Source: a virus. Taken from it: 30,323 nt of DNA. The stretch's first letter is position 1; every line of letters starts with the position of its first letter. The notes under the pieces were generated by a model, which was not told where the DNA came from, did no database searches, and saw only the letters and a program-made list of their open reading frames with translations. The position numbers and the translations under genes were made by a program. This document shows, piece by piece, positions 1 to 30,323 of the stretch. The stretch is taken from the IMG/VR virus record IMGVR_UViG_3300032116_000939, positions 1 through 30,323 of that record; one strand, given 5' to 3'.

Positions 1-502
1 CCACTTCCTGTGACTTCTTTCCCAGATCCTCGATAGAGGAGATGTTGGCGTAGGGATTATTCTCGACCTTCGGCTCAAGGGGCTTGTTGTTCTGCTGTTG
101 GGCCATGTAGGCTTCCAACTGCGCTGCCTTCTCCTCGGCCAGCTTTCGCTTAGCCGTAAGTTCAGCAATGCGCTTCAGCAGGCCAGACTTGCCTTTCTGA
201 GCTAGTTCTTGGATGTCGTCATCGGAGAGTTCCGATAGATCGACTTGTGAAGGAACGTCCTTGCCCGAAGAGGTGGACTCAACCGGAGCTTGGTCGTTGC
301 TCGCCTGCTCCTGCTGCTCCTCCTCCGCTGGCGCGGATTGGCTGATGGTTTCTGGTCGGCTGGCGGGGTTTAGTGCCCCATCCGGCTTTCCCTTCAACTC
401 ACCTAGACGGCGAACCGCGTATTGGCTCGCTGTCAGATTAGACTTTTCTGAGACCACCGCTTGTTTAGCGTCCCCGGCGACGGACGTAGCTTCATCGGAC
501 AT
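1..502 (-). CDS. Partial capsid scaffold-like protein (3' end outside window)
   Basis: The reading frame runs off the left edge with no stop, so only the first 167 or so residues are seen. It starts MSDEATSVAGDAKQAV. An acidic, Gln/Glu/Ser-rich low-complexity stretch follows, then a predicted charged helix with KRIAELTAKRKLAEEKAAQLEAY character. Acidic N-termini followed by coiled coil are usual for scaffold or head-assembly proteins, and the gene lies downstream of the portal gene where these phages place the scaffold just before the major capsid gene. No SD is obvious. An in-frame ATG 18 codons upstream (556) would add a basic segment (MVYSHYRQREALKRGKPT). The function is inferred from composition and position only. 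Confidence 0.6.
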   Translation of the reverse strand, partial: MSDEATSVAGDAKQAVVSEKSNLTASQYAVRRLGELKGKPDGALNPASRPETISQSAPAEEEQQEQASNDQAPVESTSSGKDVPSQVDLSELSDDDIQELAQKGKSGLLKRIAELTAKRKLAEEKAAQLEAYMAQQQNNKPLEPKVENNPYANISSIEDLGKKSQEV

Positions 503-601
503 TGTTGGTTTTCCGCGTTTTAACGCCTCGCGTTGGCGATAGTGGGAATATACCATGCTTTGTAAAAGACCCACTTTGAGCTAACAGAGAAAATTGCAGG
601 C

Positions 602-708
602 CATGTCGAATAGGCTTGACATGACCAAAAAATCCCCCTCACACTCCCCCTTTCTTTTAGGGGTTTCTTTTATTTCACGTTTAGTCTGTCGCGGTTTTCA
701 GAGCGACA
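602..708. repeat. Two inverted repeats in the gap between the 69-aa gene and the scaffold-like gene
   Basis: CATGTC at 602-607 pairs with GACATG at 618-623, and TGTCGC at 687-692 pairs with GCGACA at 703-708. Each has a 6-bp stem and a 10-nt loop. Between them, CCCCT 647-651 and AGGGG 659-663 form a short stem followed on the + strand by a T-rich run (664-675). The gap 557-745 holds no convincing gene. The hairpins could separate expression of the capsid genes from the terminase/portal unit, or stabilise the downstream message. Confidence 0.45.
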
Positions 709-720
709 CAGCAAACAACG

Positions 721-741
721 GCCCCTTTAAGAAAAAGGGGC
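721..741 (-). terminator. Terminator-like hairpin after the 69-aa gene
   Basis: GCCCCTTT (721-728) and AAAGGGGC (734-741) form a perfect 8-bp stem with a 5-nt loop, four bases past the TAA of the leftward 69-aa gene. On the minus strand the stem is followed by CGTTGTTTGC, which is only partly T-rich. It is therefore a weak intrinsic terminator or an mRNA-stabilising hairpin. Confidence 0.5.
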
Positions 742-745
742 TACG

Positions 746-955
746 TTACCCTCTACGAGAAATGATGCGATCATACCCACCCATCTGAAGGATGTCGTCG
801 CATTGGAGGATTCGACCGCTAATCTGCTGAATGCGGTCGGAGGATACGTCGTGTAGCTGCTGAATCAGCGATTCGCGGATGGCATACACCCCTTGAAGGA
901 AGTCGATGTACGCATCTTGGTGGATAAGGCTGTCCAAGTTGTCTGGTTTTTGCAT
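746..955 (-). CDS. Small protein of unknown function downstream of portal (69 aa)
   Basis: The start codon overlaps the portal stop as TAATG, so translation is probably coupled to portal. The protein (MQKPDNLDSLIHQDAYIDF...) looks helical, with alternating hydrophobic and charged residues and no Cys, signal peptide or membrane segment. A hairpin follows its stop almost at once, which marks the end of the terminase-portal unit. No family is recognised. The position between portal and scaffold suggests a head-assembly accessory role, but this is inference. Confidence 0.7.
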   Translation of the reverse strand: MQKPDNLDSLIHQDAYIDFLQGVYAIRESLIQQLHDVSSDRIQQISGRILQCDDILQMGGYDRIISRRG

Positions 956-3045
956 TAGTAGCTAGGAGTTTGCTGCATATTCTGCGTATTGGTCTCGCCC
1001 ATCGCGGCTGGAGCCGTACCGATGCGACCAATCTGGGCGTTCTGAGCCTGCGTAAGCTGGAATTGGTACTGCTGGGCGTACTTTTGGAAGCGAGCTTGAA
1101 AGGCTTTGTCGTTTTGCAGACGATTATTTACGTCAGACTGCTGAACATACGACTGAATCACTTGCATTGCGATTTGCGCACCGTTCGGGCGTGCGCCAAC
1201 CTCGATGCCTGCGTAAATCTTGGATAGGTCGTCCGTAACTTGCTTCGTGATTTGGTCTGCCGCTTGCCCAGCAGGACGTAGAATGGAGTCAGCAACAACC
1301 GGATTGATGGCGGCTGCGGCCAATTCGAGAAGCATATCCACGTCCATGCGCCCATTCCGGTCCAACTGAAGTAGCGTAGAAAACTGAGTAATCTGTGCTT
1401 CGACATTATCGGGATCGGTTTGCATCACATCGTAATTGATGATGATGTCAAAGTTTTCATTCGGGTCGCCCTTGCTATAACGCTGGGGATCAGAGACACC
1501 TGTAACACGGAAAAACACCTGATCTGGGCCAAACCGCTGATAACACTTGTACGCAAGGCGTAGCACGTCGCGGACGTGCGTAAGAAACTTGTCTACGAAA
1601 TATTGCTGCTGCACGCCAGATAGCGGATTGTTGATGTCGAGGCCAAGGATCTTGTCAGCCTGCTCAAGCTGTGTGCGCTCCATTTCCACGCTGCCGGGAT
1701 TGTACGGAGGCGTAGGGCCAAACTGGAACTCGCCAGCGCGGCGGTAAGGGATATAGCGTCCCGGTCCCCAATCGGACGGAGCGTTACCCACCGGATGCAT
1801 AATCGGCGGCATCGTCGCCAAGCTATTACGGTCGGTGCGACTATCGCGCTCGGTCTTCACTTGCCATTGAATGCCCTTAAGCATTTCCGGCACAGACTGA
1901 ATATCGTAGAGACGCTTGTTGTCCTCGGACAACTTGGTGACGACAAACGGATAGTCCTCGTATCCGTTCATCAGTTCAAACTTTGCGTGATCTGGAACTT
2001 CCTGCTTGCCAAACACCTCGCGATGAAACACCGTGCAGTAGATCCCCTCCGAGTTGTCCTCTTCGTCAATCAGTCGCTGATAGCCATAGATGACCTCATA
2101 CAACTCCGACGCATCGTACGTCACGGTGGTGTAAGTGAACTGATTGCGCCGTTCAAGTCGGAGGGGGTCTCCTGCCTCTTTGCAGTTCTCGATAACGTAC
2201 TCCACCCAATCCTTGTCCCAGCCTTCGCTGCTAATCTTGTTCCGCAATTCCTGCGCGGTCATTAGCACACGCCAGAAGCAATACGGGGCACGCTGGGGAT
2301 CGGTGGCATAGGCAGGGAACAAAACATCGCCATCCGGCGCAACGGCCTGCACCCAAGGGCGATCAACGCTGCGGCGAACCACCGGGAACTCGGCGCGGCC
2401 AGTTTTGCGTAGGTCATTAAGGATACGCTTGGCCTTCTTCTCAGGAATGCCGTTAAACTGGGCTTGAAGCAGCGCAACCATCTGCGAGTCGTTTTGCTTT
2501 TCCAGAATCATCTTCACGATGTCTGGGCTGATAGCCATCAACTGATCGAGCGTCAGCGTCTGCTTGAACGTGCGGTCTTCCCGCTGCCAGCCAACGTAGG
2601 TGACAACAAGCCCACGCTCCAACAGGTAGTTGGCCCCAAGCTCCATCTGCCGCTTAAAGCCGGGGATGTACGAAGCCACCATCCACTTGAGGAACGCACT
2701 CACCGTGCGAGCGCGACCAAGGTCTCCACTCTCCACGGGGTAGGCGCGGATGTTGGCGCGAACCATGGCCGACATGAACAGGGCGATGTAGCGATTGACA
2801 CGCTCGTTAATGACGTGGGCCTCGTTGTCCGCAGCACCATCCCACGGGAAAGCATCCGGCCCATGCTTACGAAGATCGTCCGACTTCCCCGGCCAGATGT
2901 TGCGGCGATAGTCATAGCTGTCGCGGCATTGGTCGAAGTAGAACTCTAGGTCATTCGCCGTGCGGTCGAACGCATCGACAAGGGCTTTGACGTTCGGGGT
3001 ATTCTGAACGTAGGTCAGGGCTTCAGCGTTATCTTCGTTTGTCAT
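955..3045 (-). CDS. Portal protein (head-to-tail connector)
   Basis: This 696-aa protein has the length and character of podovirus portal proteins, which form the dodecameric ring through which DNA enters and leaves the capsid. Near the N-terminus (residues 66-73) is FPWDGAAD, close to the PWxGAxD motif seen in many phage portals, followed by a helical segment (EAHVINERVNRYI). The last 60 residues are Gln-rich (QLTQAQNAQIGR), as in other portal C-termini. It sits two small genes downstream of the large terminase, the usual order. Its ATG overlaps the upstream stop as ATGA, and no SD is seen, so reinitiation is likely. Confidence 0.88.
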   Translation of the reverse strand: MTNEDNAEALTYVQNTPNVKALVDAFDRTANDLEFYFDQCRDSYDYRRNIWPGKSDDLRKHGPDAFPWDGAADNEAHVINERVNRYIALFMSAMVRANIRAYPVESGDLGRARTVSAFLKWMVASYIPGFKRQMELGANYLLERGLVVTYVGWQREDRTFKQTLTLDQLMAISPDIVKMILEKQNDSQMVALLQAQFNGIPEKKAKRILNDLRKTGRAEFPVVRRSVDRPWVQAVAPDGDVLFPAYATDPQRAPYCFWRVLMTAQELRNKISSEGWDKDWVEYVIENCKEAGDPLRLERRNQFTYTTVTYDASELYEVIYGYQRLIDEEDNSEGIYCTVFHREVFGKQEVPDHAKFELMNGYEDYPFVVTKLSEDNKRLYDIQSVPEMLKGIQWQVKTERDSRTDRNSLATMPPIMHPVGNAPSDWGPGRYIPYRRAGEFQFGPTPPYNPGSVEMERTQLEQADKILGLDINNPLSGVQQQYFVDKFLTHVRDVLRLAYKCYQRFGPDQVFFRVTGVSDPQRYSKGDPNENFDIIINYDVMQTDPDNVEAQITQFSTLLQLDRNGRMDVDMLLELAAAAINPVVADSILRPAGQAADQITKQVTDDLSKIYAGIEVGARPNGAQIAMQVIQSYVQQSDVNNRLQNDKAFQARFQKYAQQYQFQLTQAQNAQIGRIGTAPAAMGETNTQNMQQTPSY

Positions 3046-3284
3046 TTCAGAATAGTTCGGAGGTGAGTTACAATCCGCTTAGCCGCATTACGGTCGAGTC
3101 CGGTTTTGTCGGAGAGAGCAGTTGGTTCGATGGGTTGATACTGGGCGTGTAGAGTGCGATGCAATATCTCAAACCCAAGCAGACGGTCCACTTGCTCGCT
3201 CAGCCACTCGCGATTAGATGTTGGGTCATCCTCGGAGTTCTGCATGACGGTAAGTAGTTGATCCGCTTGCGTCTGTGATTGCAT
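3042..3284 (-). CDS. Small protein of unknown function between terminase and portal
   Basis: The protein ends 4 bp inside the portal start (ATGA overlap), which supports it as a real coupled gene. The start is uncertain. A GTG at 3317 gives 91 aa but overlaps the upstream gene by 92 nt. ATGs at 3284 (80 aa, used here) and 3245 (67 aa) are alternatives, and none has a clear SD. The C-terminal half (LSDKTGLDRNAAKRIVTHLR) looks like a helix-turn-helix, so a DNA-binding or packaging-accessory role is possible. No family is recognised. Confidence 0.6.
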   Translation of the reverse strand: MQSQTQADQLLTVMQNSEDDPTSNREWLSEQVDRLLGFEILHRTLHAQYQPIEPTALSDKTGLDRNAAKRIVTHLRTILK

Positions 3285-3618
3285 CAATGACGATGCGCTT
3301 GCCAATAAGTTTACCACGGTATTTGCGCCCGATCTTCACCGGGATCTTCCCGTCCTTATGCTCCAGCTTCACCATCACCCAGTCGGGGTTCTTAGCTGGG
3401 TGCAGCACCACGCCGTTCAACTTGTCCGGCACAGCCAGCGGGATCTCTAGCGCAAGCTCCACCTCGGCCACACCCTCTGGCGTGAAGTAGGTGTTCTTGC
3501 CATAGCCCGTATAGTGCTGGCCCTTGGTGAGCTTGCTGTTCTTGATAGCCAGCAAATCGTTGACGGTCTTGCCCAGCTTGTCGGCCAGAGCGATGATGGG
3601 TGTATTGATCTGTTCCAT
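3226..3618 (-). CDS. Unknown protein with N-terminal helix-turn-helix-like region (130 aa)
   Basis: The ATG overlaps the large-terminase stop as TAATG and follows AGGAGG six bases upstream, a strong coupled start. Residues 10-50 (ALADKLGKTVNDLLAIKN, then YFTPEGVAEVELA) resemble a small DNA-binding domain that chooses its site by a helix-turn-helix. The second half is basic (KHKDGKIPVKIGRKYRGK-like) and may bind nucleic acid. Its place between terminase and portal suggests help in packaging, but no named family is recognised. Confidence 0.72.
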   Translation of the reverse strand: MEQINTPIIALADKLGKTVNDLLAIKNSKLTKGQHYTGYGKNTYFTPEGVAEVELALEIPLAVPDKLNGVVLHPAKNPDWVMVKLEHKDGKIPVKIGRKYRGKLIGKRIVIDAITDASGSTTYRHAELRG

Positions 3619-5225
3619 TAGTAGCCTCCTGTAGTTCTGCGAGTCTTGTTAAACGCCTTGTCGTCAACGTAGCGGATGCCGTCAATCGCGGCATACCGCA
3701 GCACGTCGATAGGATCTTTGTGCGCCTCATCCGGCCCACCATCCGCCGTATACTCCTGTAGTGCAGCGATGATGTTCTGGCAGCGATCAGAAACGTAGAA
3801 GTGAGGACGATTGACGCTATCCATCGGAGCCTTGCGGTTGTAGGCCATCTTGGTCTGCAACGCCTGTAGGCCATCCTCGATGTCCAGGCCGGGGGCAGGG
3901 ATGAACGTCAGCCCCGCATCGGCCAAATCCTCTATGATGGACGAAGCTCCGTTCTGCGTCTGGTACTTGGCCGCACCCAGCCGAGGGTCAATTAGCCGCT
4001 CAAAGATGGTTTCCCCCTCTTCCATATTGCCGATAAGCTCTACATAGTCCTTGATGCCATAGCCCAAGCCCTTGGACCCCTCGCCCCCAATCCACTTACC
4101 CCCATGCCATTTAGCCCAATCTCCCACGTTTACGTCGGGCCATTCTCTATAGACCCAAAACGTTCCGGCTTCATCAACGCCGATCCAAGCCATGAACCAG
4201 TTCTTTCGTCCTGCCGGATCGAGGATCATGTAGCGCGTGAGTCCCTTGGTGGGGATGGACTCATGCTTAACGACATTAACCTCTATCGAGAAGTTGGGGA
4301 ACTGCGTACTCTTGCTCTTCGTCGGAACACCGTAGGCACGGCATAGAATCTCGTCCTCAGGACGGTTCTTCAGATCCTCGGCAATACGCTCATATCCGCC
4401 GAAGGGATTGTCGCAGGAGTGGAAGTAGATGATGCCTGCATTCCGGTTCTTGCTTTCTTGCAGGAACGGCACCTTCCGATTGTTAAGTAGCTCAGCGTTC
4501 TTCCACGTCAGCGTCTTGGCACCCTCCAGATAGTCGCGCACTACCTCCGTGTACCCATCAATAGGGGTGAACGTCACAATCATCTTGGCATTGCGCGTAG
4601 CCAGACGGAAGCGCAACGTGTTCAACAACTCAGGGCCAATTAGGTACTCGTCGCACCATGTACCAATATTGAGCCACTTGGCCTTCCTACTACCCAACTC
4701 CGCGCCCTCAAGGATGGTGTCGTTGTTCAAGTACTGGGCGTAGGTCTTGAAGATGATGTGGCTCTTGCTCCCCGGCAGGATGAGGCTCGACTTGCTAAAG
4801 CCATTCTTTCGCGTGTAGGAGACATTCTCCTCAGTACCAAGAGTTTTGCGCTTAAGCTCCTCGGGAAGCGCATCGTAGATCGCGGACTGCTGCTGTCTGA
4901 TGGAAACGTCAGCATTTTGGGCGAAGCACATTATAACGGACCCCTCGTTCTCAATCGCTGCCTTCACCACCGCATGAGCAGCCCAACTCGTTTTGGACGA
5001 ACGATTTCCGCCGCTAACAAGAATCTCATTCTTCTTAGCCAGTAGTTCTTCCGCCTCCATCCAATTCGCTAGCTTAAAGCCATACCGATAGGGATCACGC
5101 TCAGCGTTCTCAATGGCCTCATGGAATAGCTCCCACAGTTGGACCAACTGCTTGGGGTCCATCCGCGCCATCTCCTCAATCGTAGGAGGCGTCAGTATTG
5201 GGTGCTGCTTCCAGACTAGGGACAT
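3618..5225 (-). CDS. terL: Terminase large subunit (packaging ATPase/nuclease)
   Basis: This 535-aa protein drives genome packaging: it hydrolyses ATP at the portal and cuts concatemeric DNA. Walker A is SGGNRSSKTS at residues 71-80. Walker B ends WCDE at about 190-193, followed by the coupling motif TFTP at 218-221. The RNase H-like nuclease begins at MILDPAGRK (Asp336), has a further acidic site around LIDPR, and ends with the typical KDPIDVLRYA. GGTGG lies a few bases before the ATG. The small terminase is 8 bp upstream and the portal lies downstream, the standard order. Confidence 0.95.
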   Translation of the reverse strand: MSLVWKQHPILTPPTIEEMARMDPKQLVQLWELFHEAIENAERDPYRYGFKLANWMEAEELLAKKNEILVSGGNRSSKTSWAAHAVVKAAIENEGSVIMCFAQNADVSIRQQQSAIYDALPEELKRKTLGTEENVSYTRKNGFSKSSLILPGSKSHIIFKTYAQYLNNDTILEGAELGSRKAKWLNIGTWCDEYLIGPELLNTLRFRLATRNAKMIVTFTPIDGYTEVVRDYLEGAKTLTWKNAELLNNRKVPFLQESKNRNAGIIYFHSCDNPFGGYERIAEDLKNRPEDEILCRAYGVPTKSKSTQFPNFSIEVNVVKHESIPTKGLTRYMILDPAGRKNWFMAWIGVDEAGTFWVYREWPDVNVGDWAKWHGGKWIGGEGSKGLGYGIKDYVELIGNMEEGETIFERLIDPRLGAAKYQTQNGASSIIEDLADAGLTFIPAPGLDIEDGLQALQTKMAYNRKAPMDSVNRPHFYVSDRCQNIIAALQEYTADGGPDEAHKDPIDVLRYAAIDGIRYVDDKAFNKTRRTTGGY

Positions 5226-5233
5226 ATACCACC

Positions 5234-5833
5234 TTAATCCTGACCTCGGGACTCCACCACGCTATTGTCCCCTCCTTCGTCATCGTCGCCGTCCACTTCA
5301 ACGACGGACTCCACTCGCTCAACAGGGGTTGTGAGTACTGTAATGGTGTCATTCCGTAAAGCCGCCCTAGCCTCTTCAATAGCCTTCATGGCATCAGCAA
5401 GCGACGGCTTCCCCGTCCTATGCTCCACCACCACCTTCTGCTCCCCAAGAGCCTGCAAGCCCTTGTCCACGCTAATGCCATAGCTTAGCGTTAAATCCTT
5501 AAGCGGCGTCTTCATCAACGCCTCATCATCCTCCATCAACATCTCTGTCTTCTTCGCCACCAACGCCCTCATCCTCTCCGCCATCTCAAAGCCATCTAAC
5601 GCAAGCTCCTTGCGCCTCACCTCCAAAGCACGCTCATGCCGCGCCCTCAAAGCCGACAACGCCACAAACCCTATACCTGTAGTAGCCATCACCTTCGCAT
5701 ACGTCTCCCCATTAGCCAGCATATCCAAGGCTAACGCCGCCTCCTTAGGCTTCCTTTTCTCAATATAGCGGTGATTGAGGTTGGCTTGCGCCTCCCCCAC
5801 ACTCTCCACAATTGCTTTGGACTTCCTCCCCAT
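5234..5833 (-). CDS. terS: Probable terminase small subunit (199 aa)
   Basis: The gene lies directly before terL with an 8-bp gap and is the first gene of the leftward arm. The basic N-terminus is followed by a helix-turn-helix-like stretch (about residues 35-70: ALDMLANGETYAKVMATTGI). A central helical region could form the oligomer, and the C-terminus is acidic (DGDDDEGGDNS). This matches the DNA-binding / oligomerisation / terminase-contact layout of small terminases, although sequence conservation in that family is poor. No good SD precedes the ATG. The assignment rests on position and layout. Confidence 0.68.
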   Translation of the reverse strand: MGRKSKAIVESVGEAQANLNHRYIEKRKPKEAALALDMLANGETYAKVMATTGIGFVALSALRARHERALEVRRKELALDGFEMAERMRALVAKKTEMLMEDDEALMKTPLKDLTLSYGISVDKGLQALGEQKVVVEHRTGKPSLADAMKAIEEARAALRNDTITVLTTPVERVESVVEVDGDDDEGGDNSVVESRGQD

Positions 5834-5886
5834 GCAAACGTTCTACAGGTGGTATTAGGTAGTCGTCAAGTGCCTATTTGCAAATT

Positions 5887-5914
5887 TTTTTAAGGTGGCA
5901 ATCGGACCTATCAA
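5887..5914 (-). promoter_or_regulatory. Possible sigma70-type promoter for the terminase operon
   Basis: On the minus strand TTGATA (5914-5909) is followed after 16 bp by TAAAAA (5892-5887), upstream of terS. The -35 is 5/6 and the -10 is 4/6 to consensus, and the region lies in an A/T-rich patch. The match is suggestive only. Confidence 0.3.
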
Positions 5915-5953
5915 TATGCGACAGCGTAGCCGTGTGTTGACCCCCGCCCCCCC

Positions 5954-6043
5954 TATACGCGCACGCATACGCGCACGCGCAGGCGCACGCACGCGCATGA
6001 CACGCGCACACGGGCGCATAACGCACGCACACACGCGCACGCG
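5954..6043. repeat. Alternating pyrimidine-purine tract (Z-DNA-prone)
   Basis: About 90 bp of nearly unbroken CG/CA/TA alternation, with perfect runs at 5954-5981, 5983-5999 and 6021-6043. It is flanked on the left by a C-rich stretch (5941-5953). Such tracts readily adopt left-handed Z-form under negative supercoiling. Frames through it give only Cys/Ala/Arg-rich low-complexity peptides, so it is not coding. Confidence 0.75.
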
Positions 6044-6077
6044 TTTGGAATAGACGCACGCGAGGGTGGGGTAAAGG

Positions 6078-6119
6078 ATTGCACAAGGTCTGCACGAGGA
6101 TTGCACAAGGATTGCAAGG
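6078..6119. repeat. 11-bp tandem repeat, iteron-like
   Basis: Four head-to-tail units: ATTGCACAAGG (6078-6088), TCTGCACGAGG (6089-6099), ATTGCACAAGG (6100-6110) and a shortened ATTGCAAGG (6111-6119). The period is close to one helical turn, so the core would be presented on one face of DNA. This is as expected for a multimeric initiator or repressor site. Confidence 0.6.
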
Positions 6120-6210
6120 TTGTTGCCTATGGCATTGGCTCACTCTTGCCAAGGCATTGCTTGTTCAAGTTGGGTGTCTTTGTGTCTTGGTTGCTTGCGC
6201 CAATATATGG

Positions 6211-6232
6211 CTTTTGCGCCCTGGGCGAAAAG
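6211..6232. repeat. Near-perfect 22-bp inverted repeat in the control region
   Basis: CTTTTGCGCCC and GGGCGAAAAG face each other around one central base, with one unpaired G in the left arm. The very short loop suits a protein-binding palindrome or a cruciform better than a terminator. Confidence 0.4.
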
Positions 6233-6242
6233 CGGACATTCT

Positions 6243-6352
6243 GGGGGCTAGGCTAGGGGTAGCTTGGGCTTGGGCTTCCTGTGGCTTCTGGGGGCGTTCC
6301 TTGCCCTTACTTAGGGCTTAGGCGAGGGGCTAGTGACGGGGGCTATTTCGGG
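6243..6352 (+). other. Cluster of G-runs (possible G-quadruplex DNA)
   Basis: G-runs of three or more occur at 6243-6247, 6256-6259, 6266-6268, 6272-6274, 6290-6294, 6314-6316, 6326-6329, 6338-6342 and 6350-6352, all on the + strand and mixed with GGGCTT/GGCTAG words. The first four have loops of 8, 6 and 3 nt, compatible with a four-stranded G structure. No convincing gene crosses the region. Confidence 0.45.
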
Positions 6353-6374
6353 TGCGCGGAGTGCTTGGTTTTGC

Positions 6375-6406
6375 GTAGTGTTTCGCTCACTACCGGAAGT
6401 TTTTTT
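6375..6406 (+). terminator. Weak terminator-like hairpin in the control region
   Basis: GTAGTG (6375-6380) and CACTAC (6388-6393) form a 6-bp stem with a 7-nt loop. After six bases a run of seven T (6400-6406) follows. The gap between stem and T-run weakens it. There is no gene upstream on this strand, so it might cut back leaky transcription or an unseen leader. Confidence 0.3.
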
Positions 6407-6460
6407 CAGAGGTAAAATGACGATTTATTGAGATTTTTCTCGCTACTCAATCCCGAGTGT

Positions 6461-6917
6461 GCATCGTGGTGAATGTCGAAGGCAACTTCGATGCTCTTTC
6501 ACAGTCCATCCCATCACCGGGGGATTATCCGGTGACGGTTGCAGGCGAGGGGGGATTCCCCTTCGCTTGTGCGAGCGACAAGAGGCGAAGTCCTACCTTA
6601 CCAGCCACACGAACGGCGGTTCGGCGTTAGTCTACGGGCTAGCGTTAATGCTAAGGGATGGGGGCGAGCCTTCACGGCGACGGCTTTTGCAACCGATGGG
6701 ACGTGTTCCCGACTTGCTTTTAGTGCAAGTTATTGGCTTGGCAAGCTAGTAACGGCAAGTGATTAGCACTCTTTCGGCTTAGTATCTGCACTAGTCGATA
6801 GTATGCGTTAGCAGAGCTTTTCAAACCGTTAACAATTAACCCCGACAGGCTGTCCCCCGTTAAAAGGACGTAGTCGGGCTTCCCTTGCAAATCAGTGGCC
6901 TCATCGTGGCGCAAGGG
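6461..6917 (+). other. Non-coding region with a series of RNA-type hairpins upstream of the early operon
   Basis: Successive stems are seen: TCGAAG/CTTCGA with a GCAA tetraloop (6476-6491); TCACCGG/CCGGTGA (6514-6535); CTTCGC plus TTGT pairing with ACAA plus GCGAAG (6561-6590); ACTTGC/GCAAGT (6712-6730); CCCGAC and GTCC pairing with GGAC and GTCGGG (6841-6878); and CCCTTGC/GCAAGGG around a 22-nt loop (6882-6917). Overlapping frames give no recognisable protein. It may be a structured 5' leader, a small RNA locus or a worn-out gene. Confidence 0.4.
6828..6840. promoter_or_regulatory. Perfect 13-bp inverted repeat, operator-like
   Basis: GTTAA-CAA-TTAAC is symmetric and A/T-rich, about 130 bp before the first early gene. 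It suits a dimeric repressor or activator site. No promoter with two good hexamers is visible beside it. Confidence 0.3.
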
Positions 6918-6971
6918 TTAAACGCCAATCAATGGCGGCCAATACTGATAAAACCACAGAAAGATATACAA

Positions 6972-7304
6972 ATGCAACTGGTACTCACTAATGATGCAAT
7001 CGTTCAGCGCGTAAATCACGGCAACTCGTTTACCCGTGAGGAGGTTCTGGCCTATCGTGAGCAAATCAAAGCCGCTCGTTTGCAGAAGAAAGCCAACCTT
7101 GCTGCCTTGGATAGTTCGGGAATTCTGGCAGCGGTGGCTAAGGCTCAAGGCGAAGGCTTTGTTCTCACCGACACTAAGTCGGTTGAGGGCAAGCGCATGG
7201 AAAAGTGGAGTTTGGTGTTCACCCGCAAGGCTGAGCAAACCGAGGCGCAGCGCATCGAAGCGCAGATTGCCAAACTGCAAGCCAAGCTCAACCGGATCGC
7301 CTAA
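6972..7304 (+). CDS. Unknown early protein (110 aa), first gene of the rightward arm
   Basis: The ATG at 6972 (MQLVLTNDAIVQRV) is preferred because it follows an A-rich stretch and the frame upstream crosses hairpins. Extension to 6885 would add 29 unlikely residues. Residues 15-40 (SFTREEVLAYREQIKAARLQ) and 88-110 (EAQRIEAQIAKLQAKLNRI) are predicted helices, the latter a short coiled coil. No membrane segment, Cys or enzyme motif is seen. As leader gene of an early operon it could be regulatory or anti-host, but nothing in the sequence proves this. Confidence 0.7.
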   Translation: MQLVLTNDAIVQRVNHGNSFTREEVLAYREQIKAARLQKKANLAALDSSGILAAVAKAQGEGFVLTDTKSVEGKRMEKWSLVFTRKAEQTEAQRIEAQIAKLQAKLNRIA

Positions 7305-7306
7305 TC

Positions 7307-7513
7307 ATGATCGCTGACACTCCAGAGAAGATTGCAGCCTACCAATTGCTAGTGCTCAAATCCATGCTCAAACTCGAAAGTTTGGGCATGAAGCACTCAA
7401 TGGGATCGGTTGCGCCGACCGTGCGTCAGTTTATCGGCAGCAAGACACGAGACAAGAAAGCGTTGCTTGCTGAATATGTCAACTTTCTGAAAAGCGAAGG
7501 TCTATTGGAATGA
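7307..7513 (+). CDS. Small conserved-looking phage protein (68 aa)
   Basis: It starts two bases after the previous stop with no SD. The sequence YQLLVLKSMLKLESLGMKHS and SVAPTVRQFIG is a pattern met in small uncharacterised phage and bacterial proteins (LxxMKHSxGSVAP). The protein is compact and helical with no Cys. It overlaps the next gene by ATGA, so the trio 7307-7692 is probably translated together. Function is unknown. Confidence 0.72.
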   Translation: MIADTPEKIAAYQLLVLKSMLKLESLGMKHSMGSVAPTVRQFIGSKTRDKKALLAEYVNFLKSEGLLE

Positions 7514-7692
7514 AAACAAAGATCGTTGTCCGCTTGCAATCTGCATACGGAAACAAGCCTCTTGTTTATCCAGTATGCGAAACCGCGAAGAAACTCGCTG
7601 CACTTATCGGAACTGTCACCTTCACAGCGAAGGCAGTTAGTCAACTGAAAGACCTTGGTTACGAATTTGAGGTTCAGCAGCAAACCATATGA
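7510..7692 (+). CDS. Unknown small protein (60 aa)
   Basis: It is coupled to its neighbours by ATGA overlaps at both ends, the best evidence that it is real. MKTKIVVRLQSAYGNKPLVYPVC begins with a beta-like strand. The middle (ETAKKLAALIGTVTFTAKAV) and end (LKDLGYEFEV) suggest a small alpha/beta fold. No motif or family is recognised. Confidence 0.68.
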   Translation: MKTKIVVRLQSAYGNKPLVYPVCETAKKLAALIGTVTFTAKAVSQLKDLGYEFEVQQQTI

Positions 7693-8033
7693 ACCTTACT
7701 GCCCTATTCCTCGCCATTGTCGCCGTCGAATCCGGCGGCAATGTAAACGCAATCGGTGATAACGGCAAAGCCGTAGGCCCAGCGCAAATCTGGGAAATCA
7801 CGGTGAGAGATGTCAACCGCATCGCCGGAACGCGCTATACGCTAAACGATAGGCGCGACCTAACCAAGTCTGCTGAAATGTTCCGAATCTATACGGACCA
7901 CTATGGCAGGAAGTACGGTTGGCCTGTGACAGACGAGGTTAGGGCGAAAGTGTGGAACGGTGGACCTAATGGTCCAAAGAAGTCCGCAACATCAACTTAT
8001 TGGCGGAAAGTCTCTGCCAAGCTCAAACGATAG
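7689..8033 (+). CDS. Lytic transglycosylase / lysozyme-like protein (114 aa)
   Basis: The likely role is cleaving the glycan strands of peptidoglycan, either at host lysis or at another stage. The N-terminus carries the catalytic-Glu signature of the SLT/lysozyme-like fold: AIVAVESGGN with Glu14 as the general acid. A GPAQIWE stretch (residues 30-36) and VWNGGPNG (88-95) in the substrate-groove region follow, all typical of goose-type and Slt-like enzymes. There is no signal peptide, because Glu14 lies too close to the N-terminus, so export would need a holin or other helper; none is seen next to it. It is short for the family and overlaps the upstream gene by ATGA. Confidence 0.8.
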   Translation: MNLTALFLAIVAVESGGNVNAIGDNGKAVGPAQIWEITVRDVNRIAGTRYTLNDRRDLTKSAEMFRIYTDHYGRKYGWPVTDEVRAKVWNGGPNGPKKSATSTYWRKVSAKLKR

Positions 8034-8042
8034 GATAAACCC

Positions 8043-8459
8043 ATGAACACAGATACACAGACACAGAACACCGAGCGTCGAACTTTGGCGGCTCGTATCA
8101 TCAATGCACTCGCTGACGAGATTCTGCTACGGATCGATATTCGCACCAACGGAACACTTATCGGCCTAAACGATCGCATCGCCAAACTTGAGGCTGAAGT
8201 TGGCAAAAGCCCCGGTTTCGATCACTTGGATAACTTCGTGAGTCTCATCAAATTCAGCGACTTGTACAGTCAAGTGGTCGATATCGAAGGCAAGATTGAG
8301 GATATCGAGTACAAGATTCGCGATCTTGAGGACGAAAAGGTTAGCTCAGACGATCTTGAGGACACCGTGCGCGACGCTGTAGAGATGGCACAATCTCGTC
8401 AGGATGCTGAGTCCATCGTTCGCGATGGTCTCAAAGCAATCATCGATGGAAAGATCTAA
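8043..8459 (+). CDS. Coiled-coil protein of unknown function (138 aa)
   Basis: After a polar N-terminus with a helix (ARIINALADEILLRI), a long acidic coiled coil runs from about residue 60 to 110 with repeated I/L-E-D-x-I patterns (VVDIEGKIEDIEYKIRDLED). The protein is very acidic and has no Cys, membrane segment or enzyme motif. It starts 9 bp after the lysin stop. It may be a structural adaptor or a DNA-mimic-like inhibitor, but neither is supported beyond composition. Confidence 0.68.
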   Translation: MNTDTQTQNTERRTLAARIINALADEILLRIDIRTNGTLIGLNDRIAKLEAEVGKSPGFDHLDNFVSLIKFSDLYSQVVDIEGKIEDIEYKIRDLEDEKVSSDDLEDTVRDAVEMAQSRQDAESIVRDGLKAIIDGKI

Positions 8460-8460
8460 C

Positions 8461-8658
8461 ATGAATACTTACGTTGTACTAATGCCGTCTGCAATCTCTG
8501 ATCGGCTTTGCCTGTTAGGTGAAGGCCCAACTGCTGACGCTGCAATGTCTGACGCCTATGGCCCAAAGCCTTGGCCCAAGTCTAGCAAGCGAGCTATCGT
8601 TCGCCTCGTCACAGAGGAAGAACTTGACGACTTTAAAACCGCACGCGCAAACGCCTAA
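8461..8658 (+). CDS. Unknown small protein (65 aa)
   Basis: The ATG at 8461 is chosen because it is the first after the upstream stop (1 bp gap) and follows GGAAAG. A start at 8404 would lie inside the previous gene. MNTYVVLMPSAISDRLCLLG and the Asp/Glu-rich tail (EEELDDFKTARANA) suggest a small alpha/beta protein. No family is recognised. Confidence 0.65.
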   Translation: MNTYVVLMPSAISDRLCLLGEGPTADAAMSDAYGPKPWPKSSKRAIVRLVTEEELDDFKTARANA

Positions 8659-8669
8659 ACATTCTAGCC

Positions 8670-8924
8670 ATGAGAAACATACACGAAATCGCTAGTGAGA
8701 TTGAACAGAAGTGGACGCCCAAAGTTCATCCTTGGGCGCGGCCATATCTCGACGCTATGTCAACGCTCGAAAGCGTTAACGATAGCTATGGATGCGACGA
8801 TGCTCGCTCCATCATCAACTATTTCCTCAGCAATGCCACGATGTGGCGTGGTGAGGATGCTCGTAGGCTCAAGAAAGAACTGAAAGACATCATCAATGAA
8901 ACTCCTATCAGTCGGGTCAGATAG
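8670..8924 (+). CDS. Conserved small phage protein of unknown function (84 aa)
   Basis: Features are IASEIEQKW (residues 6-14), PYLDAM (25-30), SIINYFLSNATMWRGEDARR (47-66) and a Lys-rich C-terminal helix. The IxxEIxxxW...PYLxAM...YFLxNAxxWRGxDARRxK pattern is one I recognise from small uncharacterised proteins of phages from varied hosts. No catalytic residues are apparent. It overlaps the next gene by 29 nt, so the two are probably translated together. Confidence 0.75.
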   Translation: MRNIHEIASEIEQKWTPKVHPWARPYLDAMSTLESVNDSYGCDDARSIINYFLSNATMWRGEDARRLKKELKDIINETPISRVR

Positions 8925-9585
8925 CAAGACCACCAAGGGCGAGAGCTTTGGCTGGCGCACAGCCATCCTCTACCTTGCTCCTCACAAAGTTGCCCAGCGT
9001 GGCAACGTTTGTTCTCACGCATCGCGGGGCTGCATCTCGTCATGCCTTTACACAGCAGGACGTGGCGCATTCAGCAACGTGCAGCGTTCACGTATCAGCA
9101 AGACTCAATACTTCTTCGATGACCCAGCGGGTTTCCGCAAGCAACTCATCGAGGAGATCGAGGAGTTTGTCTGGCGCACAAACCATCACGGCATGGCTGC
9201 TTGCATTCGTCTCAATGGTACGTCTGACATTCCTTGGGAAGGGTTGCAAATTATGCAACAGTTCCCCAAGGACATCATGTTCTACGATTATACGAAGAAC
9301 CGTCATCGCGCCTTGCGTTTCGCTCGCGGCGAACTTCCGCCAAACTACCATCTAACCTTCAGCCGATCAGAGTGTAACGAGCTTGACGCTCTCAAGGTGT
9401 TGGAAGCTGGTGGCAATATTGCAGCCGTGTTCTCTGGTGATCTGCCTGACACTTGGTACGGCTACAACGTGATCAATGGTGACCTTTCAGACTTGCGATT
9501 CCTCGATCCTCGCGGCTGTGTCGTCGGCCTCAAGGCCAAGGGCGCAGCCAAGCGAGACACCTCAGGCTTTGTCATCCCCGTATAA
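8896..9585 (+). CDS. Gp88-family phage protein (229 aa)
   Basis: The N-terminal half fits the 'gene product 88' family known from mycobacteriophages and many other phages. It has an opening VGSDSKTTKGESFGW, then a cysteine cluster NVCSHASRGCISSCLYTAGR (Cys39, Cys46, Cys50), KTQYFF, and the hallmark RLNGTSDIPWE at about residues 105-115. The biochemical role of the family is not established. The three close cysteines suggest a metal or iron-sulphur site, which is inference. The start at 8896 lies inside the upstream gene with no SD; it is kept because the family motif begins soon after. Confidence 0.85.
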   Translation: MKLLSVGSDSKTTKGESFGWRTAILYLAPHKVAQRGNVCSHASRGCISSCLYTAGRGAFSNVQRSRISKTQYFFDDPAGFRKQLIEEIEEFVWRTNHHGMAACIRLNGTSDIPWEGLQIMQQFPKDIMFYDYTKNRHRALRFARGELPPNYHLTFSRSECNELDALKVLEAGGNIAAVFSGDLPDTWYGYNVINGDLSDLRFLDPRGCVVGLKAKGAAKRDTSGFVIPV

Positions 9586-9587
9586 CT

Positions 9588-9995
9588 ATGAGCTACTCAT
9601 CAATCTCATCTTGCGTGCGCTTCGCAGAGCGTATGCACGAACGCATCGAGAAGATGCAGCAAGAAGAGGCTAAGCTGACAGCGTCAGCGGACAAGCGGAC
9701 CCGTGCGCCGATCCTTACCAAGACCCGTCGAAGCTCAGGCTTTGGCAAGGGTATGGTGAGACGGGATAAGTGGAAGCCGGGGATGCCGCGCATCACTCAA
9801 GAGGCTTGCGCGGTCGTGCATGAATACGCACTAGCTCGGGCCGCAAGCACGGGCTACGTCGGACGCAAGAGCTACTCCGCACGCGCTGGCATCAGCACAG
9901 CCACGCTCAACCGTTGCGCGAATGAAATACTTTCGGGCGAGATTTATCTTGACCCTGTGGATGGAGTCTGGAAAGTGAAAAACGTTCAGAGTTAA
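9588..9995 (+). CDS. Unknown basic protein with C-terminal winged-helix-like region (135 aa)
   Basis: It starts two bases after the Gp88-like stop. The first 75 residues are basic and polar (KRTRAPILTKTRRSSGFGKG). The C-terminal part (residues 80-135) resembles a small winged helix: VVHEYALARAA, RKSYSARAGISTATLNRCA, then a hairpin IYLDPVDGVWKV. This suggests nucleic-acid binding. A structured RNA-like element begins about 10 bp after the stop, which makes an RNA-binding role worth testing, but there is no direct evidence. Confidence 0.7.
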   Translation: MSYSSISSCVRFAERMHERIEKMQQEEAKLTASADKRTRAPILTKTRRSSGFGKGMVRRDKWKPGMPRITQEACAVVHEYALARAASTGYVGRKSYSARAGISTATLNRCANEILSGEIYLDPVDGVWKVKNVQS

Positions 9996-10005
9996 CAGGG
10001 AAACG

Positions 10006-10068
10006 AGCCGCCGTCCTATCGGACAAGCACACGGGTGCAAGTGGCCTACTGCGTAGGTCTAGGTGGTT
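10006..10068 (+). ncRNA. Candidate structured RNA element with a four-way junction
   Basis: A 7-bp closing stem, AGCCGCC (10006-10012) with GGTGGTT (10062-10068, two G-T pairs), encloses three hairpins: GTCC/GGAC (10013-10024), GCAC/GTGC (10027-10038) and CCTAC/GTAGG (10045-10057). This resembles a tRNA cloverleaf in outline, but the loops are 3-4 nt, there is no T-loop consensus and no anticodon arm, so it is not a tRNA. It fills the only gap between two early genes. Confidence 0.5.
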
Positions 10069-10099
10069 ATCCTGTTATCCAATAAAGAAATAAAACACA

Positions 10100-10399
10100 A
10101 TGAAAGAAGAACTGATTAAATTCTACGCGGCTGTTAAAGCCGCTTTCCCGAAAGCCAGAAACTACTCGGTGTCAATTGGTATTAATGACTATGCTGGCAT
10201 ACCGGAGGTGAATTATCACGCCTCGCTGTACGTTGGCGAAGGCGCTGTCGTTTACCTCTCAGCCGTTGGCAAGGCTTCGGTTGGCGAGGCGATTGATGGC
10301 CTCGGGAAGGAACTAGTTAAGCACGACTTGGAGGAGAAGTTTCGCCGTGAGTTCAACGAGAGGTACGCGCAAGCTATCACCTCGGAGGTGCTGCCATGA
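10100..10399 (+). CDS. Unknown protein (99 aa)
   Basis: It starts after an A-rich leader (ATAAAGAAATAAAACACA) with no SD. The sequence alternates short strands and a helix: ELIKFYAAVKAAFPKA, YSVSIGINDYAG, NYHASLYVGEGAVVYLSAVG, then a helical C-terminus. It may be a small alpha/beta fold. Its 3' end carries the first of the repeated GGAGGTG ribosome-binding junctions, used by the next gene. No family is recognised. Confidence 0.68.
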   Translation: MKEELIKFYAAVKAAFPKARNYSVSIGINDYAGIPEVNYHASLYVGEGAVVYLSAVGKASVGEAIDGLGKELVKHDLEEKFRREFNERYAQAITSEVLP

Positions 10400-10656
10400 A
10401 TATGTACTACGACGACGGAGGATCTGCGTTTCCCTGGCCGCCTGTAGGGACTGGAGATCCACGCGACGGCATGGCTGGAGGCAGTTCCGGCATGAGCCTC
10501 CGCGACTACTTCGCGGCGGCTGCGCTTGACGCCTACCTTGCGGGTCGAAACATTGACCAGCGTGACAGTTTTCCGGCTGGAGTCGCTTCCATTTGCTACA
10601 GTTACGCCGACGCCATGCTAGCCGAGCGGTCTAAGCGGAATGGAGGTTCGTCATGA
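10396..10656 (+). CDS. Small phage protein with a LRDYFAAAAL motif (86 aa)
   Basis: The protein has a Gly/Pro-rich N-terminus (FPWPPVGTGDPRDGMAGG) followed by GMSLRDYFAAAALDAYLA and a C-terminal YSYADAMLAER helix. This pattern (GMSLRDYFAAxAL...AYxxADAMLxER) is widespread in short uncharacterised proteins of tailed phages. The ATG overlaps the previous stop as ATGA and lies 12 nt after the start of GGAGGTG, a strong coupled start. Function is unknown. Confidence 0.8.
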   Translation: MNMYYDDGGSAFPWPPVGTGDPRDGMAGGSSGMSLRDYFAAAALDAYLAGRNIDQRDSFPAGVASICYSYADAMLAERSKRNGGSS

Positions 10657-10877
10657 GCCGCCCCATCGACCGACTCTACCTCACCGAAGCCTGTCCCGAA
10701 CCGTTACGCGACGACCTTCTAGCGATGCTTGATGAAATCATCGACATGCGGCGCACGATTGAGGACCAAGCGGAGCTAATCCACGAGCTGGCGAAGGTGC
10801 TCAAGGAACAGGAAATACTCACGACCGATGAATGCGAAGTTTTCGAACCCACCCGCGACGAAGGAGGTGCGGCATGA
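10653..10877 (+). CDS. Small helical protein (74 aa), cassette gene
   Basis: MSRPIDRLYLTEACPEPLRD is followed by a heptad-like helix (LLAMLDEIIDMRRTIEDQAELIHELAKVLKEQ) that should form a coiled coil. The C-terminus ends DEGGAA, encoded by the ribosome-binding junction of the next gene. GGAGGT stands 11 nt before its own ATG, which overlaps the upstream stop (ATGA). Function is unknown. It resembles other coiled-coil cassette genes here in layout rather than in sequence. Confidence 0.72.
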   Translation: MSRPIDRLYLTEACPEPLRDDLLAMLDEIIDMRRTIEDQAELIHELAKVLKEQEILTTDECEVFEPTRDEGGAA

Positions 10878-11074
10878 GCATCAACATCGAAGACGCTCGC
10901 TCAATTGTGCACGAACTTAGCGCGATGGCTACATTCGCTAGAGGGAGCCGATCCCCATCTGAGCAGTACGAGGAGGTGATGCTTCGCCGCCGGGAGCTAC
11001 TCAACTTCATCGACCATCAGCACGAGTTGCTGCATGGTAGACGCGACCCACTCCTTGACGATCCACACCCATGA
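10874..11074 (+). CDS. Small helical protein (66 aa), cassette gene
   Basis: The start at 10874 is chosen for its ATGA overlap and for GGAGGTG exactly 11 nt upstream; a longer frame from 10832 would have no such signal. MSINIEDARSIVHELSAMA and SEQYEEVMLRRRELLNFIDHQHELLHG form two helices, and the tail is DPLLDDPHP. It ends in ATGA overlap with the winged-helix gene. Function is unknown. Confidence 0.7.
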   Translation: MSINIEDARSIVHELSAMATFARGSRSPSEQYEEVMLRRRELLNFIDHQHELLHGRRDPLLDDPHP

Positions 11075-11301
11075 TGAACGGACTCTGGATCAGTAGTCAA
11101 CTGCTTGCCAAGGACATCAGCCATGCCGAGCGCATGGTGCTGGCGTTCATCGCAGGTTTTCCCGACGGCTATTTCGGTAGCGACAAGTACATTGCAGACT
11201 GTTTGCACATGAACCAACGCACCGTCGAGCGCGTCGTCTCTTCCCTGTACAAGTCTAATCTCCTTGTCCGCAGGGGTAATAAGCGTTTCTGCGTATCGTA
11301 A
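11071..11301 (+). CDS. Winged helix-turn-helix protein (76 aa)
   Basis: This is a small DNA-binding protein of the HTH_36 type often found in phage replication or control genes. Helices are LAKDISHAERMVLAFIAGF and SDKYIADCLHMNQRTVERVVSSLYKSNLL, and the RTVERVVSSLYKS segment is the likely recognition helix. A short wing (VRRGNKRFCVS) follows. It may start at 11071 or at the next ATG (11074). Binding sites could include the repeats at 6078-6119 or 6828-6840. That link is a guess. Confidence 0.8.
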   Translation: MMNGLWISSQLLAKDISHAERMVLAFIAGFPDGYFGSDKYIADCLHMNQRTVERVVSSLYKSNLLVRRGNKRFCVS

Positions 11302-11322
11302 CTACGCAAGAACGCGAGCATA

Positions 11323-11331
11323 TGGTATAGA
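11323..11331 (+). promoter_or_regulatory. Possible extended -10 promoter before the SSB-like gene
   Basis: TGG-TATAGA fits an extended -10 (TGn plus a TATAAT-like hexamer) about 60 bp before the ATG at 11390. No -35 is seen. The 88-bp gap is one of the few in the rightward arm, which supports a separate transcript start. Confidence 0.3.
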
Positions 11332-11389
11332 GATGATAGTAATACAAAGTAATAAGTAGTTCTAGTCTTTGTCAGCATACATAACGCAC

Positions 11390-11956
11390 ATGAATAACAT
11401 CCTGTCAGTACAGCCGGGGGAATACATCAAAGGTGGAGTCACCGCTGATGTCGTGAACGCTAAGGCGATCACTACGAAGTCGGGTAAGACCATCTTCAAA
11501 GCAACCCTCCGTGACGGTCAGCACACGGTCGAAGCCACTTCTTTTGGCAAGACCTTTGAGCATATCAACGGACGTCGGGCCACCTTTAGTGGCCCCGGCA
11601 TGAAACGTGGAGACGACTACAACGGCAAGGCTTGTGTGGTCTTTGGGGATAAGGTGGTTTTTAAGGCCGTTGAGGGGGCTACCCCTACCGAGACTGCCCC
11701 TCAGCCAGAAGAACCCCGTAAAAGCGATTCTAGGCCCACTCCTGCGCCCTCCCGCATCGAGGGCGTGACGGTGGGAATGGCGATCAACAAGGCGGTTGAT
11801 GCATTGATTGCCGAGGGGGCTGGCACCGCGACCAGTCTAGTCACAGAAGCTAACGTCTGGCGATTGGCATCAGATTTGATTCGCGTTGCCCAGCGTCTGC
11901 AGGCCGGGGACTTGCACACCATTGAAAAGCAAGACAGCGAGGAGGCTCCGTTCTAA
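11390..11956 (+). CDS. Single-stranded DNA-binding-like protein (188 aa)
   Basis: It probably coats single-stranded DNA during replication. Residues 1-95 are strand-rich (YIKGGVTADVVNAKAITTK, HTVEATSFGK, ACVVFGDKVVFKAV) as in an OB fold. A Pro/Ser-rich linker (98-122) follows, then a helical segment and an acidic tip ending DSEEAPF. That tip resembles the SSB C-terminal DDxPF motif that recruits replication partners. The start is ATG 11390; an upstream TTG (11369) is less likely. The exonuclease and helicase lie downstream. The family call is by layout, as direct SSB sequence similarity is weak. Confidence 0.62.
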   Translation: MNNILSVQPGEYIKGGVTADVVNAKAITTKSGKTIFKATLRDGQHTVEATSFGKTFEHINGRRATFSGPGMKRGDDYNGKACVVFGDKVVFKAVEGATPTETAPQPEEPRKSDSRPTPAPSRIEGVTVGMAINKAVDALIAEGAGTATSLVTEANVWRLASDLIRVAQRLQAGDLHTIEKQDSEEAPF

Positions 11957-12087
11957 TGCAAGACCAAGATAAGTATTATGTCTACGGCCTGTGGTTTGGC
12001 TTGGTGCTCAGAGTGGCCGCAGTAGTTGGCCTCACGGCAGTCATCTTCCTAGCACTCCTAGCACTCATCAAATACATCGCAAACTGA
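11956..12087 (+). CDS. Tiny single-span membrane protein (43 aa)
   Basis: The start overlaps the SSB-like stop (TAATG) and its stop overlaps the next start (TGATG), so it is held between two coupled genes. MQDQDKYYVYGLWFGLVL is followed by a clear hydrophobic segment (VAAVVGLTAVIFLALLALI), one transmembrane helix, with a Lys at the end. The role is unknown; holin-like, membrane anchor or anti-host roles are possible. No dual-span holin layout is seen. Confidence 0.65.
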   Translation: MQDQDKYYVYGLWFGLVLRVAAVVGLTAVIFLALLALIKYIAN

Positions 12088-12914
12088 TGCACGCCTACAC
12101 CTTAGCGGGAGAACCCCGCCACTACCAAGAAACCAAGAAGGGGGCTAAGAATCCCACGCGCCCAACCACCATCAAGGACATCAAGGAGCAGAAGCTGTTG
12201 CCTAGTGTAACCGACATCTGCAAGATGCTATCTGCTCCCGGCCTTGAGGAGTACAAGATTGGTCAGGTGATTCAAGCCTGCTTTGAGGACACGCCTTCAG
12301 CCGGGGAGGATATGCTGCAATACAAGCGGCGCATCCAAGAGAAAGCTGGGCAAGATGCGGCTGGTGCTGCCGACCTTGGCACGCTCATCCACAACAGCCT
12401 AGAGACCTATTACGCACGCCATGACCAATGGGAGGGTACGGTGAAGGTAGCTATGCCCGATGGCCGCGAAATCCCAATTCGTGAGTTTGTCCTTCCAGCC
12501 GTGATCGAGGTGGGCAAGCTGGGTATTGCGGAGGAGGTTTGCGAGTCTGTCGTCGTCAATCCTGAGCTTGGTTATGCCGGAACTGTTGACCTTTATGGCA
12601 ACCGTACCGCCGACCCATCTGGCAACAAGCAGCTGGTGGTGGTGGATTTCAAGAGCAAGCGCACCAAGCCGGGGGTTGTTGTTGAGCCTATCGAAACCCA
12701 TCCCATTCAGATCGCTGCTTACGTTGGTGCATTGACCCCTCCGTGGTCGATGTATTTCAACGCAGAGGGCTACAACATCTACATCAGCACTACCGAGATT
12801 GGTCGTGTCGATGTAGTGCATTACGATACGGAAACGATTAGTCGGAGTCAGCGAATCTTTGAACATTTGCTTGCTCTTTGGCGTTGGCGTTATTTCGATC
12901 CACGTCAGGTTTGA
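12087..12914 (+). CDS. PD-(D/E)XK exonuclease, Cas4/RecB-like (275 aa)
   Basis: This is probably a DNA exonuclease for recombination or for degrading host DNA. The motifs fit the RecB/Cas4-type nuclease fold: LGTLIHNSLE (98-107, the His motif), GTVD with Asp168, VVVDFKSK with Asp187 and Lys189 as the D-x-K pair, and a downstream PIQIAAY with the Gln helix (Gln208). The Cas4 iron-sulphur cysteine set is not visible. The start is ATG 12087, overlapping the membrane-protein stop; an upstream in-frame ATG (11991) would run through that gene. It lies in the replication block. Confidence 0.85.
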   Translation: MHAYTLAGEPRHYQETKKGAKNPTRPTTIKDIKEQKLLPSVTDICKMLSAPGLEEYKIGQVIQACFEDTPSAGEDMLQYKRRIQEKAGQDAAGAADLGTLIHNSLETYYARHDQWEGTVKVAMPDGREIPIREFVLPAVIEVGKLGIAEEVCESVVVNPELGYAGTVDLYGNRTADPSGNKQLVVVDFKSKRTKPGVVVEPIETHPIQIAAYVGALTPPWSMYFNAEGYNIYISTTEIGRVDVVHYDTETISRSQRIFEHLLALWRWRYFDPRQV

Positions 12915-12958
12915 TTCCATCGGGGGGAGCGCATCCGAACAACGCTCACCAAAAACAT

Positions 12959-13180
12959 ATGAAGACAGATACACCGATTGAGACACGTTACACGCATGAC
13001 TTCCCGAGCCACTATCGGGCGGTCATTCACAAGTTGGAGACAGAACTTGCCGTTGCGCGGCACGCACTCAGCCAGATTGCTGACACCTACCTTGAGGTGG
13101 ATGACGGCGCGGCTGCTCATCGCATGAGGTCCATCGCTCGCGCACGCTTTGACAACCATGACGAAGGGGGTGCGCTGTGA
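12959..13180 (+). CDS. Small helical cassette protein (73 aa)
   Basis: The start at 12959 follows an A-rich run (CCAAAAACAT) with no SD. MKTDTPIETRYTHDFPSHYR is followed by a helix with coiled-coil character (AVIHKLETELAVARHALSQI), then a basic segment, and the tail DNHDEGGAL. The last residues are encoded by the junction GGGGGTGCGCTGTGAG of the next gene. Function is unknown; it joins the group of helical cassette proteins. Confidence 0.68.
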   Translation: MKTDTPIETRYTHDFPSHYRAVIHKLETELAVARHALSQIADTYLEVDDGAAAHRMRSIARARFDNHDEGGAL

Positions 13181-13506
13181 GTGATACGCCAAGGACGGAT
13201 AAACAGGTGGAGTTGCACCGATTTGGACCCCGTCCGCTTAAGCTAGACGGACCTTTTGCTGACTTCGCTCGCGAGCTTGAGCGGGAAAACGCCGCGCTGC
13301 GGCGTTTGGCGGCGCATCGCGCTGTGGTCATCGAGCACCAAATGATGACGACTTCGTCGTACCAAATAACCCGCTTCACCGACGAAGACGAGAGTATCTG
13401 GGACGAGCGCGTTCAGCGATTTATGGACGCGGATCGTGCGATTATCAACGCCGCACGCGCCGAGGCGTTCTTGCGAACGATTGGCAAGTGGGAGGAGGCG
13501 AAATGA
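13177..13506 (+). CDS. MSDTPRTD-type coiled-coil cassette protein (109 aa)
   Basis: A GTG start overlaps the upstream TGA (GTGA), 11 nt after GGGGGTG. The protein opens MSDTPRTDK and has FARELERENAALRRLAAHR, a coiled coil matching the paralogue at 18210-18509, which opens MSDTPQTDE and contains LERENAAL twice. The two genes also share the nucleotide junction GGTGCGCTGTGAGTGATACG exactly. Small 'MSDTPRTD...LERENAAL' proteins are common and unexplained in phages. The 3' end carries the doubled SD used by the methyltransferase and its overlapping frame. Confidence 0.75.
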   Translation: MSDTPRTDKQVELHRFGPRPLKLDGPFADFARELERENAALRRLAAHRAVVIEHQMMTTSSYQITRFTDEDESIWDERVQRFMDADRAIINAARAEAFLRTIGKWEEAK

Positions 13507-14342
13507 CATGGATATTGCCCAAGCAATTACACACGTTAGCCTCTGCGCTGGATACGGAGGCATTGATCTCGGACTTAAACGAGCAATCTCAAATCTGCGG
13601 ACAGTCGCTTTTAGCGAGATCGAAGGTTTTGCCGTCGCGAACCTGGTTGCGAAAATGGAAGCGGGACGGCTGGACCCAGCACCTATCTGGTCGGATCTTA
13701 AAACCTTCCCTTGGGCCGAGTTTCGTGACCGCGTGGACGTCCTATCTGGAGGCTATCCGTGCCAGCCATTCAGCAGCGCAGGAAAGCGGAGAGGCAAAGA
13801 AGACCCAAGGCACTTGTGGCCGTGGATCGCAGACGGAATTCGAGCTATGCGGCCACGAATCTGCTTCTTCGAGAACGTCGAGGGACACATCAGCCTCGGA
13901 CTGCGAGAAGTCGTTGAAGAACTGGCAAGCATTGGTTACGCGACGACGTGGGGAATATTCAGCGCGGCTGAAGTTGGCGCACCGCATCAGCGAAAGCGAG
14001 TTTTCATCTTGGCCTACGGCGGCAGCGCGGGATTTTCGCGATACGGGGGATTTGAGCAAATCGGACTATCGAAAGGATGGCAAACTACGGAGGGATGTAC
14101 TACCCAGGGCTGTGGATTTGGATCGGAGAGGGTATTTTGGCCTAGTCGTCCCGGACAACCACAATACAAATGGGAGCCGCCTAGGGTCATTGAACCCGCG
14201 CTGGGTAGAGACATTGATGGGCCTCCCGGTGGGCTGGGTTATGCCGAGTTGTGCCGCTCCTGCGACAATCGCACCGACGAACTGCGGCTCCTCGGAAACG
14301 GAGTCGTCCCCGCCACCGCTGAACGAGCGTTCAAAACTTTAA
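13503..14342 (+). CDS. Long protein in an alternative frame over the methyltransferase (279 aa)
   Basis: It starts at an ATG that overlaps the upstream stop as ATGA and lies behind GGAGGAGG (13491-13498). The frame stays open for 279 codons, ending 17 nt before the methyltransferase stop. It contains SSWPTAAARDFRDTGDLSKS (168-187), YRKDGKLRRD and LNPRWVETLMGLPVGW (230-245). The WPTxxARDxxD...KDG...LNPxWVExLMGxPxGW series is a pattern I recall from phage proteins near DNA methyltransferases. This suggests a real product made from the same DNA as the methyltransferase rather than chance. The function is unknown. A chance open frame cannot be excluded without conservation analysis. Confidence 0.5.
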   Translation: MTWILPKQLHTLASALDTEALISDLNEQSQICGQSLLARSKVLPSRTWLRKWKRDGWTQHLSGRILKPSLGPSFVTAWTSYLEAIRASHSAAQESGEAKKTQGTCGRGSQTEFELCGHESASSRTSRDTSASDCEKSLKNWQALVTRRRGEYSARLKLAHRISESEFSSWPTAAARDFRDTGDLSKSDYRKDGKLRRDVLPRAVDLDRRGYFGLVVPDNHNTNGSRLGSLNPRWVETLMGLPVGWVMPSCAAPATIAPTNCGSSETESSPPPLNERSKL

Positions 14343-14359
14343 TTAAAGACCTAGAATGA
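13508..14359 (+). CDS. DNA (cytosine-5) methyltransferase (283 aa)
   Basis: It transfers a methyl group from S-adenosylmethionine to cytosine C5, probably protecting phage DNA from host restriction. All core motifs are in one frame: motif I SLCAGYGGIDLGL (11-23), motif IV GGYPCQPFS with catalytic Cys85, motif VI ENV (122-124), motif VIII QRKRVFI (161-167) and motif X-type LLGNGVVP (261-268). The target-recognition part between VIII and IX is short. No partner endonuclease is seen. The start is ATG 13508, five bases after the start of a second frame; it may share the doubled SD. The stop overlaps the helicase start (ATGA). Confidence 0.93.
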   Translation: MDIAQAITHVSLCAGYGGIDLGLKRAISNLRTVAFSEIEGFAVANLVAKMEAGRLDPAPIWSDLKTFPWAEFRDRVDVLSGGYPCQPFSSAGKRRGKEDPRHLWPWIADGIRAMRPRICFFENVEGHISLGLREVVEELASIGYATTWGIFSAAEVGAPHQRKRVFILAYGGSAGFSRYGGFEQIGLSKGWQTTEGCTTQGCGFGSERVFWPSRPGQPQYKWEPPRVIEPALGRDIDGPPGGLGYAELCRSCDNRTDELRLLGNGVVPATAERAFKTLIKDLE

Positions 14360-15615
14360 ACCACGAACAAGTGTTTATCGGCTCCTGCCTATTGGAGCCT
14401 ACCCTCATCGACGCCGCTGTAGGTCAGGGGCTGAAGGCTGATGCGTTCACTAGCAACGACCGCAAAGCCATCTGGCTCCAGCTATTGGAGAACCGCACCA
14501 ACTCCCGGCTGACGGATATGCAGAGCATCTTCCTTGAGATGGGCAATGCTTGCCCAGCCGAGGAACTGCTTGCCTGCGAATCTAGTGCGCCCACCCAGAC
14601 GCACGGCAAGAAGGCTCTCAAAGCTACGTTAGAGGCTGCCATCATCAGCGACCTACGCCCTGCCCTGCGGGATGCGCTGTCGATGATTGATGACAAGGAG
14701 AGCTACACCAAGATCAAGGAAGCCATCGAAGGACTACCCAACCACCTCAAGCCGGAAGAACGGACAGAGGTTAGCCTTCCCGAGACTGTGGACGAGGCTA
14801 TGTCGTGGATTGCTGGACAGATTGGCGGCAACACAGCCAATGAGAAGGTGGTGGTCACAGGTTTGCCGCGCTTCGACGACTCAGCCGGGGCGATTGGGAT
14901 GCATGAGTATGTCATCGTTGGTGCTCGTACCTCTACGGGCAAGTCGTCCTTCATGACGCAATTGGCCGCGCACAACCTCTACCGTGGGCTGCGTGTAGCC
15001 TACTTCACGCTGGAGACATCGGCCAAGGCCGTGCTGCTACAGATGGGGGCACAACGTGCCGGGGTCAATCTTCGTAGGCTCTCGATGGAGTTTACGAACA
15101 AGCAGGAGATGCTGAAGAAGGAGATCGAGAAGCTGCGTAATATGCCGCTGCTGGTGTACGAGCGAGACCTGTCGCTCGACCAGATTGAGGCTCGTTGCCG
15201 TCTGCTAGCTTCAACATGGAAGCCCGACCTCGTCATCATCGACTACCTCGGACTCATCAAGGTGAATGCAGACGGTGCGTACGAGCGGATGACCAAGCTC
15301 TCCAAGAGCATGATCCCGCTGAAGAAAGCACTAGGCTGCACCCTAATCGTCGCGGCCCAGCTTAATCGTGGCAACGAACGGGAGGACCGTCCACCTAGTC
15401 GCACAGACTTCCGCGACACAGGCTCCATTGAAGAGGACGCCCACCGTGTCTTGGCCCTGCACCGCCCTAGCAAAGACGACTCAGGCCAGCTACAGGGCTA
15501 CGACCGGACGGAGTACCTTCAAGAACTGTACCAGCTCAAGAACCGCGATGGTAGTCTGGCTCAAACCAGATTGACATTCTTCGCACCACACACCAAGTTT
15601 TCCGAGAGGACATAA
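14356..15615 (+). CDS. DnaB-like replicative helicase (419 aa)
   Basis: This is a RecA-fold ATPase that unwinds DNA at the phage fork. The N-terminal domain (residues 1-100, MNHEQVFIGSCLLEP) resembles the DnaB N-domain. Walker A is GARTSTGKSS (189-198), the catalytic Glu is in FTLE (Glu220), Walker B is LVIIDYLGL (292-300), and the sensor region is AAQLNR (333-338) followed by DFRDTGSIEEDAH (351-363), all typical of the family. The length is slightly short of cellular DnaB. No primase or polymerase is seen in this window, so those may come from the host or lie outside. Confidence 0.93.
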   Translation: MNHEQVFIGSCLLEPTLIDAAVGQGLKADAFTSNDRKAIWLQLLENRTNSRLTDMQSIFLEMGNACPAEELLACESSAPTQTHGKKALKATLEAAIISDLRPALRDALSMIDDKESYTKIKEAIEGLPNHLKPEERTEVSLPETVDEAMSWIAGQIGGNTANEKVVVTGLPRFDDSAGAIGMHEYVIVGARTSTGKSSFMTQLAAHNLYRGLRVAYFTLETSAKAVLLQMGAQRAGVNLRRLSMEFTNKQEMLKKEIEKLRNMPLLVYERDLSLDQIEARCRLLASTWKPDLVIIDYLGLIKVNADGAYERMTKLSKSMIPLKKALGCTLIVAAQLNRGNEREDRPPSRTDFRDTGSIEEDAHRVLALHRPSKDDSGQLQGYDRTEYLQELYQLKNRDGSLAQTRLTFFAPHTKFSERT

Positions 15616-15619
15616 AAAC

Positions 15620-15814
15620 ATGAATGAAACTGAACTGCTAGCCATGTACCGTTACAACGCTTCGTTGCGTAAACAACTGGACGATGCCGAGATCCGAGAG
15701 ATGGAACTCAAGTCTCGCATTGAACAGGTCTTGAATTACATCTATCGTCAGGGCGACACTAGTCTAACCCGTGGACAGGTAGACGAAATTATCTGCCGCC
15801 TTAACGGAGAATGA
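15620..15814 (+). CDS. Small coiled-coil protein (64 aa)
   Basis: A 4-bp gap after the helicase is followed by GAGGACATAAAAACATG; GAGG is rather far from the ATG. MNETELLAMYRYNASLRKQL and EIREMELKSRIEQVLNYI are helices with heptad spacing, with a basic C-terminus. It may be a helicase-associated factor by position only. It ends in an ATGA overlap with the HNH gene. Confidence 0.65.
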   Translation: MNETELLAMYRYNASLRKQLDDAEIREMELKSRIEQVLNYIYRQGDTSLTRGQVDEIICRLNGE

Positions 15815-16119
15815 AACGCACTCCTCTCAAACGGGTGAGCAGCAAGCGCAGCAAAGAGCTACGGGAATACGCAAAGCTCCGTAAAGCCTACCTTGAGGCT
15901 CACCCCTACTGCGAGGTGTACATGGCTGAACTCGGCGTTAAATACAACGGAAAGCCACTCGATATGCCCTTAGCGACGGACATACACCATCGCAAGGGCC
16001 GTTGGGGAGGCCGACTAAACGACACAGAATACTGGCTCGCCGTATGCCGAGCCTCACATGACAGAATCCACAGATACCCCCAATGGGCATACGAGCGGGG
16101 TTATATGCTTCCACGATGA
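15811..16119 (+). CDS. HNH-type nuclease (102 aa)
   Basis: A Lys/Arg-rich N-terminus (MKRTPLKRVSSKRSKELRE) leads to an HNH core: DIHHRKGRWG (His59, His60), LNDTEYWLAVCRASHDRIH (Asn70, His83, His87). The HH...N...H spacing fits ββα-metal nucleases. One Cys (34) is N-terminal and one (79) is in the core, with no CxxC pair, so a structural zinc is doubtful. Phage HNH proteins cut DNA in packaging, recombination or as homing enzymes. Its position after the helicase suggests replication or recombination processing. Confidence 0.8.
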   Translation: MKRTPLKRVSSKRSKELREYAKLRKAYLEAHPYCEVYMAELGVKYNGKPLDMPLATDIHHRKGRWGGRLNDTEYWLAVCRASHDRIHRYPQWAYERGYMLPR

Positions 16120-16310
16120 ACACTATTCAAGACAACTACCTTCGCATCCTTGCCGCTGGTCAGGACGATGTCCTTGCCTCCCTTGAAACCGGGAACCCCA
16201 AGGACTTCTTCGCTGCCCTTGAGCGGCACAAGGCTCTCACCGAGAGCGTCAAAAACGGAGTCGATGCCTACATGCATCTTACCTATGAGAATGACGGTTC
16301 GGGAATTTGA
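16116..16310 (+). CDS. Unknown small helical protein (64 aa)
   Basis: The start at 16116 overlaps the HNH stop as ATGA. A longer frame from 16083 would lie within the HNH gene. MNTIQDNYLRILAAGQDDVL and FFAALERHKALTESVKNGVD suggest a two-helix protein with a C-terminal YENDGSGI tail. No family or motif is recognised. It overlaps the next gene by 20 nt. Confidence 0.62.
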   Translation: MNTIQDNYLRILAAGQDDVLASLETGNPKDFFAALERHKALTESVKNGVDAYMHLTYENDGSGI

Positions 16311-16557
16311 TATAGGAACCTACATCGTTTCCTCCGAGACAGTCGACCAGAAAGAATATCTGGTGGACATTAATGCTTATGCAGGCAACGGAGAGTGTAG
16401 CTGTGAAGACTTCACCTACAACAAACGAAAGATCATTGAGGCAACTGGAGTCATTGTAAAATACCGAGAGCCGGAAACCACACGTTGCAAACATATCCAT
16501 GAGTGTTTAACAGAGTTTGCCGACACCGTATTGAACCGAGTACACGGACGTGCCTAA
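16291..16557 (+). CDS. SWIM-type zinc-finger protein (88 aa)
   Basis: The cysteine-histidine set is C36-x-C38 (ECSCEDF) and later C66-x-H68 (RCKHIHEC), fitting the SWIM zinc finger (CxCxn-CxH), which binds DNA or proteins. A strand-rich N-terminus (IGTYIVSSETVDQKEYLVDI) precedes it. The start could also be ATG 16285; longer frames run through the previous gene. The stop overlaps the next start (TAATG). In phages, stand-alone SWIM proteins have no settled role. Confidence 0.78.
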   Translation: MTVREFDIGTYIVSSETVDQKEYLVDINAYAGNGECSCEDFTYNKRKIIEATGVIVKYREPETTRCKHIHECLTEFADTVLNRVHGRA

Positions 16558-16634
16558 TGTACCTAGGAGTTATCCTCTCCCTTTGCCTAGTTGTTCCACT
16601 AGTTGTTGAACTAGTGTGGAGGCTTATGGAGTAA
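16557..16634 (+). CDS. Tiny membrane peptide (25 aa)
   Basis: MYLGVILSLCLVVPLVVELV followed by WRLME is one hydrophobic stretch long enough to span a membrane. It begins at a TAATG overlap with the SWIM gene and ends at a TAATG overlap with the HNH gene, so it sits exactly between two coupled genes with no spare base. The layout matches the 43-aa gene at 11956. Its small size makes proof hard; the double overlap is the main support. Confidence 0.5.
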   Translation: MYLGVILSLCLVVPLVVELVWRLME

Positions 16635-17059
16635 TGCCTAAGCCGCCAAAGACTCGATGCTCAGGCACATGGACTGAGGCTCGCTATTGGGGCTTCATCC
16701 GCTCTGCCCTGCGCCGAGCCTTTACCCGCTACCCCGTCAACTACCACGTTCGCAACGCAGCTAAACGCCCCTACAAGGGACCGAATAAGCTACAGAAGAA
16801 CGAGTTCCAATGCGGTGTGTGCAAGGAGTGGTTCATTCAGAAGGCCACCCAAGTACATCACCTTGTAGAATGTGGCTCCCTCAAGAGCTACGCAGACCTC
16901 CCCGGCTTCGCAGAACGCCTGTTCTGCGAGGCTGACAATTTGCAGGTCGTCTGCAAGACCTGTCATAGTAGAATAACACATACAACAGATGCTAAACCTA
17001 AACGACAAGGAAGACCAAAAGCGAGCCGAGTGGATGGAAAAGCACGTCAATGTCATTGA
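16634..17059 (+). CDS. HNH endonuclease with zinc-binding cysteines (141 aa)
   Basis: This is a probable ββα-metal DNA nuclease. The order is CGVCKEWF (Cys60, Cys63), QVHHLVECGSL (His75, His76), ADNLQVVCKTCHSRITH (Asn102, Cys107, Cys110, His111): two CxxC knuckles holding a zinc around an HHxxxx...N...H core. The basic tail AKPKRQGRPKASRV looks like an AT-hook for minor-groove binding. The start is 16634 by TAATG overlap. It differs clearly from the first HNH gene (no shared cysteine pattern), so the two are not a recent duplication. Confidence 0.88.
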   Translation: MPKPPKTRCSGTWTEARYWGFIRSALRRAFTRYPVNYHVRNAAKRPYKGPNKLQKNEFQCGVCKEWFIQKATQVHHLVECGSLKSYADLPGFAERLFCEADNLQVVCKTCHSRITHTTDAKPKRQGRPKASRVDGKARQCH

Positions 17060-17234
17060 TATGTACATTGGCGAACCTTATCTGGACAAGCCAATGGGTG
17101 ACCCTACAGCCAAGTTGCTTTACAAGATCCACTACACCTACGATAATCAGAATCATACAATCGTGTGCGATCATTCGTCGATAAGGGACGCTGTTGATCG
17201 TGCCATGGAAGTTACGGAAGGGGGTACGACGTGA
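16989..17234 (+). CDS. Unknown protein (81 aa), start uncertain
   Basis: The frame overlaps the HNH tail by 71 nt. ATGs at 17034 and 17061 would shorten or remove the overlap, and none has an SD. The body is mixed alpha/beta (VNVIDMYIGEPYLDK, TAKLLYKIHYTYDNQNHTIV) with a C-terminal helix (SSIRDAVDRAMEV). The tail EGGTT is encoded by the GGGGGTACGACGTGAG junction of the next gene. Function is unknown. Confidence 0.6.
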   Translation: MLNLNDKEDQKRAEWMEKHVNVIDMYIGEPYLDKPMGDPTAKLLYKIHYTYDNQNHTIVCDHSSIRDAVDRAMEVTEGGTT

Positions 17235-17464
17235 GCGCACGATTACCGGATTTCCCGAACTCTAGAGATTGGCGCCTTGCTGAGCTTGAGCGAGAGGCCG
17301 CAGAACGGCGCATCGGTGAACTTGAACGCGAGATTGCCGAACTGAAAAAGGACAAGGAACGGCTTTGGGTTAACCTAAATGGCCTTGTGAAAGACACGCT
17401 CACGGAAACCTTTAGTCTCGCGCACGCCGCAATAAAAGGCGCCAAGCAAGGAGGTGCGACGTGA
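17231..17464 (+). CDS. Coiled-coil cassette protein (77 aa)
   Basis: A GTG start overlaps the upstream stop (GTGA), 11 nt after GGGGGT. RLAELEREAAERRIGELE and REIAELKKDKERLWVNL form a strong coiled coil, with a C-terminal helix (FSLAHAAIKGAKQGGAT). The last GGAT comes from the next junction. It resembles the other LERE-containing cassette proteins. It may be a partner-binding adaptor. No enzyme motif is present. Confidence 0.72.
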   Translation: MSARLPDFPNSRDWRLAELEREAAERRIGELEREIAELKKDKERLWVNLNGLVKDTLTETFSLAHAAIKGAKQGGAT

Positions 17465-17625
17465 GCCGCTTCGATATCAGTTTCGCTCTGGCGTTGGCCC
17501 GCGTTTTTGTATTCGTGGCATCTGTGCTCGCTTTTGTCGTAAGTGTTTGGGCTGGCTACAAGATTTCCCGCAAGTACACCGATTCGACGCCGAAAGAGGA
17601 GGTGCGTCGTGAGTACGTCCGATAA
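17461..17625 (+). CDS. Small membrane protein (54 aa)
   Basis: A GTG start overlaps the previous stop (GTGA), 11 nt after GGAGGTG. SFALALARVFVFVASVLAFV followed by VSVWAGY is one long hydrophobic helix, then a basic, cytoplasmic-like tail (KISRKYTDSTPKEEVRREYVR). The C-terminus overlaps the next gene by 17 nt, because the next SD lies inside it. The role is unknown. It is the third small membrane protein in a coupled junction in this arm. Confidence 0.68.
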   Translation: MSRFDISFALALARVFVFVASVLAFVVSVWAGYKISRKYTDSTPKEEVRREYVR

Positions 17626-17920
17626 AACGCAGAATGAACTTTTGCCATGCCCGTTTTGCGATGGCAAACATCTAGCAACGCATCCAAAGATGGTGAATAT
17701 GTGGCCGTCTATATCAAGACCAGCCCTAGAACAACTGACCGAAGAATTCAAGGGAGGATGGAGAGTTTGCTGTTATGGGTGCGGTGTTAGTACTTGGAAC
17801 AATCTTAGATACTCACGAGAGGAGGCAGTCGTTGCTTGGAATACGCGCAACGGAAGTCTTCCCTCCACCATCGCCATCCGCGCCATCAACCCCGCACGCA
17901 ACGAAGGAGGTGCGACGTGA
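17609..17920 (+). CDS. Lar-like zinc protein, possible restriction alleviation (103 aa)
   Basis: The GTG start is 11 nt after GGAGGTG. ELLPCPFCDGKH (Cys14, Cys17), then WRVCCYGCGVSTWNN and EEAVVAWNTRNG match the Lar / restriction-alleviation-like pattern of phages: LxPCPFCG...CxxCG...A...WN-R. In lambdoid phages Lar-type proteins modulate host type I restriction. Here the family match is by the zinc-ribbon and WNTR ending, so the function is inferred. The methyltransferase in the same arm makes an anti-restriction theme plausible. Confidence 0.78.
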   Translation: MSTSDKTQNELLPCPFCDGKHLATHPKMVNMWPSISRPALEQLTEEFKGGWRVCCYGCGVSTWNNLRYSREEAVVAWNTRNGSLPSTIAIRAINPARNEGGAT

Positions 17921-18213
17921 GTAACGCTTGCAAAATTTGGATCAAAAAAGGACGTGGTGAACCATGGCAGGAGCATGATCCTAACGGTGAACTTGTAGCT
18001 CTACGCGCTAAGGTTGAGCGGCTAGAACGCGAGAATGCCTTGCTACGGGCCTATGCATTTGAGATGGCATCAGCGATGCGTATAGCTGGAGATTCGGGAT
18101 CTGCTTCTGGGGAAGCATTAGCACGCGCAGAATGCGCCCAGCTTCGACTGGTAATCGCCAAGCTCAACGCCGACATCGCGTCCGCTTGGGCCAAGAACGG
18201 AGGTGCGCTGTGA
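17917..18213 (+). CDS. Coiled-coil cassette protein (98 aa)
   Basis: A GTG start 11 nt after GGAGGTG overlaps the previous stop (GTGA). MSNACKIWIKKGRGEPWQEH is a small strand-rich head. GELVALRAKVERLERENALL and the helix that follows form a coiled coil sharing LERENA with other cassette genes. The C-terminus (IASAWAKNGGAL) ends in the junction-encoded GGAL. The head domain differs from the other cassettes, which suggests domain swapping in front of a common helix. Function is unknown. Confidence 0.72.
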   Translation: MSNACKIWIKKGRGEPWQEHDPNGELVALRAKVERLERENALLRAYAFEMASAMRIAGDSGSASGEALARAECAQLRLVIAKLNADIASAWAKNGGAL

Positions 18214-18509
18214 GTGATACGCCACAAACCGATGAGCGGACTTATTCAGCAGACTGTTTAGGTAAGACGTTAGTCGTAAACGCTGATTGGGCTAAACTCC
18301 TTGAACGCGAAAACGCTGCGCTAAAACAGGTGAGCGGTGAGCTTTGCGAAAAGTGCGGATGGGCCATGAAATTTCCCGCTGAACTTTGTCGTTGCGAACT
18401 AGAACGCGAAAACGCCGCGCTGCGCGAGACAGTCGAGGCACTTGGTGACGCCAATGATAGACTGACGATTGAGATCACCGAACTACGCAAGGACAGACTC
18501 TTTAAATAG
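18210..18509 (+). CDS. MSDTPQTD-type cassette protein with an inserted zinc-knuckle-like segment (99 aa)
   Basis: This is the paralogue of the gene at 13177: the same MSDTPxTD opening and the same GGTGCGCTGTGAGTGATACG junction. It carries LERENAAL twice (KLLERENAALKQV and CELERENAALRETV). Between the two copies lies LCEKCGWAMKFPAELCRC, a four-cysteine set that could bind zinc. The C-terminal coiled coil (RLTIEITELRKDRLFK) ends without a GGA tail, because the next gene has no SD junction. It looks like a coiled-coil hairpin held by a zinc site. Confidence 0.75.
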   Translation: MSDTPQTDERTYSADCLGKTLVVNADWAKLLERENAALKQVSGELCEKCGWAMKFPAELCRCELERENAALRETVEALGDANDRLTIEITELRKDRLFK

Positions 18510-18515
18510 TACCTA

Positions 18516-19502
18516 ATGAGCACACAAAACCCCATCGGATCTGAAATTGTAGACGAAGCACTTAGGCTTTATCCCGATCTGCCAAGCCACCAACTTGCGC
18601 GGATGATTTACAGGGACAACCCCACCGTCTTTCCTAACCAAGAAGCGGTGCGCAATGCCATCCGTTACCGCCGTGGGGCAGCAGGGAAAGCCCACAGGGA
18701 AAAGGTTAACTTAGAAGCCCCAACCACCCCTGTACGCACCATCCCAGACTCTTGGGCGCGTGAGTGGTCTCCATTCATCATGGATGGAGTGAGTAAAGTG
18801 GCTATCCTCTCGGACATCCACGTTCCCTATCACACGCCAGAGGCCATCGAGTGCGCGGTGAAGCGTGCTAAGAAGCAGGACGTGGACGGCATCATCCTTA
18901 ACGGCGACACCATCGACTGCCATAGTCTTTCACAATTCATCCGCGACCCCCGCGCTCGGTCCTTCAAGGAAGAGCGACAAACGACAAATGAGCTATTGGA
19001 GTATCTTAGGCAGGAGTTCCCCAATGCTCGCATAGTGTGGCGAGATGGCAATCATGAGGATCGTTTCAAGACCTACATGATGCAGAAGGCTCCAGAGGTG
19101 TATGACGAGAGGTTCTTCTCCATTGATAGACTGCTCAACTTTGACGACTTAGGCATCGAGTATGTCACCGACAAGCGCATCGTCATGCTGGGTGGACTAG
19201 CCGTGATGCATGGGCATGAGTTCTTCAAGGGCTTTGCGCCCCCAGTGAACCCTGCTCGCGGAGCCTACCTCAAGGCCAAGCAGAGCGTCATCGTCGGCCA
19301 CCACCACCGCACCTCAGAACACACGGAAACGGCCCTAGACGGGACGATGACCACCACTTGGAGCGTAGGGTGCCTCTCGGACCTACACCCCGCTTATAGC
19401 CCATACAACAGCTACAACCATGGGTCTGCCATCGTCACCCTAGATGGCAGCTATTACGAGGTGGCTAACTACCGTATCGTTAATGGCCGCGCCCTAAACT
19501 AA
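18516..19502 (+). CDS. Calcineurin-like metallophosphoesterase (328 aa)
   Basis: A two-metal phosphoesterase, perhaps acting on DNA ends as SbcD/Mre11-type nucleases do. The metal motifs are in order: AILSDIHVPYH (Asp100, His102), ILNGDTID (Gly130, Asp131), RDGNHEDRF (Asn179, His180), AVMHGHEF (His232, His234) and IVGHHHRT (His262-264). The first 55 residues (IVDEALRLYPDLPSHQLARM) look like a helix-turn-helix, a common front end in phage members. It ends the rightward arm; its stop overlaps the stop of the leftward 1170-aa gene. Confidence 0.88.
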   Translation: MSTQNPIGSEIVDEALRLYPDLPSHQLARMIYRDNPTVFPNQEAVRNAIRYRRGAAGKAHREKVNLEAPTTPVRTIPDSWAREWSPFIMDGVSKVAILSDIHVPYHTPEAIECAVKRAKKQDVDGIILNGDTIDCHSLSQFIRDPRARSFKEERQTTNELLEYLRQEFPNARIVWRDGNHEDRFKTYMMQKAPEVYDERFFSIDRLLNFDDLGIEYVTDKRIVMLGGLAVMHGHEFFKGFAPPVNPARGAYLKAKQSVIVGHHHRTSEHTETALDGTMTTTWSVGCLSDLHPAYSPYNSYNHGSAIVTLDGSYYEVANYRIVNGRALN

Positions 19503-22500
19503 CGGGGCGGGTTCATCAACAGGTTAAGCTGCGCGTTAACCACAGGGGTAATCACTCGCTTCTTGCGCAGATCTTCCAAGTAGGCAGTACGCATCAGGTC
19601 ATCTGGTAGCGTCTGCATCTTCTGGAAGATGAAGCGAGCACGGTCTCCATCAGCCTCATCCTGAGACAACAACAGCTTGTCCACTTCGCTAATATTCAAC
19701 GCCTTGTTGCGTAGGTCTTGGCGATAGCGGTTGATTAGATTGCGGCCAATGGTTGGGTTCTCGCGAGCAGCCTTCTCTACAGCAGCTTTACGCTGATTCT
19801 CTGGCAGGCTTTCAATCTTCTCGTAGATAACGCGAGTGGGATTCTGTTCTTCCACAGCAGGAGGAACATACACTCCAGTAATTGCGCCAAGAGCAACAGA
19901 GCTTGGAATGCGGCCAGCCTTCATTAGCTCAACCAAGTCATCGTCTTCTAGCCCAATGGCCCTGCCATCAGCTACTAGTTCAGCAGCACGACTGAACGTG
20001 TTCTGATAACGCCGTTCAAAAGTGTTATAGACATCTTGAGCATCTTGCTCAGTTAGAGCACGTCGCTTGGCAGATGCGTAGGACATCTGATCCTCAGATA
20101 GATTGCGGCTAATTACAGATGCATTCAGCCGCATACGGTCGCCAATCTTAATGGTCTTCTCGCGAATACCAGCAAGGTTCTCTAGCATGATTTCCTTAAC
20201 GCCGTAGGTATCGCCAGATGGGGTAACAATCTTTTCGCCATTCTTGCTTAGCGCATTAAAGAATTTATTAACTTCGCCCACCGCAAGAGGCATCATAGTT
20301 TGATCCAAAAAGTACTGCGAGCGATCAAACGTCTGTCGATAGAGGGGTTCATTCTCGCTAGAGATTGGAAGCCCATATCGATTCTTTCCACTAACCACCT
20401 GTGAAAGAGGAGCAAGCAACAGATTGGCACCAAATGCTTGGTTGCCAATGCTGGTCATAAAGTTGCTAAAGGCTTGCTCTGGGTTCTGTCCGCGCATTGC
20501 AGCCGACATAGCTTCAATAGCAGCAGAGTGTGGAAGATTGTAATTTAGGTTGGTGTACTTAAACGATCCATCGGCACCGGGGGATGAGATGGAAACAAAG
20601 CCATTCCTATCCCACTCTGGCATACGATTGCGAAGAGCCTTATCCTGCTCAGGCGTAAGGTTAGTGTTTGCCGCAACATAGCCAGCACCACCAAGCACCG
20701 CAGTCATAGACGCAATGCGTTTAGCACCAGCCGCACGCAACGCTGGATTGCTTGATGCAAGATCCCGCATTCCCAGTTTGTAGGTGTTGTACACCACACG
20801 GAATCGGTCTGCCGTATAGGCAACAAATGGATCTAGGAATCCAATGCTAGAGAAGTCCTTAAGGAATCTCGGCAATGAATCGTAGTCCTGCGTAGTTAGC
20901 TTAACGCGCTCTGCCGCTTCTTTAAGCAGGGCTTCTCTGCTTTGATTTGGGAAAGCCTTGGAAAGATCGGAAAACTCACCAGCAAGATTGAATATCTTGG
21001 ATGCTGTTTCCGGCGTGGAGTAGATTTTACCAAGCTGCTGAATCCCCTTCTTGCCTTTGTCCAAAACCTCACCGGGAAGTGCAGAGGCTAACGACTTTTC
21101 TCCAGCCTCAAAGGCACGCATGAAATCGCCAAATCCTACGTTGGGCGAAACCAGTCCCTCGCGTCTAACAAACTTGAAAAACTCTGTAGCCTCTTTGTTA
21201 TCAACGGTTCCGTCTGGACGAATCCAGCCTAGGTTGTAACCAGCTACTTGACCAGCACGCTTCCAGTTGTTTGTGCGGAAGAATTCCAAACCGTGCCCTT
21301 GAGCAAGCGTGTCCATCATGCCGCCCCAAAGATTTGATGCATAGCCCTTAAGAGAACCAAGGGTCTTAGGTAGCTTTACCGCCGCAGAGGCTGAAGCAAT
21401 AATGCCGAAACGCTCAGCCAGTTTGCTGGTCGTTTCAGAGGTCATGCTGTTAAACGCCTCGCGAATCTCTGGCGTAGTGTACAACCCCTTAAGCGGATTG
21501 TAGTTAGACTGATCCGCCGAAAGCTCAACATCGGGAACCATGCCGTCTGCCAATGGGCGAGCATTAGTCCTAAACAAACCAGACCGTAGCCCAACAGCAC
21601 GAATCTGCTTGTTCACTTCGTGAACAGCCTGAGTCTTGGTCATCATGTTAATGGTGTTACTAGCTGCATACACAGGGTCTTTGATTTCCCCAAGTAGCTC
21701 TCTAGTAACAGCATCAAGATTCTTGCGTTGCTTAAAGATGTTGGTGTTTACCTTCGACGTATCACCAATGGCAAAGGCAAACGAGTTATCACGATCAAGA
21801 AGTTGGCTAGCTTCATTGATGTACTTTTGGCGAAGCTCTGGCTCAAACTCGCTCTTGAGCTTATTGTAATACGTTTGAATATTGAAGGGCTTACCCTCAA
21901 CAATCTTGTTGCGGCCAATGATGATGTTGTTCGCCATGCGGGTGCGCAGGCGTTGCTCAAGGTCTTCGCGAACTTTCGTGTCTACCCACTTGTTAAAGAC
22001 CTCAGCAGATGGCTTCCAGTCGCTATTAATGGCTCGATAGGAGCGACGGATGTACTGACCTAGGTTGTCCGTAATCGTGTTGTATAGGCCAGTTCCGGCC
22101 TCAACAACACCACGATCCTGTAGGGTTTCGCTAAGCGTATCGATGGTTCCACGAACCTGAGAAACAGCATCAGCAACGGGCTTAGGAAGATTGGTGGAAT
22201 GCGGCCTTCCTTCAAGCACATCAAATGCAATAGATGAGATGCGCTCACGCTCTGTCTTGTCCTTGATGCTACCAAGCGCATCCTTAAGATTGCTGATGGC
22301 AACCTCTCCCTCAAAAGCAAGGGCCGACTGTTCGCCAGCAACCCGCTTAATGACAGGCATCAATCTACCCAGCTTAGCCTCTGGAGTTAGTGATACGGCC
22401 TTACTGATTCCCTTCTCTGCGCCGCCAACAGCACCACCCATAGCACCACCAAATACGGTGGCGGTAAGAAACTCTTGGGCGGTGGGCAGGCGATTCTGGT

Positions 22501-23011
22501 CAACAACAGTTTTGGTAATCTCAGCCGCACCACCAAGAGCAGCACCCTGAGCAGAACGTAAGGCAAGATTGCGAGCCAATGACGTTCCAGCTTTAGCCCC
22601 AGTTCCTCCGGGAATAGCAGACAAAAGACCAGTAGCTGCTAGTTCTCCATAGGAAAACTCAGGACGTTCGCCACGCTCAATCTGTCCACGTTGGACAATG
22701 GTGTTGCCGCCAAGTCCACCAATGATTCCACCAATAGCGGCACCAATTGGAACTGATGCACCAAAGCTAGCAGGCGCAAGGGCAGCACCAATAGATGCAC
22801 CAGCCGCTGCACCAGCCAAAGCTCCACCAGTTTCAATGCCTACGTCTGCGGCAATACGCGCAACCGAGGACATCTTGTCGTCCTCTGCCTGTTTAGGCTG
22901 GGCAGAGTACTGAGAAAAGATCTCCTCCAGTTCTTTTTCGGTAGGAGGAGTATCCCCAGTAAGATCAAGTGTGCGGCCAGTTTTGCTGTCGGTAACCCTG
23001 TAGGTGGGCAT
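19499..23011 (-). CDS. Large virion protein, probable internal/ejection protein (1170 aa)
   Basis: It is probably a capsid-internal protein released with the DNA to cross the cell envelope. A short start domain (MPTYRVTDSKTGRTLDLTGD, PPTEKELEEIFSQY) is often seen on such proteins. It is followed by a Gly/Ala-rich glycine-zipper-like region (about residues 58-115: GGALAGAAAGASIGAALAPA) able to enter membranes. The rest is helical and charged. No peptidase or lysozyme motif was found. It starts 7 bp after the upstream stop without an SD. The last codon meets the phosphoesterase gene tail to tail. The virion role is inferred from composition and neighbours. Confidence 0.72.
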   Translation of the reverse strand: MPTYRVTDSKTGRTLDLTGDTPPTEKELEEIFSQYSAQPKQAEDDKMSSVARIAADVGIETGGALAGAAAGASIGAALAPASFGASVPIGAAIGGIIGGLGGNTIVQRGQIERGERPEFSYGELAATGLLSAIPGGTGAKAGTSLARNLALRSAQGAALGGAAEITKTVVDQNRLPTAQEFLTATVFGGAMGGAVGGAEKGISKAVSLTPEAKLGRLMPVIKRVAGEQSALAFEGEVAISNLKDALGSIKDKTERERISSIAFDVLEGRPHSTNLPKPVADAVSQVRGTIDTLSETLQDRGVVEAGTGLYNTITDNLGQYIRRSYRAINSDWKPSAEVFNKWVDTKVREDLEQRLRTRMANNIIIGRNKIVEGKPFNIQTYYNKLKSEFEPELRQKYINEASQLLDRDNSFAFAIGDTSKVNTNIFKQRKNLDAVTRELLGEIKDPVYAASNTINMMTKTQAVHEVNKQIRAVGLRSGLFRTNARPLADGMVPDVELSADQSNYNPLKGLYTTPEIREAFNSMTSETTSKLAERFGIIASASAAVKLPKTLGSLKGYASNLWGGMMDTLAQGHGLEFFRTNNWKRAGQVAGYNLGWIRPDGTVDNKEATEFFKFVRREGLVSPNVGFGDFMRAFEAGEKSLASALPGEVLDKGKKGIQQLGKIYSTPETASKIFNLAGEFSDLSKAFPNQSREALLKEAAERVKLTTQDYDSLPRFLKDFSSIGFLDPFVAYTADRFRVVYNTYKLGMRDLASSNPALRAAGAKRIASMTAVLGGAGYVAANTNLTPEQDKALRNRMPEWDRNGFVSISSPGADGSFKYTNLNYNLPHSAAIEAMSAAMRGQNPEQAFSNFMTSIGNQAFGANLLLAPLSQVVSGKNRYGLPISSENEPLYRQTFDRSQYFLDQTMMPLAVGEVNKFFNALSKNGEKIVTPSGDTYGVKEIMLENLAGIREKTIKIGDRMRLNASVISRNLSEDQMSYASAKRRALTEQDAQDVYNTFERRYQNTFSRAAELVADGRAIGLEDDDLVELMKAGRIPSSVALGAITGVYVPPAVEEQNPTRVIYEKIESLPENQRKAAVEKAARENPTIGRNLINRYRQDLRNKALNISEVDKLLLSQDEADGDRARFIFQKMQTLPDDLMRTAYLEDLRKKRVITPVVNAQLNLLMNPPR

Positions 23012-23017
23012 AGGACA

Positions 23018-24631
23018 TTACTTTACCACCGAAATGCCAAACCTAGAAGCACCAAGTTTAGATGGCGTAGCAGGGGCAGGAACAAACTCAGTTTGCCTCG
23101 GGGTAAGCCCAAGCTCAACAGCACGATCACGAACAATGTCTTGAATCATGCGCTTGCGGCGAACGCCCGTTACAAGGTCAGCCTCTTCCGAGCCATATCG
23201 ATTGTTAAGCTCAACAAGCACTTGGCGATCTTCTGGGCTGAGTCGATCTAAACCAACGCGAGCAGCAGCAGATACGAGTTGATTGTACTTACCCTCATTT
23301 GCGTACTTAAGCTGAGCGACACTAAGGGGTTTCTTTTCATCAAAGATCTTAACTGAATCTCCAAACCGCATTCCCTCAACATCGCCAAATTTAAAGTGCT
23401 CAATGTCTGCACCAAAGGTACGCTTCATTTCTCCGATTAGCTTAGGAGTTACTTGCCCACCCTTTTCAATGTAGCTAGACATAAACTCATTAAGGCGTTC
23501 ATCGGGAGTTAGAGGAACGTCCAACTTTTCCTCTCGATCCTTAATCGCAACCTCAACATTGCGTTTAAGAACATCAACCCGCCTATCAAACTGAGCAAGT
23601 GCATTAGCTGCCTTCTCAAGGACTGGATCTCCAGCTTCCTTGGTTAATGGCTGACCAGCAAATCTTTCAGCAGCAGAAGCTCTCTTTTTAAGATCATTAA
23701 GCTGCGCGGTTTGATCTTCCAATACTTTCTTTTCAGAATAAAGCTGATTGGAAACATTGAGCCTATCAGTTGGCTCAAGCTGAACCATTTCAGTTTTTGA
23801 AAACGGAACAGAGGAAAGTGGATAAGACTTACTAGGGACGCCATCCTTGAGAGATTTTTCAAGTTCAAGGACTTTTTGTCGCTGTTGATTAACAAGCTGT
23901 TCCTGTTGACCAATGACTCCAAAAGCACGATCAGTCAGATACTCATACTTTCCAGTATTCATATTCTCACCCAAGAAAGCAGCAGCTCCAGCAGGAGCCT
24001 GATTGATTACAGTTTTAGCTGGAGACTCTTGCTTGTTAGCACCATACATGAACTCGCCAAGGCCAGTAAAGGTTGGTGCTTTGCTAGTTACGCTAAGCTC
24101 TGGAACCTTAACGGTGGTTTGCTTGGTCTTAGGCGTAGACGTAAACGCCTCAGTCATCGCCTTAGTATTCTTAGCTTCTTGTTCTTGTAGGTTGAGAGTA
24201 TTCTGGGCAGACCGGAACTGGATAGACTGAAGTGCTCTTGTCGGAGCTTCTTTAAAAGCCTGATTGAGAGAATTTACTTCAGCAATAGCTGCAGTACGTT
24301 CCGCTTTGTTTGAGCTATTGATTCTGGTCCTGAGGTCGTCTAACTTTTTCGGGTCAACCTTGGGTGCCGTAGAATATAAAGCCTCATTACCCTTCTGGGT
24401 AGATTGCTGAATAGCGTTGCTGAGACTGACTAGCTCAGAGTTGCCCAATGCCTTCTCAAGATCCTCTTGCTCCTTTGTCTTTTGATACTTATCAATGGCA
24501 CCGCCAATGCCCTTGCCAAGAGCAGCAATGCCCTGACCAATAGCCTGACTACCAGCAAGCGAACCTTGGAGGTAGGGCGTGTAGTTAATCGCGCCGAGGC
24601 TTGCGTTGATGTTTGAACCGAAGCGTGCCAT
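23018..24631 (-). CDS. Virion-associated helical protein, probable internal protein (537 aa)
   Basis: The N-terminus is Gly/Ala-rich (LGAINYTPYLQGSLAGSQAI, GIAALGKGIGGAIDKYQ), a common feature of podovirus internal proteins. Long charged helices follow (EQLVNQQRQKVLELEKSL and similar), with a mixed C-terminus. It lies between the 993-aa and 1170-aa virion-like genes with only 3 and 6 bp gaps, so the three form one expression unit. No SD precedes the ATG. No catalytic motif is seen. It could be a scaffold for the ejection machinery. Confidence 0.66.
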   Translation of the reverse strand: MARFGSNINASLGAINYTPYLQGSLAGSQAIGQGIAALGKGIGGAIDKYQKTKEQEDLEKALGNSELVSLSNAIQQSTQKGNEALYSTAPKVDPKKLDDLRTRINSSNKAERTAAIAEVNSLNQAFKEAPTRALQSIQFRSAQNTLNLQEQEAKNTKAMTEAFTSTPKTKQTTVKVPELSVTSKAPTFTGLGEFMYGANKQESPAKTVINQAPAGAAAFLGENMNTGKYEYLTDRAFGVIGQQEQLVNQQRQKVLELEKSLKDGVPSKSYPLSSVPFSKTEMVQLEPTDRLNVSNQLYSEKKVLEDQTAQLNDLKKRASAAERFAGQPLTKEAGDPVLEKAANALAQFDRRVDVLKRNVEVAIKDREEKLDVPLTPDERLNEFMSSYIEKGGQVTPKLIGEMKRTFGADIEHFKFGDVEGMRFGDSVKIFDEKKPLSVAQLKYANEGKYNQLVSAAARVGLDRLSPEDRQVLVELNNRYGSEEADLVTGVRRKRMIQDIVRDRAVELGLTPRQTEFVPAPATPSKLGASRFGISVVK

Positions 24632-24634
24632 AAA

Positions 24635-27616
24635 TTAGAGGGATTTGATGCGGCTATCCATCCACTTGCGGATGAGGTTCTTGATGCGCGGTTTATCGCT
24701 GATCCACTCAGCAAAGCGTTCACCGTACATCTCGTAGAGCTTAACAAACCAGTTGGGAGCCTTAGTGTACAGCCATTCACGGAAGGCAAGCCACATGGGG
24801 TTGTGATCGCCATACACCTCGCGAGCCACCCAGCAGCCAAGCAAATTACCAATGCCTTGATAGATGCCAGCAGCGCGAGCACCTTGAGCACCAGCCCGAG
24901 CACCAAAAGTAGCAGCCTGATAGTTGCCAAGGTTGGCAGCGTTCTGGAGAGCGAGGTTAACACCAGCGTCGGGGCTAAACACCTGACCACCCATCTGAGC
25001 CATCATACCAGCCGCCATACCCTGCTGCTGCTGACCCACGCCCAGCGCACCGGACGGACGACCCAGCACCGTAGCCATTGGGTCAAACGCCGCACCATAC
25101 ATTCCAACGAGGTTCTGTTGGAAGGCGCGGTTAGCAGCTAGTTCGCCCTGCTGGGCCTGACCAAGAAGGCCAAGATTACCAATGTTCTGCTGCTGTTGAG
25201 CGGCTTGGAAGGCGCGATTCTGTAAAGCAGTACTAGTAGCCTGCTCGGCATTAAACAGCCCAAACTGATTGCTAGCGGCTTGGTTAGCCATAGCCGCACG
25301 AACGGCGACATCCTGATTAGATAGTTGGCCCTGAGCGGCAAGGCCAGCCCCAAACTGTGCGGCTTGGTTTACGGCACTCATGTTGGCCAAGCCAAACTGG
25401 TTTTGCGCAGCCTGATTAGCAGCAGCCTGTTGCAGGAATGCCTGCATATTGGCTAGTTGGCCTTGATTGGACGCCTCTGCTCCAAATCTACGCGACTCCT
25501 GCAACGCCTGCATATTAGCCAGTCCAAACTGATTGGACGCCGCTTGATTGGACAAGCCATACTGCCCTAGCAATGCCTGATTGGCCAAGGCAATTTGATT
25601 TTGCGCGGCTTGATTAGCCTGAGCAAATTGCGCCTCAGTTTGCGCGTTAAACTGCCCTGCCTGCATTTGCGCTGCCTGATTGGCCATGGCAAAACGAGCC
25701 ATCTGATCGGCGTTAGCCAGCGAAACGGCATTCTGCGCCCCGGCACCAAACTGACCGGATTGGTTAAGTGCAGCAGCATTAGCCAAATTGATCTGGGCCT
25801 GCGTAGCCTGATTAGCCAAAGCAAACTGAGCAGCCTGCTGGGCGTTAGCCATAGCAGCAGCATTCTGTGCAGATGCGCCAAATTGACCAGCCTGATTAAG
25901 GGCACCTACGTTAATCCCAGCAGCCGCAAGCTGAGCCTGCTGATTGGCCAAGTCAAACTGGGCCATGCGCTCAGCGTTAACCATTGCCGCCTGATTGCTG
26001 GCCGTAGCCCCAAATTGTGCAGCCTGATTGCCAGCAGCCATGTTAGCCGCAGCCATCTGATTCTGTGAGGCTTGGTTAGCTTGAGCAAACTGCGCGGCCA
26101 ATTGAGCCTGATTGGTTGCGGCTTGATTTGCAGCACCAGCACCAAAAAGCGCAGCCTCATTCTGAGCCGCAGCACCAAACTGAGCCGCCTGTTGCGCAGC
26201 CTGCTGGTTGGCCAGCGAAAGCTGCGTACCAACACCTTGATTAGCCAAAGCAGCCTGCAACCCAGCCTGCTGATTGGCCTGCTGGAGGGCAACATCCTGA
26301 CCAAGCACTCCGGTGGCGAATCCACGACTAGCCCCAAGATCCGCAAGGTAGGCTTGGTTAAGCGCAGAAGCCTGTTGAATGTCCTGAGCCTGACGCTGGC
26401 GAACAGCATCAGCACGGCTCATTGCCTCGGCGGCAATGGCCTGATTGCTCATTTCTAGGCCGCGAGCAGCAAAAGCCTCACGGGTAGATTGCTGAGCATT
26501 ACGCAGTTCCTCTGGCGACAGTTGGCCCGTAGAAGTAGCCATCTGAGCCGCACGTTGACGGAAGGTTTCGGAGGCAGACGTAGGACCAGCCTGCATTGCC
26601 TGCCCGTATAGCTGCTGTCCAAGAGCACCCTGACCCAACTGCTGCGCGGAAACGCCGCCAACCCCAGCAGCCTGCTGGCCTTGGAACCCCTGCGCCGTAT
26701 ACCCCTGAGAAGCAATAGTGGGGGCCGCGCCCAACATAGCAGCACTACCGCGCTCAGCCTGATAGCCCTGCTGAGCAACCATAGGCGCAGCACCAAGGAG
26801 TGGGATAGCTGCCTGAGCGGCCTGATAGCCTTGCGCCGCCACAGTAGGAGCAGCACCAAGAGACGGAGCACTAGCTTGGGTAGCAGAATACCCTTGAGCC
26901 GTAGCCTGTGGGGCTGCTCCAAGGGTGGATGCCTGCATTGTCGGTGCTGCACCAAGGAGTGAAGCCTCTGCTTGGGGAGCCGCGCCAGCCATAGTGGCCT
27001 GACCCTGCGCCGCCTCAAAACCCGTCAGACTTACAGGCGTAACCTTTTCTTGAAGAACTGCCGTACCTTCGCGAGCTTGATAGCCCTTCAGATCCACCTT
27101 GGGCATTTCGCCCAAGAGAGCGGCCTGAGCCGAGGTTGGCGCAACGTCTCCGTAGCGGATGGAATTTTTTATGGCATCCTGCAAACCACCAAAGAAGTCT
27201 GTCTTTCCGCCCATTTCCCGCGCAACCTCAAGCTGGTTGAACATCTGCGGGTTGGCCTTCATCAAGGCAGACAGGTAGCCACCGCTCTGAGACTGGAGGG
27301 CGCGAATATCCGCATCGCGTTGCGCTGCGTCAGCAATTTCCTGAGCCTTTACAAGATCAGGGGTGATCTGCTTGAGAATATCAATTGCGCCAGCCTGTCC
27401 CGGCTTGCCCTCCGTGCCGGGAACTCCGCGAAGATACTGCTCCTGCTCAGCTAGGTTAAGGGCGGTATACTGCGGACGAAACTCCTTTTCAGAAGCGAGA
27501 ATCTTACCCTGCAATGCAGGGTCAGCCATTGCATTAATGTAGTCAATGGACGCCTTGCCAGGATCAACAGGCGCGGGTGCTGGAGGCGGAGCAGATATTG
27601 ATGTTTTAAAGCACAT
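24635..27616 (-). CDS. Repeat-rich virion protein with conserved C-terminal domain (993 aa)
   Basis: The MCFKTSISAPPPAPAPV start is typical of a group of phage virion proteins. Residues 1-200 are mixed helical. Residues 210-310 carry LGAAP...QGY repeats, residues 440-790 an Asn/Ala/Gln-rich 11-residue-periodic region, and residues 927-993 a compact Trp-rich domain (CWVAREVYG, MWLAFREWLY, WFVKLYEMYGERFAEWI), a recurrent phage C-terminal module. The repeat part should form a long rod of helix, able to reach along or through the tail or cell wall. It overlaps the upstream gene by 11 nt with no SD. Confidence 0.75.
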   Translation of the reverse strand: MCFKTSISAPPPAPAPVDPGKASIDYINAMADPALQGKILASEKEFRPQYTALNLAEQEQYLRGVPGTEGKPGQAGAIDILKQITPDLVKAQEIADAAQRDADIRALQSQSGGYLSALMKANPQMFNQLEVAREMGGKTDFFGGLQDAIKNSIRYGDVAPTSAQAALLGEMPKVDLKGYQAREGTAVLQEKVTPVSLTGFEAAQGQATMAGAAPQAEASLLGAAPTMQASTLGAAPQATAQGYSATQASAPSLGAAPTVAAQGYQAAQAAIPLLGAAPMVAQQGYQAERGSAAMLGAAPTIASQGYTAQGFQGQQAAGVGGVSAQQLGQGALGQQLYGQAMQAGPTSASETFRQRAAQMATSTGQLSPEELRNAQQSTREAFAARGLEMSNQAIAAEAMSRADAVRQRQAQDIQQASALNQAYLADLGASRGFATGVLGQDVALQQANQQAGLQAALANQGVGTQLSLANQQAAQQAAQFGAAAQNEAALFGAGAANQAATNQAQLAAQFAQANQASQNQMAAANMAAGNQAAQFGATASNQAAMVNAERMAQFDLANQQAQLAAAGINVGALNQAGQFGASAQNAAAMANAQQAAQFALANQATQAQINLANAAALNQSGQFGAGAQNAVSLANADQMARFAMANQAAQMQAGQFNAQTEAQFAQANQAAQNQIALANQALLGQYGLSNQAASNQFGLANMQALQESRRFGAEASNQGQLANMQAFLQQAAANQAAQNQFGLANMSAVNQAAQFGAGLAAQGQLSNQDVAVRAAMANQAASNQFGLFNAEQATSTALQNRAFQAAQQQQNIGNLGLLGQAQQGELAANRAFQQNLVGMYGAAFDPMATVLGRPSGALGVGQQQQGMAAGMMAQMGGQVFSPDAGVNLALQNAANLGNYQAATFGARAGAQGARAAGIYQGIGNLLGCWVAREVYGDHNPMWLAFREWLYTKAPNWFVKLYEMYGERFAEWISDKPRIKNLIRKWMDSRIKSL
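25247..26296 (-). repeat. 11-residue (33-bp) periodic repeat region in the 993-aa protein
   Basis: Words such as NQAAQFGA, LANQAAQ and NQFGLAN recur at steps of 11 residues. Two 44-residue blocks (from LNQAGQFGASA and LNQSGQFGAGA) align exactly at four steps. An 11-residue step equals three helical turns and points to a hendecad-type coiled coil. The DNA copies have diverged, so this is an old expansion. Confidence 0.65.
26687..26989 (-). repeat. LGAAP...QGY repeats (11- and 21-residue steps)
   Basis: LGAAP at about residues 221, 232, 253, 274 and 295 of the 993-aa protein, with GAAP at 211. The last four are spaced 21 residues apart and each is followed by a QGY seven or so residues on. This block lies before the 11-residue region and may be a flexible beta or polyproline-like linker. 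Confidence 0.6.
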
Positions 27617-27980
27617 TCGGATTTGAAGTAAAAATTTCGGTTTCCCAAATTGGGGCGTAGCCCAACGATTTCATAACCCCATTATACGGACTCATTTTGT
27701 TGCAAAGTACGATGTATGGAAGACCGTTAGTTTTCTCTTCCATTATAGCATCGTAAGCGTGCTTTATCTGAATGCTGTCTCTTGGCGTGATTTTCTTACT
27801 GTGGTTCCATGCCATTAGAACCGACAATACGTTCAATGAACCAGCTCCAACAATTTCGTTGTTTTTAATAACAACGTGGGTTGGGAGACCAATTCCGTCA
27901 TTATCCTCGGCAGCATATTTAAGAACTAACTGCGCTTCTTCTTTGGATTTAATCCTACGAATTAATGGAACATGACTCAT
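27606..27980 (-). CDS. GNAT-like acetyltransferase fold protein in the virion cluster (124 aa)
   Basis: The layout fits a small GNAT-type fold: an N-terminal helix (SKEEAQLVLKYAAED), strands around THVVIKNNEIVGAGSLNVL, a helix with SIQIKHAYDAI, then PYIVLCNKMSPYNGVMKSLG, similar to the C-terminal Asn-Tyr-Leu-Gly part of GNATs. The usual acetyl-CoA loop (Q/RxxGxG/A) is not clear; GAGSL or the helix start may stand in. It may therefore be non-enzymatic. It overlaps the 993-aa gene by 11 nt and sits between virion genes, where GNAT-like proteins are often found in podoviruses. Confidence 0.62.
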   Translation of the reverse strand: MSHVPLIRRIKSKEEAQLVLKYAAEDNDGIGLPTHVVIKNNEIVGAGSLNVLSVLMAWNHSKKITPRDSIQIKHAYDAIMEEKTNGLPYIVLCNKMSPYNGVMKSLGYAPIWETEIFTSNPNVL

Positions 27981-27984
27981 TGTA

Positions 27985-30171
27985 TTAACTTGCTTCAGTA
28001 ACAGAGCGGAAGGCTTGGAAGGCTTCTAGGCGTACCATGCGTAGCTTGGGTCGGCCCTTAGTCGGAACAAACTTAACTTGCATTCCGTAGGCACGGATAT
28101 TGCCAATACGCCCACGCACAGAGCTATCCTCGGCAATAGGCAAATCTGACCCCAGGCTCTGCGCTAGTGAATACATCTCAACCTCTTTGTCGATGTTCTC
28201 CGAGATCATCGTGATGTCTGCATCACTTGTCTCAAAGGCAGAACTTTCAACGTGAACCTCGTAAGCGTTAAAGCTCTTGCGGCCTGAGTCGCTAAACGTG
28301 TACTGCCGAGTAACCGCCTCAGACTGAACGTAAAACAAAGTGGCATCTGCGCCGGGGTTGGTGTAGATGTAGTCAAAGCTATCCACCCGTCCGTCAATAA
28401 CGTGCAAGCCTCCAAAACTGTTGATGGCGTACAGCTTGTTGATTTCACCAGCACCAGCAACGATAAGATTGCCAATATCCCATCCGTCCTGCTCGATGAT
28501 GTCCAAACTTTCCCAGCCCTCATTTAAGAGATTGTAAACAAGGATGGCGTTGTTTCGCGTGCTGCCATCGAGTGGTACTGCAATCCAATAGCGATTGTCA
28601 TGATAGACAGCCACCGCATTGTGTGCATACGCTGGATTGATGCGCTTGATAATCGGATCGATTGGTGCAGAAAGGGGAAGTCCTGCGCCGCGCAAGTTGT
28701 ACATATCCTCAAACTGTGTTGAGTAGATGCCATTGTCTGACAAGAAGAATATCTTGTTGCCGACATTCACTACGCTGCGCCGAGCTACAAGTCCTGCCTC
28801 GCGGGTGATTTCCCTAAGGGAAATGTCGGTCAAACTACCGCTAAGACCCATCATTAGGTGGATCGAGTTGCGGTTGAAAATGACAGCGTTGTCCTCGGTG
28901 AATGGATGAACGTATTGCAGGTAGTCTGCAACACCAGCAGTAACCTTCAACTGATTGAGGATGCGGTCGTAGGTGTTGCTGTCAAAGATGTCGGACAGCA
29001 ATACCTCGTCGCGCACGTTTCGGCTAGTGATGGTTTCACTACCGCTGGTTCCCGTAGTGTTGTAAAAATAGGGAACGATTAGACGCCGCTGGTGATAGAC
29101 GCCCCACGCGGGGGCAGGCATATGCGTAAACCCAAGCTGGGATGGTTGCTTCTTAGCATACACCACCTTATGAGACGTAAGATCGGGAACTTCAGCGTAA
29201 AAGGTAAAGGTGTTTGCGTTTGCGACAGTAGCAACAACGTAGCCGCCTTCCTGTTCAACAAGGGTGGAGCTTCCCTTATCTACAACATAAACCCTGTCGC
29301 CAACCAACAGACCATGCGAGGTTTCGCTAACCGTTACAACACCGTCAGCAATTACCGTGTTGTTGTTTGCATCCAAGTAGGTTGTTGCCGCGTAGTCTCC
29401 ATTAGCCACCTTTGTAAAAGCCGGGGTGCCGCTAAAGCTGCCATTCCACTCTAAGGCTGTAGCGCCATCGCGAAAGATGAACACTTTGTTAAATGCTTGA
29501 AGCATCTCAACATTTGTAGAGATGAAGATGCCAGCCGGATAGTTGATTGTCGTGGTAGCCTTCGTTGCCATATTTATGGCTAACGCATTGCTATACAGCG
29601 CAATAACAATATACTCGTCGCTATTGGACGCTGGATTGGAAAACAGGCAAGAGCCAAAGGCGGCATTTACTGCCGCATTCTGAAGAAGGGAGCCACCAGC
29701 CTTCGATGCACCAGTTGTTGAGTAGGTTTCGCTCCCTGTTGCGCCGATGATTTCAAAAGTGAACGTAGTGGATCCGGTAACCGTGATGTTGCGGTTGCCG
29801 TTGGGATCCACCGTTGTAAATCCTACGTCAACAATAGCTACGTTTGACGAGGAAGACCATCCATGGCTGGTAGAGGTGGTGATGGTCACCGTCGTGCCAG
29901 ACCTAGTGGCAGACGAAATAGTTAGCTGGGGCCACAGATTTACGGGTAGCGGGAGTCCATTGTCTACTGCGGAAATCTTTGGGCCAAAGGTGTCTACGCC
30001 GGGGCGCGTCTGCCAAGTGCCGTCAATAGACATACGTCCATTGATAGACATGGCAAGTTCGCCGCCTTGAAGCTGATCGGGGCGCGATCTGTTATTAAAG
30101 CGGGTGAAGCCAATGTCGGCATCTTCCGACAGGGCTGTGTCTCGCTCGCCAAAGTTGCTGTAACGTGCCAT
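27985..30171 (-). CDS. Beta-rich tail/head-completion protein, P22 gp10-like (728 aa)
   Basis: MARYSNFGERDTALSEDADI leads into an all-beta protein with repeated strand-turn blocks such as RYWIAVPLDGS and AILVYNLLNEGWESLDI, as in a beta-propeller. P22 gp10-type stabilisation proteins, which plug the portal after packaging, have this kind of repeat. An inserted Ser/Thr/Gly-rich beta domain (about residues 85-160) looks like a decoration or receptor-binding fold. A hairpin lies just before the start and AGGGA is the nearest SD-like site. The assignment to gp10 is by layout, not by a firm motif. Confidence 0.66.
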   Translation of the reverse strand: MARYSNFGERDTALSEDADIGFTRFNNRSRPDQLQGGELAMSINGRMSIDGTWQTRPGVDTFGPKISAVDNGLPLPVNLWPQLTISSATRSGTTVTITTSTSHGWSSSSNVAIVDVGFTTVDPNGNRNITVTGSTTFTFEIIGATGSETYSTTGASKAGGSLLQNAAVNAAFGSCLFSNPASNSDEYIVIALYSNALAINMATKATTTINYPAGIFISTNVEMLQAFNKVFIFRDGATALEWNGSFSGTPAFTKVANGDYAATTYLDANNNTVIADGVVTVSETSHGLLVGDRVYVVDKGSSTLVEQEGGYVVATVANANTFTFYAEVPDLTSHKVVYAKKQPSQLGFTHMPAPAWGVYHQRRLIVPYFYNTTGTSGSETITSRNVRDEVLLSDIFDSNTYDRILNQLKVTAGVADYLQYVHPFTEDNAVIFNRNSIHLMMGLSGSLTDISLREITREAGLVARRSVVNVGNKIFFLSDNGIYSTQFEDMYNLRGAGLPLSAPIDPIIKRINPAYAHNAVAVYHDNRYWIAVPLDGSTRNNAILVYNLLNEGWESLDIIEQDGWDIGNLIVAGAGEINKLYAINSFGGLHVIDGRVDSFDYIYTNPGADATLFYVQSEAVTRQYTFSDSGRKSFNAYEVHVESSAFETSDADITMISENIDKEVEMYSLAQSLGSDLPIAEDSSVRGRIGNIRAYGMQVKFVPTKGRPKLRMVRLEAFQAFRSVTEAS

Positions 30172-30179
30172 AGATTGAT

Positions 30180-30198
30180 CCCTAACCAGCGGTTAAGG
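30180..30198. promoter_or_regulatory. Inverted repeat before the tail gene
   Basis: CCTAACC and GGTTAAGG face each other around AGC with one bulged base, ending about 10 bp before the 728-aa gene start. On the minus strand TTGACC lies just upstream of it. It could be an operator, or a hairpin separating the tiny gene from the tail gene. Confidence 0.3.
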
Positions 30199-30235
30199 TC
30201 AAACTATGATACCTTACGCCGCTTGAAAAAAACAC

Positions 30236-30310
30236 TCACTTGCAGGGCTTACGCTTGCCGCTTTCGCATTTACGTTTTCCACAGTTCATTTTGTACTCCT
30301 TGTGTTCCAT
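30236..30310 (-). CDS. Tiny Cys/Lys-rich protein (24 or 17 aa)
   Basis: The ATG at 30310 follows GGAGG by 5 nt and gives MEHKEYK plus MNCGKRKCESGKRKPCK. The inner ATG at 30289 follows AAGGAG by 6 nt and gives the 17-residue form alone. Two good ribosome-binding sites for one frame make it likely real. Three cysteines and many lysines/arginines suggest metal or nucleic-acid binding. A run of seven T lies just after the stop on the minus strand. It is the most upstream leftward gene seen. Confidence 0.5.
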   Translation of the reverse strand: MEHKEYKMNCGKRKCESGKRKPCK

Positions 30311-30323
30311 CATGTCCTCCGCA

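Follow-up and report, generated by a model that had tools for sequence, protein, structure and literature searches.

The locus described here lies in a virus record 30,323 bases long, which is a fragment of a phage and also encodes a terminase, an exonuclease and a DnaB-like helicase; "the window" denotes this whole stretch of DNA at its full length. About 840 bases of the window are open in two frames on the same strand and carry two genes, termed alpha and beta. The features of the locus are:

13508 to 14359, plus strand: alpha, C5-cytosine methyltransferase catalytic subunit, 283 amino acids plus stop
13503 to 14342, plus strand: beta, putative second subunit, +1 relative to alpha, 279 amino acids plus stop
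13491 to 13510, plus strand: shared initiation region with the sequence GGAGGAGG-CGAA-ATGAC-ATG, twinned starts conserved
14010 to 14186, plus strand: variable recognition-like segment of the WPT(P)xARD type, primary coding frame beta
14187 to 14243, plus strand: DNA for motif IX in beta (SLNPRWVETLMGLPVGWVM, beta residues 229-247), the most conserved beta segment
14343 to 14356, plus strand: alpha-only tail past the beta stop, serving as internal negative control

Both open reading frames were found where an earlier reading of this DNA, made from the sequence only, had placed them. Alpha extends from an ATG at 13508 to a last codon ending at 14356 and is closed by TGA (14357-14359), and beta extends from an ATG at 13503 to a last codon ending at 14339 and is closed by TAA (14340-14342). 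Beta starts 5 nt ahead of alpha and finishes 17 nt sooner, measured at the ends of the last codons. An upstream GTG at 13488 is a possible alternative start, which would add five amino acids to beta. Among the neighbours tested around the locus, no restriction enzyme was recognised. Elsewhere in the window, a 993-aa protein (24635-27616, minus strand) is very rich in NQAAQFGA-like repeats of Ala, Gln and Asn and has no PHROG match, and a 229-aa protein (8896-9585, plus strand) is a strong member of phrog_1617 (1.6e-69), a phage family of unknown function.

Alpha contains the C5-methyltransferase motifs I (LCAGYGGIDLGL), IV (GGYPCQPFS, with PCQ and Cys85), VI (ENVEGH, with ENV and Glu122), VIII (HQRKRVF, matching QxRxR) and X (LLGNGVVP, matching GNxVxP) in one chain. 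The sequence-only reading had assigned the same five motifs to this frame. Its list lacked motif IX, and this omission turned out to be the key to the finding, as motif IX and the target-recognition domain, expected in the same chain as the catalytic motifs, are absent from the alpha frame and present in that of beta. Alpha matches phrog_363 (3e-56) and the Pfam family PF00145 (5e-34), the latter only over profile positions 2-161 of 324. The AlphaFold model of alpha has a confident core, for which Foldseek returned M.HaeIII and M.HhaI as top matches, and is mostly disordered at residues 184-252; the disorder extends over most of the recognition-like segment.

Beta consists of an N-terminal part that lies over the catalytic core of alpha, followed by SSWPTAAARDFRDTGDLSKSDYRKDGK in the recognition-like segment and then by motif IX, with LNPRWVETLMGLPVGW as its most conserved block. 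A search against phage proteins, which had been proposed for the 279-aa product, placed it in a recognised family, phrog_1008 (phage 'DNA methyltransferase'; 7.6e-15, beta residues 77-185 on profile positions 37-150). No match to beta was detected in Pfam and NCBIfam or in a profile search of the PDB, and the AlphaFold model of beta alone is of low confidence (mean pLDDT 55). The WxTP-type modules of the recognition-like segment differ in copy number, with one (WPTA) in the window and up to four in relatives under a strict pattern. The window module ARDFRDTGDLSKSDYRKDGK resembles ARGWKDYGDLSKTFYRKDGK from the E. coli phage Bas75, which indicates that modules can be common to distant phages. 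In one locus (L079, 3004-4728), beta comprises 575 aa with about eight WxTP-type modules, as counted by eye, and alpha is open for 586 codons, so that the dual-coded stretch reaches up to 1.7 kb; this beta is possibly a multi-specificity recognition array.

A second frame of this length could be an artefact, open by chance or codon bias, with its similarity among relatives being a shadow of alpha conservation. As a null model, we redrew the synonymous codons of alpha at random. For the window gene, the beta frame remained open in 0.03-0.08% of redraws, with about six stops expected. Long open frames do therefore occur by chance, and the probability near 1e-5 that had been put forward from the sequence is too strong. 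It is the comparative test that settles whether the second frame is real.

Two overlapping sets of viral contigs were collected by tblastn with alpha and with beta, and duplicates were removed. This revealed 113 loci with both frames in which beta is, at the start, in +1 relative to alpha. Both frames were open to 120 nt or less from the common end in 100 of these loci, the remainder being mostly contig ends or single indels; one frame was broken by an indel or early stop in six of the 113. Conservation was tested on 90 representatives with less than 85% identity. Beta identity amounted to 55% between the window and each representative and 58% between random pairs, compared to 30% under the null model. 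Homologous genes with frequent stops in the second frame, which would have refuted double coding, were not seen: the aligned beta frame contained 126 stops, compared to a null mean of 523 and a minimum of 481. Except for a single stop at column 1, all of them (125) fall within columns 259-282, which is beta's own C-terminus.

The third base of an alpha codon is the second codon position of beta, and fourfold-degenerate third bases of alpha were identical in 64.5% of comparisons (null 28.7%). This conservation collapses at the end of beta: over alpha codons 266-283, the last 18 and mostly past the beta end, fourfold third-base identity was 35.7% (null 28.7%). In random pairs, beta exceeded the synonymous-resampling null in every region. 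The DNA that spells GRDIDGPPGGLGYAE in one frame was confirmed to spell ETLMGLPVGWVMP in the other, an exact correspondence that had been pointed out before. Alpha and beta are thus both open over their full length and both under selection, as had been suspected for two full-length constrained proteins encoded by one stretch. The artefact explanation is already refuted by these data, and relatives with an internal beta start, in which the +1 frame is constrained only from that start, stand against it as well.

In the initiation region, GGAGGAGG (13491-13498) holds two Shine-Dalgarno registers, with a GGAGG 7 nt before the beta ATG and a GGAGG 9 nt before the alpha ATG, which bears out the suggestion that starts 5 nt apart are each offered a suitable Shine-Dalgarno sequence. 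The TGA of the upstream gene (13504-13506) overlaps the beta ATG as ATGA, and coupling by termination and re-initiation is therefore also possible. Among the 90 representatives, twinned starts occur as ATGACATG in 44 and as ATGTG in 33, and a Shine-Dalgarno-like word lies upstream of them in 47 of the 90, the window included.

Two architectures can be distinguished. In the window's clade, beta spans the whole gene, the start codons lie 2-11 nt apart, and constraint is seen from the first alpha codons onward; a sister group has the start ATGAATGAG, with beta 4 nt after alpha. Many relatives, e.g. the Paenibacillus phages Lily and Bloom, have the beta start about 55-67 codons inside alpha. Upstream of this start, conservation of their +1 frame does not exceed that under the null, and stops are more frequent than the null predicts, whereas downstream of the start the frame is strongly constrained and contains almost no stops. 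Because constraint begins only at the internal start of beta, these relatives provide a built-in negative control. A quick tree of the catalytic core, based on a short search, with some open forks and unrooted, grouped the full-length-overlap forms and, a few exceptions aside, separated them from those with an internal start. This is most simply explained by a 5' extension of beta across the SAM-binding region in one lineage; as the tree is unrooted, it remains possible that the other lineage lost this part.

The identification of the beta block LNPRWVETLMGLPVGW as motif IX rests on in-frame equivalents in single-chain relatives. Two loci (L278 and L364) carry LNPDWVEWLMGYPISW / LNAKFVEYMMGLPEGW in frame shortly ahead of motif X, and two metagenome-assembled genomes, from Pelosinus (L412) and Myxococcales (L442), encode one chain with motifs I-VIII, WPTP-type modules and then LNPDWVE. 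On the DNA, the motifs keep the order of ordinary enzymes, with IX between VIII and X, and the change is confined to the reading frame.

Substitution patterns by codon position were analysed in 649 close pairs, which are not independent of each other. In the catalytic core, alpha position 3 was the most variable, and the non-synonymous fraction was 0.40 for alpha versus 0.78 for beta. From motif VIII to IX, beta position 3 was the most variable instead, with fractions of 0.81 for alpha versus 0.69 for beta, and at motif IX both proteins were constrained. Divergence at alpha position 3 was 0.589 in the tail, an ordinary single-frame pattern, versus 0.217 in the core. The primary coding frame therefore switches from alpha to beta between motifs VIII and IX; the direction of this switch is clear, even with pairs that are not independent. 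As the codon-position pattern flips after motif VIII, the recognition-like segment belongs to beta.

Beta, although real, might be independent in function, e.g. a DNA-binding, anti-restriction or regulatory protein that is merely encoded over a methyltransferase. Such a role would fit its unknown fold and its long N-terminal part, which is 72% identical over columns 1-60 and has, over about 160 residues, no counterpart in the single-chain relative from Pelosinus. We regard independence as improbable, since beta holds exactly the motif that alpha lacks, properly placed between VIII and X, since no beta was found without an overlapping or fused methyltransferase among the 80 genome-contig matches, and since natural in-frame single chains exist. 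The sequence-only reading had likened the beta motifs to those of proteins next to phage methyltransferases. Beta is very probably no such independent protein but the missing part of the methyltransferase, comprising the recognition segment and motif IX.

The same in-frame single chains could also point to a programmed +1 frameshift by which beta is reached from alpha, yielding an alpha-beta fusion and no free beta. Frame and order would permit a product with motifs I-VIII, recognition segment and motif IX in line. This is even harder to reconcile with the data and appears very improbable, as selection on the beta frame runs from beta's own start, which lies ahead of that of alpha in the window's clade, and begins at the internal start in the other clade; if beta were made by frameshifting, there would be no need to preserve the beta-frame codons further upstream. 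Moreover, motif X of alpha is in frame 0 after motif IX, and two shifts would be needed.

Hundreds of related sequences from viruses and prophages keep the dual-frame arrangement. Of 97 scorable cases in a frame-blind scan of viral contigs for the DNA of motif IX, 94 had it in +1 relative to a methyltransferase, two in frame and one in +2. A profile of the whole beta core was dropped, as it matched the +1 frame of every methyltransferase, in which the shadow of alpha motifs can score alone. A profile of motif IX only, used in its place, gave 317 matches in +1, 4 in frame and 8 in +2 over all loci, with methyltransferase ORFs cut by a contig end left out. In a single scan of bacterial and archaeal genomes, motif IX was found in +1 in 77 of 80 contigs, with two in-frame single-chain relatives and one in +2. 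The proposed search for the 279-aa family away from a methyltransferase remained without result: no beta without an overlapping or fused methyltransferase was detected among the 80 genome-contig matches, as expected of a subunit. A plasmid search with the Bloom beta returned five records only. Relatives are also present in laboratory E. coli phages of the BASEL collection (Bas71 and Bas75-Bas80), Bas75 and its kin showing the +1 arrangement as well, which makes the idea of a split enzyme directly testable.

Several loci deserve mention in their own right. Two contigs binned as marine archaea (L381 and L391, Poseidoniaceae MAGs) show the +1 arrangement with beta open along nearly all of alpha. 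A minus-strand locus (L184) encodes an in-frame fusion, in which the alpha N-terminus up to motif IV is joined directly to beta and motifs VI and VIII are lost; this looks like a deletion that collapsed both frames. In four loci (L055, L062, L074 and L075), an indel after motif VIII puts alpha out of frame with its motif X, and these are either degenerate genes or sequencing errors. In Mycobacterium phage Jinglebell (L167), the alpha frame is broken, and two minus-strand hypothetical genes are annotated where close relatives have the C5-methyltransferase.

With some reservation, we favour the view that this is a large and ancient family of phage and prophage C5-methyltransferases that is consistently dual-coded, one frame serving catalysis and the other DNA recognition. 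The overlap would have come to span the entire gene in a single clade, by overprinting of a new beta N-terminus on the SAM-binding region, resulting in twinned starts. WPTPxARD-type modules, from one to about eight copies, would have been gained and lost with both frames open, over stretches of up to 1.7 kb.

For the locus itself, we are confident that it encodes one split C5-cytosine DNA methyltransferase with its halves in two frames, with translation, assembly, methylation and anti-restriction being inferred. This reading is supported by the absence of motif IX from alpha, the end of the Pfam match at position 161, the disorder at residues 184-252 and the beta block LNPRWVETLMGLPVGW taken together. 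M.EcoHK31I, with motif IX on its small polypeptide, provides a precedent (PMC3404938). Alpha would contribute S-adenosylmethionine binding, the catalytic residues Cys85 and Glu122 and motif X, while beta would provide motif IX together with the target-recognition segment, by which the small DNA-binding domain is formed and anchored. Both halves may be translated from one mRNA at a linked ratio, by way of twin starts on one ribosome-binding site, and may assemble 1:1 into one enzyme. The inferred function of this enzyme is site-specific methylation of the phage genome, for which escape from host restriction is the most plausible reason. The open, conserved and selected state of both frames, the motif partition, the frame switch and the in-frame single-chain equivalents were computed; it is by inference that beta is translated, that a complex forms and methylates DNA with sequence specificity, and that the phage benefits. 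Several points speak against a split enzyme: beta alone has no confident fold, and its roughly 160 N-terminal residues, missing from the Pelosinus single chain, have no assigned role; the predicted recognition domain of M.EcoHK31I is, as published, on the large subunit and here seemingly in beta; and, finally, six of 113 loci are broken in one frame and the 649 pairs behind the frame switch are not independent.

It is rare for two long conserved proteins to overlap completely on the same strand, and one member of such a pair is usually dropped in automatic annotation. A widespread enzyme class may therefore have half of its protein missing from databases or labelled hypothetical. As the products are seemingly halves of one enzyme, the overlap ties together catalysis, specificity, expression ratio and inheritance. 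The family offers a large natural data set on the joint evolution of two proteins from shared DNA. It also presents a recognition array for phage DNA methylation that can be expanded, and a natural system in which twinned start codons can be tested.

Several known systems share individual features with this locus. Ambiguous starts, at which one Shine-Dalgarno sequence opens two frames, have been described for Thermus rnpA-rpmH (AUGGAUG) and for AUGUG and GUGUG in E. coli (PMC9841429). As in these sites, two conserved starts lie here a few nucleotides apart behind a Shine-Dalgarno sequence; unlike in those cases, the two products are seemingly components of a single enzyme, and they overlap over the full gene length. 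M.AquI (CYCGRG) is likewise a C5-methyltransferase made of two polypeptides, with motifs I-VIII on the first and IX-X on the second (PMC3404938), whereas in the present locus alpha retains motif X and the two parts overlap. A report on a reverse transcriptase encoded in three frames (PMC8008677) was rejected as a precedent, as it does not concern a methyltransferase. In the open-licence literature, we found no paper on widespread overlapping phage methyltransferase subunits, which is weak evidence of novelty.

The pairs gp62/gp63 of Paenibacillus phage Lily ('g62 internal gene') and gp56/gp57 of Bloom have the same +1 overlap with a beta that matches phrog_1008, and their annotation names either an internal gene or two cytosine methyltransferases. 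They differ from the window in the start of beta, which lies about 61-67 codons into alpha and leaves a beta of 163 aa in Lily, and in that their clade shows no +1 constraint upstream of this start.

The closest precedent is M.EcoHK31I (YGGCCR), the small polypeptide of which is encoded in an alternative frame inside the gene of the large one. In this two-polypeptide C5-methyltransferase, the large polypeptide carries motifs I-VIII and X together with the predicted target-recognition domain, and the small one carries motif IX (PMC3404938). The motif partition is the same here. The recognition-like segment, in contrast, belongs to beta by its substitution pattern and not to the large subunit, beta covers all of alpha with starts 5 nt apart, and the locus belongs to a phage genome in which none of the neighbours tested was recognised as a restriction enzyme. 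Because the target-recognition assignment differs, and because subunit homology and two-protein activity are unproven, we do not file the locus as a member of the M.EcoHK31I system. What is new compared to M.EcoHK31I, with expression and activity being inferred, is the breadth of the arrangement, the full-length overlap, the twinned starts and the recognition segment in beta.
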